Shown here one piece after another: positions 1 through 64,000 of a stretch of 64,000 nt of DNA. Position numbers and translations under genes: made by a program. Numbering within the stretch: position 1 is the first letter of the stretch; each line of letters opens with the position of its first letter. This stretch comes from Aliiroseovarius sp. M344. Its GTDB lineage: Bacteria; Pseudomonadota; Alphaproteobacteria; Rhodobacterales; Rhodobacteraceae. The stretch lies in NCBI RefSeq assembly GCF_025140835.1, contig NZ_CP081153.1, forward strand, positions 1,984,001 through 2,048,000. The letters run 5' to 3'. The notes beneath the pieces are model-generated. The model did no database searches. It saw only the letters and a list, made by a program, of their open reading frames with translations, and was not told the origin of the DNA.

Positions 1-359
1 TCGCGAAACAACCTGTCCGTCACCTCGGTCGATTTCTCAAGCTGCGCATGGCGCGCGGCATGAACGGCGGCACAGTAAATGCAATGGTTGACCATCGAGG
101 CCCCAAGCGCGCCCAACTCCCGTTCGGCCCTACTCATCCCACCCTTGTCATACATAATGGCATTAAACAGCGGCGAACGCACCTTCAGGCTTTCCACATC
201 ATGCGCCAGCGTCAGAACATATTCCGACACTTTGGTGTTTGACGGGGTGACCTGTAACGCGTCCAACTGCGCCTCGGTCGCTTCGGACAGGTCGACCGGC
301 GTCACCCGCGGCTGCCAATACGGGACATTGCGGGTGAATTTCGTGATCACCTTGGTCAT
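1..359 (-). CDS. AhpD-like alkylhydroperoxidase domain protein (3' part outside window)
   Basis: Partial gene: the start codon is at 359 and the frame leaves the window after about 119 codons. The visible protein carries a carboxymuconolactone decarboxylase/AhpD core with the motif NHCIYCAAVH (about residues 91-100), that is Cys-x-x-Cys-x3-His, the redox pair of AhpD-type peroxidases. Its ATG overlaps the stop of the upstream CMD gene by 4 bases (ATGA), so the two are almost certainly co-translated. The pair resembles the paired Avi_7169/Avi_7170-type peroxidase-like families, which is recollection and not tested. Substrate unknown. Confidence 0.8.
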   Translation of the reverse strand, partial: MTKVITKFTRNVPYWQPRVTPVDLSEATEAQLDALQVTPSNTKVSEYVLTLAHDVESLKVRSPLFNAIMYDKGGMSRAERELGALGASMVNHCIYCAAVHAARHAQLEKSTEVTDRLFR

Positions 360-835
360 GCAAACGCTCCCTTCATCAACCGCAGCCCAGCAATCACCCG
401 GATCTGATAGGCCAGAAAAGCGTTCAACTCGGCCAGCCTCACGATGTCTGCATCTGCCACACCAACCGCTTGAAGACCCGCGATGTCGGCGGCGGCGACA
501 TTGCGCGTGTCGGCGGCAACTTTGTCCATGAACCCCACGACCTCGGCCATACCTTGCGCGGCCCCGTCACTACTTGGGTCAACCAAATCGCCAAACGCGC
601 CAGCGTCTTGCGCATAAAGGTCTGCAAGGTCCGTTTCGCCGTTTTTCTTTGCGATCCGTGCCGCCAGCGCCGCCCGCAATTCATGCGACCACGGGCCTTC
701 ATCCTTCGGACGAAGCACGGCCTCTTCTGCAGCCTGGGTCATTTCAAAGATGTTGGCGCGCCCAACGACAGCCGCCCCCAAGTCGCCATCGGGCGAGATG
801 CCCGAAAATCTCATCGCTGTCGTATCAAGCGCCAT
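356..835 (-). CDS. CMD-domain protein (Avi_7170-like), partner of the AhpD-like gene
   Basis: 159 residues, mostly alpha-helical, ending in a conserved-looking RLAELNAFLAYQIRVIAGL helix. It lacks the CxxC pair that its downstream AhpD-like neighbour has, so it is probably not a peroxidase alone; a structural or regulatory partner is inferred. Its ATG shares one base with the stop of the upstream monooxygenase gene (TGATG), and its own stop overlaps the next start by 4 bases. This tight packing suggests one transcript for monooxygenase, CMD protein and AhpD-like protein. No substrate can be named. Confidence 0.75.
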   Translation of the reverse strand: MALDTTAMRFSGISPDGDLGAAVVGRANIFEMTQAAEEAVLRPKDEGPWSHELRAALAARIAKKNGETDLADLYAQDAGAFGDLVDPSSDGAAQGMAEVVGFMDKVAADTRNVAAADIAGLQAVGVADADIVRLAELNAFLAYQIRVIAGLRLMKGAFA

Positions 836-2301
836 CAGGCGACCTCCCCCTTCTCACTTTCCGTGATCAGGTCGGTGGGCACCCATTCGCTGCCATCCAG
901 CTCTGGTTTGTCGTAATCCAGCATGGCTTGCCAATGCTCGGAGACATCCTCGACATACAGCTTCGCGGCAATCTCGCGCGCCATCCAGTTTGCCCCGTCC
1001 GATATCCCCGGAATATCCCCCGAAACCTTACCCAGACTGGCCGAAGCGCCGTAATTGAAGCAATAAACATTGGAGAGCCACGGCGCGGTGCCCGACACTT
1101 TTTCGCGGAAAGTGAAATCGTCATTCAGATAAGGGAACCGCCCCAGATCGCGCGACGGCTCATCCGCGGGCGGCGTGTAGACATCCTGCCAAAGCAGAAT
1201 ATTGGTGGCCGCGTCCCCAAATTCGGTCCGCGACAAGGGGTCAATGGTGAAGCCGGTGCCAAGGATCACGAAATCAGCCTCATAGGCCGTGCCATCGGCA
1301 AAGCCCACTTTCACTGCGCCATTCTGCTCGACCGTCGTTTGCACCGCCTTGCCGAAATGGAAATGCGCGTTCGGATGGCGGCTGACCCGGTTGGTCGAGC
1401 CATGCGGCGGCGGCGTCTGAGTGGCAAAGGAATACTGCATGAAGCGCCAGCGCCATTCATCTGGCAGACTGGCATAGCCAGCGGTGAACCCGAACGAACC
1501 GATCCCCATCATCTTATTGATGGTCGGCATTTCGGTGCGCCGGATCAGGTGGCGCACTTCAGTCGCGCGATGCTCCAGCGCTTCGGCCGCATTATCGACG
1601 GCTGACGCCCCCACGCCCACAACGGCCACCCGCTTGTTCTTCAGCGCGGCAAAGTCGATCTCGTCCGCACTATGCGCCCAGAACTTGCGATCCAGACCCT
1701 GCACAAAACCGGGAATGTTGGGTTGCCCGGTGCCATCACGACCGGTTGCAAAAACCAGCTTGCGACACAGGATTGATTTTTCCTCGGCACCAGACAGATG
1801 TAGGCGGAGCAATTCCCCCTCGGGCTCAACCAAATCGACGGCCACGCCGTTTTCGGTCGGGATGTCCAACACCTGCCGATACCATTGTAGGTATTCCATC
1901 CACATCGGACGCGGGATCTTGTCCAGTGCGTCCCAACCCTCGGTGCCAAACTGCGCGCGATACCACGCCTGAAAGCTCAACGCGCCATGACCAAAGGCCG
2001 GACCGGTCAACTCCTTGGGCGAACGCAAAGTCTCCATCCGCGCATAGGTCAACCACGGCCCTTCCAACCCCTCAGGGCTGCGATCCAGCACCCGCATGTT
2101 GTGAATGCCACCGGTCTTCAAAGCCAGCCACGCCACCATACCGCACATACCGCCGCCGATGATCACAACATCGCTGATCCCGGCACGCGCGGGCACCCAG
2201 TCCTTACCCGGCCAGCACAGGAAGCTCATATCTTCACGCAACCGCGTCTCCAAAGCAGGCAGCCCTTGGCCGTCAATCGGGGAAGCAGTATCGTGTGTCA
2301 T
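835..2301 (-). CDS. FAD/NAD(P)-dependent monooxygenase-type oxidoreductase
   Basis: 488 residues. A dinucleotide fold with VVIIGGGMCG at about 45-54 binds FAD. A second Rossmann motif, VAVVGVGASA at about 225-234, fits NADPH binding as in flavin-containing or Baeyer-Villiger type monooxygenases. An ILGTGF strand near 350 is the usual third nucleotide-contact segment. No signal peptide, so cytoplasmic. It is first of the three-gene run monooxygenase-CMD-AhpD. The peroxidase-like partner suggests oxidative catabolism of a small organic compound, which is inference. The exact monooxygenase class cannot be fixed because a full FMO or BVMO fingerprint is not evident. Confidence 0.8.
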   Translation of the reverse strand: MTHDTASPIDGQGLPALETRLREDMSFLCWPGKDWVPARAGISDVVIIGGGMCGMVAWLALKTGGIHNMRVLDRSPEGLEGPWLTYARMETLRSPKELTGPAFGHGALSFQAWYRAQFGTEGWDALDKIPRPMWMEYLQWYRQVLDIPTENGVAVDLVEPEGELLRLHLSGAEEKSILCRKLVFATGRDGTGQPNIPGFVQGLDRKFWAHSADEIDFAALKNKRVAVVGVGASAVDNAAEALEHRATEVRHLIRRTEMPTINKMMGIGSFGFTAGYASLPDEWRWRFMQYSFATQTPPPHGSTNRVSRHPNAHFHFGKAVQTTVEQNGAVKVGFADGTAYEADFVILGTGFTIDPLSRTEFGDAATNILLWQDVYTPPADEPSRDLGRFPYLNDDFTFREKVSGTAPWLSNVYCFNYGASASLGKVSGDIPGISDGANWMAREIAAKLYVEDVSEHWQAMLDYDKPELDGSEWVPTDLITESEKGEVA

Positions 2302-2389
2302 CTCGGTTTTCCTTTAAGTCTTAAACTGGTCCCATCGCGGTTATGCAGGTGGGAAGAAGGCTGATCCTATCTGGTGGTGACTACAAGTA

Positions 2390-3850
2390 TCATGAAGCAA
2401 GCGTGTCCTTGGGCAAGGCTTGGGCTTTGAACCGGGCGGTACTGGTATCGACGTTATACTGTGCCGCATAATCTTGAGCGATCCGCGCCAGATCGTCCAC
2501 CGCCTGAATGACAATATCTGCCTTCTCGTCTGTCATCAGGGCGGAAAAGTTCAGCCGCACCCAGCCGGGTTTCGCCGTTTCTTCACCCAGTTCCAACGCA
2601 GCCATGGTGGCATCGGAATCGGCCTTGCCCAGACCCAGCAAACGGTGGCCGTAAGGCCCGGCACAGGCACAACCACCACGCGCCTGCACCCCGGTCAGAT
2701 CACTGAGCAACCGGGTAAAGAACTGGTGATGTATCTGCGCGCCCTGCCCGTCCCGCACGCGAAAGGAAAAGATCGGCAGCGCGTCAGCTTCGGGATTACC
2801 CAAAACCTGAATGCGGTCATTCGCCGCCCAGACCTTCAACGCCCGCGCCCTCAGCGCGGCTTGCCGCCTGTCCAGCCATTCCTGTCCCAGCGCCTCTTTC
2901 ACCAGCATCGCCAAGGCTGCGCGAATATCGCCCGTCACATTGGGTGTGCCACCCTCCTCCCGTTCCGCAAGGCTGTCGGAATAGACATGCCCCCAAGGCG
3001 ACACGAAACTGACCGTACCACCGCCGGGAAGGGTCGGCGTGGCACGCCGGGCGATCTCATCTCGGATCACCGCGACGCCGCTGGACCCTGGACCGCCGGG
3101 AAATTTGTGGACCGAGAACACGATGGCATCTTTCTGGGCATCGCTGCCCTGTTTCATGTCCATCTCGCAGTAAGGACCAGCGCAGCCGTAATCCCAGATC
3201 GCCAGCGCACCATGAGCGCGCAACATCCGCGTCACCGCGTCCACATCGGTCAGAATACCGGTCACGTTGGACGCCGCCGAAAACGTGCCGACAATCCGCG
3301 CCGCACCTTTGGCCGCCCACAATGCAAGGGCCAAATCGTTCATGTCGACACCGCCGCCCTGTGCCTCGGCAACCTCAATCACTTCGGCCCCGGTTTCGCG
3401 CCACGGCAGGATATTTGAATGATGCTCATACGGACCGGTCAGAACCACCACCCGCTGCCCGTCCAGCACCATTTTGGCGAGATCCAGCAACCCTACGATC
3501 CGGTTGATCCCGGCGGTGGAACCGGCACCCGTGAATACCACGCTCATCCCCTGCCCCGCACCGGTCAGGCGGGCAATCTCGCCCCGCGCGGCCTCGCGAA
3601 GTTTGGTCATATATTCACCGCAGAACGACGCCTGCGTGTGAGTGTTGGCATAATAGGGCAGCACATGATCGCGAATGAAGTCCTCGACCTGTATAAGCGC
3701 CCGCCCGGACGCCACATAGTCGGCATAAATCAGCGGTTTGGGCCCGAACGGCCCGTCGATCTGTACATTCTCACCGATCAGCCCCTTGCGGATCTGATCA
3801 CGAACGTCTGCACCAGTCAGCGCAGCCTTGAAATTGTCGAGAGCCGTCAT
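2390..3850 (-). CDS. Class V aminotransferase (PLP-dependent, cysteine desulfurase-like)
   Basis: 486 residues of fold-type I PLP enzyme. GSTAGIN near 110 binds the phosphate, EHHSN near 142-146 stacks on the ring, D220 contacts the pyridine nitrogen, and VHKFPGG places the Schiff-base lysine at K249. It is longer than SufS/IscS (about 400 residues), and no desulfurase-type catalytic Cys loop is evident, so a lyase or desulfurase acting on an amino-acid-like substrate is more likely than iron-sulfur assembly. It diverges from an Lrp-family regulator across about 100 AT-rich bases, which suggests control by that regulator and an amino-acid-type effector. The FAD monooxygenase gene follows 88 bases downstream on the same strand. 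Confidence 0.85.
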   Translation of the reverse strand: MTALDNFKAALTGADVRDQIRKGLIGENVQIDGPFGPKPLIYADYVASGRALIQVEDFIRDHVLPYYANTHTQASFCGEYMTKLREAARGEIARLTGAGQGMSVVFTGAGSTAGINRIVGLLDLAKMVLDGQRVVVLTGPYEHHSNILPWRETGAEVIEVAEAQGGGVDMNDLALALWAAKGAARIVGTFSAASNVTGILTDVDAVTRMLRAHGALAIWDYGCAGPYCEMDMKQGSDAQKDAIVFSVHKFPGGPGSSGVAVIRDEIARRATPTLPGGGTVSFVSPWGHVYSDSLAEREEGGTPNVTGDIRAALAMLVKEALGQEWLDRRQAALRARALKVWAANDRIQVLGNPEADALPIFSFRVRDGQGAQIHHQFFTRLLSDLTGVQARGGCACAGPYGHRLLGLGKADSDATMAALELGEETAKPGWVRLNFSALMTDEKADIVIQAVDDLARIAQDYAAQYNVDTSTARFKAQALPKDTLAS

Positions 3851-3950
3851 TCTATCCTCTGATTTGTCAAACTATTATGACGCAATATTTTCAAATTTCT
3901 TCACAGTTCTTTGCCGTTGTATTTTAATTAGTGGGTCATATAATCGGTTT

Positions 3951-4415
3951 ATGACCCCTAAATTCGATCAATTCGATTATCGTATTCTCGAAGAGCTTCA
4001 GCGTGACGCCGCACAGTCCCAGCGGGCGCTGGCCGACAAGGTTGGCTTGTCACAAAATGCCTGCTGGCGGCGGCTCAAAGCGTTGGAGGCCAAAGGCGCG
4101 ATCCGAAATCGCACCGTGGTAATTGACCGTGAAAAACTGGGTGGCGGCTTCGTCGTCTTTTCACTGATCAAGACGCGGCACCATTCGTCCGAATGGCTGC
4201 GCCAGTTCCGCAACCATGTGTCAGCCATCCCCGAGGTGATCGACTTTTTCCGCATCGGCGGCGAATACGATTACCTACTGAAAATCGTCGTGAGCAACAT
4301 GGCCGGGTATGACGATGTCTATAAGCGCCTGATCGGGAATATCGAACTTGAGACCGTCACATCCTATTTCGCCATGGAGGCGATCGAAGAACAGCGCCCC
4401 ATCCCGCTTAGATAG
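3951..4415 (+). CDS. Lrp/AsnC-family transcriptional regulator
   Basis: 154 residues from ATG 3951. Upstream in-frame codons exist back to 3828, but they overlap the divergent gene and lack family similarity. N-terminal helix-turn-helix at about residues 7-50 (RILEELQRDAAQSQRALADK, then SQNACWRRLKALEAKGAI), followed by a RAM/AsnC ligand domain (about 60-150). Lrp proteins form octamers and sense amino acids. It faces the class V aminotransferase gene across 100 AT-rich bases, the usual layout for a local regulator of that gene. No clear palindromic operator could be fixed by eye. Its stop lies 9 bases from the convergent tdh stop. Confidence 0.92.
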   Translation: MTPKFDQFDYRILEELQRDAAQSQRALADKVGLSQNACWRRLKALEAKGAIRNRTVVIDREKLGGGFVVFSLIKTRHHSSEWLRQFRNHVSAIPEVIDFFRIGGEYDYLLKIVVSNMAGYDDVYKRLIGNIELETVTSYFAMEAIEEQRPIPLR

Positions 4416-4424
4416 CGCCCGGCC

Positions 4425-5471
4425 CTAGCGCCAGTTCAGCACCACTTTACCCGACAGACCAGATTTCATCGCGGCAAACCCTTCCTTGAACTCATCCACG
4501 TTCATCCGGTGAGTGATAACCCGGCTGACGTCCAGCCCGTTTTGTAACATGGCAATCATCTTGTACCAGGTCTCGAACATCTCGCGGCCATAGACGCCCT
4601 TGATGGTGATCGCCTTGAACACGATGCGCGACCAGTCGACCGGAGACTTGCCGGGTGGAATGCCCAGAAGCGCGATTTTACCGCCCATGATCAGGCTCTC
4701 CACCATCTGGTCCAGCGCCTGTTGGCTGCCAGACATTTCCAACCCCACGTCGAACCCCTGCTTCATCCCGAGCTCGCCAATGACATCGCGCAGGTCTTCT
4801 TTTGTTACGTCTACGGTGCGGATATTGCGGCAAACATGTTCGGCCAACTTCAAGCGATCCGGGTTGATATCGGTGATCACCACATGGCGCGCACCTGCAT
4901 GCCGCGCCACTGCCGCCGCCATAATGCCAATCGGCCCGGCACCCGTGATCAACACGTCCTCGCCCAACAAATCAAAGCTCAGCGCCGTGTGCACCGCGTT
5001 TCCCAACGGATCAAGGATAGCCCCAATCTCATCCGGAATATCATCAGGCAGAGGCACCACATTGAACGCCGGTAATCGCAGATACTCGGCAAACGCCCCC
5101 TGCACATTCACGCCAATACCCCGTGTGCCGGGGTCCAGATGGAACTTGCCCGACCGGCTCTGGCGGCTTTCCGTGCCGACCACGTGCCCTTCACCCGAAC
5201 AGCGCTGCCCGATCTCAAGCCCGGTGACATTGCGGCCAAGTTCGACAATCTCACCGGCAAATTCGTGACCCGTGATCATTGGAACGGGCACCGTGGCCGC
5301 AGCCCAGTCATCCCAGTTCCAGATGTGGATGTCGGTGCCGCAAATGCCAGTGGCGTTCACGCGGATCAGAACCTCGTCGGGTCCAATCTCAGGCACCGGC
5401 GCCTGAACCATCCACAGCCCTTCTTCTGGCTTTGATTTCTCCAGCGCCTTCATTGTGTTGGGCAAGGTCAT
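4425..5471 (-). CDS. tdh: L-threonine 3-dehydrogenase
   Basis: 348 residues. Oxidises L-threonine with NAD+ to 2-amino-3-oxobutyrate, the first step of threonine-to-glycine catabolism in the cytoplasm. Medium-chain dehydrogenase fold: catalytic zinc ligands C44 (GICGTDIH) and H69-E70 (GHEFAG), and an NAD-binding Rossmann loop in [13 protein letters not shown]. Downstream partner in an operon with kbl: the tdh ATG overlaps the kbl stop by 4 bases. Oddity: the four clustered cysteines that hold the structural zinc in E. coli Tdh are absent. The matching stretch (about 97-112) has Thr, Ser, Arg and Lys instead, so only the catalytic zinc is expected. Confidence 0.95.
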
Positions 5472-6655
5472 GCGATCACCCCCAGATCACGACCCACTTT
5501 TCCGAACGCGGCCAGCGCACGGTCAAGCTGTTGCTTGGTCAACGCGGCATTCATCTGCGTGCGAATGCGCGCCTGTCCATGCGGCACGACTGGAAAGAAA
5601 AAGCCCGAGACATAGACGCCTTCGTCAAACAGCCCGGCGGCCATTTTTTGCGCCAAGGGCGCTGCGCCCAGCATCACCGGGATGATCGGCTGCTCACCAT
5701 CCAACAAGTTGAAGCCCAACTTGCTCAGACCTTCGCGCCAATAGCGTGCGTTCTCAAACAGCTTCGTGCGAAGGTCCGCGCCTTCCTCAACCAATCGGAT
5801 GGCCTCTAGCCCAGCCGCGACGATAGAGGGCGGGAGCGCGTTCGAGAACAGATAAGGTCGCGCCCGTTGGCGCAACAGGTCAATCACCGGCTGCGGCCCG
5901 GCGATATAACCGCCCAACGCGCCGCCAAGCGCTTTGCCCAACGTGCCGGTCAGGATATCCACACCGACGCCGAAGTGATCCGGCGTGCCTGCCCCGTGCG
6001 GCCCCATAAACCCGGTCGCGTGGCAGTCATCCACCATCACTACGGCGTCATATTGCTGCGCCAGCCGGGTGATCTCGGGCAGGTTGGCCAGATAGCCATC
6101 CATCGAAAAGACACCATCCGTGGCGATCATCACATGCCGCGCCCCGCCGTCGCGCGCCTCTTTCAGCTTCGCCTCAAGATCGCCCATATCGTTGTTGGCG
6201 TAGCGAAAGCGCCGCGCCTTACACAACCGGATCCCGTCGATGATCGACGCATGGTTCAGCGCGTCCGAGACGATCGCATCTTCCGGCCCCAGCAGCGGTT
6301 CAAACAACCCGCCATTCGCATCGAAGCAGGCCGCAAACAGGATCGAGTCATCCTTCCCCAGAAACGCCGCCAGCTTCTGTTCCAGTTCGCGATGCAAATC
6401 CTGCGTGCCGCAGATGAACCGGACTGAGGCCATGCCAAACCCTTTGTCGTCCATCACCTCGCGCGCCGCGCGGATCAGGTCAGGGTGATTGGCCAACCCC
6501 AGATAGTTGTTGGCGCAGAGATTGATCACCTCGTGGCCACCAACCGCGATCTCCGCCCCCTGCGGAGAGGTGATCAAACGCTCACGTTTCATCAGGCCGT
6601 CGGCCTCGATCCCGGCAAGCGTAGTTTGTAAATCGGCAATGAAACGGTCGGACAT
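5468..6655 (-). CDS. kbl: Glycine C-acetyltransferase (2-amino-3-ketobutyrate CoA ligase)
   Basis: 395 residues, the normal length. PLP enzyme of the alpha-oxoamine synthase family; cleaves 2-amino-3-oxobutyrate with CoA to glycine and acetyl-CoA. Visible: [13 protein letters not shown] with D209 and H212 for PLP, and [11 protein letters not shown] with Schiff-base lysine K241. First gene of a kbl-tdh operon with a 4-base ATGA overlap; the enzymes act one after the other on an unstable intermediate. The 276 bases upstream, before the tRNA-Ser gene, hold the likely promoter, but no boxes could be fixed with confidence. Confidence 0.96.
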
Positions 6656-6931
6656 AGCGTGCTCCTGCTTTCAGACACCGACAAATACCATATCGGAAAA
6701 TCATCCGTAACACAGGATAGCAGCCTAGCGGATACATGCTCAAAAATTTTACCCGACTTTGACGCCGACCCCAATGCAATATCACGCTGAATACCAAACG
6801 GAGTGTTGCATCGCTTTGGGAGGGTTATTCGCTCGGAAACTCAGGCCTCCATAAGAGAACATGGCTAACCATTCGCAAAGACCGCGCCACAATATGCCGT
6901 CCGAAAAGTCAGGTGCAATATGGTAAGTGGC

Positions 6932-7021
6932 TGGCGGAGCGGAAGGGATTCGAACCCTCGAGACGGTTCCCCGCCTACACACTTTCCAGGCGTGCGCCTT
7001 CGACCACTCGGCCACCGCTCC
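6932..7021 (-). tRNA. tRNA-Ser (anticodon GGA), 90 nt, CCA encoded
   Basis: Class II tRNA on the minus strand. Acceptor arm GGAGCGG pairs with CCGCTCC, followed by discriminator G and an encoded CCA. The D arm starts TGGCCGAGTGG, the anticodon loop CTGGAAA reads GGA (complement of 6985-6987), there is a long variable arm as expected for serine, and the T loop is GTTCGAATC. It reads UCC and UCU codons. It stands alone between kbl and alaX. Confidence 0.97.
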
Positions 7022-7212
7022 GAGGGCGTTGCTACAGCAAAAACCCAAGCGGGTTCAAGCGGTCATTGTGATTTTCCGCTGGATAACATTGGCGGTGGTA
7101 ACCCGGCTGACCCAGCATTCATTCGTCAGGCTCATCGCCCTGCAAACGGCGTGCGGCCAACCTTGGCGGTGCTTCGACGCAATTGTGGGAAATACACTGC
7201 GTTTTTGAAAGG

Positions 7213-7932
7213 TTACGGCGAAGCCAAGTGTATATTAAACCGTCGGTTCAGGCGACTTTTCTTCTCGACCTTGCCCAGCAACACTGATCCGATTTCAGAC
7301 GTGCGCCGGACATGAGTGCCGCCGCAGGGTTGCAGGTCAACCTGTTCGTCTGCCGTCCCAATGCGCACCAGACGCACATGACCCGCGCCTTTTGGGGGCT
7401 GCACGGACATGGTTTTGACCAAACCGGGGTTCGCCTCTAACTCGGCATCGGTGATCCACCGCTCAGTGACCTCAAAATCACGGGCGATCAGTGCGTTCAA
7501 CGCGTCTTCGAGCGATTGTTTATCCTCGGGCGGGTCTTCCATAGCGAAATCAAGGCGCGACTTCTCGGCCCCGATTTGGCCGCCAGTGACAGGCAAGGGA
7601 ATGATCACAGACAGAAGATGCAGCGCCGTGTGCATTCGCATATGGCGCAGGCGCAGATCCCAGTCGAGGGTCTGTTTCACCTCTGCGCCGATTGGGGGCA
7701 GTGTGGCGCCGTCGGCAGGCACAAGCGCGATATCGTCCCCATCAGATTTAAGGGTATTCACAACATCCATTGTCCCGCCATCCCAGGACAGGCGACCGCG
7801 GTCGCCCGGCTGGCCGCCCCCGGTCGGATAGAAAAGTGCCTGATCTAGAACCACGCCCCGCTCCGCATGGGACACAACTTTGCCCCGTGCGTCGCACAGA
7901 TAAGCGTTCTGGCGGAACAGTGCTTCAGTCAT
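7213..7932 (-). CDS. alaX: Alanyl-tRNA editing protein AlaX
   Basis: 239 residues, homologous to the editing domain of alanyl-tRNA synthetase without the synthetase core. It hydrolyses Ser or Gly wrongly attached to tRNA-Ala. The zinc site is complete: HTALH (H101, H105) and CGGTH (C203, H207). A glycine-rich TGGGQPGD stretch near 37-44 is the usual beginning of the domain. Its start overlaps the end of the upstream channel gene by 8 bases, so it is probably the last gene of the trgA-trgB-cysK-channel-alaX run. No functional link to the channel is obvious. Confidence 0.93.
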   Translation of the reverse strand: MTEALFRQNAYLCDARGKVVSHAERGVVLDQALFYPTGGGQPGDRGRLSWDGGTMDVVNTLKSDGDDIALVPADGATLPPIGAEVKQTLDWDLRLRHMRMHTALHLLSVIIPLPVTGGQIGAEKSRLDFAMEDPPEDKQSLEDALNALIARDFEVTERWITDAELEANPGLVKTMSVQPPKGAGHVRLVRIGTADEQVDLQPCGGTHVRRTSEIGSVLLGKVEKKSRLNRRFNIHLASP

Positions 7933-10405
7933 CTCCGCCGTCCCCTTCTGCGTCAGACCCGTTCATGTCGTCGACTGTCAGCGTTTCGGCGGTCAAACGA
8001 TTTGACGTCGTTGCTGTGGCCGGAACCTCTGGATCCACGGGCGCGGGCGCTGACCCGGTCAGCGCCTCGGGATTGCGTATCCAGATGTCACGTTGCGCAT
8101 AAGGAATCTCGATCCCTTCTTCAACGAAACGGCGCGCGATCTCGTGATTAATCTCGCTTCTGACAGCCATCATGTAGTTTACATCGCTCAGGATCGCACG
8201 GATCTCAAAATCCAGGCTGTCCGCGCCGAATCCCTGAAACACGACGTTGGGCGGAGGATTGACTGTGACCATTGGATGGTTCTCGGCGATTTCCAACAAG
8301 ATTGCTTCGACCCGGCGTGTATCTGTGCCATAGGCCACGCCAACGGGAATGATCACCCGCCCGATGGAATTGCCACGGGTGTAGTTTGTCACAACGCCGG
8401 ACACGAGGTCGCTGTTGGGCAAGATCACATCGCTGCGGTCGAAGGTTTCGATGCGGGTAGAGCGCACAGAAATGTCGCGCACGTATCCCATCTGACCGCC
8501 CACCTCGATCCAATCCCCTTCGGAAATCGGACGCTCGATCAACAAGATGATGCCGGACACAAAGTTGGACACAATGGTCTGAAGGCCAAAGCCGATACCG
8601 ACAGATAAGGCACCGGCGATGATCGCGATGGAACTCAGGTCAATGCCAGCAGACGTGATGGCAATCACCGCCGCAAGAAACAATCCGACATAGCCAACGC
8701 CCACCGAAATGGCGTTCTGCCCGCCCTTATCCAGCTTTGTTTTGGGCAGGATAGACGTGCGCAGGGCGGACTGCGTGGTGCGCGTCACGGCATAACCAAC
8801 ACCAAAAATAAGTGCAAATATCAGGAAAGAGCGTGGTGTCACCCGCGCCTCACCCAATGTGAACCCGTCCTGGAAGGTGCCCCAAAGTTCCACCAACTCG
8901 GTCGCCCGAACGCCCCAGATCAACGCGAGGACTGGCAGTGAAAGAAGAACTAGGATCGACGTCATAAGCACTGGCAACAGGGCTTGCTCGGCCTCATCTT
9001 CGTTCAGCTTGCGCAGGACACCGTAAAGGTTGATCAGGAAAACATGGACCAGCGCGAGAACGGCCATGACGCCTATAGTCATGATGGTTGGAATCAAAAT
9101 TGACGCAGCCAGCGTCGTATATCCGATCGCGGCCAGAACCGGGGATGCGTAGCCCACCAGCTCGCAGCTTCGTCCGATCAACGCGACAAAGCGTTCACGA
9201 AACGTCCTGGTTTCACCATCCGAATGGCTTTGGACATATTTTCGCAGCGTCCGGCCGATCCGGGCAAGAAGGTAGCCACCGGCCAAAATAGCGGGGAATG
9301 CAAGGACGGCGAACGTGCCGCTCGAGTATTCCTCGTGCGCCGAAAGATTGACCAGAATTGGCCAAAGTCCCAAAAGCATACCCAAAAAGGCCACGTTTAT
9401 GCGCGCTTCGGTGCGATGCGTAAGCCGTGACATGTCAAACAGGGGCGTGCTGCTGCCTTCTGCTGTGAACAATCGGGTGCCAAGCCAAAGACTGCCGAAC
9501 AGGCTGAAGCCAAACCATGGAAGCAGGTCGGCAATCACCTGCCCCCGCAACCCCAGCACACCCGCGAGATTCAGCGCTGTCATCAGCACGAATATCCCGA
9601 TCATTGGGGCAAGAACCTGACCGATGGACACAAGAAAACCGACCACACCGCGTGCCGATCCATCCCGTTTTTCGCGCACCATGTTGCCAAGCCGCATGAT
9701 CCACACGCGGCTGCGCGTCAGCAGAAAAACCGCGACCAGCAAGAACAACACCGTCAGCGGCAGGTCATCTCGCAAATCCTGCCGTTGTGCAGAACTGCCC
9801 CAGTTTTTACGCACCTCGGCGACCGCTAGGTCCAGTGTGGTTCTGATATCAGTAAAGGCTTTCGGCCAAAGTGCCGGGTTAACGGGGCTGGGCCCCAGTT
9901 CCAGCATTTGATCGGTTTGTCGCGATCTCAGCAGGGTGTCGACTTCGCGGATCAGAACCTCAGCGCGGGAATAAGCTTCCTCGGCCTCTTGCACCGGCAG
10001 TCGCGCGGCGTTCAGCTTTTCTGTTAATTCGCTGCGCCGTTGCGTCAGAACAGCAGGTTCTGCGCCGGGGTTTTCGGGCTCTGGTCCAAGGGTGGACAAC
10101 TGCATCTTCAATGTATCGATGCGGACCGAGTTTTCTTTCTGCGCAGCATCAAACAATTCGCGCCACTCGGTCATTTCAGCCCGAAGCTCATCCAATACCG
10201 CGTCAGACGCGCGGCCAGCTTCAATGGCGCGCTCGACCCGGGTCGCGGCCTGCTCCCACGCACGATAATCCGGCAACCCGTCTTTCGTGACGGCGTAGAC
10301 CAGTTCAACCGGATCCTTGGCACTCTCCGTGTCCTGCGCCGCAGCGCCAAATACGGTCAACAAGACCAACAGAGCCGCAATGCTGGCCGTCAGAAAGCGG
10401 GTCAT
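7925..10405 (-). CDS. Large MscS-family mechanosensitive channel (DUF3772 type)
   Basis: 826 residues. A cleavable signal peptide (about 1-24, ending AAAQD) leads into a periplasmic, partly coiled-coil region to about 190, then many membrane helices. The C-terminal MscS core is clear: pore helix region SVGIGFGLQTIVSNFVSGII, then the beta domain with IERPISEGDWIEVGG and VILPNSDLVSG. Such channels open on membrane tension and release solutes during osmotic downshock. Its ATG overlaps the cysK stop by 4 bases and its end overlaps alaX by 8. The last 45 or so residues are Asp/Glu/Thr-rich and probably disordered. Confidence 0.92.
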   Translation of the reverse strand: MTRFLTASIAALLVLLTVFGAAAQDTESAKDPVELVYAVTKDGLPDYRAWEQAATRVERAIEAGRASDAVLDELRAEMTEWRELFDAAQKENSVRIDTLKMQLSTLGPEPENPGAEPAVLTQRRSELTEKLNAARLPVQEAEEAYSRAEVLIREVDTLLRSRQTDQMLELGPSPVNPALWPKAFTDIRTTLDLAVAEVRKNWGSSAQRQDLRDDLPLTVLFLLVAVFLLTRSRVWIMRLGNMVREKRDGSARGVVGFLVSIGQVLAPMIGIFVLMTALNLAGVLGLRGQVIADLLPWFGFSLFGSLWLGTRLFTAEGSSTPLFDMSRLTHRTEARINVAFLGMLLGLWPILVNLSAHEEYSSGTFAVLAFPAILAGGYLLARIGRTLRKYVQSHSDGETRTFRERFVALIGRSCELVGYASPVLAAIGYTTLAASILIPTIMTIGVMAVLALVHVFLINLYGVLRKLNEDEAEQALLPVLMTSILVLLSLPVLALIWGVRATELVELWGTFQDGFTLGEARVTPRSFLIFALIFGVGYAVTRTTQSALRTSILPKTKLDKGGQNAISVGVGYVGLFLAAVIAITSAGIDLSSIAIIAGALSVGIGFGLQTIVSNFVSGIILLIERPISEGDWIEVGGQMGYVRDISVRSTRIETFDRSDVILPNSDLVSGVVTNYTRGNSIGRVIIPVGVAYGTDTRRVEAILLEIAENHPMVTVNPPPNVVFQGFGADSLDFEIRAILSDVNYMMAVRSEINHEIARRFVEEGIEIPYAQRDIWIRNPEALTGSAPAPVDPEVPATATTSNRLTAETLTVDDMNGSDAEGDGGDD

Positions 10406-11451
10406 TCAACCTCCTCAAACACCTCGGGCAGCATCACCGGGCCACGGTCCAACCATTCCGGCACCGGCAATTCCTTTTCCCGCAGGAAAGTAGGGTTAAA
10501 CAGTTTGGATTGATACCGCGTGCCATAGTCGCACAAGATCGTCACGATGGTATGGCCCGGTCCCATTTCGTTGGCCATGCGGATAGCACCGGCGACATTG
10601 ATGCCCGATGACCCGCCAAGGCACAGCCCTTCGTCCTGTAGCAGGTCAAAGACTATCGGCAAGGCCTCCTCATCTGGCACTTGCCACGCCATATCTGGCG
10701 TGAAGCCTTCAAGGTTCTTGGTGATCCGCACCTGCCCGATCCCTTCTGCGATCGAGCTGCCCTTCATCGCGATCTCGCCGGTGGTATAATAGCTGTAAAG
10801 CCCGGCACCCATCGGATCAGCAATTCCGATTTTCACGCCCTTGGGCTGCAGCGCCATACCGACGCCGGCCAGAGTGCCGCCCGACCCAACCGCGCAGACA
10901 AACCCATCGACCTTGCCTCCGGTCTGTTCCCAGATCTCAGGGCCAGTGGTTTCAATATGCGCGACGCGGTTGGCGACGTTGTCGAACTGGTTGGCCCAGA
11001 TCACACCATTTGATTCGGTCTTGGCCAGTTTCTCGGCCAGACGGCGCGAATAATGCACAAAGTTGTTGGGATTGCGATAAGGGGCGGCTGGCACCTGCAC
11101 CAATTCGGCGCCGGCCAGACGCAGCATATCCTTTTTTTCCTCAGACTGGGTTTCCGGGATCACGATCACGGTCTTGAACCCCATCGAAGCACCGACCAGC
11201 GCCAGACCGATGCCGGTATTCCCCGCCGTGCCTTCCACAATGGTGCCGCCCGGCTTCAATTCACCACGCGCCACTGCATCCTTGATAATATACAGCGCCG
11301 CCCGATCCTTGACCGACTGGCCGGGGTTCATGAACTCTGCTTTGCCAAGAATTTCACAACCGGTCAGTTCCGACGCTTTTTTCAGTCGGATCAATGGCGT
11401 GTTGCCAACGGTTGCTTCCAGATCCTGCTTGATATCCATCTTCTGCCCCAT
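10402..11451 (-). CDS. cysK: Cysteine synthase A (O-acetylserine sulfhydrylase)
   Basis: 349 residues. PLP enzyme making L-cysteine and acetate from O-acetylserine and sulfide. Schiff-base lysine K48 lies in NPGQSVKDR, the substrate loop is EGTAGNTGIG and the phosphate loop GSGGTLAGVG. The start at 11451 has AGGGA 12 bases upstream; a second ATG at codon 5 is possible. It follows trgA and trgB, the same order known for the Rhodobacter sphaeroides tellurite-resistance locus, where cysK contributes to resistance through thiol supply. The C-terminus is about 25 residues longer than the shortest CysK forms. A 17-base perfect dyad lies 13-29 bases before the start codon. Confidence 0.92.
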   Translation of the reverse strand: MGQKMDIKQDLEATVGNTPLIRLKKASELTGCEILGKAEFMNPGQSVKDRAALYIIKDAVARGELKPGGTIVEGTAGNTGIGLALVGASMGFKTVIVIPETQSEEKKDMLRLAGAELVQVPAAPYRNPNNFVHYSRRLAEKLAKTESNGVIWANQFDNVANRVAHIETTGPEIWEQTGGKVDGFVCAVGSGGTLAGVGMALQPKGVKIGIADPMGAGLYSYYTTGEIAMKGSSIAEGIGQVRITKNLEGFTPDMAWQVPDEEALPIVFDLLQDEGLCLGGSSGINVAGAIRMANEMGPGHTIVTILCDYGTRYQSKLFNPTFLREKELPVPEWLDRGPVMLPEVFEEVE

Positions 11452-11463
11452 ATGTCGCGGTTT

Positions 11464-11480
11464 CCCTACAATCTGTAGGG
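11464..11480. promoter_or_regulatory. 17-bp perfect inverted repeat in the cysK leader
   Basis: CCCTACA-ATC-TGTAGGG, 7-base arms with a 3-base centre, in the 59-base gap between trgB and cysK. On the coding strand its right arm contains the AGGGA that could act as the ribosome-binding site of cysK. It could therefore be a repressor operator or an RNA hairpin that hides the site. There is no T-run after it, so it is not an ordinary terminator. The regulator is unknown. Confidence 0.5.
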
Positions 11481-11510
11481 GTTGGCAATGAGGGGTTCAA
11501 GGGGCGGTGG

Positions 11511-12632
11511 TCAGCTTCCCGCACGAAGGGCATCACGGTTCAGCGAGAGCCACAATGCGCACAAGACCAGCGGGCCGCAGGCCACCTCGCCGCTGGCCAC
11601 CAATTCCATCAACTTTTCAAAGGGGAGGATATGGCTGCGAATGTCTTCTGCCTCGTCTGCGACACCCCCTATCCCGGCCGCGTGATCTGGCAGATCGCAC
11701 GGCGCAACGAAAGTATAGAAATACTCAGTGCTCGATCCGGGGCTGGGATAGTGATGCGGCAGCGCCAACAGGCCGTCGAGCGTCAGCCCGGCTTCCTCTC
11801 GCGCTTCGCGGAGCGCGCAGTCTTGAGGCGTTTCGCCCGCATCAATGCGGCCTGCGATTGCTTCCAGAAGCCAAGGATGGGGATCACCGCGCATATGCGG
11901 CCCCATGCGGAACTGCTCGATCAGCATCACCCGATCCCGGACCGGATCATAGGGCAACACGATCACCGCATCGCCACCCACAAAGGCCGCGCGGTTCACC
12001 ACCTCGCTCATCTCGCCAGAATAACGCCGGAAGGACAGGTCTTGTTCCTCCATCGTGAAGAACCGGGCGTAAGGGCGATGGCTGGCCCGGACATCGATAT
12101 CCCCTGCCCCGAAACCAGCGCGCAACGTGGTGGGTGTGGTGCTCGCACGAGCGCGAATTCGGCTTGCTGCACGGGTGCGGATCATCGGAAACCGCTGGGC
12201 GATAACCTCGGCGGGAAGATCACCAAAACTGGACATAACCTCGCGCGCCGCTTCCAACGTCATCTCGCCCCACTGCGCGACCCAATCCTCCAAAGACCAT
12301 GGCGCGCCGGGCGACCACACACCGGGTGTTGGAAAATAAACCTTCGCGGCAACAGGATCATCACCATCGTCAGGGCGGACCTGCACGTCTTTCAGCGCAT
12401 AGTCGAACCCGCCTTCATAGAAATCCAGCCGCGCCGTGGCCGTCTGGGAAAGGTCTTCCACCAAAAGCCCCTGCACAACCGTATCAGGGGCTGTTTCGAT
12501 GGTTGGAAAAGGCTGATCCTTGACCCAGCTGACCCTGTGCCCCGCCAGCGTGGCAGGTCGCGCGCGATAGCGTTCGCCCGCCAGCACAAGCTCTAGCAAC
12601 GGTAAATGGCACAGCGTGCCATAGAAAAACAT
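11511..12632 (-). CDS. trgB: TrgB-type tellurite resistance protein: gamma-glutamylcyclotransferase-like domain fused to Nudix hydrolase
   Basis: 373 residues from ATG 12632 (MFFYGTL); an in-frame extension to 12716 lies inside the trgA coding region and lacks family features. Two domains: residues 1 to about 165 form a GGCT/AIG2-like fold (FYGTL near 2-6, a candidate catalytic Glu in DFYEGGF near 73), and residues 190-373 are a Nudix hydrolase of ADP-ribose pyrophosphatase type. The Nudix box is canonical at about 261-283 (G-x5-E-x7-REAREEAGL). Order trgA-trgB-cysK matches the R. sphaeroides locus for high-level tellurite resistance. The chemistry behind resistance is not known; glutathione-derived and ADP-ribose substrates are inferred from the domains. 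Confidence 0.85.
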   Translation of the reverse strand: MFFYGTLCHLPLLELVLAGERYRARPATLAGHRVSWVKDQPFPTIETAPDTVVQGLLVEDLSQTATARLDFYEGGFDYALKDVQVRPDDGDDPVAAKVYFPTPGVWSPGAPWSLEDWVAQWGEMTLEAAREVMSSFGDLPAEVIAQRFPMIRTRAASRIRARASTTPTTLRAGFGAGDIDVRASHRPYARFFTMEEQDLSFRRYSGEMSEVVNRAAFVGGDAVIVLPYDPVRDRVMLIEQFRMGPHMRGDPHPWLLEAIAGRIDAGETPQDCALREAREEAGLTLDGLLALPHHYPSPGSSTEYFYTFVAPCDLPDHAAGIGGVADEAEDIRSHILPFEKLMELVASGEVACGPLVLCALWLSLNRDALRAGS

Positions 12633-12645
12633 GGTGGTCACACCA

Positions 12646-13086
12646 TCAACCCCATTTACGCGCGGCTCTCGTCGCGCACCAGGACGCAAGCCCGGTCCCC
12701 AACAGCACCGCAGCAATCAGCTCGCCGGTGAAATATTTCTGAATGAAATCGACGCTGATCAGAAAAATGTCCTGCAGAGCCTCAATCGGGCCGTCATAGG
12801 CTTTACGCAGGCTCTGTTTCAGCATCAACGAAAATGCAAAGACAAACAGGGTGATACCCACTTGCACCAACGCTGCGGTGAACGCATTGGCTCCAACCCC
12901 GCCAAGTTGGCGGTCGACCCGCGGCCCAAGAAATTTCCACCCGACAAACAGCCCGACGGCTGCGCAAACCGGCCCAAATTTAGAAAGATCGCGCCCTTCC
13001 TCCATCAACGGCTTGATCAGCTCGGCACAGAACCAACCCGTAACAGCCAGAATGGCAGCGGCGACAAGTTTTGCGGCTGTAGGCAT
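12646..13086 (-). CDS. trgA: TrgA family membrane protein (tellurite resistance locus)
   Basis: 146 residues from ATG 13086 (MPTAAKLVAA), chosen because AGGAG lies 6 bases upstream; an in-frame start at 13143 would add 19 unlike residues. Four hydrophobic segments (about 5-20, 32-50, 68-90, 122-140) make it an inner-membrane protein. The segment SLRKAYDGPIEA is typical of TrgA relatives in Rhodobacterales. No enzymatic motif. It lies 13 bases ahead of trgB and is followed by cysK, so it is annotated by family resemblance and by gene order. Confidence 0.85.
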   Translation of the reverse strand: MPTAAKLVAAAILAVTGWFCAELIKPLMEEGRDLSKFGPVCAAVGLFVGWKFLGPRVDRQLGGVGANAFTAALVQVGITLFVFAFSLMLKQSLRKAYDGPIEALQDIFLISVDFIQKYFTGELIAAVLLGTGLASWCATRAARKWG

Positions 13087-13206
13087 TTGATACTCCTGCG
13101 CGTTCGGCCTTTTGAGGCTGTTCTCACAGGGGGTTATGGCCATTTTATGGCGCGTTTACCACGAATTATGCGCTGTGGTGTCGGAAACACGGTCTTGATG
13201 ACAGGC

Positions 13207-14412
13207 TCACTCGGGATTTTTCAACGTGACCTGCACAACATCGCAATTGCCGGAATGAAATGCCGCCGCGCAAGATGTCAGATAGAAATTCCACATGCGC
13301 TTGAACCGATCATCAAACCCAAGCGCGGAAACCTGCGCCCATTTCGCATTAAAGACATCGTGCCAGCGCCTTAGCGTCGCCGAGTAACTTTCCCCAAAAG
13401 CGATCTGATTGCGGAATGCCAGGCCGGCTTTTTCCACCTCTGCCTTTAGAGCAGTTTTGGATGGTAACATCCCACCCGGAAAGATGTATTTCTGTATAAA
13501 ATCAACGCCTTTTCGATAGACGTCAAAGCGCTTTTCGGTGATGGTGATGATCTGCAAAACCGCTTGTGCGCCGGGACGCAAGCATTTGCGGACAGTGTTG
13601 AAATAGACCGGCCAGTATTTCTCGCCGACCGCCTCGAACATCTCGATCGACGCGACACCGTCATAAAGCCCGGTCTCATCGCGATAGTCTTGCATCTTGA
13701 TGGTGACCAGATCAGACAACCCCGCCTTTCGAATGCGTTCTACCGCGAAATCATGCTGTTCCTGACTGATGGTCAGCCCGGTCACACGGATGCCCCGACG
13801 TGCCGCGTGTTCGGCAAAGCCGCCCCAGCCACAGCCGATCTCCAGCACATGGTCACCCGGCCCCACGCCCATTTGCGCGATCATCGAGGCGTATTTTTGT
13901 TCCTGCGCCTTCTCAAGGCTGTCCTGACCACTGTGAAACAACGCTGACGAATAGGTCATCGAGTCGTCCAGCCACAGGGCGTAGAAATCATTGCCCAAAT
14001 CATAGTGATGGCTGATGTTCTTTTTCGCCCGGCTTTTGGTGTTGGAATTCATCAGGTGACGCAACCGCTCATAGGCGCGCAGGAAAATCTGGGCGGGAAA
14101 CCCGTCATAAAGCACGTCATTGTCGTCTTGCAGCAGGTCCAGAAACGCCTGCAGGTCCGGCGTCGACCACCCGCCATCAATATAGGCGTCGCAAAAGCCC
14201 AGATCGCCTTCGCGGATCAGGCGGGCAAATACGTCGTTGTCGTGAATTTGCAACTCGGCAACATATCCGGGATGCGCGCCGTCTGCGCGAAACCTGCGCC
14301 CGTCCGGCAATAGGAAATCCAGACGGCCGCGGTTCATTTGTTTTGCGGCCGCAAACACATTGCTGAAATAGCGCGGCAGGTCTTGCTGCCCCGCGGTGCT
14401 GGTCAGGATCAT
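13207..14412 (-). CDS. cfa: Cyclopropane-fatty-acyl-phospholipid synthase
   Basis: 401 residues from ATG 14412, preceded by GGGGGG at -5; the longer frame to 14517 has no family match. It transfers a methylene group from SAM to double bonds of membrane phospholipid acyl chains. The N-terminal lipid-binding domain spans about 1-130, with SAM motif VLEIGCGWGGFAEHAA near 170-185 and the conserved SIEMFEAVGEKYWPVYF after it. It may equally be a paralogue of the SAM-dependent methyltransferase family with another lipid substrate. Same strand as trgA but 120 bases upstream, so it may have its own transcript. Confidence 0.88.
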   Translation of the reverse strand: MILTSTAGQQDLPRYFSNVFAAAKQMNRGRLDFLLPDGRRFRADGAHPGYVAELQIHDNDVFARLIREGDLGFCDAYIDGGWSTPDLQAFLDLLQDDNDVLYDGFPAQIFLRAYERLRHLMNSNTKSRAKKNISHHYDLGNDFYALWLDDSMTYSSALFHSGQDSLEKAQEQKYASMIAQMGVGPGDHVLEIGCGWGGFAEHAARRGIRVTGLTISQEQHDFAVERIRKAGLSDLVTIKMQDYRDETGLYDGVASIEMFEAVGEKYWPVYFNTVRKCLRPGAQAVLQIITITEKRFDVYRKGVDFIQKYIFPGGMLPSKTALKAEVEKAGLAFRNQIAFGESYSATLRRWHDVFNAKWAQVSALGFDDRFKRMWNFYLTSCAAAFHSGNCDVVQVTLKNPE

Positions 14413-14733
14413 ATTGCCCCCCAAAAGTCGTGACCACTGGAACAAGGCTAAAACGGAGGCACCCAAACTGACAAGATGGTCGCTGTGCAGATGCAAAAAG
14501 CCCCGCTGCACCTGCACGGCCGGACTGGTTCAGGTTTTCAACCCACCAAGCGAGTGGACTGAGGACTGATGTGCTCACCTCAGTTGCCTGGACGCTGCGA
14601 TCAGCAGCGCGGTCAGGCCTGCGCCTGACCCTGCCGCACCGGACAGTTTTCTGGCGATCCAGAAAGCCGCTGGCTTTGATCGGCAAATTTGGATAAGCTT
14701 ATGGGCGTAATAGTTTGACTATAAATGCTTTAC
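14413..14733. other. 321-base gap with two strong adjacent hairpins, no gene recognised
   Basis: Between cfa and an aminotransferase gene, both minus strand. It contains CGCTGC-N5-GCAGCG at 14593-14609 and GGTCAGGC-CTGC-GCCTGACC at 14611-14630, two perfect stems one base apart. Neither is followed by a T-run on either strand, so simple intrinsic termination is unlikely. GTGCAG and CTGCAC arms also flank 14484-14516. The 14413-14686 frame is a continuation of a shadow frame and not a gene. The promoter of cfa should lie here, but no boxes could be assigned. Confidence 0.45.
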
Positions 14734-15960
14734 CTAAAGAACTTGCTCAAGAGATCTGATCAATTTTGTGATCTCTTCTTCCGCCGTATAGTGGGTGAAG
14801 CTGACCCGCAAGACACCCATCTCCGGATCGACACCCTGTGCTTTCAGCGCTCGCACAGCATAGAAGTCACCACCCCCGGCCATGATGCCAAGCGGCGCAA
14901 GCTGTTGGGCAAGCATTTCCCCTTTCGCCTGCGCAGCAATCGCGACCGTCGGCGCGCGGTTTTTCGCCAGTGTTGGTCCCAAAAGCCGAACCGAGTTCTT
15001 AGAGGTCAGATAATCCAGCAGCGGTTGCAACAGTCGCGTTTCATGGTCTCGCATCAGGTTATGCGCGCCCACAGCCATCGTCGCCGGATCGCCTGAGATG
15101 CCGTGATGGATGGCCAATGCCTCAAAATAATCAGCCATACCGGCCGAGGCGGCGACTTGTGCATGATCAGGTCCCGCCGGTGTAAACCGCTTATACAGCG
15201 TTCCCGCATTGAAATAGTGCCCCTGATTGGGCAATGCGTCACCCAGCGCGCGGCGGATCACCATGATCCCCTGATGTGGGCCATAGGTTTTATAGGCGGA
15301 AAACAGATAGATATCCGCGCCCAGCGCGCCGACATCCACAAACCCATGCGGTGCATAGCTGACGCCATCGACGCAGGTGAAAGCACCCGCCGCCTTAGCC
15401 TTCGCACAAATCACGGCCACATCGTTGACTTCGCCCACCACGTTTGAGCAATGGGGAAAACACACAAGTTTCACCCGTCCGTCGGCAAGCAGCACGTCAA
15501 GATTGGCAGGGTCCAGATGCCCGGTTTGCGGGTCAATCTGCCATTCACGCAGCTCGAACCCTTCGTCTACCAGTCGACGCCACGGGCCGGTATTGGCCTC
15601 GTGATCCTGATTGGTCACAACAATCGCGTCGCCGGGCGAAAGGTGCTGACGGAAAGCCTGCGCCAGAACATAGGTGTTCTGCGTGGTTGATGGACCAAAG
15701 CTCAGCTCGTCGGTTTCCACACCCATCATGGCGGCCAACCGGCGCCGGGCCTCGTCCATTTCTTCGCCGGCCAAACGGGATGCATCATAAGGACCATAGG
15801 GCTGCACTTTGCGCTGGGTGTAGTAGCGTGTCAGCCGATCAAACACCGGCTTGCAGGTATACGACCCGCCCGCATTTTCAAAGAACGCCTGCCCTTGCAG
15901 GCTCGGTTCGGAAAACGCGGGGAACTGCGCCCGCACCCAATTGATATCCAATTCGGCCAT
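14734..15960 (-). CDS. Class V aminotransferase, cysteine desulfurase-like
   Basis: 408 residues. PLP fold-type I enzyme: FENAGGSY near 27-34, PSTTQNTY for phosphate binding, DHEANTGPW for ring stacking, CVDGVSYAPHG with the pyridine-nitrogen Asp, and SAYKTYGPHQG with the Schiff-base lysine near 232. It resembles CsdA-like proteins often annotated as cysteine desulfurases, but no surface catalytic Cys loop is evident and it is not next to suf or isc genes. Substrate unknown. It is divergent from hsp20, 279 bases apart. Confidence 0.85.
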   Translation of the reverse strand: MAELDINWVRAQFPAFSEPSLQGQAFFENAGGSYTCKPVFDRLTRYYTQRKVQPYGPYDASRLAGEEMDEARRRLAAMMGVETDELSFGPSTTQNTYVLAQAFRQHLSPGDAIVVTNQDHEANTGPWRRLVDEGFELREWQIDPQTGHLDPANLDVLLADGRVKLVCFPHCSNVVGEVNDVAVICAKAKAAGAFTCVDGVSYAPHGFVDVGALGADIYLFSAYKTYGPHQGIMVIRRALGDALPNQGHYFNAGTLYKRFTPAGPDHAQVAASAGMADYFEALAIHHGISGDPATMAVGAHNLMRDHETRLLQPLLDYLTSKNSVRLLGPTLAKNRAPTVAIAAQAKGEMLAQQLAPLGIMAGGGDFYAVRALKAQGVDPEMGVLRVSFTHYTAEEEITKLIRSLEQVL

Positions 15961-16239
15961 TGTCAGCCTCCTATAACTTTACTTTTTGGGGATGCGCCCA
16001 ACAGATCAGGTTCTCCCAAGATCTGGCAGGTCTTCCAGCCAGCCTTGCAAGACACCACGCCTGCAGGCAGTCCAGGGGTCTTCCGGGACCTGTTGGAGCT
16101 ACCTGTCCCGGCCTCGGCAGTCAAGGCCGGCTTGCGGTCGATCGCCAAATCAGACGCGAAACTGACGCGCATCAATGCGTGTTTGCGACCCGTAGTTACC
16201 TTCCTTCTGTGAAGCCACTACTGAAAAGAGGAGAAGACA

Positions 16240-16722
16240 ATGGCACAACGTGAATGGCTCCCCAAGATGTGGGGTGACTGGGGTGAAGACAAAGACAGCC
16301 CGTTTCACGCCCTTCGTAAGCAAGTGGATACGTTGTTTGACGATTTTGACAGCGGTTTTCCGATCCGCAGTGGTGATTTCACTGTGCGCACGAACGTCAG
16401 CGAAACTGACGGCGAAGTCTGTATCACCGCAGAGCTTCCCGGCATCGAGATGAGCGACGTCGACGTCGAGATAGCTGGTGACAAGATCACCATCAGAGGT
16501 GAAAAAAAATCCGAAAAGGACGACCAGAGCGAAAAGGATGGCCGGACGTTCCACCGTATCGAAAGAAGCGCCGGGTCGTTTATGCGTACGACACGGCTGC
16601 CGTTCGACATAGACCCCGACAAGGTAGCTGCCGGCGTAAAGAATGGCGTCCTGACGGTAACCATTCCCAAACCGGCTGAGGAACAAACGAAAACCCGGAA
16701 AATCGAGATTAATGAAGGCTGA
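16240..16722 (+). CDS. Hsp20/alpha-crystallin small heat shock protein
   Basis: 160 residues. ATP-independent chaperone that holds unfolding proteins in the cytoplasm. The alpha-crystallin domain spans about 45-150: VSETDGEVCITAELPGIEM starts it, and the conserved A-x-x-x-G-V-L-T-V motif is present as AAGVKNGVLTVTIPK near 131-145, followed by a short C-terminal tail. GAGGAG lies 8 bases before the ATG. A strong terminator follows at 16743. Control by RpoH (encoded at 43.2 kb) is expected for the family, but no convincing heat-shock promoter was found in the 279-base upstream gap. Confidence 0.93.
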   Translation: MAQREWLPKMWGDWGEDKDSPFHALRKQVDTLFDDFDSGFPIRSGDFTVRTNVSETDGEVCITAELPGIEMSDVDVEIAGDKITIRGEKKSEKDDQSEKDGRTFHRIERSAGSFMRTTRLPFDIDPDKVAAGVKNGVLTVTIPKPAEEQTKTRKIEINEG

Positions 16723-16742
16723 AACATGCTGGAAAAAATGAG

Positions 16743-16764
16743 CTCGGGCCTTCAAAGGCCCGAG
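16743..16764 (+). terminator. Rho-independent terminator after hsp20
   Basis: CTCGGGCCT-TCAA-AGGCCCGAG, a 9-base perfect stem with a tetraloop, followed by ACGTATTTATCT, a broken T-rich stretch. It lies 21 bases after the hsp20 stop. It could also act on the minus-strand acuI transcript, although it lies 135 bases beyond that stop. Confidence 0.8.
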
Positions 16765-16898
16765 ACGTATTTATCTCGGTCGACGCGTGGCCAACGTCTC
16801 GCCGCCCTCTGAGGGGCGTCCAGACCGTGGCCACGGCTTCATGCGACATGCGGCAAAGGGGCGCTCTCACGCCCCACTAATGTTCTGGATCGTTGGTC

Positions 16899-17891
16899 CT
16901 AGGCATTGACGTCCACGACAACCCGGCCCTTGACCTTTCCCTGCAGAATATTGGCCCCCAGGCCGGGAAGGTCCTCCAGTGTCGCAGGCGTGATCATCGC
17001 CTCGAGCTTGTCCATCGGCAGGTCTTTTGCAACGCGCTGCCAAGCTCGCACGCGGTTGTCATAAGGCTGCATGACGCTATCAATGCCCAAAAGGTTCACA
17101 CCACGCAAAAGGAACGGGATGACGGTTGCAGGCAGACCAGCGCCACCGGCCAATCCGACCGCCGACACGGAAGCTCCGTATTTCATCTGGCCCAACACAC
17201 GCGCCAGCATGTCACCGCCGACAGCATCCACACAACCGGCCCATGTTTCGGCTTCAAGCGGGCGTTTGGTGGTCTCGTTCAGCTCTTCACGCGGCACAAT
17301 GGTGGTCGCGCCCAAAGATTTCAGGTAATCCACCTGATTGGGGCGGCCCGTGACAGCGGCGACTTCATAGCCAAGATTGGCCAGAATGGCAGTCGCAACG
17401 GACCCAACGCCCCCGGCAGCGCCAGTAACCAAAACAGGCCCCTGACCCGGCTTCAACCCGTGGTCTTCCAGCGCCATGACAGCCAGCATCGCCGTAAACC
17501 CTGCTGTGCCGACGGCCATAGCCTGACGTGTTGTCAAACCTTCTGGCAGCGGCACCAGCTTGTCTGCTGAAATACGCGCTTTCTGGGCATAGCCGCCCCA
17601 GGTCGCTTCACCCACACGCCAGCCGGTCAGAACGACTTTGTCACCGGGCTTGTAACGATCGTCATCCGACGCCTCGACCGTGCCCGCATAATCAATCCCC
17701 GGCACGTGGGGGTAATTGCGTACAAGCCCGCCACCCTTCGCCGACAAGCAGAGACCGTCTTTGTAGTTCACGGTGGAATATTCGACGGCAACGGTCACAT
17801 TGCCCTCGGGCAGCGTGTCTTCCCCGATCTCTTTGATCTCGGCTGCGGCCAGCCCCTCGTCGTTTTGTTCCATCACCAATGCTTTGAACAT
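16899..17891 (-). CDS. acuI: Acryloyl-CoA reductase (NADPH), AcuI
   Basis: 330 residues, medium-chain dehydrogenase of the zinc-free YhdH/AcuI branch. Reduces toxic acryloyl-CoA to propionyl-CoA with NADPH during use of DMSP or its demethylated product. Visible: EYSTVNYKDGL and PGIDYAGTVE at the N-terminus, and the NADPH loop TGAAGGVGSVA at about 159-169. Its start lies 9 bases after the dmdA stop, the same dmdA-acuI order seen in Ruegeria pomeroyi. On sequence alone a general MDR quinone reductase is possible; the context makes AcuI far more likely. Confidence 0.92.
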   Translation of the reverse strand: MFKALVMEQNDEGLAAAEIKEIGEDTLPEGNVTVAVEYSTVNYKDGLCLSAKGGGLVRNYPHVPGIDYAGTVEASDDDRYKPGDKVVLTGWRVGEATWGGYAQKARISADKLVPLPEGLTTRQAMAVGTAGFTAMLAVMALEDHGLKPGQGPVLVTGAAGGVGSVATAILANLGYEVAAVTGRPNQVDYLKSLGATTIVPREELNETTKRPLEAETWAGCVDAVGGDMLARVLGQMKYGASVSAVGLAGGAGLPATVIPFLLRGVNLLGIDSVMQPYDNRVRAWQRVAKDLPMDKLEAMITPATLEDLPGLGANILQGKVKGRVVVDVNA

Positions 17892-17900
17892 CGTCGTCTC

Positions 17901-19001
17901 CTAAATCCAAAAAGTGTCATAGACGGTCGCGGCCCGCGGTCCGTCGGGTGTCACCACATCCAGCTCAGTGCCCGCAGCCCAATGGGTCATGCGCACCATG
18001 CCGATGGCGACACCGGTGTTGAAATCGGGCGAGTTGGCGGCCGAAGTCACCTGCCCCACTTGCCGGTCCCCATCCATCAATGGCCACGCGCGGTCGCAAG
18101 GCGGCACGCCGCCCAATATCTCGATGGCGCGCACCTGTTGCACCGGACCTTCCTTGGCCACCCGGAGCAACGCGTCGCGCCCCACACAGCCAATCGCGCT
18201 TTCGGTTGAACAGAAGCGCCCCAGTCCCGCCTCGTGTGGGGTGTTTTCGCGGGTCATGTCGTTGCCATAGCTTAGAAGCCCGCCTTCGACCCGCTCGATC
18301 CCATTGGGGCAGCCTGCATGTACATCCATGCTTTTGCCTGCCTCCATCAGTGCGTTCCACAGCGGCATGCCGATGTCACTGCCCTCGACATAAATCTCGA
18401 ACCCGCCCTGCTTGGAATAGCCCGAGCGCGCCACAACCAGACTGCGCCCCTGGAACTCCAGCCGCTTATAGCGGAAGAACCGGATATCGCGCACCGCATC
18501 GCCAAAGACAGCGGCCGCCAGATCGTCCGATTTGGGACCCTGAATGGCCAAAGGGGACACGTCGGGCTCATCGACCAGCACATCCAGCCGGAACCCATAG
18601 GCCAGCCCTTTGACCCAGAACAGCAGATCACTGTCAGCGATCGAGATCCAGAACCGGTCCTCGGCCAGCTTCACCGCCACAGGGTCGTTCAGCATGCCCC
18701 CGGTCTCGTCGACCATGGGGACATAGAAACACTGCCCGTCCTGCATCTTGCTCAAATCCCGCGGGGTCAGCATCTGGATCAGGCGGGCGGCGTCGGGGCC
18801 ACGCACCTCGACCTGTCGCTCGCAGGCCACGTCCCAGACCTGTACCGCGTCCTTCAGGTGGCGATAGTCTTCTTCCACCGACCGAAAGACGGTCGGCAGC
18901 AGCATATGGTTATAAACTGTGTAGCCCTTCACCCCTGCGGCTTCGACACCGGCAGAGAAAGGTGTGCGCCGCAAGCGGCGGGACGGAGAAATCTTGGCCA
19001 T
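17901..19001 (-). CDS. dmdA: Dimethylsulfoniopropionate demethylase DmdA
   Basis: 366 residues from ATG 19001 (MAKISPSRRLRRTPF), with GGGAG upstream; an in-frame extension to 19055 is rejected. It transfers a methyl group from DMSP to tetrahydrofolate, giving methylmercaptopropionate and 5-methyl-THF. Glycine-cleavage T-protein fold; features of DmdA rather than GcvT are YTVYNHMLLPTVFRSVEEDY, MLNDPVAVKLAED, SIADSDLLFWVKGL and SYGNDMTRENTPHE. It lies between a DUF1326 gene (32 bases upstream) and acuI (9 bases downstream), so it is read as part of one operon controlled from the GntR-flanked promoter at 20.5 kb. Confidence 0.93.
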   Translation of the reverse strand: MAKISPSRRLRRTPFSAGVEAAGVKGYTVYNHMLLPTVFRSVEEDYRHLKDAVQVWDVACERQVEVRGPDAARLIQMLTPRDLSKMQDGQCFYVPMVDETGGMLNDPVAVKLAEDRFWISIADSDLLFWVKGLAYGFRLDVLVDEPDVSPLAIQGPKSDDLAAAVFGDAVRDIRFFRYKRLEFQGRSLVVARSGYSKQGGFEIYVEGSDIGMPLWNALMEAGKSMDVHAGCPNGIERVEGGLLSYGNDMTRENTPHEAGLGRFCSTESAIGCVGRDALLRVAKEGPVQQVRAIEILGGVPPCDRAWPLMDGDRQVGQVTSAANSPDFNTGVAIGMVRMTHWAAGTELDVVTPDGPRAATVYDTFWI

Positions 19002-19033
19002 GGGTCGCGCTCCCGTAGGGTCCACCGGCCGCG

Positions 19034-19666
19034 TTAGCGACCGGGGCCTTTCCAATCGATTTGGCAGATTTCAGCGGATTTTCCGTCGAAGTCCCATACA
19101 CGGCCAAAAGCACGCACCTTCGCCACATTGGCCTTGGCAACGGTGATGTCCGGACCCATCCAGTAATTGGTGTTGGTGATCACCTGATCGGCGCCGCCTT
19201 TACCGGGGACGGGTTCGATCTCGCCTTTGATCGCTTTGCCAACCATAAGACGACGCTTGTTGCCTTCAGTCTCGAAGGTCACAGGCGCACGTTCGGCACC
19301 AAGGAATTCGCTGACCAACATCTTAAACAATCCAGTGGTGCCTTTGGCAGCGCCTGTGAAGATGTGGCACAGCGCTTCAAACGCGGCATCATTAGCGCGC
19401 TCGTCGATGTAAGCGGCGGCTTTCCAGTTGCCGCGCCCCATCCGGCCGGGGATTTCCAACAGCAAACCGACATTCAGACCCGACAGGTCCTCGCCGCCAT
19501 AGTTGCCTTCGTCAATGCGGATGCCCGCCCAGCCCATGCAATAGCCCTCGGTCGGGGGGTGGTCGCCAAGGCTGACTACGCAGGGACAAAAGACCGTGCA
19601 GTTACAGTTGAGGATCAATTCCCCTTTGATGGCCCATTCGACCTGACCAATTTCACTTCCGTCCAT
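19034..19666 (-). CDS. DUF1326 protein with N-terminal cysteine cluster
   Basis: 210 residues from ATG 19666, with GGGAGGA 5 bases upstream. DUF1326 has no established function. A cluster of cysteines sits near the N-terminus (C21, C23, C27, C29 in NCNCTVFCPC, and C43), which suggests metal binding or redox chemistry. No signal peptide. The upstream DUF2182 membrane gene ends one base before this start, so the two are translated together; DUF1326/DUF2182 pairs are common. It lies directly ahead of dmdA. Its role in DMSP metabolism is untested and is only suggested by shared transcription. Confidence 0.85.
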   Translation of the reverse strand: MDGSEIGQVEWAIKGELILNCNCTVFCPCVVSLGDHPPTEGYCMGWAGIRIDEGNYGGEDLSGLNVGLLLEIPGRMGRGNWKAAAYIDERANDAAFEALCHIFTGAAKGTTGLFKMLVSEFLGAERAPVTFETEGNKRRLMVGKAIKGEIEPVPGKGGADQVITNTNYWMGPDITVAKANVAKVRAFGRVWDFDGKSAEICQIDWKGPGR

Positions 19667-19667
19667 G

Positions 19668-20447
19668 TTATCCTCCCTGGACAAGTGCCACGACCCCGCC
19701 CGCAATCAGCGCCCAGCCCAGTGGGCGGGTCAGATAGCGGCCAAGCTCCGGCAGTTTTTCAAAAATCATGATGAGTGTGGCGAGCCCCATGAAGGCGAGG
19801 TTCATCACCCCACCGACAAAGCCCAAAAGCATCAGCGCCCAGCAACAGCCAAGGCAGATCGCGCCCAAGCGCAGACCAAGGGCTGCGTCGTTCCAACGGG
19901 TCTCGCGCCAGTATTGCATGAAGAACGCCATCGGCTGGCGGCACTGGCTCAGGCAGCTGTCTTTGAGGGACGAGAATTGATACGCCCCGGCCCCGATCAA
20001 CAGCGCACCGGTCAGCCATGGCGAGATGCTTTGCCCCAAAGGCGACAGAAGCCCCGCGCGAAACAGAACCAGTTGCCCGGCGGCGGCGATGGCGGCAAAG
20101 CCCAGCCAGATGACCAGATAACCCGCGATCAGTTCCAGAAACCCGCGCCGGGACCCTGCGCCCGAGGCGATCAGATCGTCATAGGTGGCGAAGGTTGGCA
20201 GCGCGGTCGGGGCCATCATCGCGGCCGACATCACCGCCCACATGGCAAACAGCCCCAGAAACCCCGCCTTGTCTGGTTCAACCACACAAAGCGAGCGCCA
20301 GAAATCTGCCCCGTAGATGCGTGAGAGTTCCAGAGCATTGGGCGGCAGCGCCATCGCGTAAAGCAGAACCCAGCCCACAAGGATCAGGCCAAACAGCGCC
20401 AGCCAATGCGGCGCGCTCATGGTTCTTATCCTTGACGAAACGGACAT
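19668..20447 (-). CDS. DUF2182 multi-spanning membrane protein (predicted metal-binding)
   Basis: 259 residues from ATG 20447 with GGGGGA 3 bases upstream; a second ATG at 20420 is possible. Six or seven hydrophobic segments place it in the inner membrane. Paired cysteines near or in membrane segments, CLSQC at about 167-171 and GCCWALML near 200, fit the metal-binding prediction for DUF2182. First gene of a run DUF2182-DUF1326-dmdA-acuI. Its promoter region is shared with the divergent gntR gene and contains two TGTCNGACA sites. Function unknown. Confidence 0.85.
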   Translation of the reverse strand: MSVSSRIRTMSAPHWLALFGLILVGWVLLYAMALPPNALELSRIYGADFWRSLCVVEPDKAGFLGLFAMWAVMSAAMMAPTALPTFATYDDLIASGAGSRRGFLELIAGYLVIWLGFAAIAAAGQLVLFRAGLLSPLGQSISPWLTGALLIGAGAYQFSSLKDSCLSQCRQPMAFFMQYWRETRWNDAALGLRLGAICLGCCWALMLLGFVGGVMNLAFMGLATLIMIFEKLPELGRYLTRPLGWALIAGGVVALVQGG

Positions 20448-20476
20448 GGTTCCCCCATCTTGCGAGTCGGAATGAT

Positions 20477-20520
20477 AATGTCTGACAATTGACCGAGGGG
20501 CAAGTAATTGTCAGACAATT
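20477..20520. promoter_or_regulatory. Two GntR-type operators, TGTCNGACA, 30 bases apart
   Basis: The palindromic core TGTCTGACA (20479-20487) recurs as TGTCAGACA (20509-20517). The second copy sits in a 15-base perfect dyad, AATTGTC-A-GACAATT at 20506-20520. The spacing of 30 bases between centres is about three helical turns, suited to co-operative binding on one face. Both lie in the 88-base gap between the DUF2182 and gntR start codons. The likely binder is the adjacent GntR/FCD regulator, acting on both its own gene and the dmdA operon. Confidence 0.8.
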
Positions 20521-20535
20521 GAGGAGTGACGTAGC

Positions 20536-21267
20536 GTGAAAACCGATTTGGACGACAATCAGGACCTGTCAAAGCAGATCGCCGAAGCCATTCGCGACGC
20601 GATTATTGAGGGTGGCTTGATCGTCGACCAACGCCTGCCATCCGAGGCGGATCTATGCGAGAAATTCGACGTGGGCCGGTCAACCGTGCGCGAGGCGCTG
20701 AAGCGCTTGGCCGCCCAGAACCTGATCCGCACCCAACGGGGCGCGTCCGGCGGGGCCTTCGTGAACCGCATGTCCTTTGAAGAAGCCTATGATCAGCAGA
20801 TTACCACCTCGACCCTGCTTTTGTCGATGAACCAGGTGGATTTTGAGACCGCATGCGAGGCGCGCTATGCGTTGGAACGTGCCTGCGCGCCACTTTCGGC
20901 AGAACGGCGGACGGCTGACCATCTGGCCACCATGCGCGCCGAGGTTCACAGACAAAGCCAGCCCGGCCTGACGGACGAAGCCTTTTGCGCCTCGGACGTG
21001 GCCTTTCACCGGGCACTGGTCGACGGGGCGGGCAATCCGGTGCTGTCCTACCAACTGGCAGGGGCTGTCGAGGCGATGCAGCCGCTGATGAACATGATCA
21101 CCTACACGCAAAGGGATCGGGACCGGATCGTAGAGCTTCACACCCGGCTGGCGGATGCCATTGAGGGTCAGGATGGTCCGAAGGCCGAAGCCAGTCTGGG
21201 ACAATTGGCAGAATATACGGTTGAACTTGGCCGCAGTCGGTTGACCCAATCCAAAACCCGCAGCTAG
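20536..21267 (+). CDS. GntR/FadR-family (FCD) transcriptional regulator
   Basis: 243 residues from GTG 20536, with GAGGAG 9 bases upstream. N-terminal winged helix (about 10-75; RLPSEADLCEKFDVGRSTVREALKRL is split here by helix) and a C-terminal FCD effector domain (about 90-225), with the metal-type DVAFHRAL (Asp-x3-His) segment and later His residues. It is divergent from the DUF2182-DUF1326-dmdA-acuI operon and has two matching operators between them. Inference: autoregulated repressor of DMSP demethylation genes. The effector is unknown; acryloyl-CoA-related or DMSP-related acids are candidates. A dead second copy of its C-terminal half lies at 22.5 kb. Confidence 0.92.
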   Translation: MKTDLDDNQDLSKQIAEAIRDAIIEGGLIVDQRLPSEADLCEKFDVGRSTVREALKRLAAQNLIRTQRGASGGAFVNRMSFEEAYDQQITTSTLLLSMNQVDFETACEARYALERACAPLSAERRTADHLATMRAEVHRQSQPGLTDEAFCASDVAFHRALVDGAGNPVLSYQLAGAVEAMQPLMNMITYTQRDRDRIVELHTRLADAIEGQDGPKAEASLGQLAEYTVELGRSRLTQSKTRS

Positions 21268-21315
21268 ATTTTCGTCATCGACTGCCTTTTCTGACCGGAA
21301 GCGAGTGAACGGAAA

Positions 21316-21345
21316 GACCCGGCCTGCGCAAAGGCACGCCGGGTC
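21316..21345. terminator. Hairpin terminator between convergent gntR and CAP-protein genes
   Basis: GACCCGGC at 21316-21323 pairs with GCCGGGTC at 21338-21345 around a 14-base loop. On the minus strand it is followed by TTTCCGTT and on the plus strand by an AT-rich stretch, so it could serve both convergent genes. The T-runs are weak. Confidence 0.6.
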
Positions 21346-21358
21346 ATACAGATTAGTT

Positions 21359-22294
21359 TCAGGCCACGTCATACATCCAGCAAGCCGGGACCATATCCTG
21401 ATCGTTGGCTTCATCGGCGTCTTGCGTCACATCCACGACATCAACCACGTCGACTTTTGGGGCATTAGCGTCGCCATCTGCGGTGTCAACGTCCTCATCT
21501 GCCTCGCCGTCAAAGTCCCAGTTGCCAAGCTGCTCAATCAACCACTCGATGCCATCCAGCAGATCCTGACTGTCCTCGACATTCTCGACAAAGACGAAAA
21601 TGTCGCTGTCACCGTCGCCATCGCGATCCGCTTCAAAAAGCCATGAAACATCCCAAGGCTGTTCGGCGTCTTCTGGGCCGGGCGTTTCAGGCTCCGGCTG
21701 AGGATCGGGCACCGGTTGGGGATCAGGCTCCGGTTGCGGGTCCGGCTCAGGCTGAGGTTCGGGCTCTGGTTGCGGGTGCGGTTCCGGTTGCGGGTCCGGC
21801 TGAGGTTCGGGCTCCGGTTGCGGGACAGGTTCTGAGGTGTCCGCATCCGTAACGCCAAAGTTCTGGGTTACCATCACACCATCAAAGGTGAAGCCACCTT
21901 CGGTGAACACCCCTTCTTCGATGCCGATCCCGATATCAGTGAAGTCCGGGTTCAGGATATTCGCGCGATGCCCGGGGCTTTGCATCAGACCTTCGTGCAA
22001 CTGCACAACGTCATCTGAAATCCCCTCTTCCCCGCGCTCGCTTTGCCAAGCGATATTCTCGGCTGATCCGTAATTGCCTTCGAACGGATAGCTGGCACTG
22101 GCCATCCGTTCATGTGGCGACGAACCATTCTGCCCGGTATGGGAAAACTGGTTGGAATCCAACATCCATTTGCTGTGATCCTCGCTGGAATCATTCAACA
22201 ATCCGTTGAACGTCAGCGCGTTCAATCCGGCGCTGTCGCGTTCCTTGTTAATGAGGTCCAGCATCTGCTGTTCGAATTGATTTGGTAGAGACAT
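21359..22294 (-). CDS. CAP-domain (SCP/PR1-like) protein with Pro-Glu repeat and acidic tail
   Basis: 311 residues from ATG 22294 with GGAGGA 6 bases upstream; the frame upstream to 22516 has no start signal. Residues 5-150 are a bacterial CAP domain ([48 protein letters not shown]). Residues 155-204 are an almost uninterrupted Pro-x repeat of PEP, PQP and PDP units. Residues 210-311 are very acidic and contain a calcium-loop-like DRDGDGDSD (about 223-231). No N-terminal signal peptide is visible, so if it is exported a C-terminal (type I) route is likely. The function of bacterial CAP proteins is poorly known. Confidence 0.85.
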
Positions 22295-22451
22295 GGGGTT
22301 CCTCCATTGGTTCCATGTGAGTGGTCCGTTACAAAGACCTCCTCTGTCCCACCGCCTCAACACGTGGCAAATCGCCGCCGAAAAATCGGCTTCCACTCGC
22401 CAGAACGCGCGGGTCAACACCGCGACAAATCGCTGAGAAAATTGTTGCTGA

Positions 22452-22700
22452 GCCTTGGCTGCAAACCGCCATTCAGGGGGTCTGGCCAACGGCGCCGACA
22501 ATCCGGTGTAGCACAATCAATTGGCGTGGGCCGTGAAGGCATTGCAGCCGCTGATGAACATGACCACCTATACGCAAAGGGAACGGGAGCGGATCGTTGC
22601 TATTCATACCGACATCGCAAACGCGATCGAACGGCAAGATTCAGGTGCCGTCAGCACGCACCTGAGCAATTTGGAAGCCGAAACCCAGAAGCTTGCTTAA
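22452..22700 (+). pseudogene. Remnant of a second GntR/FCD regulator gene
   Basis: Reading the plus strand in the frame ending at TAA 22698-22700 gives a sequence closely matching the last third of the GntR protein encoded at 20536. ALQPLMNMTTYTQRERERIV here matches AMQPLMNMITYTQRDRDRIV there, and NGADNPV matches DGAGNPV. An in-frame stop (TAG) follows that NPV, and further stops lie upstream. Weaker similarity may extend back to about 22365 through frameshifts. It is a decayed duplicate of gntR lying on the far side of the CAP gene, with no start or promoter. Confidence 0.85.
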
Positions 22701-22791
22701 AACACTTTCGCGGCGCTCCGTTGAATTAGACAGACCGAACTCAGCCGAATGTGCTAAACTGCCACCAATCATTGAAATGGGGGGGAGCGCT

Positions 22792-23406
22792 ATGGGCCTG
22801 AAAGTTGTTGGAACTGGTTTTGGGCGAACGGGCACGGATTCTATGCGAGAAGCTTTGAATATTCTGGGCTTTGGCCCAACCCACCACATGTTCGAAGTGA
22901 TAGACAGTCAGACACAGACCGATTTGTGGCGCGAGGTTGTTAGCGGCGGCGCGCCGGACTGGGACAAGCTGTTTGCTGGATTTTTCGCCTGCGTGGACTG
23001 GCCATCGGCTCATTACTGGCGTGAACTTGTTCAACGTTACCCCGACGCCAAAGTGATCCTGACCACGCGCCCCGCTGACGCTTGGTGGCGCAGTATTGAT
23101 AAGACCATTCTGCAATACACCAACGCCCCAGACAGCCCCGACAACGTCTTTTCGCAAAAACTTGTCGGTGACCAGGTGTTCGGCGGGCGCCCCGTGACAC
23201 GCGACCGCGCAATCTCGGTTTATGAGGCGCACCAGAAATCCGTGATCCGCGAAGTCGCGAGTGACCGCCTTCTGGTCTATAAAGTCGGCGATGGTTGGAA
23301 GCCGTTGTGCCGACATCTGGGTGTTGATGTCCCGGACCAGCCCTTTCCGAACAGGAATGCAAAAGAGGGGTTTCACGACCGCGCAAATGCGCCTCCAACA
23401 TCCTGA
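22792..23406 (+). CDS. Sulfotransferase-family protein
   Basis: 204 residues from ATG 22792, with GGGGGAG 5 bases upstream. The N-terminal strand-loop GTGFGRTGTDSM (about 7-18) is the PAPS 5'-phosphosulfate loop of the sulfotransferase fold. VILTTRPADAWW near 85-96 is the 3'-phosphate segment, and an EALNILGFGPTHHMFEV segment is typical of the short Sulfotransfer_4 group. It would move sulfate from PAPS to an unknown acceptor, in the cytoplasm. The acceptor cannot be inferred from neighbours: the GntR relic lies before it and ssrA after it. Confidence 0.85.
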   Translation: MGLKVVGTGFGRTGTDSMREALNILGFGPTHHMFEVIDSQTQTDLWREVVSGGAPDWDKLFAGFFACVDWPSAHYWRELVQRYPDAKVILTTRPADAWWRSIDKTILQYTNAPDSPDNVFSQKLVGDQVFGGRPVTRDRAISVYEAHQKSVIREVASDRLLVYKVGDGWKPLCRHLGVDVPDQPFPNRNAKEGFHDRANAPPTS

Positions 23407-23448
23407 CTATTTTTGTGATCTCGCAGAAAAATTACTCTCACGATCAGT

Positions 23449-23477
23449 TTGCAACTGCGCGTCCGTCACCTTATATA
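23449..23477 (+). promoter_or_regulatory. Sigma-70-type promoter of ssrA
   Basis: TTGCAA at 23449-23454 and TATATA at 23472-23477, spaced by 17 bases, placing the transcript start near 23485. It lies just upstream of the first structured part of the tmRNA gene. Confidence 0.75.
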
Positions 23478-23484
23478 TGTAATG

Positions 23485-23800
23485 TTCCTTCGGGGACTAT
23501 GGACATAAACGCGCTCGTAATAAGCGGATCGGACCCGGGGGCGGTACCCGGCGTCTCCACCAAACATCCTTCATTTGGGGATCATGGGGACGAAATAGGA
23601 TCGACGGACGTCTAAAGGGGTTTGCTTTGTTTCGGTGAGTTACCACCGTTATCGGTACATTCAAGCTAGTTGCAAATGACAACAAAGCTCCGGCTATGGC
23701 TCTGGCTGCGTAAGCAGTTCGAGTTGCCGATTTAAGTCCTTGCGCTTAGCAGCGTAAGGCGGGGTTCGCAGGCACCTGGCAACAGAAGCCTGCACTTCCA
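23485..23800 (+). ncRNA. ssrA: tmRNA, circularly permuted two-piece form
   Basis: Rescues stalled ribosomes and tags the stalled protein for ClpXP. The acceptor piece comes first and ends GGCGTCTCCACCA (to about 23564). After a spacer of about 25 bases the coding piece begins GGGGACGAAATAGGATCGACG near 23588. GGGGACG pairs with CGTCTCC to rebuild the alanine-type acceptor stem, the hallmark of alphaproteobacterial tmRNA. The tag frame 23672-23713 encodes ANDNKAPAMALAA and then a stop, with the resume codon GCA preceded by CTAGTT. Pseudoknot-like GC-rich hairpins follow. The 5' end is set by the promoter and the 3' end is approximate. Confidence 0.93.
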
Positions 23801-23914
23801 TTTCCTTGTCGGCCCTCTTCCCGCTTTTTGAGGCGTTGGTTACGCATCCTTAAGGGTTCACCCCTAAGTTTTGACGAGAGAACCCGCAAACAACGTAATA
23901 GGAAGGAACGCCGC

Positions 23915-24340
23915 GTGTCCCCTTTGGAACTTCTGAAAGAATGGTATGACAGCGTCTGGGTCAAACAGGACCTTGACGCTATTGACCGCTTGTTCACCCC
24001 TGACATCGAAGCGCAGGGCATGATTGATTTTGGCGTCGGCCCGGAGGACTTCCGGGTGTTGGCCGAAGCGATGTTGGCACAGGTAGAGGTCAACGAGATC
24101 CGGTTCGACCGCGAAGTCGAGTTGGGCGACTGGGTCTGGGTGACGTTCACCGCCCACGCGGTCACGCTGGCAAACCGCGCCCCGGTTCAGGCCACGGGGC
24201 AAATCATGGCCCGTATCAATGGCGGCAAGATCGTCGAAGCTTATAATCAAGTCGATTTCCTGACTTTCCTTGAACAACTGGGCTATCTGCCCCCAGACAG
24301 TCTTGCCTTGTGTCTGTCCGGCGAAGGGATTGCTGCGTGA
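23915..24340 (+). CDS. NTF2/SnoaL-like domain protein
   Basis: 141 residues from GTG 23915, preceded by GGAAGG at -11; the frame back to 23828 runs into the ssrA 3' region. Alpha+beta cone fold: LELLKEWYDSVWVKQDLDAIDRLFTPDIEAQGM starts like SnoaL-type proteins (residues 3-35), and GKIVEAYNQVDFLTFLEQLG ends the cone. Proteins of this type bind or isomerise small molecules; no catalytic set can be named. It precedes the chrB-like gene by 143 bases. Function unknown. Confidence 0.75.
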   Translation: MSPLELLKEWYDSVWVKQDLDAIDRLFTPDIEAQGMIDFGVGPEDFRVLAEAMLAQVEVNEIRFDREVELGDWVWVTFTAHAVTLANRAPVQATGQIMARINGGKIVEAYNQVDFLTFLEQLGYLPPDSLALCLSGEGIAA

Positions 24341-24483
24341 TCGGCTGCATCGCTTTCACGCGCGCTCTTGACCGCGGCCCCCAGGCTCTGGCACTTATTA
24401 TGCATGGGGTCAGCGACACCACCCCGTGAGGCTAAGGCTTGAGGTTCGCATCCATCGCCACGCTGATTGAAGGATGCCAAGCC

Positions 24484-25299
24484 ATGCCTGCTTTTTCCGA
24501 AATTTTGCCCGCTCAACTGATGCGTCTTATCGGCACGCCTGACGCGCCGATCTTGATCGATGTCTCAATCGACGCAGACTTTGACGCGGACCCGTACCTT
24601 ATTCCCGGTGCCTGTCGCCAACCTCACACAGATATTCGGGCACTCTTGCCTGACGTGTCTGGCCGATCGGTTGTCACTGTTTGCCAAAAAGGCGGCAAAC
24701 TCAGCCACGGTGCCGCAGCGCTGCTGCGCAACGAGGGTGTCCATGCCGAGGCGCTGGCCGGCGGCAATTTCGCCTGGCGAGACGCCAAATTTCCTCGTAT
24801 CCCTGCGGCTTCTCTGCCGGAGCCCGTCGATGGCGCGACGCTTTGGGTGACCCGCCACCGTCCCAAGATTGACCGCATCGCTTGTCCTTGGCTCATTCGC
24901 CGATTTGTTGATCCCGCCGCGCGTTTCCTTTTTGTGCCGCCTGCGCAGGTTCTCGATGTGGCAAACCGCTACGGCGCGACGCCATTTGACGTAGAAAAAG
25001 CTTTCTGGTCGCATCGCGGCGCGCGCTGCAGTTTTGATACGATGGTCGAGGAATTCGCGCTGACAACCCCGGCACTTACGCGGCTTGCTAAGGTCGTACG
25101 GGCCGCCGACACCAATACGCTTGGCGATATCCCCGAAGCCGCGGGGCTTCTGGCCATTTCCGTCGGTCTGTCACGCCAATACAAGGACGACACTGCGCAG
25201 CTTGAGGCGGCGCTTCCCTTATATGACGCGTTTTATCGTTGGGCCCGCGACGGTGCGGATGAAACCCATGACTGGCCCGACAATCGAGGCGTTAAATGA
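24484..25299 (+). CDS. chrB: ChrB-type chromate resistance protein with N-terminal rhodanese domain
   Basis: 271 residues from ATG 24484 (MPAFSEIL); GAAGGA lies about 10 bases upstream. Residues 1-105 are a rhodanese-like domain with active Cys in VTVCQKGGKLSHG. Residues 115-271 match the ChrB C-terminal domain, beginning LWVTRHRPKIDRIACPWLIRRF, with D and H residues suitable for metal binding. Its stop overlaps the chrA start by 4 bases, so the two are translationally coupled. In other systems ChrB acts as a chromate-responsive regulator or accessory factor of ChrA. The rhodanese fusion suggests a sulfur or oxyanion chemistry step, which is inference. Confidence 0.85.
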   Translation: MPAFSEILPAQLMRLIGTPDAPILIDVSIDADFDADPYLIPGACRQPHTDIRALLPDVSGRSVVTVCQKGGKLSHGAAALLRNEGVHAEALAGGNFAWRDAKFPRIPAASLPEPVDGATLWVTRHRPKIDRIACPWLIRRFVDPAARFLFVPPAQVLDVANRYGATPFDVEKAFWSHRGARCSFDTMVEEFALTTPALTRLAKVVRAADTNTLGDIPEAAGLLAISVGLSRQYKDDTAQLEAALPLYDAFYRWARDGADETHDWPDNRGVK

Positions 25300-26561
25300 C
25301 CGCGCCCAGTCTTGGCGAATTGACCCGTGTCTTCACCCGCATCGGGCTTTTTTCATTCGGCGGACCAGCCGCCCAAATCGCTGTCATGCACAAGGAATTG
25401 GTTGAGGACCGACCGTGGCTGGATGAAAGCCAGTTTCTAAGCGCGCTGTCGTTTTGCATGCTTTTGCCCGGCCCCGAGGCGATGCAACTGTGCACCTATG
25501 CTGGATGGCGTCTGCGCGGCGTTCATGGCGGGCTTATCGCCGGGCTTTTGTTCGTTCTGCCGGGGGCTGCGGTTATGCTGGCCTTGGCCTTCGCCTATGC
25601 CCTTTGGGGACAGCTTCCGGTGGTCGAGGCGTTGTTTCTGGGGGTGCAAGCCACGGTGGTGATCGTGGTGGCGCAGGCGGTTTTGCGTTTGGCACGGAAG
25701 ACATTGAATCGCACGGATCATTGGCTGATCGCGCTCGCCTCTTTCATGGCGCTTTATGCTTTTGACGCCCCTTTCCCCTTGGTGATCCTGATCGCCGCTG
25801 CCTATGGATTGTTGTTCCATGCTTCTAGAGGCGTTGAAGCACCGCCAGTTTCCGACCACCGAACCAGCCTGCGGCAAACCATTTCACGCGCCGCCGTCTG
25901 GCTGGCACTGTGGTTCACACCTATCTTGGTGGCCTATGCTTCCGGCGCTGCGATCCTCACAAAGATCGGCCTGTTTTTCTCAAAACTCGCTGTCGTCAGT
26001 TTTGGCGGCGCCTATGCGGTGCTGGCCTATATGGCGCAAGAAGCCGTCACCAACCATGGTTGGCTGACGCCTGAACAGATGCTGGACGGGTTGGGGTTGG
26101 CAGAAACCACACCCGGCCCACTGATCCTTGTGACGGAATTCGTCGGCTTTATGGCTGGTTATACGCTGTCCGGCCCGGGTTTGGCGCTGGCGGCCGCTGC
26201 GATGACCCTTTGGGCCACGTTCATCCCTTGCTTTCTGTGGATCTTTGTAGCGGCCCCCCATGTCGAATGGCTGACCACCCGCCCGCGCCTGACCTCGGCC
26301 CTTGCGGCCATCACGGCAGCCGTGGTGGGGGTCATCGCCAATCTGTCATTGTGGTTCGCGTTGCACGTTTTCTTCGACAAAGTGGCGCGCGCCGACGGCG
26401 CCTTCACACCAAGCCTGCCGGTCCTGTCCAGCGTGAATATTGTCGCCGTCGTGCTGGCTGGCGTGGCTGGGTTTTTGCTGTTGCGTCTGCGCGTGTCACT
26501 GCCGCTGACCCTGGCTGCTATGGCAACGGTCGGCGCCTGCCTTCCGATGCTCAGCCCTTAA
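25296..26561 (+). CDS. chrA: Chromate efflux transporter ChrA
   Basis: 421 residues, inner-membrane CHR family with two homologous halves. The first half starts at about 8 with FTRIGLFSFGGPAAQIAVM and the second at about 218 with FFSKLAVVSFGGAYAVLAYM. Both carry the conserved S-F-G-G segment, and the second has the LAETTPGPLILVTEFVGFM motif. It exports chromate, using the proton or membrane potential. It begins within the last codons of chrB (ATGA overlap). Sulfate-like oxyanion export is the alternative role proposed for some family members. Confidence 0.93.
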   Translation: MTAPSLGELTRVFTRIGLFSFGGPAAQIAVMHKELVEDRPWLDESQFLSALSFCMLLPGPEAMQLCTYAGWRLRGVHGGLIAGLLFVLPGAAVMLALAFAYALWGQLPVVEALFLGVQATVVIVVAQAVLRLARKTLNRTDHWLIALASFMALYAFDAPFPLVILIAAAYGLLFHASRGVEAPPVSDHRTSLRQTISRAAVWLALWFTPILVAYASGAAILTKIGLFFSKLAVVSFGGAYAVLAYMAQEAVTNHGWLTPEQMLDGLGLAETTPGPLILVTEFVGFMAGYTLSGPGLALAAAAMTLWATFIPCFLWIFVAAPHVEWLTTRPRLTSALAAITAAVVGVIANLSLWFALHVFFDKVARADGAFTPSLPVLSSVNIVAVVLAGVAGFLLLRLRVSLPLTLAAMATVGACLPMLSP

Positions 26562-26630
26562 CGATCTTGCGCCTTTTTCTTCACCACCGAATCCCCTATT
26601 CTGGACCCGACCCCACGAGAAAGTTTGCTC

Positions 26631-27158
26631 ATGTCCGACACCATCGACTATGGAAACCTGATGCACGACGCCATGCGCGACCTGATCCGCAAGGTTCTGA
26701 TCGACGTCTCGACAGCCGGTTTACCGGGCGAACACCATTTCTTCATCAATTTCGACACACACCACGATGGGGTTGAACTGGCCGACTGGATGCGGGATCG
26801 CTTTCCCGAGGATATGACCATCGTGTTGCAGCACTGGTTCGAAAACCTGTCTGTTGATGCAGATGGCTTTGGTGTGACGCTGAACTTCGGTGATTCACCC
26901 GAAACGCTTTATGTTCCGTTTGACGCCATAAACACGTTCGTTGACCCCTCAGTCGAGTTTGGACTGAGGTTTGAGGTCGAGGCACCACATCATCCAGACC
27001 TTCACTTGGCCAGTGAAAAGGACGCGAAACTCCCTGAAGAGGCCGCACCCGTCGAAGACCCCGAACACAAGGCGACCAAATCAGACCCTGAACCTGAAAA
27101 GGTCAGCAAAGCGCATCAGGACGCCGAGGTTGTCAGCCTCGACAGTTTCCGAAAATAA
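26631..27158 (+). CDS. sspB: SspB-family ClpXP adaptor
   Basis: 175 residues from ATG 26631. The folded substrate-binding domain spans about 1-120 (IDYGNLMHDAMRDLIRKVL, then GEHHFFINFDTHHDGVELADWM), with a charged flexible linker to 165 and a short C-terminal VVSLDSFRK tail, the ClpX-docking XB-type motif. SspB tethers ssrA-tagged proteins to ClpXP. The tmRNA gene that adds those tags is 3 kb upstream in the same window. This is the alphaproteobacterial type, not the shorter-tailed gamma type. Single gene with 69 bases before it. Confidence 0.9.
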   Translation: MSDTIDYGNLMHDAMRDLIRKVLIDVSTAGLPGEHHFFINFDTHHDGVELADWMRDRFPEDMTIVLQHWFENLSVDADGFGVTLNFGDSPETLYVPFDAINTFVDPSVEFGLRFEVEAPHHPDLHLASEKDAKLPEEAAPVEDPEHKATKSDPEPEKVSKAHQDAEVVSLDSFRK

Positions 27159-27285
27159 TCACGCAAACCGGCCCGGATTTTCGGGTTGTTAGCGTTGCGG
27201 CGCGTGGTTGCGGCGCTACCAGCATTGATCTTGGTGTGCAATCGGGTACAACGACCTCGGTTTTTGAAAACAAAGGCGCCAAGAT

Positions 27286-28680
27286 ATGACCCAGACCCGC
27301 ACAGAATCCGACAGCTTTGGCCCACTTGAGGTTCCCACAGACAAATACTGGGGTGCACAAACCCAGCGTTCGCTGATGAACTTCCCGATCGGGTGGGAAA
27401 AACAGCCCGTCGCCATCGTGCGCGCCTTGGGCGTTATCAAACAAGCCTGCGCAGAAGCGAACAAGAATTCCGGCGCGATGGACGGTGCCATTGCGGATGC
27501 TGTCATCCAAGCGGCCTCGGAAGTGGTCGCCGGCAAATTCGACGATAACTTCCCGCTGGTCGTCTGGCAGACCGGGTCCGGCACCCAGTCAAACATGAAC
27601 GCCAACGAAGTGATCGCCAACCGCGCGATCGAGATCATGGGCGGCGTGATCGGGTCAAAAGACCCCGTTCACCCCAATGATCACTGCAATATGGGCCAGT
27701 CTTCGAACGACACTTTCCCCACCGCAATGCACATCGCCACCGCGATGAGCGTGCGTGACGTTTTGCTGCCCGGCCTTGAAAAGCTTCTGGCTGGTCTTGA
27801 AGCCAAGGAAGCAGAATTCAAAGACATCATCAAAATCGGCCGCACCCATACGCAGGATGCGACGCCTCTGACCTTGGGTCAGGAGTTTTCGGGTTACGCC
27901 CATATGATCCGTCAGGGCATCGAACGCGTGAAGCTCGCCCTGCCCGGTATTTACGAACTTGCCCAAGGCGGCACGGCTGTCGGCACCGGTCTGAACACCA
28001 AGGTCGGTTGGGGTGAAGAAGTTGCCGCCAATATGGCGCGGATCACCGATCTGCCCTTCGTCACCGCCCCCAACAAATTCGAGGCCCTGGCCGCCCATGA
28101 CGCCATGGTCTTCATGTCCGGCGCTTTGGCCACTGTAGCTGGCAGCTGTTACAAGATCGCCAACGACATTCGCTTCCTCGGCTCCGGCCCGCGTTCGGGT
28201 CTGGGCGAGCTGATCTTGCCGGAAAACGAACCGGGATCGTCGATCATGCCGGGCAAAGTGAACCCCACACAGGCCGAAGCACTGACCCAAGTCGCCGCCC
28301 ACGTCATGGGCAACAATGCGGCGATGACATTTGCTGGCTCGCAAGGTCACTTTGAACTGAACGTCTTTAACCCGATGATGAGCTACAACCTGCTCCAGTC
28401 GATCCAGCTTCTGGGCGATGCGACCGACAGCTTCACCGAACGGATGCTGAACGGCATTCAGGCCAATGAACCGCGGATCGATAAGCTGATGAAAGAAAGC
28501 CTGATGCTGGTCACCGCTCTGGCCCCAACCATCGGTTACGATAACGCAACCAAGGTGGCCAAGACGGCGCATAAAAATGGCACCACGCTGAAAGAAGAAG
28601 CCATCGCATTGGGCTTCGTGGACGCGGAAACGTTCGATAAAGTCGTCCGCCCCGAGCAGATGATCGGTCCCAAGACCTGA
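27286..28680 (+). CDS. fumC: Fumarate hydratase class II
   Basis: 464 residues, normal for FumC. Iron-free fumarase interconverting fumarate and L-malate in the TCA cycle. Signature loop [13 protein letters not shown] at about 316-328 carries the catalytic Ser; [14 protein letters not shown] and [17 protein letters not shown] are the two other active-site regions. AAGGCGCC precedes the ATG. Its stop codon overlaps the ATG of the next gene (TGATG), and two small genes follow in tight order, forming a three-gene operon. Confidence 0.97.
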
Positions 28681-28877
28681 TGGGCAAACCGGTCAGCCTG
28701 TCCAAACACCGCAAGGCGAAAGCGCGCTTGAAGAAACGCGCCCAAGCCGATGAAAATGCTGTGAAGTTTGGACGGACGCTAGCCGAAAAAAAGCACGATA
28801 CAATGCGGGCCGAGAAATCGGCCCGTGACCTCGACGGCCACAGGCGCGACGGTGATACACCGTCAAATACGCCATGA
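28680..28877 (+). CDS. DUF4169 family small protein
   Basis: 65 residues, extremely basic ([20 protein letters not shown]), with charged helical content throughout. It begins on the last base of the fumC stop codon and overlaps the next gene by 4 bases. DUF4169 proteins are small conserved alphaproteobacterial products often found after fumC. The fold suggests nucleic-acid or ribosome contact, but nothing is established. Confidence 0.85.
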   Translation: MGKPVSLSKHRKAKARLKKRAQADENAVKFGRTLAEKKHDTMRAEKSARDLDGHRRDGDTPSNTP

Positions 28878-29101
28878 GCACCCGGCCGGAAAAACACTCC
28901 CTGACCTTGCATGGGCACCGCACATCAGTGTCGTTGGAACCTGAGTTCTGGCAAGCTTTTCGCGCCATCGCCAAGGCACGCGGCTTGCCCCTGAATGCGC
29001 TGGCCGCTGAGGTCGATGAGGCACGCGGCGTGGACCGGGGATTGGCCTCAGCGATCCGAGTCTTTGTGCTGAACCATTTCAAACAGTCCCCGACTGACTG
29101 A
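28874..29101 (+). CDS. Ribbon-helix-helix domain small protein
   Basis: 75 residues. HSLTLHGHRTSVSLEPEFWQAF (written here by its order: beta strand, then helix A) and a second helix near 40-60 fit a ribbon-helix-helix fold of the RHH_4 type, a possible DNA-binding dimer. It overlaps the DUF4169 gene by 4 bases (ATGA). Third gene of the fumC operon. No partner toxin is present, so it is not an evident antitoxin. Confidence 0.82.
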   Translation: MSTRPEKHSLTLHGHRTSVSLEPEFWQAFRAIAKARGLPLNALAAEVDEARGVDRGLASAIRVFVLNHFKQSPTD

Positions 29102-29110
29102 ACGCACGAA

Positions 29111-30481
29111 CTATCGAGGCATCAGAGACAACCAGATCCCGTCTTTACCACGAACTGTCAGATGCGCGACGGGGTTTGCAGCGCGATCCGCCACCAGTTC
29201 AAAGCGGTAACTGCGCACCAGCATCGACAAGATCAATGGCCCCTCGATCATCGCAAAGCCAGCGCCGGGGCAAACCCGCTGCCCGCTGGAAAAGGGGATG
29301 TAAGCGTTGCGCAGGCAGGTTTTGCCATTGTCGGACTGGAATCGGGCCGGATCGAAATCATCGGGCTGGTCCCACAGGCGCTCGTGACGATGAAGGTGCC
29401 ACGGACTTAACACGATCTGGCTGCCTTTGGGCACGTCACGGTCGCGGAAGTGCTCCGGGCACCGCGCCTCGCGAACCATCATCGGCACGGGGGGATACAG
29501 ACGTAGCGTCTCGCGAAACACATCGCGCGACAGGCGCAGCTTGGACAGGACGGAGAATTCGATTTTCTTTGGGTCGATCTGCGTCTGCGCCTCTTCGGCG
29601 ACACGGGTCTGCCACTCGGGGTACAGCGCCAGCAGATACAGCGCCCATGCAAGGGCCGATGCGCTGGTTTCATGGCCCGCCAGAAAGAAGATCGCCACCT
29701 GATCGACCATCTCATCCGTATCAAACCGGTCACCCGTGTCCGGGTCGGTGGTGGTCATGATCTTGGTGGCAAGGTCATCCGGCGCAACGCCCTGATCAAT
29801 TTCAGCCATACGCGTGGCTGTCAGATCACGGATCAGCGCCCTTATCTGGCGCGCAGTCTGCTTGGTCTTGCGACCATGAAATCGCGGCATCCAGCGCGGG
29901 AGAGGCACCAGCGCGCCAAGGTTCAGCACGGGTTGGGCACGTTGATGTTCGCGAAATTTATCAAAGACTTGCCCAGCAATCTTGTTCTCAATGGGGATTG
30001 AGAACAGGGTGCGAAAAATCACATCCGCCGCCGCGTGGCTGGTATGGCTTTCCACTTCGGTCGGGCGACCGTCCGCCAGCGGGCGCAGGCGATCCACGGC
30101 CGCCATGGCGGCCTCGCACATGGCTGGGAACACCTCTTTCAATCGTCCCCCTTCGAAAGCGGGGTCAATGATACGTCGCTGACGTTTCCAGACGTCGCCA
30201 TTGGTGACGAAGACCGAGTTGCCAAGCAGCGGCGCCAATCCCTCGCGGATACGGTCGGATTTTGGGAAATCATCAGGGCGCTGTTTCAGAACCAAATCGA
30301 CCAAAGAGGGGTCATTGCACATGTAGCTGCGGAAAAACGGGGTGCGAAACTCGGCCATCCAGGCGCGATAAAGCCGCGCGGGTTGGGCCGAAAGGATATC
30401 GCGCCGAAAAAGCTTGGCATAGCGCCAAAGCGACACCCGCCCGTCACGCGACGGCGGCTTGGGGGGCATGCGATCTGTCAT
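29111..30481 (-). CDS. Cytochrome P450
   Basis: 456 residues. Heme-ligand loop FSSGQRVCPG, I-helix oxygen motif AGHETSA, and K-helix ETLR (Glu-x-x-Arg) are all present. No N-terminal membrane anchor, so it is a soluble bacterial-type P450. It needs electron partners (ferredoxin and reductase), and none are next to it. Its ATG overlaps by 4 bases the stop of an upstream membrane hydrolase gene, so the pair is co-translated. Length and motif style recall fatty-acid hydroxylase type P450s, but the substrate cannot be assigned. Confidence 0.94.
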   Translation of the reverse strand: MTDRMPPKPPSRDGRVSLWRYAKLFRRDILSAQPARLYRAWMAEFRTPFFRSYMCNDPSLVDLVLKQRPDDFPKSDRIREGLAPLLGNSVFVTNGDVWKRQRRIIDPAFEGGRLKEVFPAMCEAAMAAVDRLRPLADGRPTEVESHTSHAAADVIFRTLFSIPIENKIAGQVFDKFREHQRAQPVLNLGALVPLPRWMPRFHGRKTKQTARQIRALIRDLTATRMAEIDQGVAPDDLATKIMTTTDPDTGDRFDTDEMVDQVAIFFLAGHETSASALAWALYLLALYPEWQTRVAEEAQTQIDPKKIEFSVLSKLRLSRDVFRETLRLYPPVPMMVREARCPEHFRDRDVPKGSQIVLSPWHLHRHERLWDQPDDFDPARFQSDNGKTCLRNAYIPFSSGQRVCPGAGFAMIEGPLILSMLVRSYRFELVADRAANPVAHLTVRGKDGIWLSLMPR

Positions 30482-31767
30482 GGTGCCATATGCGTGTATT
30501 TGGACACCGGCGTTTCGATCCGGCTGGCCGACGCGCGGCGGCCTTGATACCTGTCCCGCAGCCTCAGCGGCCCCGCTGTTATTCGGAAATAGTCGTAGTC
30601 ACCGGGTTGGTCGAAGGCGCAAAGATATTGGAAATGCAGACGGAAAAACCGCCACCGAAGCTCTTTCCAGCGCGCGGGACTAAGGGTTTTGGTGAAAGCT
30701 GCTGACAGGATCAGCGGCCAGCGCTGACCAGTTTCGGGGGCCACACCTGTCACCGCCACCGGATCGCACAGCGCAAAGGCGCAGCCATCGCCCGGGGCGG
30801 TGACATCGACCCAAGCGATACGTGTCTGGACGCTCAGTTCATGCAGATCGCGGCGCAAGCGGTGCGCGTCAGGCAGGAAACTGACCATTGGGATCACCTG
30901 ACCAAGGCTTAAGAACGAAAGCGCGGGACCGTCATCAGGCAAGCGCCCGTCGCGCAGAAGATCGGCCAGGATGGAGACCCCCAGATGGGCCCCGGAACTG
31001 TGACCCACCACCAAAACCTCGTCCACATCAGACCGCAGAGCCTCGGCGATCAGGTCGGCAAACAGTGCCAGGCGGGCTTCCAGCTCGGGCGCATTGGCCC
31101 CCTTTGAGCGCGCGGAATAGGCATAATCGTGCATCAGGTAATAGACGTAGAGTTTGTTGTCGATCTTGCGAAACCACTGCAAAAGCACCGCCACGGTCAA
31201 ACACAGAACGGCCCAATAGGTGACACTGGTCAACATCTGGCACGCGGCGAACCCTGTCCCCTCGCCGGTCAATGGAACCCGCGACGCAAAGACCGACGCG
31301 ACATAGCCAAGGATATGACCAAGCAAAAGCGCCAGCACCAGTTGTAAGATCAGCATGCCAACCGGGTAAAGTGCTGCGATCACCGGGCCTTTGCGCAGCC
31401 GCATCAACCGCCCGAGCGTCCCGGATGCGATATAGGTCCACGCCGTGCGCGCCATCAGCAGATAGGTTTGCACGATGTTCAGGTTCATGCTGTCGCGCAC
31501 GATGTCTGACCAGAACAGCACATCAAACTCGGCTTCTGTTTCCGACCCATCCATGCGTCCTGTAACCTGCCAGCCATAGGTGCCGGGGCTTTGCCGACCT
31601 ATCAGCTTGATCTGGTAACCCGAGATGTCAGCCTGCGCCACACCCTCTTTGCGATAAAGCTCGCGGTATCTGCGCGGGTGAATCGGATCGTAACCGGGAA
31701 TATAAAACACCCGCCGCCGGCGCACGGTTGAACTCGGTTCTGATGGGGGGGCGGTGCGGTTTTTCAT
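30478..31767 (-). CDS. Membrane-associated alpha/beta hydrolase-like protein
   Basis: 429 residues. Two strong membrane segments (about 130-160 and 170-205) split the chain. After them a nucleophile-elbow VVGHSSGAHLG (Gly-His-Ser-Ser-Gly) near 255-265 is typical of alpha/beta hydrolases or lipases. The N-terminal VFYIPGYDP is another hydrolase-like strand. It is co-translated with the P450 gene downstream (ATGA overlap). The pair may act on a lipid: release by the hydrolase and hydroxylation by the P450, which is inference. The third catalytic residue could not be fixed. Confidence 0.7.
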   Translation of the reverse strand: MKNRTAPPSEPSSTVRRRRVFYIPGYDPIHPRRYRELYRKEGVAQADISGYQIKLIGRQSPGTYGWQVTGRMDGSETEAEFDVLFWSDIVRDSMNLNIVQTYLLMARTAWTYIASGTLGRLMRLRKGPVIAALYPVGMLILQLVLALLLGHILGYVASVFASRVPLTGEGTGFAACQMLTSVTYWAVLCLTVAVLLQWFRKIDNKLYVYYLMHDYAYSARSKGANAPELEARLALFADLIAEALRSDVDEVLVVGHSSGAHLGVSILADLLRDGRLPDDGPALSFLSLGQVIPMVSFLPDAHRLRRDLHELSVQTRIAWVDVTAPGDGCAFALCDPVAVTGVAPETGQRWPLILSAAFTKTLSPARWKELRWRFFRLHFQYLCAFDQPGDYDYFRITAGPLRLRDRYQGRRASASRIETPVSKYTHMAP

Positions 31768-31846
31768 TGGCCCGGTCTGACTGCTACGCTGCGAACTCTA
31801 GCCTTATCGCTTGGCAAAATTAAGCCCCAATCTGGGCGCGACAGGG

Positions 31847-32599
31847 TCAGCCAAGCACGGCCAAAGCCGGGAACGTCTCGAGCAACCAGTATGAGAACCG
31901 CGAGAACCCGCCGGTCAGCATCATCAAACCGATGGTCCAGAGAAGTAGCCCCATGATCCGCTCGATCCGCTCCATGTGACGCTTCATGAAGTTCATCATG
32001 CCAGTCATTCGGGGGAAGAACGCAGCGACCAGCAGGAAGGGGATGCCAAGTCCCGCCGCATAGATTGCCAAAAGCGTGGTGCCGCGCACAACCGAGCCTT
32101 CTGAAGCTGCAAGCGACAAGATCGCGCCCAGTTGCGGGCCAATGCAGGGCGTCCAGCCAAAGGCAAAGGCAAGACCCAGCACATAGGCCCCAAAGGCACT
32201 GCCGCCCTGATCGCCCGCATCCAGTCGCGCCTCGCGGTTCAAAAACGGGATCGAGATGACACCCAGAAAATGCGCCCCGAACACCATCACGACGATGCCA
32301 GCGAACGTCGCGAAGATCGTCTGGTTTTGCAGGAAAAACGCCCCAAAGGCCGAGGCTGCGAAACCAAGGAACAAAAAGACCGTGGACAGCCCCATGACAA
32401 AGAAGAGCGCGGCAAGCGTGGCTTTGCGTGAGGCACTTTTCCCTTCGCTCATTTCGCCCATAGTGACGCCCGACATATATGCCAGATAGGGCGGCACAAT
32501 CGGCAGCACGCAGGGGCTGAGAAAACTCAGAATTCCCGCGACAAAGGCGATGACCAAAGCCGGAAGAAGGCTCGCGTCGATGAGTTCAAATCCAAACAT
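31847..32599 (-). CDS. ccdA: Thiol-disulfide transporter CcdA (cytochrome c biogenesis)
   Basis: 250 residues with six hydrophobic segments, the size of CcdA rather than full DsbD. It moves reducing power across the inner membrane to periplasmic thioredoxin-like proteins, needed for cytochrome c maturation. The two redox cysteines lie in the conserved SPCVLPIVPPYLAYMSG (about 28-44) and GWTPCIGPQLG segments. GGGGAT sits before the ATG. Alone on its strand; divergent from the tusA-like gene by 125 bases. Confidence 0.92.
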   Translation of the reverse strand: MFGFELIDASLLPALVIAFVAGILSFLSPCVLPIVPPYLAYMSGVTMGEMSEGKSASRKATLAALFFVMGLSTVFLFLGFAASAFGAFFLQNQTIFATFAGIVVMVFGAHFLGVISIPFLNREARLDAGDQGGSAFGAYVLGLAFAFGWTPCIGPQLGAILSLAASEGSVVRGTTLLAIYAAGLGIPFLLVAAFFPRMTGMMNFMKRHMERIERIMGLLLWTIGLMMLTGGFSRFSYWLLETFPALAVLG

Positions 32600-32724
32600 A
32601 TCCCCACATAGCGTGGGAAAAGCGCGACGTCACCTGCCGCTTTGTCACAACTGCGCGACAAATTGGTGCAGCTTGGCGCGTGGCGGCAGATAGACAGTCC
32701 GGCACCGAAGGCTTATGTGAGGAT

Positions 32725-32952
32725 ATGGAATTTGACGACGATCTTGATGCAATCGGACTTTTGTGTCCGTTGCCAGTTCTGAAAGCCCGCAAGCGCTTGA
32801 AATCGCTTAAAAGCGGGCAGATCTTACGCTTACAGGCCACCGACCCCGCGGCAGTGATCGACGTGCCGCATTTCTGTGCGGAACAAGGGCACGAGCTTGT
32901 GAGCCAGACCGAGAACGGCGCCACGACATATTACTTCATCCGCAAAGGGTGA
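32725..32952 (+). CDS. tusA: TusA-family sulfur-carrier protein
   Basis: 75 residues from ATG 32725; the frame runs back to 32680, but the conserved core starts at DDLDAIGLLCPLPVLKARKRL. The Cys-Pro-x-Pro motif holds the persulfide cysteine. TusA-type proteins relay sulfur to tRNA thiolation, cofactor synthesis or sulfur oxidation. Which one applies here is not clear. The GAGG before the ATG is only about 2 bases away, so the exact start is less certain. A strong terminator follows. Confidence 0.82.
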   Translation: MEFDDDLDAIGLLCPLPVLKARKRLKSLKSGQILRLQATDPAAVIDVPHFCAEQGHELVSQTENGATTYYFIRKG

Positions 32953-32957
32953 GACGT

Positions 32958-32985
32958 AAAAAAGGCCGGGCATGACCCGGCCTTT
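32958..32985. terminator. Strong bidirectional terminator between tusA and rne
   Basis: AAAGGCCGGG-CATGA-CCCGGCCTTT, a 10-base perfect stem at 32961-32985. The plus strand ends in CCTTTATCTATTTA, and on the minus strand the stem is followed by a run of six T, so it is best suited to ending the rne transcript. It lies 13 bases after rne's stop and 5-33 bases after tusA. Confidence 0.92.
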
Positions 32986-32998
32986 ATCTATTTAACCG

Positions 32999-35767
32999 TT
33001 AGCCGCCAAGCGACCACCAGCCTTTGCGTTTCGGCTTGGGTGGTTCATCCGGCTTAACCTCTGCCGCCGGTGGTGCAGCGGGTTCGGCAGCCGCCATGGC
33101 CGGCTTCGGCGTTGGCTCGGCCGCTGGCGCTGCATCAGGCGCAGCGTCCTCGGTCTTTTTCTTCCGAACCGCAGGTGCTCTTTTACGCGGGGCCTTTTTG
33201 GGCTTTGCGTCGTCTTCCTTCACCGGCTCGACCGACGCCTCCGCCTCGGCAGCCGCTGCCTTGGGTTTTCTGGCGCGCGGTTTGCGCGCGGGCTTCTCTG
33301 CCGGCGTCTCGTCCCCGTCGACCGGTGCCGTCGCGGGGGCTTCGGCCTCCTCTGCCTTTGGCTTGGCCGCGCGTTTGCGCGGCGCACGCTTGGGTTTGGT
33401 TTCGGCCTTGGTCTCTTCTGCGGGAGCGTCAGCTTCAACCTCGGGCTCGGCGCCTGTCGCCTCTGCTGACACCTCGTCAGTCTTTTTGGCCCGACGACGT
33501 GGCGCGCGTTTGCGCTTTGGTTTCTCTTCGGCATCCTCAGCAGGTTTCTCTGCATCGGTGTCTACTTCTGGTGCACCCTTAGCCTCGACGTTGTCGCCGC
33601 CGGTTTCAGCGTCGCCACCGCCATTCTGGTTGTCCTGACGATTGTCATCGCCGTTGGACGGCTTGCGACGCCGCCGCCGACGACGGCGTTTCTTCGGCTT
33701 GGTCTCGTCCTCGCCCGAAGCTTCCGAATTGACTTCGGCCTCTTCAACCACCTCGGCGTCGTCGATGTCATCCATCAAAGACGCATCAACCGAAACGACC
33801 GGTGCTGTGGCCTCGGGCACAGTACGGGTGGCGGTTTTAAACTTCTCTATCGAGTAATCGGGCGAGATCAGGAACGGATCGGCTTCGATCCGAACGGCCA
33901 TACCATAGCGCGCTTCGATCTGTGCGATGTGCTCGCGCTTGTTGTTCATCAGGAAGTTCACGATGCCCACAGGGGCTTTGACCAAAACTTCACGCGACCG
34001 GCGACGCACGCCTTCTTCTTCCAGCTGACGCAAGATCGACAAAGCAAGGTTGTCGTCCGAGCGGATCAGACCCGTGCCGTGGCAATGGTTACAAGGCTGC
34101 GTTGTCGCCTCGATCATGCCGGGGCGCAGACGTTGGCGGGACATTTCCGCCAAACCAAAGCCCGAAATACGGCCCACCTGAATGCGCGCGCGGTCAGTTT
34201 TCAGCTTGTCTTTCAGACGCTTCTCAACCGCGTTGTTGTTGCGGCGCTCTTCCATATCGATGAAGTCGATCACGATCAGACCCGCAAGGTCACGCAGGCG
34301 CAACTGGCGCGCCACCTCTTCGGCAGCCTCAAGGTTGGTCTTCAGCGCTGTTTCCTCGATCGAACCCTCTTTGGTGGCCCGGCCAGAGTTCACGTCAATC
34401 GCGACCAGCGCTTCCGTTACACCGATGACAATGTAACCACCCGACCGCAGTTGCACGGTGGGGCTGAACATACCCGACAGATAGCTTTCCACCTGATAAC
34501 GGGCGAACAAGGGCATCTGGTCGTGATACAGTTTCACGTTCTTGGCATGGGACGGCATGATCATTTTCATGAAGTCCTTGGCGGTGCGATAACCGGCCTC
34601 GCCCTCAACAAACACTTCGTCAATCTCGCGCGAATACAAGTCACGGATCGAACGTTTGATCAAGTTGCCTTCTTCATAGATTTTCGCGGGGGCTGACGAA
34701 TTCAGCGTCAGCTCGCGGATCTGTTCCCACAGCCGTTGTAGATACTCATAATCGCGCTTGATTTCTGATTTGGTGCGCTTGGCCCCTGCCGTGCGCACGA
34801 TCAGGCCTGCGCCCTTCGGTACGTCAATTTCGGCGGCAATTTCCTTCAGCTTCTTACGGTCAGGCGCGTTGGTGATTTTACGGCTGATCCCACCGCCACG
34901 CGCGGTGTTTGGCATCAAGACGCAATACCGACCTGCCAAAGACAGATAGGTGGTCAGCGCGGCCCCCTTGTTGCCACGTTCTTCTTTCACGACCTGCACC
35001 AGAAGGATCTGGCGCACTTTGACCACTTCTTGGATCTTATAGCGTTTGGGGCGCGGCTTGCGGCGCGGGCGAATATCTTCGACCACGTCGTCATCTGCGA
35101 CGCTTTCGATCTGGTCGTCCTTCTCAGAGGCGTCCAGCGGCGCGTCATCATCGTCTTCATCGTCGCCAGCATCAGCTGCCTGACCGTTGTCAGGTGCATC
35201 CGTATCGGCTGCAACCTCCTTGGGTGTGTCTTCTTCGGTGGTATCATCCACGGGTTCTTCAACCGGGGTTTCATCCACCAATTCCATCGGCGACTGACCC
35301 TCTAGCGGATCGTGATCACCGTTTTCCAGGTCAATCACATCCATACCCGATGCAGCGTCGACCTCTTTGGTCGCCACTGCGTCATCAGACTTGGTATCTT
35401 CTGCCCTAGGGCGAGCACGGGGCCGCGACCGGCGCCGGCGAGTGCGTGGTTTTTCTTCTTCGGCCGCCATGGCTTCGGCATAAGCGCGTTCTTCTTCCAA
35501 CAGCGCTTCGCGATCCGCAACAGGTATCTGATAATAATCAGGATGGATTTCCGAGAAGGCCAAAAAGCCGTGGCGGTTGCCGCCATAGTCAACAAATGCG
35601 GCTTGCAGCGAGGGTTCGACCCGCGTCACTTTTGCCAGATATATATTGCCTGCTAGTTGGCGTTTGTTTTCTGATTCAAAGTCAAATTCCTCGACCTTGT
35701 TTCCGTCGACCACAACAACGCGTGTCTCCTCCGCGTGTGTGGCGTCGATAAGCATCTTCTTTGGCAT
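32999..35767 (-). CDS. rne: Ribonuclease E/G family endoribonuclease (RNase E)
   Basis: 922 residues from ATG 35767 (MPKKMLIDATHAEETRVVVV); the frame upstream to 35986 is not conserved. Single-strand-specific endonuclease and core of the RNA degradosome. Order: S1 domain around 35-270, interrupted by a long acidic insert (about 90-235), as in other alphaproteobacterial RNase E; RNase H-like and 5'-sensor region; DNase I-like catalytic part with VDVNSGRATKEGS and LRDLAGLIVIDFIDM; zinc-link CNHCHG; then about 280 disordered residues made of Lys/Arg and Ala/Glu/Pro blocks, the scaffold for partner proteins. Ends at a bidirectional terminator. Confidence 0.95.
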   Translation of the reverse strand: MPKKMLIDATHAEETRVVVVDGNKVEEFDFESENKRQLAGNIYLAKVTRVEPSLQAAFVDYGGNRHGFLAFSEIHPDYYQIPVADREALLEEERAYAEAMAAEEEKPRTRRRRSRPRARPRAEDTKSDDAVATKEVDAASGMDVIDLENGDHDPLEGQSPMELVDETPVEEPVDDTTEEDTPKEVAADTDAPDNGQAADAGDDEDDDDAPLDASEKDDQIESVADDDVVEDIRPRRKPRPKRYKIQEVVKVRQILLVQVVKEERGNKGAALTTYLSLAGRYCVLMPNTARGGGISRKITNAPDRKKLKEIAAEIDVPKGAGLIVRTAGAKRTKSEIKRDYEYLQRLWEQIRELTLNSSAPAKIYEEGNLIKRSIRDLYSREIDEVFVEGEAGYRTAKDFMKMIMPSHAKNVKLYHDQMPLFARYQVESYLSGMFSPTVQLRSGGYIVIGVTEALVAIDVNSGRATKEGSIEETALKTNLEAAEEVARQLRLRDLAGLIVIDFIDMEERRNNNAVEKRLKDKLKTDRARIQVGRISGFGLAEMSRQRLRPGMIEATTQPCNHCHGTGLIRSDDNLALSILRQLEEEGVRRRSREVLVKAPVGIVNFLMNNKREHIAQIEARYGMAVRIEADPFLISPDYSIEKFKTATRTVPEATAPVVSVDASLMDDIDDAEVVEEAEVNSEASGEDETKPKKRRRRRRRRKPSNGDDNRQDNQNGGGDAETGGDNVEAKGAPEVDTDAEKPAEDAEEKPKRKRAPRRRAKKTDEVSAEATGAEPEVEADAPAEETKAETKPKRAPRKRAAKPKAEEAEAPATAPVDGDETPAEKPARKPRARKPKAAAAEAEASVEPVKEDDAKPKKAPRKRAPAVRKKKTEDAAPDAAPAAEPTPKPAMAAAEPAAPPAAEVKPDEPPKPKRKGWWSLGG

Positions 35768-36367
35768 ATTTTCTTTCTGCACCCCAATCGGCGCGCCCTT
35801 CCAGGCGGAAGCGTGCGGTAATCGGGGTGACTTGTCAGGGCGAAGCGATACGTGGGATGCGGCAACGCGGCAAAGGGCTTGCGCCCTACCGACTGTGCTT
35901 GCTCGATCCTCTGACGCATCATCGCGTTTCTTCTCCGGACGCACGCATGGCATCTGACGTCGCCAGAAAGCCCATGAGCGGCCCATTCAGGAGCCCGGCC
36001 TGTTGTCAGGCATCGGGCGGATTTTCAGATCAAAGACGAAGCCCTTTTGGGTGCGCCGACCTTCGATCGTCAATTTCGCGCTCCGGCGGCCAACCCTTAT
36101 CGGGTGCGTTCCGAAGCATTCTCGGTCTGTTCTGTCCCGGTCTGCGGCACTGGCCTGCATTCGGTCGACAAAACAGCGAAACTCTTGTCGGTGGTCAGGC
36201 GCCATCGCGCGATCCACCTTGAGATGACCATACGGGGTCCCGGCCCGAAATGACAATGGGCAAAATGCGTCTCAGGGCATATCAATGGTTAACGATCCCC
36301 GCAAAAGGTGCCGCAGCCGCAACGCGCGCAGCCCTTGGGCCCTGATCCATCAAAATGTCAAAGCTAT
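35768..36367 (-). promoter_or_regulatory. Long leader region of rne with a candidate promoter
   Basis: 600 bases without a convincing gene. A TTGTCA (36256-36251) and TATGGT (36232-36227) pair with an 18-base spacer on the minus strand would give a leader of about 450 bases. RNase E genes in other bacteria have long leaders used for autoregulation by RNase E itself, so this is a reasonable inference. A small frame at 35987-36256 codes for 89 residues without a ribosome site or family likeness and is not called a gene. Confidence 0.4.
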
Positions 36368-36475
36368 AGCGTTTCGAGAAAAACCTGCGACAAAGGTTTT
36401 GGCGAAACGCGCGAAACGCTGAAATTTTGAGCGGCGCTTCGAATGATCGCTGTCTCAGGAATAATTCGAAACGCT
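36368..36475. repeat. 108-bp palindromic element with 10-bp terminal inverted repeats
   Basis: Starts AGCGTTTCGA (36368-36377) and ends TCGAAACGCT (36466-36475), exact inverted repeats. Inside, GCGTTTCG and AAAACCT pair with AGGTTTT and CGAAACGC to make a long hairpin at 36369-36410, and another CGAAACGCT copy ends at 36420. The right end abuts the stop codon of the PBP1A gene. It looks like a small mobile-type or REP-like hairpin repeat, or an elaborate 3' structure of the PBP1A mRNA. No protein-coding capacity. Confidence 0.6.
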
Positions 36476-39016
36476 TTAGTAAAGACCGCCCGATGACAGC
36501 GATCCGAAATCCGCTTTTCCGGGCACCACAACCGTTTTACCGGTCGAAGTCTTGACCTTCGCCGTGCCGTCATCGGATTCGCCGCGATCAAACATGGGCA
36601 GATTGGCCCCCATCGCAAAACCACCATCAAACATCACGCCAAACAGAGGCTCTTCCCCGTCGCGGAAATATTCGGCCACAACGTGGTCGCCAGACGCATC
36701 CGGCGGCAAGCGTGCGCCGGTGAAGCGGTCGATCTTGATGAAATGGCCGCCCGGCGGCACTTTGAATTCACCGCCACCATATTCCTTGATTGCTTCCAGC
36801 ATGAAGCGTTGGAACACAGGGCCACACATGCCACCACCAGACGTGCCGGGCATGGTGCGCGGGCGGTCATACCCAACATAACAGCCCGCCACGATGTTCG
36901 AGGTGAAGCCGACAAACCAGGCGTCGTGTTCATCATTGGTGGTGCCGGTCTTACCCGCGGTGGGCACCGGCAGGTTGACCACGCCACGCGCGGTGCCGCG
37001 TTCGACCACGCCGCGCATCATCGACGTCAGCTGGTAGGCAGTGATCGCATTCATGACCCGTTCGCGGTCCGAAACAATCTGGGGCGCCTGCCCGTTGGCA
37101 AGCGTCGGGTCGTTACAATCCGCGCATTGGCGGGTGTCATGGCGATAGATGGTCTTGCCCCAGCGGTCCTGGACCCGGTCAACCAACGTCGGCTCAACCC
37201 GCTCGCCGCCATTGGCGAACATCGCATAGGCCGCCACCATGCGGAACAGCGTCGTTTCCTCGGCACCCAGCGCGTTGGCGAGAAACTGGTTCATCCGGTC
37301 ATAGACCCCAAAGCGTTCGGCATAGCCCGCAACCGTGTCCATGCCGATTTCCTGCGCCAGACGCACCGTCATCAGGTTTCGAGATTGCTCGATCCCGGTG
37401 CGCAGAGGTGTTGGCCCGTAGAACCGGTTGGAATAGTTCTTAGGTCGCCAGATCTTGCCCCCTGCAACAACCTCGATCGGCGCGTCAATCACAATGGTCG
37501 CCGGAGAAAACCCGCTGTCCAGCGCGGCGGCATAGACGAATGGTTTGAAACTTGACCCCGGCTGGCGGGTGGCCTGCGTTGCCCGGTTGAACACCGAGTG
37601 TTGATAGCTAAAGCCGCCCTGCATCGCCAGAACACGGCCGGTGTTCACGTCCATCGCCATGAAACCGCCCTGCACTTCCGGCACCTGCCGCAAGGTCCAG
37701 CGAATGAAGCTGCCGTCATCATCGCTGGTCATCTGCCGCACGTGGACAACCTCGCCGACTTTCAGCAGATCGCCGGCGACCTGGGCCTTGCGCCCAAGGC
37801 TGCCATCTTCCTGAAGACGCCGCGCCCAAGTCACGTCCTTGGCGGGAATCCAGTGGCCATCTTCGTCCTCGTCAACGCCTTCAATGCCGATGCGGGCATC
37901 ATTGCCGCCAACCTCCAGCACCACGGCGGGCGACCAACCTTCGATGTCACGCGGGAACCGCGCTGCGGCAAGGGCGGCGCGCCATGCACCTTCAGACCCA
38001 AGAGCGTCTTGTGGCAGCGTCACACCTGATGGACGCCATACGCCTCGGCTGCGGTCATAGCCTTCAAGTCCGATGCGCAGGCTTTTGGCCGCCACATCCT
38101 GCAAGTCAGGATCAACGGTCGCACGCACGGTCATACCGCCGGTAAAGAATTCCTCTTCCCCGAAATCGCGGCTCAGTTGGCGACGAATTTCATCCGAAAA
38201 GTAATCGCGCGGCGGCAACGCCTGCCGGAAGGCCGGGAAGTCGCCGTTTTGCACAGACCGCAGCGGTTTGGCCAACTCGGAGTCATAGACCGCCTTGTCC
38301 AGATAGCCGTTCTGAAACATTTCGCGCAACACATAGTCGCGTCGCTTCAAAAGCCGCTCTTTGGCGCGCACAGGGTGATAATTACTGGGCGCTTGCGGCA
38401 TCGAGGCCAGGGTGGCCGCCTCGTGCGGCTCCAACTCGTCCAGCGTTTTGTTGAAATAGGTCTGCGCCGCCGCCGTAACCCCGTAGGAGTTTTGACCCAA
38501 GAAAATCTCGTTCAGATACAGGGCCAGAATGTCGTCCTTGGACAGCGAGCTTTCCAACCGCACAGACAAGATCAGTTCCTTGATCTTGCGTTCGGCAGAC
38601 CGTTCCGAGCTGAGCAAGAAGTTTTTCACCACCTGCTGCGGAATGGTCGACGCCCCACGCAACTTGCCACCGCGCGCCGCTTCGACGGCGGCTGCCGCAA
38701 TGCCGCGGGGGTCAAATCCGGCATGGGTATAGAAGTTTTTATCCTCGGCCGAGATAAAGGCGTGCTTCACAAGCGCGGGAATCTCATCGGATGGGGCGAA
38801 CAACCGGCGTTCGCGCGCGAACTCGTCCATCAGCTGCCCCTCGCCGGAATAGACCCGGCTGATGGTCGCGGGCGTATAGTTGGCAAGCTGCTCGTGGCTT
38901 GGCAAGTCTCTGGAATACATCCAGAAAATGCCGCCGATCGCCAACGCGGCCATGAAGATGGCCAGCGTAATGCCGGTAAACACGGCACCAAATATGCCTA
39001 GAATGAATCTGATCAC
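36476..39016 (-). CDS. mrcA: Penicillin-binding protein 1A (bifunctional class A)
   Basis: 846 residues from GTG 39016 (GAGGG about 10 bases before); the ATG frame to 39190 overlaps the start region of the divergent gene and has no family match. Polymerises and cross-links peptidoglycan. One N-terminal membrane anchor (about 3-32); glycosyltransferase domain with catalytic Glu91 in SAEDKNFYTHAGFDPRG and GASTIPQQVVKN; an OB-like insert; transpeptidase with PGSSFKPFVY (Ser/Lys at about 487-490), SRN, and KTGTTNDEHDAWFVGF. In many alphaproteobacteria an amidase gene lies between mrcA and rne; here it is absent, replaced by the repeat and the long leader. Confidence 0.95.
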   Translation of the reverse strand: MIRFILGIFGAVFTGITLAIFMAALAIGGIFWMYSRDLPSHEQLANYTPATISRVYSGEGQLMDEFARERRLFAPSDEIPALVKHAFISAEDKNFYTHAGFDPRGIAAAAVEAARGGKLRGASTIPQQVVKNFLLSSERSAERKIKELILSVRLESSLSKDDILALYLNEIFLGQNSYGVTAAAQTYFNKTLDELEPHEAATLASMPQAPSNYHPVRAKERLLKRRDYVLREMFQNGYLDKAVYDSELAKPLRSVQNGDFPAFRQALPPRDYFSDEIRRQLSRDFGEEEFFTGGMTVRATVDPDLQDVAAKSLRIGLEGYDRSRGVWRPSGVTLPQDALGSEGAWRAALAAARFPRDIEGWSPAVVLEVGGNDARIGIEGVDEDEDGHWIPAKDVTWARRLQEDGSLGRKAQVAGDLLKVGEVVHVRQMTSDDDGSFIRWTLRQVPEVQGGFMAMDVNTGRVLAMQGGFSYQHSVFNRATQATRQPGSSFKPFVYAAALDSGFSPATIVIDAPIEVVAGGKIWRPKNYSNRFYGPTPLRTGIEQSRNLMTVRLAQEIGMDTVAGYAERFGVYDRMNQFLANALGAEETTLFRMVAAYAMFANGGERVEPTLVDRVQDRWGKTIYRHDTRQCADCNDPTLANGQAPQIVSDRERVMNAITAYQLTSMMRGVVERGTARGVVNLPVPTAGKTGTTNDEHDAWFVGFTSNIVAGCYVGYDRPRTMPGTSGGGMCGPVFQRFMLEAIKEYGGGEFKVPPGGHFIKIDRFTGARLPPDASGDHVVAEYFRDGEEPLFGVMFDGGFAMGANLPMFDRGESDDGTAKVKTSTGKTVVVPGKADFGSLSSGGLY

Positions 39017-39201
39017 GCGTGCGCCCTCAAAAAACTGCTTCCTTCCTATAAAGGGCGCGCGGGGCCGGGTCAAAACCCCCAAGCGGGGAAAATCGCGCAA
39101 ATCGCGCCCATTGCCGCGACGTCCCTGCGCCCCGACCGGGGCGGATTGCAACTGCCCAGCCCCCGTCCTATGTCTTGACCCAGACAACAACCGGAGGTCC
39201 G

Positions 39202-41028
39202 ATGCTTACCACCCTTCCCTTCCCCGTCCGTGATGCCAATGCACAAACCGGTGATATCCCGCTTGAAGGGTTGCCCGAATGGGATCTGAGCGACCTTTAC
39301 ACAGCCGAGGACGCGCCTGAACTGACGCGCGATCTTAAGTGGCTTGAGAAAGCCTGCGCCGACTTCGCCGCCACCTATCGGGGCAAGCTTGCAGGTCTGG
39401 ACGCTGCCGGAATGCTGGGCTGCATTGACGCCTATGAAAAGATTGACCTGATCGGTGGGCGCATCATGTCGTTTGCCGGGCTGCGCTACTATCAAAAGAC
39501 CACCGATGCAGGTCGTGCGCAGTTTTTCCAGAATTGTCAGGAAAAGATCACCGTATTCACCGCACCGCTGGTGTTCTTCTCGTTGGAAGTGAACCGGATC
39601 GACGATGCGGTTCTGGACGGATGGTTTGACGCCAACGACGCGCTGGCCCGCTACAAACCCATCTTCGACCGCCTGCGCGCCATGCGCCCCTATCAATTGT
39701 CCGACGAGTTAGAGCAGTTTTTGCACGACAAGTCGTCGGTCGGGGCGTCGGCCTGGAACACCTTGTTTGACGAAACCGTGGCCGGGCTTCTGTTTACCGT
39801 AAACGGTGAAGAGCACGGGCTGGAGGCCACCGCAAACCTGCTGACGGACAAGGACCGTGAAACCCGCGAAGCCGCCAGCCACGAGATCGCGCGCGTCTTG
39901 GGCGAAAACATCAAGATTTTCTCGCGCGTTCACAACACCTTGGCCAAGGAAAAGGATATCGAGGACACATGGCGCAAGATGCCCACCCCGCAAACCGGGC
40001 GGCATTTGTCGAACCATGTGGAACCCGAAGTGGTCGAGGCGTTGCGCAACGCCGTGGTCGCCGCCTATCCGCGCTTGAGTCACCGCTATTACGAGTTGAA
40101 ACGCAAATGGCTGGGGCTTGACGTGATGCAGGTCTGGGACCGCAACGCGCCGCTACCGATGGAAGATGACAAGCTGGTAGACTGGCCTGCGGCTGAAAAG
40201 ATTGTCATGGACGCCTATGCGGACTTTGACCCGCGCATGGCCGAGATCGCCGCGCCCTTCTTTTCAAAGGGCTGGATTGATGCGGGCGTCAAACCGGGCA
40301 AGGCACCGGGCGCCTTTGCGCACCCCACCGTCACCAACGTGCACCCCTACGTGATGTTGAACTATTTGGGCAAACCGCGTGACGTCATGACACTGGCGCA
40401 TGAGCTGGGCCACGGTGTGCATCAGGTGCTGGCCGCAGATCAGGGCGAGATGTTGTCGTCCACCCCCCTGACCCTTGCCGAAACCGCCAGCGTGTTTGGT
40501 GAAATGCTGACCTTCCGCAAACTTCTGAGCGAGGCCAAAACCACCGCCGAGAAGAAGGTCATGCTGGCCGGTAAGGTCGAAGATATGATCAACACGGTCG
40601 TCCGCCAGATCGCGTTTTATGACTTCGAATGCAAACTCCATGATGCACGCGCGGACGGCGAATTGACACCCGACCAGATCAACGACATCTGGATGAGTGT
40701 GCAGGGCGAAAGCCTTGGCCCGGCGTTTGAATTTATGGATGGGTATGAAACCTTCTGGTCCTATATCCCGCATTTCGTCCACTCACCCTTTTACGTCTAC
40801 GCCTATGCGTTTGGAGATGGCCTCGTGAACGCACTTTACGCGGTCTATGAAGAAGGCGATGCAGACTTCCAGGACAAGTATTTCGAGATGCTGAAAGCCG
40901 GCGGATCGAAACACCACAAAGAGCTTCTGGCCCCATTTGGCCTTGATGCTTCGGACCCGAAATTCTGGGACAAGGGGCTGGCGATGATTGAAGGCTTCAT
41001 TGATGAGTTGGAAGCGATGGAAGACTGA
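39202..41028 (+). CDS. pepF: M3-family oligoendopeptidase F
   Basis: 608 residues from ATG 39202, with GGAGG 5 bases upstream (the frame also opens at TTG 39175, rejected). Zinc metallopeptidase that cuts oligopeptides in the cytoplasm. HELGH in LAHELGHGVHQ gives the two His ligands and catalytic Glu; the third ligand Glu lies in TLAETASVFGEM. No signal peptide. Single gene with a strong terminator at 41053. Divergent from mrcA across 185 bases. Confidence 0.94.
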   Translation: MLTTLPFPVRDANAQTGDIPLEGLPEWDLSDLYTAEDAPELTRDLKWLEKACADFAATYRGKLAGLDAAGMLGCIDAYEKIDLIGGRIMSFAGLRYYQKTTDAGRAQFFQNCQEKITVFTAPLVFFSLEVNRIDDAVLDGWFDANDALARYKPIFDRLRAMRPYQLSDELEQFLHDKSSVGASAWNTLFDETVAGLLFTVNGEEHGLEATANLLTDKDRETREAASHEIARVLGENIKIFSRVHNTLAKEKDIEDTWRKMPTPQTGRHLSNHVEPEVVEALRNAVVAAYPRLSHRYYELKRKWLGLDVMQVWDRNAPLPMEDDKLVDWPAAEKIVMDAYADFDPRMAEIAAPFFSKGWIDAGVKPGKAPGAFAHPTVTNVHPYVMLNYLGKPRDVMTLAHELGHGVHQVLAADQGEMLSSTPLTLAETASVFGEMLTFRKLLSEAKTTAEKKVMLAGKVEDMINTVVRQIAFYDFECKLHDARADGELTPDQINDIWMSVQGESLGPAFEFMDGYETFWSYIPHFVHSPFYVYAYAFGDGLVNALYAVYEEGDADFQDKYFEMLKAGGSKHHKELLAPFGLDASDPKFWDKGLAMIEGFIDELEAMED

Positions 41029-41052
41029 TTGTCACCCGCATAAGCAGATCAA

Positions 41053-41089
41053 AACAAGGCGCTGAAGTGACGGCGCCTTGTTGTTTTTT
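41053..41089 (+). terminator. Rho-independent terminator after pepF
   Basis: AACAAGGCGC (41053-41062) pairs with GCGCCTTGTT (41073-41082) around a 10-base loop, followed by GTTTTTT. It lies 25 bases after the pepF stop. Confidence 0.92.
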
Positions 41090-41121
41090 CAGACATGTCT
41101 GTCGAACCGATTCACGAACGG

Positions 41122-41677
41122 CTAGGCCAACGCGGGGCAATCAGCCCACCATCGAAGGCCGCCAAACTTGCGCAGCCCGATCACTGCAAACAACGCAGTC
41201 AAAAGAAACACAATGCCAGCGGGCACAGGCACCGGTGCCACCGTGATGATATATGCTCCACTGGCAATTATGCCATCGAAGGCGACTGAATTGAATGCGG
41301 CGAAAACGGGTGGCGTGACGTTGTCGATCGCGGTCTCAAACTCCAGCACACAATTGCCGACCGGACATCCCGGTCCAGCGACAGAGTTAGAAAAATAGCC
41401 AAACAGGATTCCCGCAGCCGCAATATCATTGTCGATGGGATCATAAAGCGGTGGCATCGCGGCATCGGGCGTATCAAACGTGACACCCCCCAAGATGATT
41501 GAGAAGTCAGCCACAGCCCCCCATCGGGGCTGTAAACGTTGCGGTCTGGCCGCCCATAGCGACGTCATAGATAACCGAGGCTGCGTGAGTTGGAGTGGTC
41601 AACAGCGACACGGCAAGAATTGCAAACAATTAAACTGGTCGGAAAACAGAAAAAGTTTTTGAGAAAAGGTGTTTCAT
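41122..41677 (-). pseudogene. Broken VPLPA-CTERM surface protein gene
   Basis: The intact protein would start at ATG 41677 (GGAG about 8 bases upstream) with a signal peptide MKHLFSKTFSVF and hydrophobic LFAILAVSLL, and end in VPVPAGIVFLLTALFAVIGLRKFGG, the sorting signal of VPLPA-CTERM proteins handled by an exosortase. Two defects break it: an in-frame TAA at 41632-41630 inside the signal peptide, and a frame change at a run of six C (41517-41522; six G on the coding strand). With five G the halves would join. Either a recent pseudogene, a phase-variable gene, or sequencing error in the run; the stop codon argues for decay. Confidence 0.75.
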
Positions 41678-41837
41678 CGAAGTATCTCCATCTGAAAATA
41701 CACCTAATGTTAGCATTTTTCTGCAAGTTCCGACAAATCTCGCCGGTGGCTTTGGGGCACGCGCGCCCTTTCTAGTCTGATCTCTGTGGCTTAGGTGATG
41801 CGGCCGCGCCGATTGTTTGGCGTGCACCCACAAGTAC

Positions 41838-42107
41838 TCACTTCAACTGGCTATCCTTTGACCCACGCCTGTTGAACCCTTGACGCGACTTGAAGGCCGT
41901 ATCCCGGTCCTGCATGCAATCGATGCACAATTTGACACCGGGGATCGCCTTGCGTCGGGCTTCGGGGATTTCTTCTTCACATTCGGCACAATGGGTGCGG
42001 CTTTCGCCCACGGGCGCTTTGTTGGCCTGCATCCGCTTCAGTTCATCCTGAATCGACGCATCAATTTGTTCCTGAACCGCGCCGTCACGCGCCCATCCTC
42101 CTGCCAT
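41838..42107 (-). CDS. DksA/TraR-type C4 zinc-finger protein
   Basis: 89 residues from ATG 42107, GGAGG 5 bases upstream. C-terminal zinc finger with CAEC and CIDC pairs (about 40-43 and 61-64), typical of TraR/DksA small proteins that bind RNA polymerase. The N-terminal coiled coil of DksA is short here, as in TraR. Starts 11 bases after the stop of the oxidoreductase gene, so probably the same transcript. Confidence 0.88.
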   Translation of the reverse strand: MAGGWARDGAVQEQIDASIQDELKRMQANKAPVGESRTHCAECEEEIPEARRKAIPGVKLCIDCMQDRDTAFKSRQGFNRRGSKDSQLK

Positions 42108-42118
42108 CGCGACCTCCG

Positions 42119-43108
42119 TCAACTGATATTCACGGCCACTTCAAAGATGCGGTCGATCATGGCTTGTGTGCCGCGCGAAAATTCCAGCGGGCATGGATAA
42201 CCTGCGCCCTCTCGTACCGTGCGGCCAAAATTTTCGACCTGCAATATATATTGGTTCTCGCTGGGCCAGGTTTCAACGGTTCGGGTGTTGTTGGGGCGAC
42301 GCAGCTCAAGTTCGGCCTGACCAAACCGGCCGGGATTGAACGGGGCGGACAGACGGATCTGGCCGGTTTCGCCCTGCAAGATCACCTCTTGCCGCGGCGG
42401 CAGACGCATCGACGTCATGGCCGAGAAGGTAAATCGCCCCAGCGACCCCTCCATCTCGCCCACCACCTGCGCCCATGTATCCACACCGTTTTCCGTCTTA
42501 ATGCGTGCTGCAATATCCGTGGGCTCCGCCCCCGTCGCAAAACGAAGCGAGGAATAGGTATAGACGCCAATATCACGAATGCCGCCGCCACCCATATGAG
42601 GCTTGTTGCGTACATTGTTCACGTCAGCCCGGTTGTCATAGGTGAACACAGCTTCGGCATGGTCAACCTTGCCAATAGCCCCGGACTGTATCAACTCGCG
42701 CGCGCGCACCCATTGGGGGTGATGGACAATCATATAGGCTTCTGCGATCAGCAGCCCAGTTTGATCACGCAGGGCAATCAGATCGTCAATCTGATCAGCC
42801 TTCAGCGCAACCGGCTTTTCCACCAGCACATGCTTGCCGGCTTGGGCGGCTTTGACGGCCCATTCGACATGCAGATGGTTGGGCAATGGAATATAGACTG
42901 CATCCACAGTCGGGTCAGACAGCAGGGCATCATAGCTGTCATGAACTTTCAGGTCGGGGCAGAAGCGTTTGAACTCTATTCCCTTTTGCGCCTTCGACGT
43001 CGCAAGGGACACAAGCCGGGCATTGCCTGCGGCATGGATGGCCGGGCCCATCATCTTACGCGCAAAGCTCGCGGCCCCCAAGATGCCCCAATTCAACACG
43101 TTGCCCAT
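42119..43108 (-). CDS. Gfo/Idh/MocA-family NAD(P)-dependent oxidoreductase
   Basis: 329 residues. N-terminal Rossmann fold (LNWGILGAASFARKMM at about 5-20), VDAVYIPLPNHLHVEW near 69-84, and the signature EKPVAL near 97-102. The C-terminal domain binds a sugar-like substrate. Family members oxidise or reduce sugars, inositols or aldoses. The substrate is unknown. Heads a small run with the zinc-finger gene. Confidence 0.9.
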   Translation of the reverse strand: MGNVLNWGILGAASFARKMMGPAIHAAGNARLVSLATSKAQKGIEFKRFCPDLKVHDSYDALLSDPTVDAVYIPLPNHLHVEWAVKAAQAGKHVLVEKPVALKADQIDDLIALRDQTGLLIAEAYMIVHHPQWVRARELIQSGAIGKVDHAEAVFTYDNRADVNNVRNKPHMGGGGIRDIGVYTYSSLRFATGAEPTDIAARIKTENGVDTWAQVVGEMEGSLGRFTFSAMTSMRLPPRQEVILQGETGQIRLSAPFNPGRFGQAELELRRPNNTRTVETWPSENQYILQVENFGRTVREGAGYPCPLEFSRGTQAMIDRIFEVAVNIS

Positions 43109-43184
43109 ATCCTGCCCCTAGAAATGAAATGACCGACCCAGCGTAGCGCGGGTCGGTCAGGTCGTAAACAACAGCTGCAAAAGT

Positions 43185-44081
43185 TCAGGCGTCTTCGAGC
43201 AGTCCTTTTTCCGAGGCAAGCTCCTGCATGCGTTTTTGCAGCTTCTCAAACGCCCGCACTTCGATCTGGCGAATACGCTCGCGGCTGACATCATAGACAC
43301 CAGACAGGTCTTCCAGAGTGACCGCCTTATCCTGCAACCGTCGCTGGGTCAGGATGTCCTTTTCACGATCATTCAGCACATCCATCGCTTTTGCCAGAAG
43401 CTCGCGGCGCACTTGAAGCTCGTCCTGCTCGGCATAGTCGCCTGCCTGGTCCGCGCTTTCATCCTCAAGCCAATCCTGCCATTGCATCGTGCCTTCGCCA
43501 TCCGCCGACACGGTCGCATTTAGCGACGCATCCCCGCCCGACAACCGCCGGTTCATCGAGATGACCTCGTCCTCTGTGACATTCAGGTCATTGGCGATGC
43601 GGGCCACGTTTTCAGGGCGCAAGTCCCCTTCTTCCAACGCGCCGATACGGGCCTTGGCCTTGCGCAGGTTGAAGAACAGCTTCTTCTGCGCCGAGGTCGT
43701 GCCCAGTTTCACCAGCGACCATGACCGCAGGATATATTCCTGGATTGAGGCGCGGATCCACCACATGGCATACGTGGCCAGACGGAAGCCCTTTTCAGGG
43801 TCAAACCGTTTCACAGCCTGCATCAAGCCCACATTGGCTTCTGAAATCACTTCAGCCTGCGGCAAACCATAGCCGCGATAGCCCATGGCGATCTTGGCGG
43901 CCAGTCGCAGATGCGAGTTTACCATCTGATGGGCCGCATCACGGTCCTGATGGTCCACCCAGCGTTTGGCCAGCATATATTCCTGTTCCGGCTCAAGCAT
44001 CGGAAACTTACGGATTTCCTGCATATATCGGTTCAAACCGCCTTCTGGCGTCGGGGCCGGTAAGTTTTTATAATTGCTCAT
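43185..44081 (-). CDS. rpoH: RNA polymerase heat-shock sigma factor RpoH
   Basis: 298 residues, sigma-32 type. Region 1.2-2 (LNRYMQEIRKFPMLEPEQEY; RLAAKIAMGYRGYGLPQAEVISEANVG), the RpoH box QKKLFFNLR near 131-139, and region 4 helix-turn-helix DVSRERIRQIEVRAFEKL. Directs heat-shock genes, likely including the hsp20 gene of this window. Upstream it has a candidate promoter and a small dyad in the leader (44111-44133) that could mask translation. Confidence 0.96.
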   Translation of the reverse strand: MSNYKNLPAPTPEGGLNRYMQEIRKFPMLEPEQEYMLAKRWVDHQDRDAAHQMVNSHLRLAAKIAMGYRGYGLPQAEVISEANVGLMQAVKRFDPEKGFRLATYAMWWIRASIQEYILRSWSLVKLGTTSAQKKLFFNLRKAKARIGALEEGDLRPENVARIANDLNVTEDEVISMNRRLSGGDASLNATVSADGEGTMQWQDWLEDESADQAGDYAEQDELQVRRELLAKAMDVLNDREKDILTQRRLQDKAVTLEDLSGVYDVSRERIRQIEVRAFEKLQKRMQELASEKGLLEDA

Positions 44082-44110
44082 CTTGGCAGCCTCTCTCCCA
44101 CTTGTCCCGT

Positions 44111-44133
44111 CAATGTTGCGGGGCTTAACATTG
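44111..44133 (-). promoter_or_regulatory. 7-bp inverted repeat in the rpoH leader
   Basis: CAATGTT-N9-AACATTG at 44111-44133, ending 30 bases before the rpoH start codon. It may be an operator, or a short leader hairpin of the kind that can respond to temperature. No matching sequence around the start codon was found by eye to confirm a thermosensor. Confidence 0.4.
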
Positions 44134-44160
44134 AGATAATCCCCCGCCCGACAAATTCAA
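44134..44160 (-). promoter_or_regulatory. Candidate rpoH promoter
   Basis: Reading the minus strand, TTGAAT (44160-44155) and TTATCT (44139-44134) are separated by 15 bases, short for sigma-70. Read one base earlier, CTTGAA resembles a sigma-32 -35 element, which would suggest autoregulation, but the -10 match is poor. Confidence 0.4.
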
Positions 44161-44265
44161 GTGATCTGTGGTCGAATTTTCTTAAGAAGATATGAACCCA
44201 CGACCCCGGAATGTGAAGGGGATGTCATGAAACCTCACAGCCTCGTGCAGTAAGTTGCAGGCCGA

Positions 44266-45711
44266 TTACAGAAGTGGCGCCAACATACCGATGCTGTTGA
44301 TCAAAATGCGGCGCGGCACAGACCAACCCGCCACGGTGTCGCGCTGAACCGGAACGGACATGGATATGAACGCCTCCTGCTTGCCGCGCAAGTCCCCGAC
44401 CACATTCGCATCCACCAGCATCATACTGTTTTCATAGTTTAAATCGAAACTGCGCTGATCCATGTTGGGCGAACCGACAAGCGCAGCTGAGCCATCAATG
44501 CTCAGTATCTTCGCATGCAGCAGCCCCGGCTGAAATTCAAAGATTTCGACGCCGGCATTCAACATGGATCGGTAGAAGCTGCGCGACGCGAACGCGACAA
44601 TCAGGCTGTCATTGGTGGCAGGCACATTCAGGCGCACATTAACTCCCCGCAAAGCGGCCGCGCAAATCTGCTGGTGCAGCGCTTCAGAGGGCACATAATA
44701 GGGGGTCGTAATGATCACCTTGTCCTGCGCCGAAGCCAACAGCATCTGCATCATGTCCGGCACCGCCTGAATGCTCTCGGTTGGCCCGGTTCCCGCCATG
44801 ACCGCGGGAAACCCGCCATCCTCCATTGCAGGCGTGTGATCTAGGCATTCGGCGATATCGTCACCGCCATGCACCATCCAGTCTGACACGAAAAGACGCT
44901 GTGCCTGCCACGCCACCGGCCCCGTCACGCGCAGCATGATATCGACCCAAGGCGCAAACTTCCGCTTCACCAGAAACGCGGCATCCGCGCAGTTTTGGCT
45001 GCCCACATAGGTGATAGCGTCGTCGATCACTACGATTTTGCGGTGATTGCGAATATCGAGCCTGCGAAAAAAAGCCGAGATCAGCGGGAAGCGAAAGGCA
45101 AAGGCGACGACCGTCTGCACGCCGCCCTTCTTCATTTCCGCCCAAAGCGGATCATAAAGCAGCCTGCGCGATCCCAGACCGTCCACGATCACCCGCGCTT
45201 TCACGCCGCGCCCCGCCGCGCGGATCAGCGCTTCGGCCACCTTTGTTCCATTGTTGTCGGCAAGCCAGATATAGAACAGGATATGCACATGCTCGGTCGC
45301 GGCATCGATATCGGCGACCAACCAGTCGATACTTTCATTGCTGTCAATGGTGGCGGTCGCATGATTGCCCGACACCGGTTGAAACCCGTTCACCGACCCT
45401 GCCCGTGCAAATGCTTGGCGATAGAGCAACGGCAGGTCTGCGCTTGGCAGGCTGCCCCTCGGCAGCTTGGGCAATTCGCGCCGCAAATCTTTGAGTTTCT
45501 TATCAGATTTTCGATCCGCGCTGGTGTCTCCGAGGAAGAAATAGGCGATCACGCCCACCAAAGGCAGGGTCATGATCACCACGCTCCACGCCAACCGGGA
45601 CGCTGGTGAGCGGTGTTCCCGTGTCACCGCGCGGGCAATGGTTGCCAAGTCCACCAAAAACAGCAGGACGGCCCAGATCGCACCCCAGGAGCCCCAGGAA
45701 AGATTTGTCAT
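44266..45711 (-). CDS. cls: Cardiolipin synthase (phospholipase D superfamily)
   Basis: 481 residues. Two N-terminal membrane helices (about 5-25 and 38-60) and two HKD motifs: HRKIVVIDD near 225 and HAKILSIDG near 397. Joins two phosphatidylglycerol molecules to cardiolipin and glycerol. Spacing and GSQN/GSPN companions after the HKD motifs match bacterial Cls. Stop 184 bases from the rpoH start on the same strand; 23 bases from the rluD stop, so rluD-cls may be one operon. Confidence 0.93.
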   Translation of the reverse strand: MTNLSWGSWGAIWAVLLFLVDLATIARAVTREHRSPASRLAWSVVIMTLPLVGVIAYFFLGDTSADRKSDKKLKDLRRELPKLPRGSLPSADLPLLYRQAFARAGSVNGFQPVSGNHATATIDSNESIDWLVADIDAATEHVHILFYIWLADNNGTKVAEALIRAAGRGVKARVIVDGLGSRRLLYDPLWAEMKKGGVQTVVAFAFRFPLISAFFRRLDIRNHRKIVVIDDAITYVGSQNCADAAFLVKRKFAPWVDIMLRVTGPVAWQAQRLFVSDWMVHGGDDIAECLDHTPAMEDGGFPAVMAGTGPTESIQAVPDMMQMLLASAQDKVIITTPYYVPSEALHQQICAAALRGVNVRLNVPATNDSLIVAFASRSFYRSMLNAGVEIFEFQPGLLHAKILSIDGSAALVGSPNMDQRSFDLNYENSMMLVDANVVGDLRGKQEAFISMSVPVQRDTVAGWSVPRRILINSIGMLAPLL

Positions 45712-45734
45712 ATGCTACATATGCCTCGCTGCGG

Positions 45735-46781
45735 TCAGGCCGAGGCGCTGCCCGCTCGCAATGTTTCGATCAAGGCCACCATATCTGCGGGCAACGGGGC
45801 TTCAAAGCTCAAGTTTTCGCCAGTGACAGGATGTTCAAAGCCCAGCGTTGCGGCGTGCAGGGCTTGACGGGGGAAGGTGCGCGCCGCCTCGACCGCTGCG
45901 TCCCCAATAACTTTCGTGTTCAGCTTCCGGCGCCCGCCATAGGTCGGGTCGCCGATCAGACCATGACCTGCATGCGCCATGTGGACGCGAATTTGGTGGG
46001 TGCGCCCCGTTTCCAGCCAGCATTCAATCACCGCCGCCTGCGCGGGCGCGCCAAACACCTCGACGGTCCGCGCACGGGTCACGGCGTGGCGTCCCCCCGA
46101 AAACAGCACCGCCTGCTTTTGCCGGTCTGTCTTGTGTCGCGCCAACTGCGTGGTGATTTTCAGAATGTTGCCTTTCTCAAAGCTCGTCCCTTTGATGCCA
46201 CCCAAGCGCGGATCGGCCATGTCGGGCGCTCCATGGGTGACTGCGCAATAATGACGCTGGGCGGTGTGTGACTCAAACTGTTTGGCCAACCCGTGATGGG
46301 CCGCATCCGACTTGGCCACCACCAACAGACCCGATGTATCCTTGTCGATCCGATGCACAATACCGGGGCGTTTTTCACCACCCACGCCAGACAACTCGCC
46401 GCCAAAATGGTGCAAAAGCGCGTTGACCAGCGTGCCTGTGGGCGTGCCCGGCGCGGGATGAACCACCATGCCCGCAGGTTTGTTCACCACGATCAGATCG
46501 GCATCCTCATAAACGATGTCCAACGGGATATTTTCGGGGCCAATATGGCTTTCCTCGGCCTCGGGCACATGGATTTCGAACACATCACCTTCGGTCACTT
46601 TGGCCCGTGGATCATCCATGACCTCTCCGCCCCGGGTCACTGCCCCGTCCGCGATCAACCGCGCCAGTCGTGACCGTGACAGGCTTGCTGCCTCTGGCAC
46701 ATCGCGCGCAATCGCCTTATCAAGACGCTTGGGCGGGTTCTCCGCGATGATAACCTCAACGAGGCGGTGCGAGGCTGACAT
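45735..46781 (-). CDS. rluD: Ribosomal large-subunit pseudouridine synthase, RluD type
   Basis: 348 residues from ATG 46781, with AGGAG 9 bases upstream. Makes pseudouridines in 23S rRNA helix 69. N-terminal S4-like domain (RLDKAIARDVP, LSRSRLARLIADGAV) and catalytic Asp in HRIDKDTSGLLVV. Its start codon shares two bases with the start codon of the divergent DUF6476-type gene. In alphaproteobacteria rluD-like and rpoH genes are commonly near each other, as here. Confidence 0.94.
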   Translation of the reverse strand: MSASHRLVEVIIAENPPKRLDKAIARDVPEAASLSRSRLARLIADGAVTRGGEVMDDPRAKVTEGDVFEIHVPEAEESHIGPENIPLDIVYEDADLIVVNKPAGMVVHPAPGTPTGTLVNALLHHFGGELSGVGGEKRPGIVHRIDKDTSGLLVVAKSDAAHHGLAKQFESHTAQRHYCAVTHGAPDMADPRLGGIKGTSFEKGNILKITTQLARHKTDRQKQAVLFSGGRHAVTRARTVEVFGAPAQAAVIECWLETGRTHQIRVHMAHAGHGLIGDPTYGGRRKLNTKVIGDAAVEAARTFPRQALHAATLGFEHPVTGENLSFEAPLPADMVALIETLRAGSASA

Positions 46782-47124
46782 GAACGACACTCCTGAACAG
46801 GATCTGGACGCGGCGCTAGAGGCATCTGTGGGCCACGGCACCGTGCGCTATCTGAAAACACTGGTGACGGCCCTCACCCTCACCACGATTGTGGGCCTTG
46901 TAGTGCTGGTCGGCGTCGTTGTCATGCGTTTCTCGCAATCCACACCCGATCCGGTGACCGCACCCGCCCTGCCCGACCAGATTACCTTACCGGATGGTCA
47001 CAAAGCGCTGGCCGTCACTATTGGCCCGGACTGGTATCTTGTCGTCACGGACAAAGAAAGGGTTTTGGTTTTCGACACCGCCAGCGGCGACCTGCTGAAC
47101 TCCATAGACCTCCTTTCAAGATAA
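46780..47124 (+). CDS. DUF6476-type small membrane protein
   Basis: 114 residues from ATG 46780, with GAGG 5 bases upstream. One membrane helix (about 33-52), then a periplasmic-side segment that resembles a beta-propeller blade repeat (VTIGPDWYLVVTDKERVLVFD). Conserved small proteins like this lie next to rluD in Rhodobacterales. Its ATG overlaps the divergent rluD start codon inside CATG, so each gene's ribosome site and promoter must lie in the other's coding region. Function unknown. Confidence 0.82.
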   Translation: MNDTPEQDLDAALEASVGHGTVRYLKTLVTALTLTTIVGLVVLVGVVVMRFSQSTPDPVTAPALPDQITLPDGHKALAVTIGPDWYLVVTDKERVLVFDTASGDLLNSIDLLSR

Positions 47125-47206
47125 ACAGCTGTGCTGCAGCGCGCTGGTGACAGCCAAAGGGATATATGCTTCTTAGTTGGGTACACCCCATCTGAACGGA
47201 TAGCCG

Positions 47207-47923
47207 ATGATTATTGCGCTTTGGGTTATGGCCGTATGCTCGCTCATTTTTCTGGTCTGGAAGTTTATCAGACCGGGCTGGATGGGGTTTGAGGGCAAAA
47301 CACTTTGGGATTGGATCAACGTGATCTCTGTTCCGATGATTGTGGGTTTGGCAACTCTGGTGATCAACAACGCACAGAAGGAGCTCGAACAGCGGAGCAT
47401 GATTGAAACCGCTGTGCAGAACTACATTGACCGCGTTAGCACGCTGGTATTGAGCAGCGAACAAAAACCAGACCTTACCAAAGCCGTCATCAACGCCCAA
47501 ACGCAAGCTATCCTGAACCTTGTAGAAGGCGAACGTGCGGGCCGGGTTTTGGCATTCCTCAGCGAAATGGACCTGCTAAAGGGCACCGTATCAGAATACG
47601 AGGGGATGAACCTCGCGGGCAGCAATCTGAAACGGCTAGACCTGTCGGACATGGATTTTGAGGACAGCGACCTGAGCCATGCCGAACTGGAGGGCACGGA
47701 TTTTTCAAGAACCGATTTTGAGGGCGTGGCTTTTAACGGCGCCGACATTGATGGCGCTATCTTAATCGGCGCCGACCTGCGTGGTGCGACCGGGCTGACA
47801 AAAGGTCAGTTGGAAGGCGCCTGCTATGACGAAACAACACTTCTGCCAGCCAACATTGCCCCGGTGACCGGCATCAGCCGCGGCTGTCGAGAGGACGCCG
47901 ACCACGATGAGGACGCTGAATAG
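47207..47923 (+). CDS. Membrane-anchored pentapeptide-repeat protein
   Basis: 238 residues. Two N-terminal hydrophobic segments (about 3-20 and 38-56), a helical linker, then pentapeptide A(D/N)LXX repeats from about 130 to 195 (NLAGSNLKRLDLSDMDFEDS and following), which fold as a right-handed beta helix. A role in signalling or protein contact at the inner membrane is possible; there is no similarity visible to gyrase-protecting Qnr proteins beyond the repeat. Single gene. Confidence 0.85.
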   Translation: MIIALWVMAVCSLIFLVWKFIRPGWMGFEGKTLWDWINVISVPMIVGLATLVINNAQKELEQRSMIETAVQNYIDRVSTLVLSSEQKPDLTKAVINAQTQAILNLVEGERAGRVLAFLSEMDLLKGTVSEYEGMNLAGSNLKRLDLSDMDFEDSDLSHAELEGTDFSRTDFEGVAFNGADIDGAILIGADLRGATGLTKGQLEGACYDETTLLPANIAPVTGISRGCREDADHDEDAE

Positions 47924-48102
47924 GACTGATCCACGCTCAGCTAACGCCCGTTAGACCCAAAGCGACTGCAGCGTCTAATCAACTGGATCCAATCCCAAAA
48001 GGTGCCGTCTATTCCAAGCAGAGTTTCGCATTGTCAGCCTGCTCGCCTGACAGATATAAGATCGCATAGTTTTCGAGAAATATTTGGGTGAAGGCGCTGT
48101 AA

Positions 48103-48930
48103 GTGACACAAACACCAATGAGTACACCCACCCGAACTTGGCGATTTTTTGGCATTCCACGGTCGGGAAACCACGCGATCATTGAGTGGTTCTTACGAAA
48201 CCTCGATCCAGACACCACGATTTTTTTGAACAATTGCGACGCGGGCGATCCATTCACGGGGTTTTCATACTGCAATTTTGTTCACGCCGGTTACATGCGC
48301 AAACACCGGGCAAACATTCATCGTGACAAGAACCATCACTTCGACCGTTTGCTTGAGAAAAAGCTTACAGCTACTGATCTCGTAATCTCCTATGAAATCA
48401 TGTCTCCGCAACCCGACGCCAGACAGCTGCTTTGGACATCAAGCGGCATCGAAACCAAACTGGCGGGTGATCTGCTTGTGATAAGAAGCCCGTTGAATCT
48501 GGTCGCGTCTTATCTGGCCCGAATTCGGAACGAGATCACTCAAGCCGGGCGGGTTCGCCAATCGATAGACCACTTGCAAGGCTGGCTGCCTGCGACCTAC
48601 GCGGAATATCTTTCAGCAGCGTCAGACAGCGATACAACCGCGATTTTTTACGACCAGTGGGGCGCGGATCGGGCATACCGAAAAAAAATCTTGGACGCGG
48701 TCGGACTGGAGGCCAAGCACTTGGAGCTTGGTGATATGACCTCTGCGGGCGGTGGAAGTTCTTTTGATCGGGACCAGCAAGTCGAAACGATATCGACAGC
48801 AAAACGTTGGACCCGCTATGTCGACGATCCAGATTTCTTGCGGTTGGCCAAATCCTTTCTGGAGAGCGACGCGGCGCACCCAATCAAAGAGCGGTTTCCC
48901 GACGACTTAGCGGACCTCAAAAATCTTTGA
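48103..48930 (+). CDS. Sulfotransferase-like protein
   Basis: 275 residues from GTG 48103, with GAAGG at about -8; ATG 48118 is the alternative but lacks a ribosome site. FFGIPRSGNHAIIEW (about 15-29) is the PAPS phosphosulfate loop and VIRSPLNLVASYLARI (about 127-142) the 3'-phosphate segment, so sulfate transfer to an unknown acceptor. Codon use is more AT-rich than its neighbours, compatible with horizontal transfer. It is unlike the 22.8 kb sulfotransferase in length and sequence. Confidence 0.8.
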   Translation: MTQTPMSTPTRTWRFFGIPRSGNHAIIEWFLRNLDPDTTIFLNNCDAGDPFTGFSYCNFVHAGYMRKHRANIHRDKNHHFDRLLEKKLTATDLVISYEIMSPQPDARQLLWTSSGIETKLAGDLLVIRSPLNLVASYLARIRNEITQAGRVRQSIDHLQGWLPATYAEYLSAASDSDTTAIFYDQWGADRAYRKKILDAVGLEAKHLELGDMTSAGGGSSFDRDQQVETISTAKRWTRYVDDPDFLRLAKSFLESDAAHPIKERFPDDLADLKNL

Positions 48931-49057
48931 ACTGCCCAGTAGTCGCATAAAGGCGATTTAGAACAGTCTCGTACAATGATAGGTTCGGTCGCTTTTACAT
49001 CCAAAGCGACACAGACAAATGTCAGTTTGGTGCAAGAAAATGATGGGAAAGTTTGGG

Positions 49058-49134
49058 TGGTACCAGCACCCCGGTTCGAACGGGGGACCTCTTGATCCAC
49101 AATCAAGCGCTCTAACCAACTGAGCTATGCCGGC
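49058..49134 (-). tRNA. tRNA-His (anticodon GTG), lacks encoded G-1, A73
   Basis: 77 bases including encoded CCA. Acceptor GCCGGCA pairs with TGCTGGT, with G-U pairs. Anticodon stem CTTGA/TCAAG encloses TTGTGGA, giving GTG. T loop GTTCGAA. The base before position 1 is T, not G, and the discriminator is A, the alphaproteobacterial tRNA-His variant that lacks the usual G-1 and is read by a matching histidyl-tRNA synthetase. Confidence 0.96.
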
Positions 49135-49240
49135 ACACGAGAAGCATTTACCTTCCACACGCAGTCATTGCAAGAGGTCGCCGCTTGAAAAATTCATGAA
49201 AGGCCTCTAACCCCAAGGGGATAGTTTCAGGAGGCCAGAT

Positions 49241-49447
49241 ATGGGCATCAACGACGAAAGCGACATCGACGCGAACCTTCAGATCGGACCAACTTCGCTT
49301 GGGATGGTGCGGCTTTACGTCGAAGGTGGCGGCGTTGAACTGCCGATGGATTTTGAGCCGGAAGAGGCCGAAGAAATCGCAGAAGAGCTGAGGGCTGCCG
49401 CCGCGCAAGCACGTGCCATGACCGATGGGTCCGGCAAGAAACGCTGA
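49241..49447 (+). CDS. DUF6324-like small acidic protein
   Basis: 68 residues. A short beta-rich N-terminal half (IGPTSLGMVRLYVEGGGVEL) followed by an acidic helix FEPEEAEEIAEELRAAAAQA. No cysteines and no membrane segment. Recognised as a small family conserved in Rhodobacterales, recalled as DUF6324; function unknown. AGGAGG lies about 10 bases before its ATG. Confidence 0.78.
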   Translation: MGINDESDIDANLQIGPTSLGMVRLYVEGGGVELPMDFEPEEAEEIAEELRAAAAQARAMTDGSGKKR

Positions 49448-49501
49448 CGGTCAGCGCTAGATTTCGCTCGGCCCCACCAGTTCGAAACCGGTGATCTCAA
49501 A

Positions 49502-49636
49502 TTAATATAACCCTGTGCCGTCGGGCTTTTGGGCGCGGGCAATCAGTTTGCCATCCGCGTTGTGAAACACCGCATGCGCCGTATGCAACGCCCGATAGCA
49601 CCTATCCCCGTCGGGATAGTAATATTTGATCATCAT
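49502..49636 (-). CDS. Small hypothetical protein, 44 residues, downstream of mmcB
   Basis: ATG 49636 to TAA 49504-49502. The start has AGGGG 7 bases upstream, and the frame begins 14 bases after the mmcB stop on the same strand. The product starts MMIKYYYPDGDRCYRALHTA, is Tyr/His-rich and ends in DGTGLY; a short beta-hairpin with YYYPDGD and FHNADGKL strands is likely. It resembles no family I can name. Below the size usually annotated, so probably missed by gene callers. Confidence 0.6.
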   Translation of the reverse strand: MMIKYYYPDGDRCYRALHTAHAVFHNADGKLIARAQKPDGTGLY

Positions 49637-49650
49637 CGGTCTGCCCCTGA

Positions 49651-50115
49651 CTATCCTTGTCCATCCGTGAAGGCCACAACGCCCGGATCGCGAAACCCCT
49701 GCAACCGTCGCGCTGCATGGGTGGCAAATTTTTGCACCATCACCTTGCGGCGCGCCGGTGCCAGCTTGTCTTCCGGCCCCATGCGAATGATCTCAGCGTC
49801 ATAGCTGTCGGCAATGATCAACCCGGTCTCATCGGGCAAAAGGTCTGTGGGAAAGTCCGCGTCAACGGCCCAGAAATACCGGTCGCACCATTCCAGATAA
49901 CCTTGCCATTTCTGATCCGAGGTGAAATCGACACGCGACGATTTGCATTCGATCACCCAAACCTCACCTTTGGGGCCAAGAGCCATCACATCGACACGCA
50001 ATCCACGTGCTGGCACCAGCTCTTCGACGGTGACAAAACCGTGGCTTAACATGTGTCGACACACGCCGCGCGCCAGCAACTGGCCGGGCATCAGGGTTTG
50101 GTTTGGCATCTCCAT
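49651..50115 (-). CDS. mmcB: MmcB-family DNA repair protein
   Basis: 154 residues from ATG 50115; a second ATG at 50109 is less well placed. Restriction-endonuclease-like fold: DVMALGPKGEVWVIECKSS contains Asp and Glu-x-Lys (about 43-61), the PD-(D/E)xK metal site, followed by the conserved QKWQGYLEWCDRYFWAV. In Caulobacter mmcB is an SOS-regulated gene for mitomycin C tolerance. A perfect LexA box lies 12-26 bases before the start, so the same control is expected here. The upstream frame to 50433 is only an open reading frame through the RNA gene. Confidence 0.92.
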   Translation of the reverse strand: MEMPNQTLMPGQLLARGVCRHMLSHGFVTVEELVPARGLRVDVMALGPKGEVWVIECKSSRVDFTSDQKWQGYLEWCDRYFWAVDADFPTDLLPDETGLIIADSYDAEIIRMGPEDKLAPARRKVMVQKFATHAARRLQGFRDPGVVAFTDGQG

Positions 50116-50126
50116 GCGCTCAACAT

Positions 50127-50141
50127 GAACAATTCGTGAAC
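50127..50141 (-). promoter_or_regulatory. LexA (SOS) box of mmcB
   Basis: Plus strand GAAC-AATTCGT-GAAC; reverse strand GTTC-ACGAATT-GTTC, an exact match to the alphaproteobacterial LexA consensus GTTC-N7-GTTC. It ends 12 bases upstream of the mmcB start codon, where repressor binding would block transcription. Confidence 0.88.
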
Positions 50142-50193
50142 AAAAAGTCAATGGGCGCGCTTTTCGGGGGCCGAGCCACGCCCATCTCTGCTC

Positions 50194-50221
50194 TTGTAAC
50201 GCGGTGCGGCACCGCTTATCT
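50194..50221 (+). promoter_or_regulatory. Promoter of the 50.2 kb RNA
   Basis: TTGTAA (50194-50199) and TTATCT (50216-50221), 16-base spacer, predicted start about 50228. The spacer is itself a perfect dyad, GCGGTG-CGG-CACCGC (50201-50215), a likely place for a repressor or for DNA-structure control. Confidence 0.65.
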
Positions 50222-50227
50222 GTTCCT

Positions 50228-50393
50228 TTGGCGGCTTCTGCCCTTCTCGTCCCACGTGGGTACAATTCCAGTGGCCTTAAGCAATTCCGAGGGAGCTGGC
50301 TCTGTCCGGACCCTGGTTCGGTTACCCGGCGCCCACCTGTATATACAGGTCCTCGGGAATTCAGACCCCGACGGATGCGTGCGGTTCCGCCAC
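50228..50393 (+). ncRNA. Candidate structured small RNA, possibly 6S-like
   Basis: A 166-base non-coding stretch with its own promoter and an end made of CCGCCACC then TTTTCCCTTTTT. The first bases TGGCGG pair with CCGCCA at the end, closing the molecule. AATTCC-GAGG (50283-50292) pairs with CCTC-G-GGAATT (50352-50362), and ACCTGT-ATAT-ACAGGT (50336-50351) makes a side hairpin. Closed ends, a long interrupted helix and a length near 165 bases are what a 6S RNA has, but I could not confirm the central-bubble layout. Not a tRNA, SRP RNA, RNase P or known riboswitch by eye. Confidence 0.5.
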
Positions 50394-50526
50394 CTTTTCC
50401 CTTTTTCTGCGAAAATTGCGCCAAGGCGCGCAAAGACGCCCCGCCTCACGCCCTTTTGTTCGCCGCGCGCGGTCAAATTGGCATAGGCTGAATGGGAAAC
50501 CGGATTGCGACCTGTCGGAGGATACC

Positions 50527-51666
50527 ATGAGAAAGCTGGCCTTAATTCTGCTTTTCAGTCTGTCGGCCTTTTGGGGCCCTGCCCATGCAGCTGACCCGTT
50601 CGATCTTGAGGGATCAGCCGGCGGCATGTTGAGGGCCACCCCCATTGCCAGTTTCAACAGCCCGTGGTCGATGAGCTTTATCAGCGACACGCAGATGTTG
50701 GTTGCAACCAAACCGGGTGAATTGTGGCTTGTGACCACCGATGGGGCGACGCGCGCGGTGCTGGGCGTTCCAGCCCCGGTGGTGGGCGGTCAAGGTGGGC
50801 TGGGCGACGTGGTGCCGCACCCGGATTTTGCTACAAATGGAATGATTTACCTGTCCTATATTGAAAGCCATGATGGCGCGGACACGCGGGGGGCAGTCGT
50901 TGTGCGCGGCACGCTGTCTTTGGGTGATCAACCCGCGCTGTCGAATATCGAACGGGTGTGGAGCCAGTACCCACATCGCAACGGTGCTGGCCATTTCTCG
51001 CACCGGATCGCTTTTGGTCCGGAGGGGTCCGCCCAAGCAGGCAAGCTGTTCATCACGTCGGGCGACCGGCAAGAACAAACTCCGGCGCAGCGCTGGGACA
51101 TGGCGCTTGGCAAGATCATTCGCCTGAATGATGACGGAACGATCCCAGCCGACAACCCGTTTCAGGATCAGGGCGAGCTTGCGAAAAGCTTTTGGACGCT
51201 CGGCCATCGCAATTTGCTGGGCATCGCCTTTGATGCTGGCGGGCAGCTCTGGGCCCACGAAATGGGTCCGCGCCACGGGGACGAGCTGAACCTGATCGAG
51301 CCCGGCCTGAACTATGGTTGGCCGGTGGTGTCGATGGGCGACAACTACAGCGGCAAAGCCATTCCCGACCACGACACGCGCCCCGAATTTGCGGCCCCTA
51401 AAGCGTTCTGGGTGCCCAGCATCGCGCCGTCCGGTCTGGTGATTTATTCTGGCGAAATGTTCCCCGAATGGACGGGCAATGCCTTGATCGGTGGGCTCGT
51501 CAGCAAAGCCCTGATCCGGGTGCAGATTGACGGCACAACAGCGCGCGAGGTTGAACGGTTCAGCTGGAACGCCCGCGTGCGCGAAGTGGAACAAGGCCCG
51601 GACGGTGCGCTTTGGGTGTTGGAAGACAGGGCGGGAGGTCGATTGTTGCGACTGTCAAAACCCTGA
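50527..51666 (+). CDS. Exported PQQ-dependent sugar dehydrogenase-like protein
   Basis: 379 residues from ATG 50527, GGAGGAT 5 bases upstream. Sec signal peptide about 1-22, cut after AHA. Six-bladed propeller of the YliI/soluble glucose dehydrogenase type, with GGQGGLGDVVPHPDF and GHRNLLGIAFDAGGQLWAHE-MGPRHGDELN segments, the usual PQQ and metal contact regions. Oxidises aldose sugars in the periplasm if PQQ is available; no pqq genes are in the window. Transcribed away from the structured RNA, whose terminator lies between. Confidence 0.88.
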   Translation: MRKLALILLFSLSAFWGPAHAADPFDLEGSAGGMLRATPIASFNSPWSMSFISDTQMLVATKPGELWLVTTDGATRAVLGVPAPVVGGQGGLGDVVPHPDFATNGMIYLSYIESHDGADTRGAVVVRGTLSLGDQPALSNIERVWSQYPHRNGAGHFSHRIAFGPEGSAQAGKLFITSGDRQEQTPAQRWDMALGKIIRLNDDGTIPADNPFQDQGELAKSFWTLGHRNLLGIAFDAGGQLWAHEMGPRHGDELNLIEPGLNYGWPVVSMGDNYSGKAIPDHDTRPEFAAPKAFWVPSIAPSGLVIYSGEMFPEWTGNALIGGLVSKALIRVQIDGTTAREVERFSWNARVREVEQGPDGALWVLEDRAGGRLLRLSKP

Positions 51667-51681
51667 CAAACGGCACTTGTC

Positions 51682-52155
51682 TCAGCTTTGACCTAAGCAA
51701 TCATAGGTAAACTTTTCACCGTCTTTGGTGAACCACGTGGCGCTTCCGGTGCGCCGATCCAGCGTGAATTTCCATTCATAGCTCAGGTTGCTGCCAATAC
51801 CCACGCCATATTGCGCGTTGAAGCGAACAGCTTTCGCGCCCTCAATGGCCGTGACTTTGCCAGCTTGGTGCGTGTGCGCCGTTTTCCAATCGTTTGTGAC
51901 TTCGACAAGTTCGGGGACCGCCGCATCACTGGATAACCCCCAGCCACCATGCGGCGCGCATACTGCAGCCTCAGCGATAAAGTCGGCGCGGATACAATGC
52001 AGCGGTTGGTCAAACTGTGACGGGGTCCAAAGCTCTACCGTCACCGTGTCGCCAGCTTCTCCGCGACACAGGATAACCTCTGCAGGCTTCTCTGCTTGCG
52101 CCAAGATAGACAATGGCACAGCGGCCATCACGCCAGCCAAGATCATCTGTTTCAT
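51682..52155 (-). CDS. Exported hypothetical protein
   Basis: 157 residues with a signal peptide (about 1-20, ending ILAQA) and GGAGG 9 bases before the start. Four cysteines in the mature part (near 30, 54, 66 and 154) could form two disulfides. SNLSYEWKFTLDRRTGSATWFTKDGEKFTYDCLGQS-like ending (written as its order of strands) suggests a small beta-sandwich. I do not recognise the family. Convergent with the PQQ enzyme gene, 15 bases between stops. Confidence 0.7.
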   Translation of the reverse strand: MKQMILAGVMAAVPLSILAQAEKPAEVILCRGEAGDTVTVELWTPSQFDQPLHCIRADFIAEAAVCAPHGGWGLSSDAAVPELVEVTNDWKTAHTHQAGKVTAIEGAKAVRFNAQYGVGIGSNLSYEWKFTLDRRTGSATWFTKDGEKFTYDCLGQS

Positions 52156-52338
52156 CCGCTGATCCTCCGAAGATCGTTAATGCTCCGGCTGCGAGGATAG
52201 GCCCGAACGACGCAGTGTGCCATGAGCCAGATCATCTGCACGTTTGGGTGACGCCCTCACATTCAGGTCCTGACTTGGAGTCGGAAAACTTTCGAGAATA
52301 CAGCAGCAAATCCAAGGATCTCTTAGAAAAATCTGGGA

Positions 52339-52638
52339 TCAGCGCGGCGATGTGGCTTCCACGCGCACAGGGATATCCGTGGCCACCGGCTGGCGTTTGC
52401 CGCCTTTTGGCGTGTCGTCATGTTCCATCCGCATGATCACAATCGCGAACTGGACGCCCGCGAAAACAATGCCGTTGAACATGAACAGCATAACAACAGC
52501 GACCCATCCGATGTCAGACGTGGAAACGAGGTGCCAAAGGTTGCCAACATTTGTGTAAAGCAGCAGGCCAACGAAGGTTGCGGACAAGCCGAATCCGACG
52601 AGCACTTGCTTGATATAGAGGCTGACAAGTTTTGGCAT
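52339..52638 (-). CDS. Small inner-membrane protein of unknown function
   Basis: 99 residues from ATG 52638 (MPKLVSLYIKQVLVGFGLSA), AGGA about 14 bases upstream. Two membrane segments (about 10-32 and 42-66) and a charged C-terminal tail. No motif. It lies 93 bases after nusB on the same strand, at the end of the ribB-ribH-nusB run, so may be co-transcribed. Confidence 0.72.
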   Translation of the reverse strand: MPKLVSLYIKQVLVGFGLSATFVGLLLYTNVGNLWHLVSTSDIGWVAVVMLFMFNGIVFAGVQFAIVIMRMEHDDTPKGGKRQPVATDIPVRVEATSPR

Positions 52639-52731
52639 GACGATCCCTTTCCTGCTTCCCTTCAATCTAGCGCAGTTGGACAAGACTTAAAGAGGCATGG
52701 GGTCGCAGGGGGCCAGTTGGCGGGCGCGTGC

Positions 52732-53199
52732 TCAGAACGCTTCGGGCTTTGCCTCACGCGCCATGTGATCCAGCACGGCATTGGCAAATTTGCCTTCGTC
52801 ACTTTCCGGGAAAAACGCTTTGGCGATATCCACGAATTCGGTGATGACAACTTTGGGCGGCGCGTCACCTTTGATCAGCTCGGCCCCGGCGGCCCGGAAC
52901 AAGGCGCGCAAGGTCGGGTCAATGCGGGCAATGGGCCATTTGGCGACCAGCGCCCGGTCGGTCATCTGGTCGATCTTGGCCTGATGGTTCACCGCATCTT
53001 CGACCAGCCTGCGAAACAACTGGCTGTCAGCTTCGGCCATCGCATAGTCGTCGAACTCTTCGCCAAAGCGATGGTTTTCAAACTCGACCATCACCCGGTC
53101 GGCGGTCAGGCCCGAGGCTTCCATCTGAAACAATGCCTGCACCGCGAAGAAGCGGGCGGCAGATTTCATCTGGCGTTTCTGGTTGCCGGAAAGCGTCAT
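52732..53199 (-). CDS. nusB: Transcription antitermination protein NusB
   Basis: 155 residues. All-alpha NusB fold: KSAARFFAVQALFQMEASG at the start, RALFRAAGAELIKGDAPPKVVITEFVDIAKAF in the middle and DEGKFANAVLDHMAREAK near the end. Binds boxA RNA with NusE for rRNA antitermination. Its ATG overlaps the ribH stop by 4 bases, the normal ribH-nusB coupling. Confidence 0.95.
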   Translation of the reverse strand: MTLSGNQKRQMKSAARFFAVQALFQMEASGLTADRVMVEFENHRFGEEFDDYAMAEADSQLFRRLVEDAVNHQAKIDQMTDRALVAKWPIARIDPTLRALFRAAGAELIKGDAPPKVVITEFVDIAKAFFPESDEGKFANAVLDHMAREAKPEAF

Positions 53200-53747
53200 G
53201 CGGTTGGGGTATCCTTCGTCTCACCTGCAAGCCTGATAGAATCCGAGATCGACTTGAACCCGACACCTTTGCTTGCGCCGGCCCATTTGCGCGAAAGCGC
53301 GACCAGATGCAAGGCCGCAGCCGCCGCCCCGCCGCCTTTATTTTGATCCTTGGTGTCAGCCCGCACTTCGGCCTGCTTGCGGTTCTCGACGGTCAGGATG
53401 CCGTTGCCGATGCACAGCCCGTTCAACCCCATCATCTGGATCGCCCGCGAGCTGTCGTTGCAGACCGTATCGTAATGGGTGGTTTCCCCCCGGATCACAC
53501 AGCCCAACGCCACGTAGCCGTCGAAATTGGACAGCCGATCTGCCATCGCAATGGCCGTCGGAACTTCCAATGCACCGGGCACTTCGACAATGTCCCACGT
53601 GCCGCCAGCCGCTTCGATTTCCGCCTTGGCGCCTGCGACCAGATTGTCGGCAATGTCCTTGTAATACGGGGCGACGACAATCAGCAGCTTCACCGGCTTG
53701 TCAAATGCCGGACGGTCCAGAACGTAATGCTGTTCAGCTTTGGCCAT
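53196..53747 (-). CDS. ribH: 6,7-dimethyl-8-ribityllumazine synthase
   Basis: 183 residues. Joins the ribityl-pyrimidine and dihydroxybutanone phosphate to lumazine. LLIVVAPYYKDIADNLVAGA, VPGALEVPTAI, GCVIRGETTHYDTVC and GNGILTVENRKQAEVRA are the signature segments, with the active-site His in THYD. Starts 3 bases after ribB and overlaps nusB by 4. Confidence 0.96.
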   Translation of the reverse strand: MAKAEQHYVLDRPAFDKPVKLLIVVAPYYKDIADNLVAGAKAEIEAAGGTWDIVEVPGALEVPTAIAMADRLSNFDGYVALGCVIRGETTHYDTVCNDSSRAIQMMGLNGLCIGNGILTVENRKQAEVRADTKDQNKGGGAAAAALHLVALSRKWAGASKGVGFKSISDSIRLAGETKDTPTA

Positions 53748-53750
53748 AGG

Positions 53751-54884
53751 TCAATCCTTCTGAATGGGGCGGGTGCCGGTGATGGTCAGCCCATAGGCGT
53801 CCAGCCCGACATAGCGGGTTTCGGGACTGTCGGTCAAAAGGACCATATCGTGAAGCCCCAACGTGGACAGGATCTGCGAGCCAAGCCCGATCTGGCGTAC
53901 CGTGCGCGGGCCGTCATCATCGTCGTTGGCATGCAGCGTCTTGCGCGGTTCACGGAACAGGCAGACAACGCCCCTGCCCTCATCCGCGATGATCTGCATC
54001 GCGCGCGGCAATTCATCAGCGGGGCGCGGGCCAAGACCCAAAACATCCTGCGCCTCTTGCAGGGCATGGGTGCGCACCAGAACCGGCTCGGGGGTCGAGA
54101 TGTCGCCCTTGATCAGCACCACATGCTCGATTTCGTGGGTCAGGTCGGTGAAGATCCGCATCTCCCATTCGCCACCATATTGCGAGGTGATCACCTCACG
54201 CGAGGTTTCGCGCACAAGGTTGTCGTTTCGGCGGCGATAGGTGATCAGGTCCGAAATCGTGCCAATCTTCAGGCCGTGTTTCTGGGCAATCTCGACCAGT
54301 TCCGGCAACCGCGCCATGGTGCCATCTTCGTTCATGATCTCGCAGATTACACCTGCGGGTGCGCGTCCGGCCAGACGTGAAATATCAACGGCAGCTTCCG
54401 TATGCCCTGCCCGCACAAGCACGCCACCATTGCGCGCGCGCAAAGGGAAGACGTGGCCGGGCGTCGCGATCTGGGCCGGGCCGTTGTCTGGATTGATCGC
54501 AGTCGCAACGGTCAGCGCACGGTCAGCGGCGGAAATACCCGTGCTGACGCCTTCGCGCGCCTCAATCGACGTGGTGAACGCGGTTTCGTGCCGCGAGGAG
54601 TTGTGCATCGACATCATCGGCAAGCCCAGCGCCTCGATCCGCGCGGCTTCCATCGGCAGACAAATCAGGCCGCGACCATAGGTGGCCATGAAATTCACCG
54701 CCGCCGCGTCGCAGGCATCGGCGGGAATGACAAAATCACCCTCGTTTTCGCGATCCTCATGGTCAACGAGGATATACATCCGCCCCGCCCGAGCCTCTTC
54801 AATGATCTCTTCGGCTGTCGCGATCGCGTCGGACAAGCTGGCCTCGACCGGGCCCGGCGTTTCATATGTGCTGCGTTCGCTCAT
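53751..54884 (-). CDS. ribB: 3,4-dihydroxy-2-butanone-4-phosphate synthase with inactive GTP cyclohydrolase II-like domain (RibBX type)
   Basis: 377 residues. Residues 18-215 are an intact RibB (VDHEDRENEGDFV acidic metal loop, GLICLPM, RAGHTEAAVDISRLAG), making the four-carbon unit from ribulose 5-phosphate. Residues 220-377 resemble RibA but lack its key parts: the zinc cysteines of the Cys-x10-Cys-x-Cys motif are gone (the stretch after RTHALQE reads without any Cys), and the catalytic QEGRGIG is FREPRKTL. Such RibB fusions with a dead C-terminus are known in Proteobacteria. A separate RibA must be elsewhere. Between the NYN gene and ribH. Confidence 0.93.
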   Translation of the reverse strand: MSERSTYETPGPVEASLSDAIATAEEIIEEARAGRMYILVDHEDRENEGDFVIPADACDAAAVNFMATYGRGLICLPMEAARIEALGLPMMSMHNSSRHETAFTTSIEAREGVSTGISAADRALTVATAINPDNGPAQIATPGHVFPLRARNGGVLVRAGHTEAAVDISRLAGRAPAGVICEIMNEDGTMARLPELVEIAQKHGLKIGTISDLITYRRRNDNLVRETSREVITSQYGGEWEMRIFTDLTHEIEHVVLIKGDISTPEPVLVRTHALQEAQDVLGLGPRPADELPRAMQIIADEGRGVVCLFREPRKTLHANDDDDGPRTVRQIGLGSQILSTLGLHDMVLLTDSPETRYVGLDAYGLTITGTRPIQKD

Positions 54885-54962
54885 GGCGCGTTCCCTTCAA
54901 ACTGGCAGGTGACTAACGCAGCGGGGCGGATATTGCCAGAGCAAAGGCGACAGCCGACAATG

Positions 54963-55619
54963 CTAACGCGCTGTAATTCGGGTCTGTTGCGCCTCGCCTG
55001 TGATCTCGTACCTATCCAAACGGGCTTCGAAATACTTGCGCCAGTTTTTTTCGTCCAGATCGGTAAGCGTGATACTCAGAGCCGTGCGGATCGTTGGACT
55101 AACGCGATTTATTAACAACCCGTCTTCCTGCTTTTGCATCTCCGCAAGAATGCGGGCATCCAAATCATCAGGGTTGGTGTTTAACAATGTCCAAACTGAA
55201 CAGGACTTGCGGTAGTTCGCCGGTGATTTTGCTTCACCTATCCCCGACACAATGTGCCCACGCTCTCTTAGAAAGGTTGCAAGGTGGGAAAAATCTCCGT
55301 CTGAACTTACCAACGCAAATTTCTCAATACGGCCCGAAAAGCTCAACTCTGCTGCATCGAGCGCAAGCGCGATGTCTGCAGCATTCTTACCAGAACCCGT
55401 GTGAATCAGTTTGATACCAGGGGCCTCATCCCAGCCTTTGATACGTGATGCACTTCCATAAACACGCTTGACTATCAGGTCGCCAAATTTGCCCGCTTCC
55501 ACGATAATCTTACCCGCCAAGGCACTTGATATATTTTCACCATCAATCAGCAACGCAACAACTGCGTTATCGGCATGCGCTGCTAAACCATTCTCAACCA
55601 TTAACAACTCTCCACTCAA
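54963..55619 (-). CDS. NYN-domain (PIN-like) nuclease-type protein
   Basis: 218 residues; ATG 55601 is a possible later start. NYN/LabA-like fold with Asp in LIDGENIS (about 22-29), KNAADIALALDA (about 78-89) and SSDGDFSHLA (about 104-113), which together form a magnesium site, so RNA cleavage is plausible. Codon use is AT-richer than the flanking rib genes, suggesting it was inserted between the ribE and ribB parts of the riboflavin run. A target RNA is unknown. Confidence 0.85.
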   Translation of the reverse strand: MSGELLMVENGLAAHADNAVVALLIDGENISSALAGKIIVEAGKFGDLIVKRVYGSASRIKGWDEAPGIKLIHTGSGKNAADIALALDAAELSFSGRIEKFALVSSDGDFSHLATFLRERGHIVSGIGEAKSPANYRKSCSVWTLLNTNPDDLDARILAEMQKQEDGLLINRVSPTIRTALSITLTDLDEKNWRKYFEARLDRYEITGEAQQTRITAR

Positions 55620-55665
55620 TCACAGAGAGAGTTATGCAGTGATTGCAAGAAATCAACCGCTTTCG

Positions 55666-56631
55666 TCAGAACTGCCACAACGCCGGCACAAACTGGAAGG
55701 CGTCGCCGACGCGGCGCACGTGGCCCACGCCGGGGAATGGGAAGTGATAGCCCAGAACCGCGATCCGGTCTGACGCCGCCATGTCGAGGATCTTGCGACG
55801 GCTGGTGACGGTCAGGTCGCCGTCGTCATCCGTCTCGTTATACCACTCGGGATGGGCGAAATTGGTATAGGCATGGGTCAACGCGTCGCCGGTGGCGATC
55901 AGTTGTTGTCCGCCGCTGTCGATCATCACCGACATATGGCCAGGTGTATGGCCGGGGCTGTCGAGCAGGCGCACACCGGGCACGACCTCGGTTTCGCCCC
56001 CCGCGAGCGTCCATTCCACCCCATCGGCGTTGATTGCATTGACCGCGCCGACAACAAATTGCTGGCGTTCGGGGGTCACCTGATCGACCAGCCCGTCCTG
56101 CAGCCAATAGGCACGCTCGGCCTCGCCTATGATGTATTCGGCGTCCGGGAAGATCGGCTCGTCGAAATCATCGCGGATGCCCCAGATGTGATCCGGGTGG
56201 GCATGGGTGATCACCACATGGGTGATGCCCATCGGGTCAATGCCCGCGGCCTCTAGGTTGCCTATCAACCGCCCTGTCGTATCGAACCACCGCGTGCCAG
56301 AGCCGACATCGACCAACACCCGCGCCTCGCCGATTTCGATATAAAGGTGGTTGGTGTGGGAATAACCGCGCTCTGGATCAAGATAATGATCTTTGAGGAA
56401 CGCGAGCCGCTCGTCCTCGGGCGCATTCACTGCCAGCCCGCTTCCGGGCAGCGAAAAATAGCCGTCCGATACAACAGTCAGCCTCGCCTCGCCCAGTGTG
56501 AAGCTGAAATGCGCCGGGTTGCCAGACGTCGGTGCGCCCAGCATGGCACGCGCCGTGGCGGGCATGGCGAAAGCAGGGGCAACGGCGGCAAGGCGCAGAA
56601 GGTCACGGCGGGTTGGGCGGATCAGGGTCAT
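55666..56631 (-). CDS. Exported metallo-beta-lactamase-fold hydrolase
   Basis: 321 residues. Twin-arginine-type signal (TRRDLLRLAAVAPAFAMPATA, 21-residue span quoted here by its positions about 7-27). Metal motif THAHPDHIWG (His-x-His-x-Asp-His) near 138-147, and further His in DSPGHTPGHMSV and GYHFPFPGVGH. Two zinc ions expected. Substrate unknown; lactonase-like members look similar. Between ribE and the NYN gene on the same strand. Confidence 0.87.
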   Translation of the reverse strand: MTLIRPTRRDLLRLAAVAPAFAMPATARAMLGAPTSGNPAHFSFTLGEARLTVVSDGYFSLPGSGLAVNAPEDERLAFLKDHYLDPERGYSHTNHLYIEIGEARVLVDVGSGTRWFDTTGRLIGNLEAAGIDPMGITHVVITHAHPDHIWGIRDDFDEPIFPDAEYIIGEAERAYWLQDGLVDQVTPERQQFVVGAVNAINADGVEWTLAGGETEVVPGVRLLDSPGHTPGHMSVMIDSGGQQLIATGDALTHAYTNFAHPEWYNETDDDGDLTVTSRRKILDMAASDRIAVLGYHFPFPGVGHVRRVGDAFQFVPALWQF

Positions 56632-56715
56632 GAGTGGCTCCGTTTGAGGGTCCGCAGTTGCGGCGTCACTCGGATCATATGCCCATATCCGAATATTTCA
56701 AACAGAGATCGTGGT

Positions 56716-57303
56716 TTAGCCGTATTCAGCCAACCGCGCCACGTAACGGGCCAGTGTGTCAATCTCAAGGTTGACCCGGTCGCCAACCTTGGCCTGCCCC
56801 CAGTTGGTCACCTCTTTGGTATGCGAAATCAGGTTCACCCCGAACTCATCACCCTCAACCTCATTCACCGTCAGGGATGTGCCATTCAACGCCACCGACC
56901 CTTTGGGCGCAATGAATCGCGCCAGATCCGTAGGCGCGCGAAATCGCACACGGGTGCTGTCGCCTTCGACCTTCATCGACACAATCTGGGCCACGCCGTC
57001 CACATGACCCGATACGATATGTCCGCCCAACTCGTCCCCGACCTTCAAAGCACGTTCAAGATTGACCTTGTGGCCGACGTCCCAAGCGCCAAGGTTGGTT
57101 TTCGACACGGTTTCCGACGATATTTCAACGTCATACCAAGTATCGCCCAGCGCGACGACCGTCAGGCACACCCCATCCGAGGCGATCGACGCGCCGATAT
57201 CGATGCCGCCGGTGTCATAGGCGGTTTCGATCCGCGCCCGCATATCACCCGCTTGCTCCAGCGCGGCGACGCGCCCTATATCGGTGATGATCCCTGTGAA
57301 CAT
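56716..57303 (-). CDS. ribE: Riboflavin synthase, alpha-subunit type
   Basis: 195 residues, two similar lumazine-binding halves: MFTGIITDIGRV at the start with SDGVCLTVVAL, and the second half with GHIVSGHVDG and GSVALNGTSLTVNEV. Converts two lumazines to riboflavin and a pyrimidine. Start at 57303. Followed by the metallo-hydrolase, NYN, ribB, ribH and nusB genes on the same strand; ribD is 5 kb further away beyond the capsule genes. Confidence 0.95.
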   Translation of the reverse strand: MFTGIITDIGRVAALEQAGDMRARIETAYDTGGIDIGASIASDGVCLTVVALGDTWYDVEISSETVSKTNLGAWDVGHKVNLERALKVGDELGGHIVSGHVDGVAQIVSMKVEGDSTRVRFRAPTDLARFIAPKGSVALNGTSLTVNEVEGDEFGVNLISHTKEVTNWGQAKVGDRVNLEIDTLARYVARLAEYG

Positions 57304-57537
57304 GACCTCTCCTTGCCGTCGGCATGTGTTGTCTTTGACCTACCGCGACCCGGCGGGCTTGCCAAGCGCCACGAACCTCGCTGGCGTGTTTGGATGGGGT
57401 CCGAGGTCATAATTTTGCCCAAAGGTAGGGTTAACAGAACCGAAAGGTTCCCCTTCCAAAATAGGGTGAGGCAAGCCAAAAGGGGCTGTCCTGGGGCGAC
57501 TGAGGCAGCTAAAGCGCGCAAAACGCATGGAAACACG

Positions 57538-58830
57538 ATGAGCACAATCACCGGCCAAGAACGACGGTTCCTGCTTCTGCAAGGCCCACACGGGCCTTTC
57601 TTTTGGCAGTTGGGTCGCATGCTTCGTGCCGCTGGTGCCAAAGTGTGGCGCGTAGGTTTCAACAAAGGGGACGAAGTTTTCTGGCGTGATCGCGAGAGTT
57701 TCCTGCCCTTTACCGAGCCACACACAGCATGGCCCGACCACTTTTCCGACCTTCTGGATCAACACACTATCACCGATATCGTCCTATACGGTGACACGCG
57801 CCCAATCCACGCTCAGGCGGTCGAGATCGCGAAGGCGCGCGGGCTGGGCATCCACGTGTTCGAAGAAGGTTACTTACGCCCCTATTGGGTCACGTATGAG
57901 CGTGAGGGGTCGAACGGCAATTCCCACCTGATGCAGATGGGCGTAAGCCAGATGCAGGATATCCTGGCCAATGCCGAACTTGATATCCCGGAAGCGCCAG
58001 CCCACTGGGGCGACATGCGCCATCACGTGTTCTATGGCGCGTTGTATCATTGGTTCGTGATGTTCGCGAACCGTCGCTATCGCAACTTCCAACCACACCG
58101 GGCATTAAGCGTCGGGCATGAGTTGAACCTTTATCTGATGCGGTTGTTGCTGATGCCCTTTATCGCCGCCGACCGGATCGCCGCCACATTGCGTATCAAG
58201 TATGGGGGCTTTCCCTATCATCTTGTTCCGTTACAGCTGGAGCACGACTCGAGCTTCCAAAATCACAGCCCGTTCAATACGATGACAGAGTTTCTTGAAG
58301 TTGTGATTGAAGGATTTTCCAGAGGCGCACCGACCCATCATCACCTTGTCTTCAAGGCGCACCCGCTGGAAGACGGGCGTGTGCCCCAGCGCAAAGAAAT
58401 TCGTCGCATTGCACAGAAATACGGCGTCCTTGATCGGGTTCATTATGTGCGCGGTGGCAAATTGGCAAAGCTCTTGGACCACGCACGATCGGCTGTGACC
58501 GTCAATTCGACAGCGGCGCAACAGGTGTTGTGGCGGGGTTTGCCTCTGAAGGTCTTCGGCGACGCAGTCTTTGACAAACCCGAGTTTGTTTCGTCGCAAC
58601 CGATCGAAGAGTTTTTCGATCTGCCGTCCCGCCCCGACAGCCGCGCCTATCGCGACTATCGTCACTTTCTGCTGGAAACCAGCCAAGTGACGGGTGGCTT
58701 TTACGCGTCTCGCGGACGGCGCCAATTGCTGCGCCAAGTGGTTGATATGATGCTGGCAGCCGACGATCCCTACCAAGCGCTTAAGCGTGGAACAGCGGCA
58801 CCTCGGCAACAGTTGCGCGTCGTAAATTAA
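57538..58830 (+). CDS. Capsular polysaccharide protein KpsS-like (beta-Kdo transferase type)
   Basis: 430 residues from ATG 57538 (MSTITGQERRFLLLQ); the frame is open back to 56347 only because it mirrors ribE. Single glycosyltransferase module: FLLLQGPHGPFFWQLGRML start, FEEGYLRPYWVT near 118-129, VFKAHPLEDGR and VTVNSTAAQQVLWRGLPLKVFGD near 320-345. KpsS adds the first Kdo residues of the lipid-linked capsule primer. First of three plus-strand capsule genes. Confidence 0.88.
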   Translation: MSTITGQERRFLLLQGPHGPFFWQLGRMLRAAGAKVWRVGFNKGDEVFWRDRESFLPFTEPHTAWPDHFSDLLDQHTITDIVLYGDTRPIHAQAVEIAKARGLGIHVFEEGYLRPYWVTYEREGSNGNSHLMQMGVSQMQDILANAELDIPEAPAHWGDMRHHVFYGALYHWFVMFANRRYRNFQPHRALSVGHELNLYLMRLLLMPFIAADRIAATLRIKYGGFPYHLVPLQLEHDSSFQNHSPFNTMTEFLEVVIEGFSRGAPTHHHLVFKAHPLEDGRVPQRKEIRRIAQKYGVLDRVHYVRGGKLAKLLDHARSAVTVNSTAAQQVLWRGLPLKVFGDAVFDKPEFVSSQPIEEFFDLPSRPDSRAYRDYRHFLLETSQVTGGFYASRGRRQLLRQVVDMMLAADDPYQALKRGTAAPRQQLRVVN

Positions 58831-58922
58831 GCTCTCAACAAGGAAATACTGGATTTGCCGTACGCTGGCCCGTAGGTTCGCAGGATAATAATCGAGGCAA
58901 AATGCCCAGAAGGAGCCGAGCA

Positions 58923-60071
58923 GTGAACATCGTAGGCAAGACGTCGGTCCGTACAGCGGCCCTTTGTGCGTTGGTCGTATCGCTTAGTGCTTGCGGCCTT
59001 CCCCGGACAGGGCCAAACAAAAGCGAATTGATCGCGCAGACGGGCGTTCAATCAAAAGATGCTATCACGGTTCTAGTTGACGATCATGTCACGCGGGCAA
59101 CAGCAGTCGTCCCGCCGCTGGGCTTCAGCAGTAATTTTGCCAATGCGCCGTTGGTTGGGTCAGATACTGTTCAGCCGGGCGACACGCTGGGTATTTCGAT
59201 CTGGGAAAATGTTGACAATGGCATTCTGACCACGGCTGGTGCGCCAGCGTCGCTTGAAGAGATGCAGGTCGACGGCTCAGGTTTCATTTTCATTCCTTAT
59301 GCAGGCCGGATTAAAGCTTCGGGCAACTCGCCCGAGACGATCCGCCGCGTGATCACCCGCAAACTGGCGGAACAAACGCCCGATCCGCAGGTCGTGGTGC
59401 GCCGCCTTGCCGGCGACGGATCCACCGTGACCATCACGGGCGCAGTTGGCGGTCAGGGTGTGTATCCGATTGAACGCCCCACCCGCACTCTAAATGCAAT
59501 GCTCGCCAAGGCTGGCGGCGTTGCCATTTCACCCGAAATTGCAAAGATCAAAGTGAACCGGGGATCTGAAACCGGCGAAGTTTGGTTCGAAGACCTTTTC
59601 GATCACCCGGAAACCGATATCGCCCTGCGCGGCGGTGACCGCATTCTGGTCGAAGAAGACACGCGCTCGTTTACAGCACTTGGTGCGACCGGCGGCCAAA
59701 GCCGTGTCCGATTTGAAACCCAAACCTTGTCTGCGATGGAAGCCATTGCACAGGTGGGCGGTTTGTCATCTTCCTCTGCTGATCCCAAAGGCGTGTTCAT
59801 CTTGCGCGATGAGGACGCAGACGTTGCCAATAATGTATTGGGCCGCCGCGACATTAGGGGAACGCAGCGCATGATCTATGTGCTGAACCTGACAGAACCC
59901 AACGGCATGTTCATGGCGCGTGATTTCATCATCCGTGACGGGGATACTGTATACGTGACCGAAGCGCCTTATACGCAATGGACCAAAGCTCTGTCCGCGC
60001 TGACCGGGTCACTGGCCACGGCAGGCTCGATCGCGTCGCTGAACCAGTCTTTGGCCGGGTCGTCCGATTAA
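58923..60071 (+). CDS. Polysaccharide export outer-membrane lipoprotein (Wza/KpsD type)
   Basis: 382 residues from GTG 58923, with AAGGAG 7 bases upstream; the ATG at 58902 lies before that site. Lipobox LSAC near 28-31 gives a lipidated Cys. PES domain with DTVQPGDTLGISIWENVD (about 80-97), VDGSGFIFIPYAGRIKASG, then SLBB-like repeats (TVTITGAVGGQGVYPI; ALGATGGQSRV). Forms the outer-membrane exit of a capsule export machine. Between KpsS-like and KpsC-like genes; kpsM/T/E are not in the window. Confidence 0.9.
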   Translation: MNIVGKTSVRTAALCALVVSLSACGLPRTGPNKSELIAQTGVQSKDAITVLVDDHVTRATAVVPPLGFSSNFANAPLVGSDTVQPGDTLGISIWENVDNGILTTAGAPASLEEMQVDGSGFIFIPYAGRIKASGNSPETIRRVITRKLAEQTPDPQVVVRRLAGDGSTVTITGAVGGQGVYPIERPTRTLNAMLAKAGGVAISPEIAKIKVNRGSETGEVWFEDLFDHPETDIALRGGDRILVEEDTRSFTALGATGGQSRVRFETQTLSAMEAIAQVGGLSSSSADPKGVFILRDEDADVANNVLGRRDIRGTQRMIYVLNLTEPNGMFMARDFIIRDGDTVYVTEAPYTQWTKALSALTGSLATAGSIASLNQSLAGSSD

Positions 60072-60084
60072 TCCCGAGGGCAAA

Positions 60085-62145
60085 ATGGCCCAACCACCTG
60101 ATATCGAGAAAGCCGCTGAAGGGTCGCCCCTTCGGCGGCTTTATGTTTACAACGGCGGCTTTCTGACCCAATCGCGCATCCGGCGCATCCTGACGCTGTC
60201 GGGTTGGGACGTGCGGGTGGGCCTTCCGAAAGACGGCGATCATGTCGGCACATGGGGCAAAAGCCCGACATCGGGTCGGGGCGAGGCCGTCGCCAACCGC
60301 CGCGACGCCCCTGTGATCCGGGTCGAAGACGCGTTTCTGCGATCCGTCCTGCCGGGCCGTTCCGGCGAGGCCCCTCTGGGTCTTTTGATCGACGATATGG
60401 GTGTTCATTTTGACAGTTCGCAACCCTCGCGGCTGGAACATATCCTTGCGACTGACCCATTGGACAACAGCGACACATTGCGGCGGGCGCGCGAAGCGAT
60501 GGACCGAATGCGCCACACGCATCTGTCAAAATACAACGCCTTTGACCCGGCCCTACCCGTCCCCGACGCGCCTTATGTGCTGGTGATTGACCAGACCCGC
60601 AATGATGCCTCGATCACTCATGCAGGCGCATCCGAAAACACATTTCGCGAGATGCTGGTTGCCGCGCGCCTCAACCACCCGGACGCACGCATCCTTATCA
60701 AGACCCATCCGGAAACCACACTGGGTCACCGTGATGGCCATTTCGGAACAGAAGATGAGAACGATCAGGTGCGTCTGATCTCCGATCCCGTCAGCCCGTG
60801 GGCGCTGCTGGACGGCGCGCAGGCGGTCTATACCGTCAGCTCCGGGTTGGGGTTCGAGGCGATCTTGGCGGGGCACAAACCCAATGTCTTCGGGCAGCCT
60901 TTCTACGCCGGCTGGGGCCTGACGGTAGACGAGCGGCCAGTTGATCGACGCCAGCGAAAGTTGACCCGCGCGCAATTGTTTGCGGGGGCGATGATCCTGT
61001 ACCCGACATGGTATGATCCCTATCGTGACGCGTTATGCGAGATCGAACAGGTGCTCGACACGCTGGACGCCCGCGCCCGCGCGTGGCGAGAAGACTACCG
61101 CGGTTATGTGGCCAGCGGCATGCGCCTGTGGAAACGTCGCCCATTGGCGCAGTTTTTCGCGGATGGTCCGGCGATGATCTTCGATGACAAGGCGGACCGT
61201 GCTGCCAAAGGGGCCAGCGATGTTCAGCGACCGCTGATGGTCTGGGCCGGGAAAGAGCAGCCTGCCCACCAAGCCCACACCCCCCTTTTGCGGATCGAAG
61301 ACGGGGTTCTGCGATCCCGTGGGCTGGGGGCCGAATTGGTTCCGCCCCTGTCGCTGGTCCGCGATGATCTTGGTATTTACTATGATCCAACCCGTGAAAG
61401 CCGTTTAGAGCGTTGGATCGCCGCCTCGACCACCCTGCCCGATCACGCCCGCGCGCGCGCCGAACGGCTGATCGGGTCAATCACATCGTCAGGCTTGGGC
61501 AAATACAATCTGGATCGTCCGCTGCCCGCCGACCTTGCCGACCTGCCGGTCGGTCGCAGAATATTGGTGCCGGGTCAGGTCGAAGATGATGCCTCGATCC
61601 GGTTGGGGACCGATATCGTCACCACAAACCTTGACCTGCTCCGCCGCACCCGGGCCGATAACCCGGACGCGACCCTCATCTACAAACCTCATCCGGATGT
61701 CGAAGCCGGGCTGCGCGCGGGCGCAATCCCGACCGACCAACTGCGCGATCTTGTGGATCTGGTGGCAGAAAACGCAGACCCGATCGGTCTGATCGATGCG
61801 GTCGACGAGGTTTGGACCATGACCTCCACCCTTGGCTTTGAAGCCTTGTTGCGGGGGTGCAAAGTCACCTGCCTTGGCGCGCCGTTCTACGCTGGCTGGG
61901 GGTTAACCACAGATTTGGGCGCGGTCCCCGACCGTCGCACCGCCCGCCCGGACCTGACCGCTTTGGCTCATGCCGTGTTGATAGATTATCCGCGATATCA
62001 CGACCCGGTGACCGGCACCGCCTGCCCGGTCGAGGTTGTGGTCGAGCGGCTGGCAACCGGAACGCCAACACGCGCCTCGCGGGGCACACGCATCTTGTCG
62101 AAATTGCAGGGACTTTTCGCCAGCTACGCCTATCTGTGGCGCTGA
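60085..62145 (+). CDS. Capsular polysaccharide protein KpsC-like (two Kdo-transferase modules)
   Basis: 686 residues, GAGGG before the ATG. Two tandem modules of similar plan (about 15-330 and 385-680), each with VEDAFLRSV or IEDGVLRSR, an RLEH/RLER segment, an IKTHPE or YKPHPD motif, and near-identical GFEAILAG / GFEALLRG followed by PFYAGWGLT. KpsC alternates beta-2,4 and beta-2,7 Kdo transfer to extend the capsule primer. The last 16 bases overlap the convergent ribD gene. Confidence 0.9.
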   Translation: MAQPPDIEKAAEGSPLRRLYVYNGGFLTQSRIRRILTLSGWDVRVGLPKDGDHVGTWGKSPTSGRGEAVANRRDAPVIRVEDAFLRSVLPGRSGEAPLGLLIDDMGVHFDSSQPSRLEHILATDPLDNSDTLRRAREAMDRMRHTHLSKYNAFDPALPVPDAPYVLVIDQTRNDASITHAGASENTFREMLVAARLNHPDARILIKTHPETTLGHRDGHFGTEDENDQVRLISDPVSPWALLDGAQAVYTVSSGLGFEAILAGHKPNVFGQPFYAGWGLTVDERPVDRRQRKLTRAQLFAGAMILYPTWYDPYRDALCEIEQVLDTLDARARAWREDYRGYVASGMRLWKRRPLAQFFADGPAMIFDDKADRAAKGASDVQRPLMVWAGKEQPAHQAHTPLLRIEDGVLRSRGLGAELVPPLSLVRDDLGIYYDPTRESRLERWIAASTTLPDHARARAERLIGSITSSGLGKYNLDRPLPADLADLPVGRRILVPGQVEDDASIRLGTDIVTTNLDLLRRTRADNPDATLIYKPHPDVEAGLRAGAIPTDQLRDLVDLVAENADPIGLIDAVDEVWTMTSTLGFEALLRGCKVTCLGAPFYAGWGLTTDLGAVPDRRTARPDLTALAHAVLIDYPRYHDPVTGTACPVEVVVERLATGTPTRASRGTRILSKLQGLFASYAYLWR

Positions 62146-63230
62146 CGCCAACGGTGCAGAATGTCGCCGCCGATGGCGCGTGTCTCGACCAGATCAAAGC
62201 GCGGGGCTTCGGCCAGCCGACCAATCCCCATCGCAGCAAGCGACGGCCGCCCTTCGGCCCCAAGCGCAACCCCAGCTGTGTAGCCCACAAGCTCGTCCAC
62301 CACCCCAGCGGACAAAAGCGACTCCGCAAGGCTGCCGCCGCCTTCGCAATAGAGGCGGGTCAAACCGCGATCGCCGAGCGCCTGCAAGACCGAAACCGGA
62401 TCCAGCGCGCCTTGGGTTTCGCCCGCTTCAATCATCTCTGCGCCGATCCCTGCCCAGGCTGACACCAGCTCTGGTGCCGCGCGGCGTCCATGGCAAATCC
62501 AGACCGGAATATCGCGGGCGGTCCGCGCCAGTTGACTGTCCAGCGGCAGATCCAGATGACGCGATAACACCACCCGGACCGGCTGATGTTCAACACCAAG
62601 CCCACGCACGGTCAGCGACGGATCATCCGCCCGCACGGTGCCCGCCCCAACCATCACAGCATCATGACTGGCGCGCATTGCATGGACATGGCGGCGTGCC
62701 TCATCCCCGGTGATCCACTGGCTGTCCCCCGACGCCGTTGCGATACGTCCGTCAAACGAACTGGCCAACTTCAGCGTGACCATCGGGCGTCCTCGCGTCA
62801 CGCGGGTCAGAAAACCAGCCAGATCGGCGCGGGCTTCGTCTGCGCACAGACCGACTTCGACCATGAGCCCGGCCTCGCGCAAAGCAGCGATACCACCGCC
62901 ATCCACGCGCGGGTCAGGGTCGCCAAGGGCCACAACCACCCGCGAAACCCCCGCCGCAATCAGAGCCGAAGCGCAAGGCGGCGTTTGTCCGTGATGGGCA
63001 CAAGGTTCCAATGTGACATAGGCGGTCGCACCGCGCGCCTGATCCCCGGCTTGCGCCAACGCCACCGTTTCCGCATGGGGCCGCCCGCCGGGTTGGGTCC
63101 ACCCTCGCCCGACAATCCGTCCGTCCCTGACGATCACACACCCCACAGCCGGGTTGGGCGCACAGCGGCCAAGACCCCGTCGCCCAAGCGACAGGGCCAG
63201 ACGCATATAGCGCGTGTCAGATTGGGTCAC
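62130..63230 (-). CDS. ribD: Bifunctional riboflavin deaminase/reductase RibD
   Basis: 366 residues. N-terminal cytidine-deaminase-like domain with HAETVAL and [12 protein letters not shown] (zinc His, catalytic Glu and two Cys), then a reductase domain ([32 protein letters not shown]). Two successive steps of riboflavin synthesis. Its start overlaps the nrdR stop by 4 bases; its end overlaps kpsC by 16 bases tail to tail. Confidence 0.95.
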
Positions 63231-63697
63231 TCGTCTTCTGGCGCGACGCCTGGACGAAGCTCGCTTACGAACTTGTCGAAGTCGTCTGCTGCCTGGAAGT
63301 TCTTGTAAACGCTCGCAAAACGCACGTAAGCGACGGTGTCGATCCGGGCCAGGCTTTCCATCACAATTTCACCAATGGTTTTTGATGGAATGTCGGTTTC
63401 ACCCATGCTTTCCAAGCGCCGCACAATGCCCGAAATCATCTGGTCAATGCGCTCCGGCTCAACCGGGCGTTTCTGCATCGAAATGCGGATCGAGCGTTCC
63501 AGCTTCTCGCGGTCGAAATCTTCGCGGCGACCGTTTGATTTCACCACCACGAGGTCGCGCAGTTGCACACGTTCATAGGTTGTAAACCGCCCCCCACACG
63601 CCGGACAAAATCTGCGCCTGCGTATGGCAACGTGATCTTCGGCCGGACGGCTGTCTTTCACCTGAGTATCAATATTTCCGCAAAACGGGCAGCGCAT
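63227..63697 (-). CDS. nrdR: Transcriptional repressor NrdR
   Basis: 156 residues. N-terminal zinc ribbon ([18 protein letters not shown], then [16 protein letters not shown]) and an ATP-cone (about 47-135) that senses ATP and dATP. Represses ribonucleotide reductase genes. Couples by overlap to ribD, the common nrdR-ribD arrangement. Confidence 0.96.
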
Positions 63698-63747
63698 CGG
63701 CCTTCCTCTTCTCTGTTCGGACCTCGGTTTTTGGGTCTTTCGCCCAG

Positions 63748-63756
63748 TTATCCACA
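63748..63756 (+). promoter_or_regulatory. Single DnaA-box-like 9-mer
   Basis: TTATCCACA, an exact DnaA-box match, in the 217-base gap between nrdR and the dodecin gene. Only one copy is visible, so it may regulate a flanking gene or be chance; it is not evidence for an origin. Confidence 0.3.
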
Positions 63757-63914
63757 GGTACTATAGGCCAGCCTCTAGGTCTTGTGTAGTAGGAAATATG
63801 CGGCCCAACATGCGCCATAAGTTGGGGCAAGGGGGAAAGTTTGATTTCCCTTCCCCTGAAACCCATGCGCAGACTGAAGCACTGTGCCGCAAATTCAACA
63901 AAAAGGAGACTGAA

Positions 63915-64000
63915 CATGTCAGTTGCACGCGTAACCGAGATTTCTGCCACTTCATCGAAAAGCTTTGACGATGCCGTCGCAAAAGGCGTCGAGCGCGCTT
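63915..64000 (+). CDS. Dodecin family flavin-binding protein (start only)
   Basis: ATG 63915 with AAGGAG 7 bases upstream; 28 codons lie in the window and the frame continues beyond it. The visible start MSVARVTEISATSSKSFDDA is typical of dodecins, about 70-residue proteins that form a 12-subunit shell storing riboflavin or FAD. Its position beside ribD-nrdR fits flavin handling. Confidence 0.85.

Follow-up and report, generated by a model that had tools for sequence, protein, structure and literature searches.

Demethylation of DMSP is a large step in the marine sulphur cycle, and dmdA-acuI is a well-studied DMSP operon. In Ruegeria pomeroyi DSS-3, dmdA lies directly before acuI (SPO1913-SPO1914), and according to the available portion of PMC3338564, expression of the two genes is induced by DMSP or acrylate, about 10- to 14-fold. 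That portion describes no gene encoding PpoB2 or DUF1326 at the locus. The membrane protein PpoB2 is described from Marinomonas mediterranea (COG5486, PF09948), where it is encoded in an operon with an enzyme. In the part of PMC2855505 available, the protein is reported to transfer copper and to serve one specific oxidase, a tyrosinase, and no DUF1326 partner is mentioned. A link between a copper chaperone and methanethiol metabolism is found in the mtoX-SCO1-mauG clusters, where, as stated in the accessible text of PMC5739008, the chaperone comes from another family, SCO1/SenC.

The window considered here, 64,000 nucleotides from the genome of Aliiroseovarius sp. M344 (Rhodobacteraceae), carries an operon that shares features with each of these systems. 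As in Marinomonas, a membrane protein of the PF09948 family is encoded together with an enzyme; however, it is paired with a DUF1326 protein and heads a dmdA-acuI operon containing no known copper enzyme. As in R. pomeroyi, dmdA immediately precedes acuI, but in M344 the PpoB2-DUF1326 pair precedes dmdA, as part of a divergon with a GntR-family regulator. Unlike the mtoX clusters, the operon lies in a genome that has no match to SBP56 (PF05694).

The operon and its two leading proteins

The operon lies on the minus strand and comprises, in the order of transcription, genes encoding a PpoB2 (formerly DUF2182) family membrane protein of 259 amino acids (19668..20447), a DUF1326 protein of 210 amino acids (19034..19666), the DMSP demethylase DmdA (17901..19001), and a member of the acrylyl-CoA reductase family (16899..17891), separated by 1, 32, and 9 bases. 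The last gene is called acuI for short, following the usage in the literature for the gene after dmdA. Divergent from the operon, on the plus strand, is the gene encoding the GntR-FCD family regulator (20536..21267; PF00392 and PF07729), and past acuI is a terminator-like hairpin (16743..16764, listed for both strands), predicted from a pattern scan alone. The same-strand order with gaps of 1 and 32 bases, as described in an earlier note on this DNA, is borne out by the coordinates and by profile matches. DmdA scores 661 bits against the NCBIfam equivalog NF009133 (cut-off 410) and 356 bits against the chain of PDB 3tfh. The acuI product exceeds the cut-off of the acrylyl-CoA reductase subfamily (TIGR02823, 443 bits vs 297) and matches over its full length the PDB chains named AcuI (5gxf/5gxe, 576 bits). 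It falls slightly below the cut-off of the AcuI equivalog NF051456 (428 bits vs 440), which is passed by a match in 14 of the 149 genomes of the host family. Two little-studied proteins, each the only match to its family (PF09948, PF07040) in the M344 genome, head a DMSP-degradation operon.

The first of these proteins matches PF09948 with 205 bits (cut-off 28.7) over profile positions 1-187 of 188. The earlier note took the function of this protein to be unknown, a view overtaken by Pfam, which now names PF09948 PpoB2, "Copper chaperone", and so provides a functional lead. An alignment of 26 PpoB2 sequences has invariant Met, Cys, and Trp residues, with MxxxMM, CxxxC, and CxxCC as invariant motifs, while the predicted structure is all-helical (pLDDT 86.7) and resembles none of the structures in the PDB.

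The DUF1326 protein matches PF07040 with 178 bits (cut-off 25) and by eye has no signal sequence. Its motif CxCxxxCPC and a fifth cysteine (C20, C22, C26, C28, and C42) are invariant in all 27 rows of an alignment (A1). The predicted model is a barrel with the fold of the acetoacetate decarboxylase (ADC) superfamily, with TM-scores of just 0.41-0.47 among the top eight matches and identities of 6-11% in the first 12 rows. ADC works by Schiff-base chemistry. No lysine is invariant or nearly so in alignment A1, and that chemistry is therefore unavailable to DUF1326, which differs from the superfamily also in its five invariant cysteines.

Conservation of the pair and of its regulatory region

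Linkage was surveyed in 149 genomes of the Rhodobacteraceae. Some of the genomes used in the analysis, G340 among them, are draft assemblies. Neighboring genes were called as stop-to-stop frames with profiles, those for acyl-CoA ligase and MtoX being built from two sequences each. In 48 of the 64 genomes with dmdA (the dmdA-bearing genera referred to below), the pair, PpoB2 first, immediately precedes dmdA and shares its strand, an association that exceeds chance; in the other 16, no pair adjoins dmdA. Shimia marina (L088) and Marinovum algicola (L095) are examples of roseobacters that carry the complete operon. The possibility, set beforehand, that such pairs might never accompany dmdA in related genomes therefore does not hold. 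Outside the family, a pair adjoins dmdA in only 2 of 25 dmdA genomes, and any PpoB2 is present in 4, so that the link is mainly a feature of the Rhodobacteraceae. Much of it is inherited synteny, and the Fisher tests given below ignore kinship.

The pair's partnership with acuI is at least as constant as that with dmdA. Among 72 pairs with PpoB2 first, 58 are near acuI, 48 are near dmdA, and 16 are near acuI alone, while none of the 18 pairs with DUF1326 first is near either gene. These classes (A and B, respectively) reflect gene order alone, and one locus counted as PpoB2-first (L130, on G036:C24) has DUF1326 on both sides and a PpoB2 that falls among the B rows of the tree. Sixteen loci combine the pair with acuI but lack dmdA in the surrounding 6 kb, and two of these 16 genomes have it elsewhere. 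Conversely, some genomes retain GntR-dmdA-acuI without the pair. The proposed tie to the DMSP pathway is therefore supported as a link to an acrylate/DMSP-type operon but not as one to demethylation alone.

In the tree, one PpoB2 clade (SH-aLRT 96) contains 41 of the 44 PpoB2-first rows. Of its 42 rows, 38 have a same-strand gene for DmdA, AcuI, acyl-CoA ligase, or DinB no more than 6 kb away, compared to none of the 55 rows outside. DinB is nearby in 16 of the 42. Judged by sequence, the pair is a distinct branch of its families, one that accompanies DMSP/acrylate genes. Within the clade, one subclade has a Met-rich loop (7-11 Met per 42 residues) in 15 of its 19 rows, and the subclade holding the relatives of the window's protein has it in none of 22 (disregarding L279, whose loop was mis-anchored). 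The window's own PpoB2 has by eye one Met in that region.

Two operator-like palindromes lie between the operon and the GntR gene: ATTGTCAGACATT as read on the minus strand (20477..20489) and the perfect ATTGTCWGACAAT (20507..20519). The intergenic regions extracted from beside GntR genes, 71 distinct ones, all contain a site resembling ATTGTCnGACAAT (nine or more of the 12 fixed bases matching, the middle base left free); of 71 letter-shuffled regions, one does. In the M344 genome, the sole other perfect site falls within a coding frame. A relative of the GntR gene adjoins the operons of many relatives, and the sites are retained where the first gene of the operon differs. PpoB2 and DUF1326 are probably under the same operator as dmdA-acuI, and the promoter common to all four genes that had been suggested earlier is likely. 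By analogy to R. pomeroyi, the GntR protein may bind these sites and respond to acrylate. Taken together, the linkage, the single clade, the operator-like sites, and the response of dmdA-acuI to DMSP and acrylate in R. pomeroyi identify the pair as an accessory specialised for an operon of the DMSP/acrylate kind.

Possible roles of the pair

What might such an accessory do? A role in metal or thiol homeostasis is plausible, and the pair suggests that the DMSP pathway includes a step, so far unstudied, in which metals or thiols are handled. The reading we favor, tentatively and at somewhat less than even chances, is that a two-gene module gave rise to a dedicated subfamily that joined an operon with a GntR regulator encoded alongside, most likely switched on by DMSP or acrylate, and that handles a soft metal, probably Cu(I). 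The five-cysteine DUF1326 barrel, in the cytoplasm, would bind a soft metal, whether Cu(I) or another, and exchange it with the Met and Cys sites of the membrane-bound PpoB2. The pair may in this way keep in order the pool of metal on cell thiols during DMSP breakdown, which yields both methanethiol, able to bind metals, and acryloyl-CoA, a consumer of thiols. That the metal is copper, which way it moves, and to what end are matters that we infer. A more specific version, in which degraders of DMSP and acrylate possess a dedicated copper relay induced by the catabolite, with an ADC-type barrel that carries Cu(I) on thiolates in the cytoplasm, passes it to PpoB2, and so guards the metal and thiol economy during the production of methanethiol and acryloyl-CoA, is doubtful.

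Alternatively, the pair might load copper into a single cuproenzyme of the pathway, above all the SBP56-family methanethiol oxidase (MtoX), much as Marinomonas PpoB2 is dedicated to a single oxidase (PMC2855505, in the portion available). MtoX is a copper enzyme with genes for SCO1 and MauG close by, and it is predicted to be periplasmic (both from the accessible text of PMC5739008), while DUF1326 lacks an evident signal sequence. Across the 149 family genomes, the gene mtoX is present in 37 of 71 with a PpoB2-first pair and in 10 of 78 without (Fisher p 2e-7, ignoring kinship), but among dmdA genomes the corresponding counts are 33 of 53 and 5 of 11 (p 0.33, again ignoring kinship), so the overall correlation may stem from dmdA. 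One locus (L095) reads PpoB2-DUF1326-ligase-dmdA-acuI-SBP56 on a single strand, SBP56 adjoins GntR in another genome (G043), and a diverged PpoB2 adjoins MtoX in a third (G136). However, the SBP56 proteins of L095 and of genome G066 score 104 and 109 bits, compared to an NCBIfam MtoX cut-off of 650. With SBP56 unmatched in the M344 genome, supplying methanethiol oxidase is not the general answer, and we consider the loading of one particular cuproenzyme unlikely. Less likely still is that DUF1326 is itself an enzyme, an ADC-like barrel with a cysteine-metal site supplied by PpoB2, whose substrate would be a C3 acyl or thiol intermediate or one of the malonate-semialdehyde type: the Schiff-base route is closed to it, and DUF1326 is found also in genomes without dmdA.

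Perhaps instead the pair, DinB, and acuI protect against acrylate and acryloyl-CoA as a module against electrophile and thiol stress, demethylation being incidental. The 16 loci with acuI but no dmdA nearby and the frequency of DinB within the clade would fit, as would two loci titled Pseudolabrys and Hyphomicrobiales, where PpoB2-DUF1326 occurs with SDR-like genes and with a gene resembling those for quinone reductases. Yet three genomes of one genus (f37) have the pair with a ligase and with both acuI and dmdA non-adjacent, and the idea overlaps with soft-metal and thiol handling; as a separate explanation it is improbable. The least probable of all is that the pair is a passenger, retained in a conserved chromosomal neighborhood with no functional tie to its neighbors. 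The neighborhood is indeed common to several genera, and dmdA has no pair beside it in 16 of 64 dmdA genomes of the family and in 23 of 25 from elsewhere. Against this, the same gene order recurs between different flanks in other families (L251, L252, L271-L273), a single PpoB2 clade is tied to the DMSP/acrylate context, and the operator-like sites persist where the first gene differs.

Of the 64 dmdA-bearing genera of the host family sampled, then, 48 have two extra genes of a distinct subfamily ahead of dmdA-acuI. If the pair handles copper or thiols, then DUF1326 would gain a role, and the supply of copper and the fate of DMSP in seawater would be tied together at the level of genes.

The GntR-flanked operon and its candidate operators

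The operon is read from the minus strand and begins with genes for PpoB2 (20447-19668; PF09948, 205 bits) and DUF1326 (19666-19034; PF07040, 178 bits), followed by dmdA (19001-17901; 661 bits to NF009133 DmdA, cut-off 410) and acuI (17891-16899; 443 bits to TIGR02823, the acrylyl-CoA reductase family, cut-off 297). The layout claimed in the earlier note, with the pair ahead of dmdA-acuI on the same strand, stands; the successive gaps are 1, 32, and 9 bases, and a GGAGG motif can be read immediately 5' of the DUF1326 start. The claim that both proteins of the pair are of unknown function fails for DUF2182: the present Pfam name of this family, 'PpoB2, Copper chaperone', gives the first gene of the pair a functional lead. 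Each has a single match in the window's genome. The acuI product scores 428 bits against NF051456 AcuI (below the cut-off of 440) and matches at full length PDB chains named AcuI (576 bits).

A small heat-shock-like gene (16240-16722, plus strand; Hsp20-like by eye) converges on acuI, and a two-way terminator-like hairpin (16743-16764) lies between them. On the other side, two plus-strand genes (24439-26561) resemble by eye ChrB and the chromate transporter ChrA; relatives, too, have a chromate-transporter-family gene near the operon.

Divergent from PpoB2 is a gene with GntR and FCD domains (20536-21267, plus strand), and the intergenic region holds palindromes at 20477-20489 and 20507-20519, 30 bases apart. 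Counterparts were sought in 80 intergenic regions plus the window's own (GntR match of at least 300 bits, next gene within 600 bases), 71 of them distinct, many from close relatives. All 71 contain one or more sites that agree with ATTGTCnGACAAT at 9 or more of its 12 fixed bases, as against 1 of 71 letter-shuffled controls; 63 have the exact core GTCnGAC. Two or more sites are present in 54, and in 50 of these the distance between the first two is 15 or 30-34 bases. The sites persist where the first gene is dmdA (loci L044, L173, and L177) or DinB (L036). Across the window's genome, the pattern with at most one mismatch gave 24 rows versus 6 for the reversed pattern, and the sole other perfect site (C1:1153701) lies inside a long coding frame, TRAP-transporter-like by eye. 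Since the sites are conserved beside the operon and the one other perfect site is intragenic, the GntR protein looks, from sequence, like a local regulator of the unit and the sites like candidate operators. Excerpts from one study of R. pomeroyi (PMC3338564) give array increases of dmdA and acuI of about 14-fold with 5 mM DMSP and 12-fold with acrylate, with agreement from lacZ fusions, which show no response to MMPA. The same GntR regulator would presumably be acting there.

Distribution of the pair within and beyond the family

The family, taken as Rhodobacteraceae on the basis of those relatives that carry names, was sampled at one genome per genus (149 genomes). Of these, 82 have PpoB2 and 79 have DUF1326, and 64 carry a dmdA that passes the cut-off. 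A same-strand DUF1326 gene lies within 1.5 kb of 90 of the 97 PpoB2 matches, making 72 pairs with PpoB2 first (type A) and 18 with DUF1326 first (type B). The survey of the pair's neighbours that the earlier note had asked for finds, in 48 of the 64 dmdA genomes, a type A pair co-oriented with dmdA and at most 6 kb upstream of it. Anywhere in the genome, type A pairs occur in 53/64 genomes with dmdA vs 18/85 without (Fisher p = 4e-14, kinship ignored). Type B pairs show no such association with dmdA in the 149 genomes (p = 0.79, kinship ignored), and none of the 18 is near dmdA or acuI.

With acuI called above 380 bits (a threshold chosen in this analysis, giving matches in 124 genomes), the type A pairs comprise 42 with both dmdA and acuI nearby, 16 with acuI alone, 6 with dmdA alone, and 8 with neither gene, so acuI is as constant a partner of the pair as dmdA, or more so. 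Two of the 16 acuI-only genomes (G001 and G128) have dmdA elsewhere. Among the 8, one is really a B-like locus (G036:C24), two (G060 and G030) run into a contig end shortly past the pair, and in one (G004) a nearby acuI is encoded on the opposite strand.

In genome G014, which lacks dmdA over the cut-off, the pair and acuI are retained with a shortened dmdA-like frame between acuI and DUF1326 (L152:4817-8580). Loci L170, L171, and L177 read GntR-DinB-dmdA-acuI or GntR-dmdA-acuI without the pair, and operator-like sites are still present in the intergenic region.

Between DUF1326 and dmdA, relatives have nothing, a DinB-family gene (about 170 aa; PF05163 in one representative scanned), or an acyl-CoA ligase gene (about 500 aa; NF006020 subfamily). 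Flanking genes, identified from one scanned representative per cluster, are common to several genera: fumC, a chromate-transporter-like gene, and GntR on one side, and a BCCT transporter, a cysteine-desulfurase-like gene, photolyase, CFA synthase, TrgA, and Nudix beyond the operon. Because these surroundings recur, part of the linkage is inherited synteny.

In the class sample (337 genomes), dmdA is over the cut-off in 29 genomes, 25 of them outside the family. Four of the 25 have PpoB2 (G340, G481, G410, and G227), and two have it beside dmdA: G340, a draft genome of small size from family f77, with PpoB2-DUF1326-dmdA-ligase, and G481 (family f155), with GntR divergent from PpoB2-DUF1326-dmdA-ligase-acuI amid different flanking genes. 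Three genomes of one genus in family f37 have PpoB2-DUF1326-ligase, and two small genomes with dmdA (G354 and G444) gave no PpoB2 match. Since it is rare outside (2/25), the link is mainly a feature of one family; beyond it lie a few transfers or old associations.

A DMSP-linked subfamily

In a tree of 97 PpoB2 rows (SH-aLRT support by a quick method), one branch (support 96) holds 42 rows: 41 of the 44 type A rows plus L135, whose DUF1326 match was mis-scored. It includes the non-family rows from G340, G481, and f37 (L251, L252, and L271-L273). A gene for DmdA, AcuI, ligase, or DinB is co-oriented with PpoB2 and no more than 6 kb away in 38/42 clade rows vs 0/55 outside. The type A exceptions are L137, on a long branch, and L120 and L122, titled Pseudolabrys and Hyphomicrobiales; in these last two (L120:9824-14636 and L122:9983-13959), PpoB2 and then DUF1326 lead into SDR-like genes and one gene resembling a quinone reductase. 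The DUF1326 proteins carry C.C...CPC and then H[PA]PT in 100 of 106 type A rows (103 with three variants accepted by eye) and in 1 of 49 others, counted over non-identical rows, many from close relatives. In G344 (L224), DUF1326 comes first in its pair yet shows SLGxHPPT, the signature otherwise seen in the DMSP-linked type. Around type B and lone loci no partner recurs: of the 55 neighbours scanned, at most 2 share any one Pfam family.

Methanethiol oxidase and the role of the pair

Methanethiol oxidase (MtoX, of the SBP56 family, PF05694) is described in part of one report as a copper enzyme with SCO1 genes close by in many genomes (PMC5739008). SBP56 matches occur in 51 of the 149 family genomes, the window's genome having none. 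A strict set (47 genomes) tracks both dmdA (38/64 vs 9/85, p = 3e-10) and, over all family genomes, the type A pair (37/71 vs 10/78, p = 2e-7), kinship being ignored in each test; among dmdA genomes, SBP56 and the pair show no association (33/53 vs 5/11, p = 0.33). In Marinovum algicola (L095:9986-16586), SBP56 is the sixth gene of a one-strand operon, PpoB2-DUF1326-ligase-dmdA-acuI-SBP56; elsewhere it adjoins GntR (G043) or lies about 70 bases past the dmdA match (G066). The M. algicola and G066 proteins score well short of NCBIfam's cut-off for MtoX, so the former may be of another subgroup. In G136 (L253:7644-10242), three genes stand in a row on one strand: a diverged PpoB2 gene with no DUF1326 partner, a small gene resembling ferredoxin, and one that matches MtoX strongly. 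This PpoB2 is possibly a copper chaperone of methanethiol oxidase. The row adjoins genes resembling formaldehyde and sulfur-dioxygenase-type genes.

The literature searched, with incomplete coverage and sources seen in part, yielded no description of PpoB2-DUF1326 in an acuI/dmdA operon. The tie to a DMSP operon proposed earlier is real but needs restating: the acuI/dmdA operon flanked by GntR includes, mainly within a single family, a PpoB2-DUF1326 subfamily of its own. It is highly likely that the pair is part of this operon. The best mechanism is a tentative one, in which the pair may handle a soft metal or thiol during the breakdown of DMSP and acrylate.
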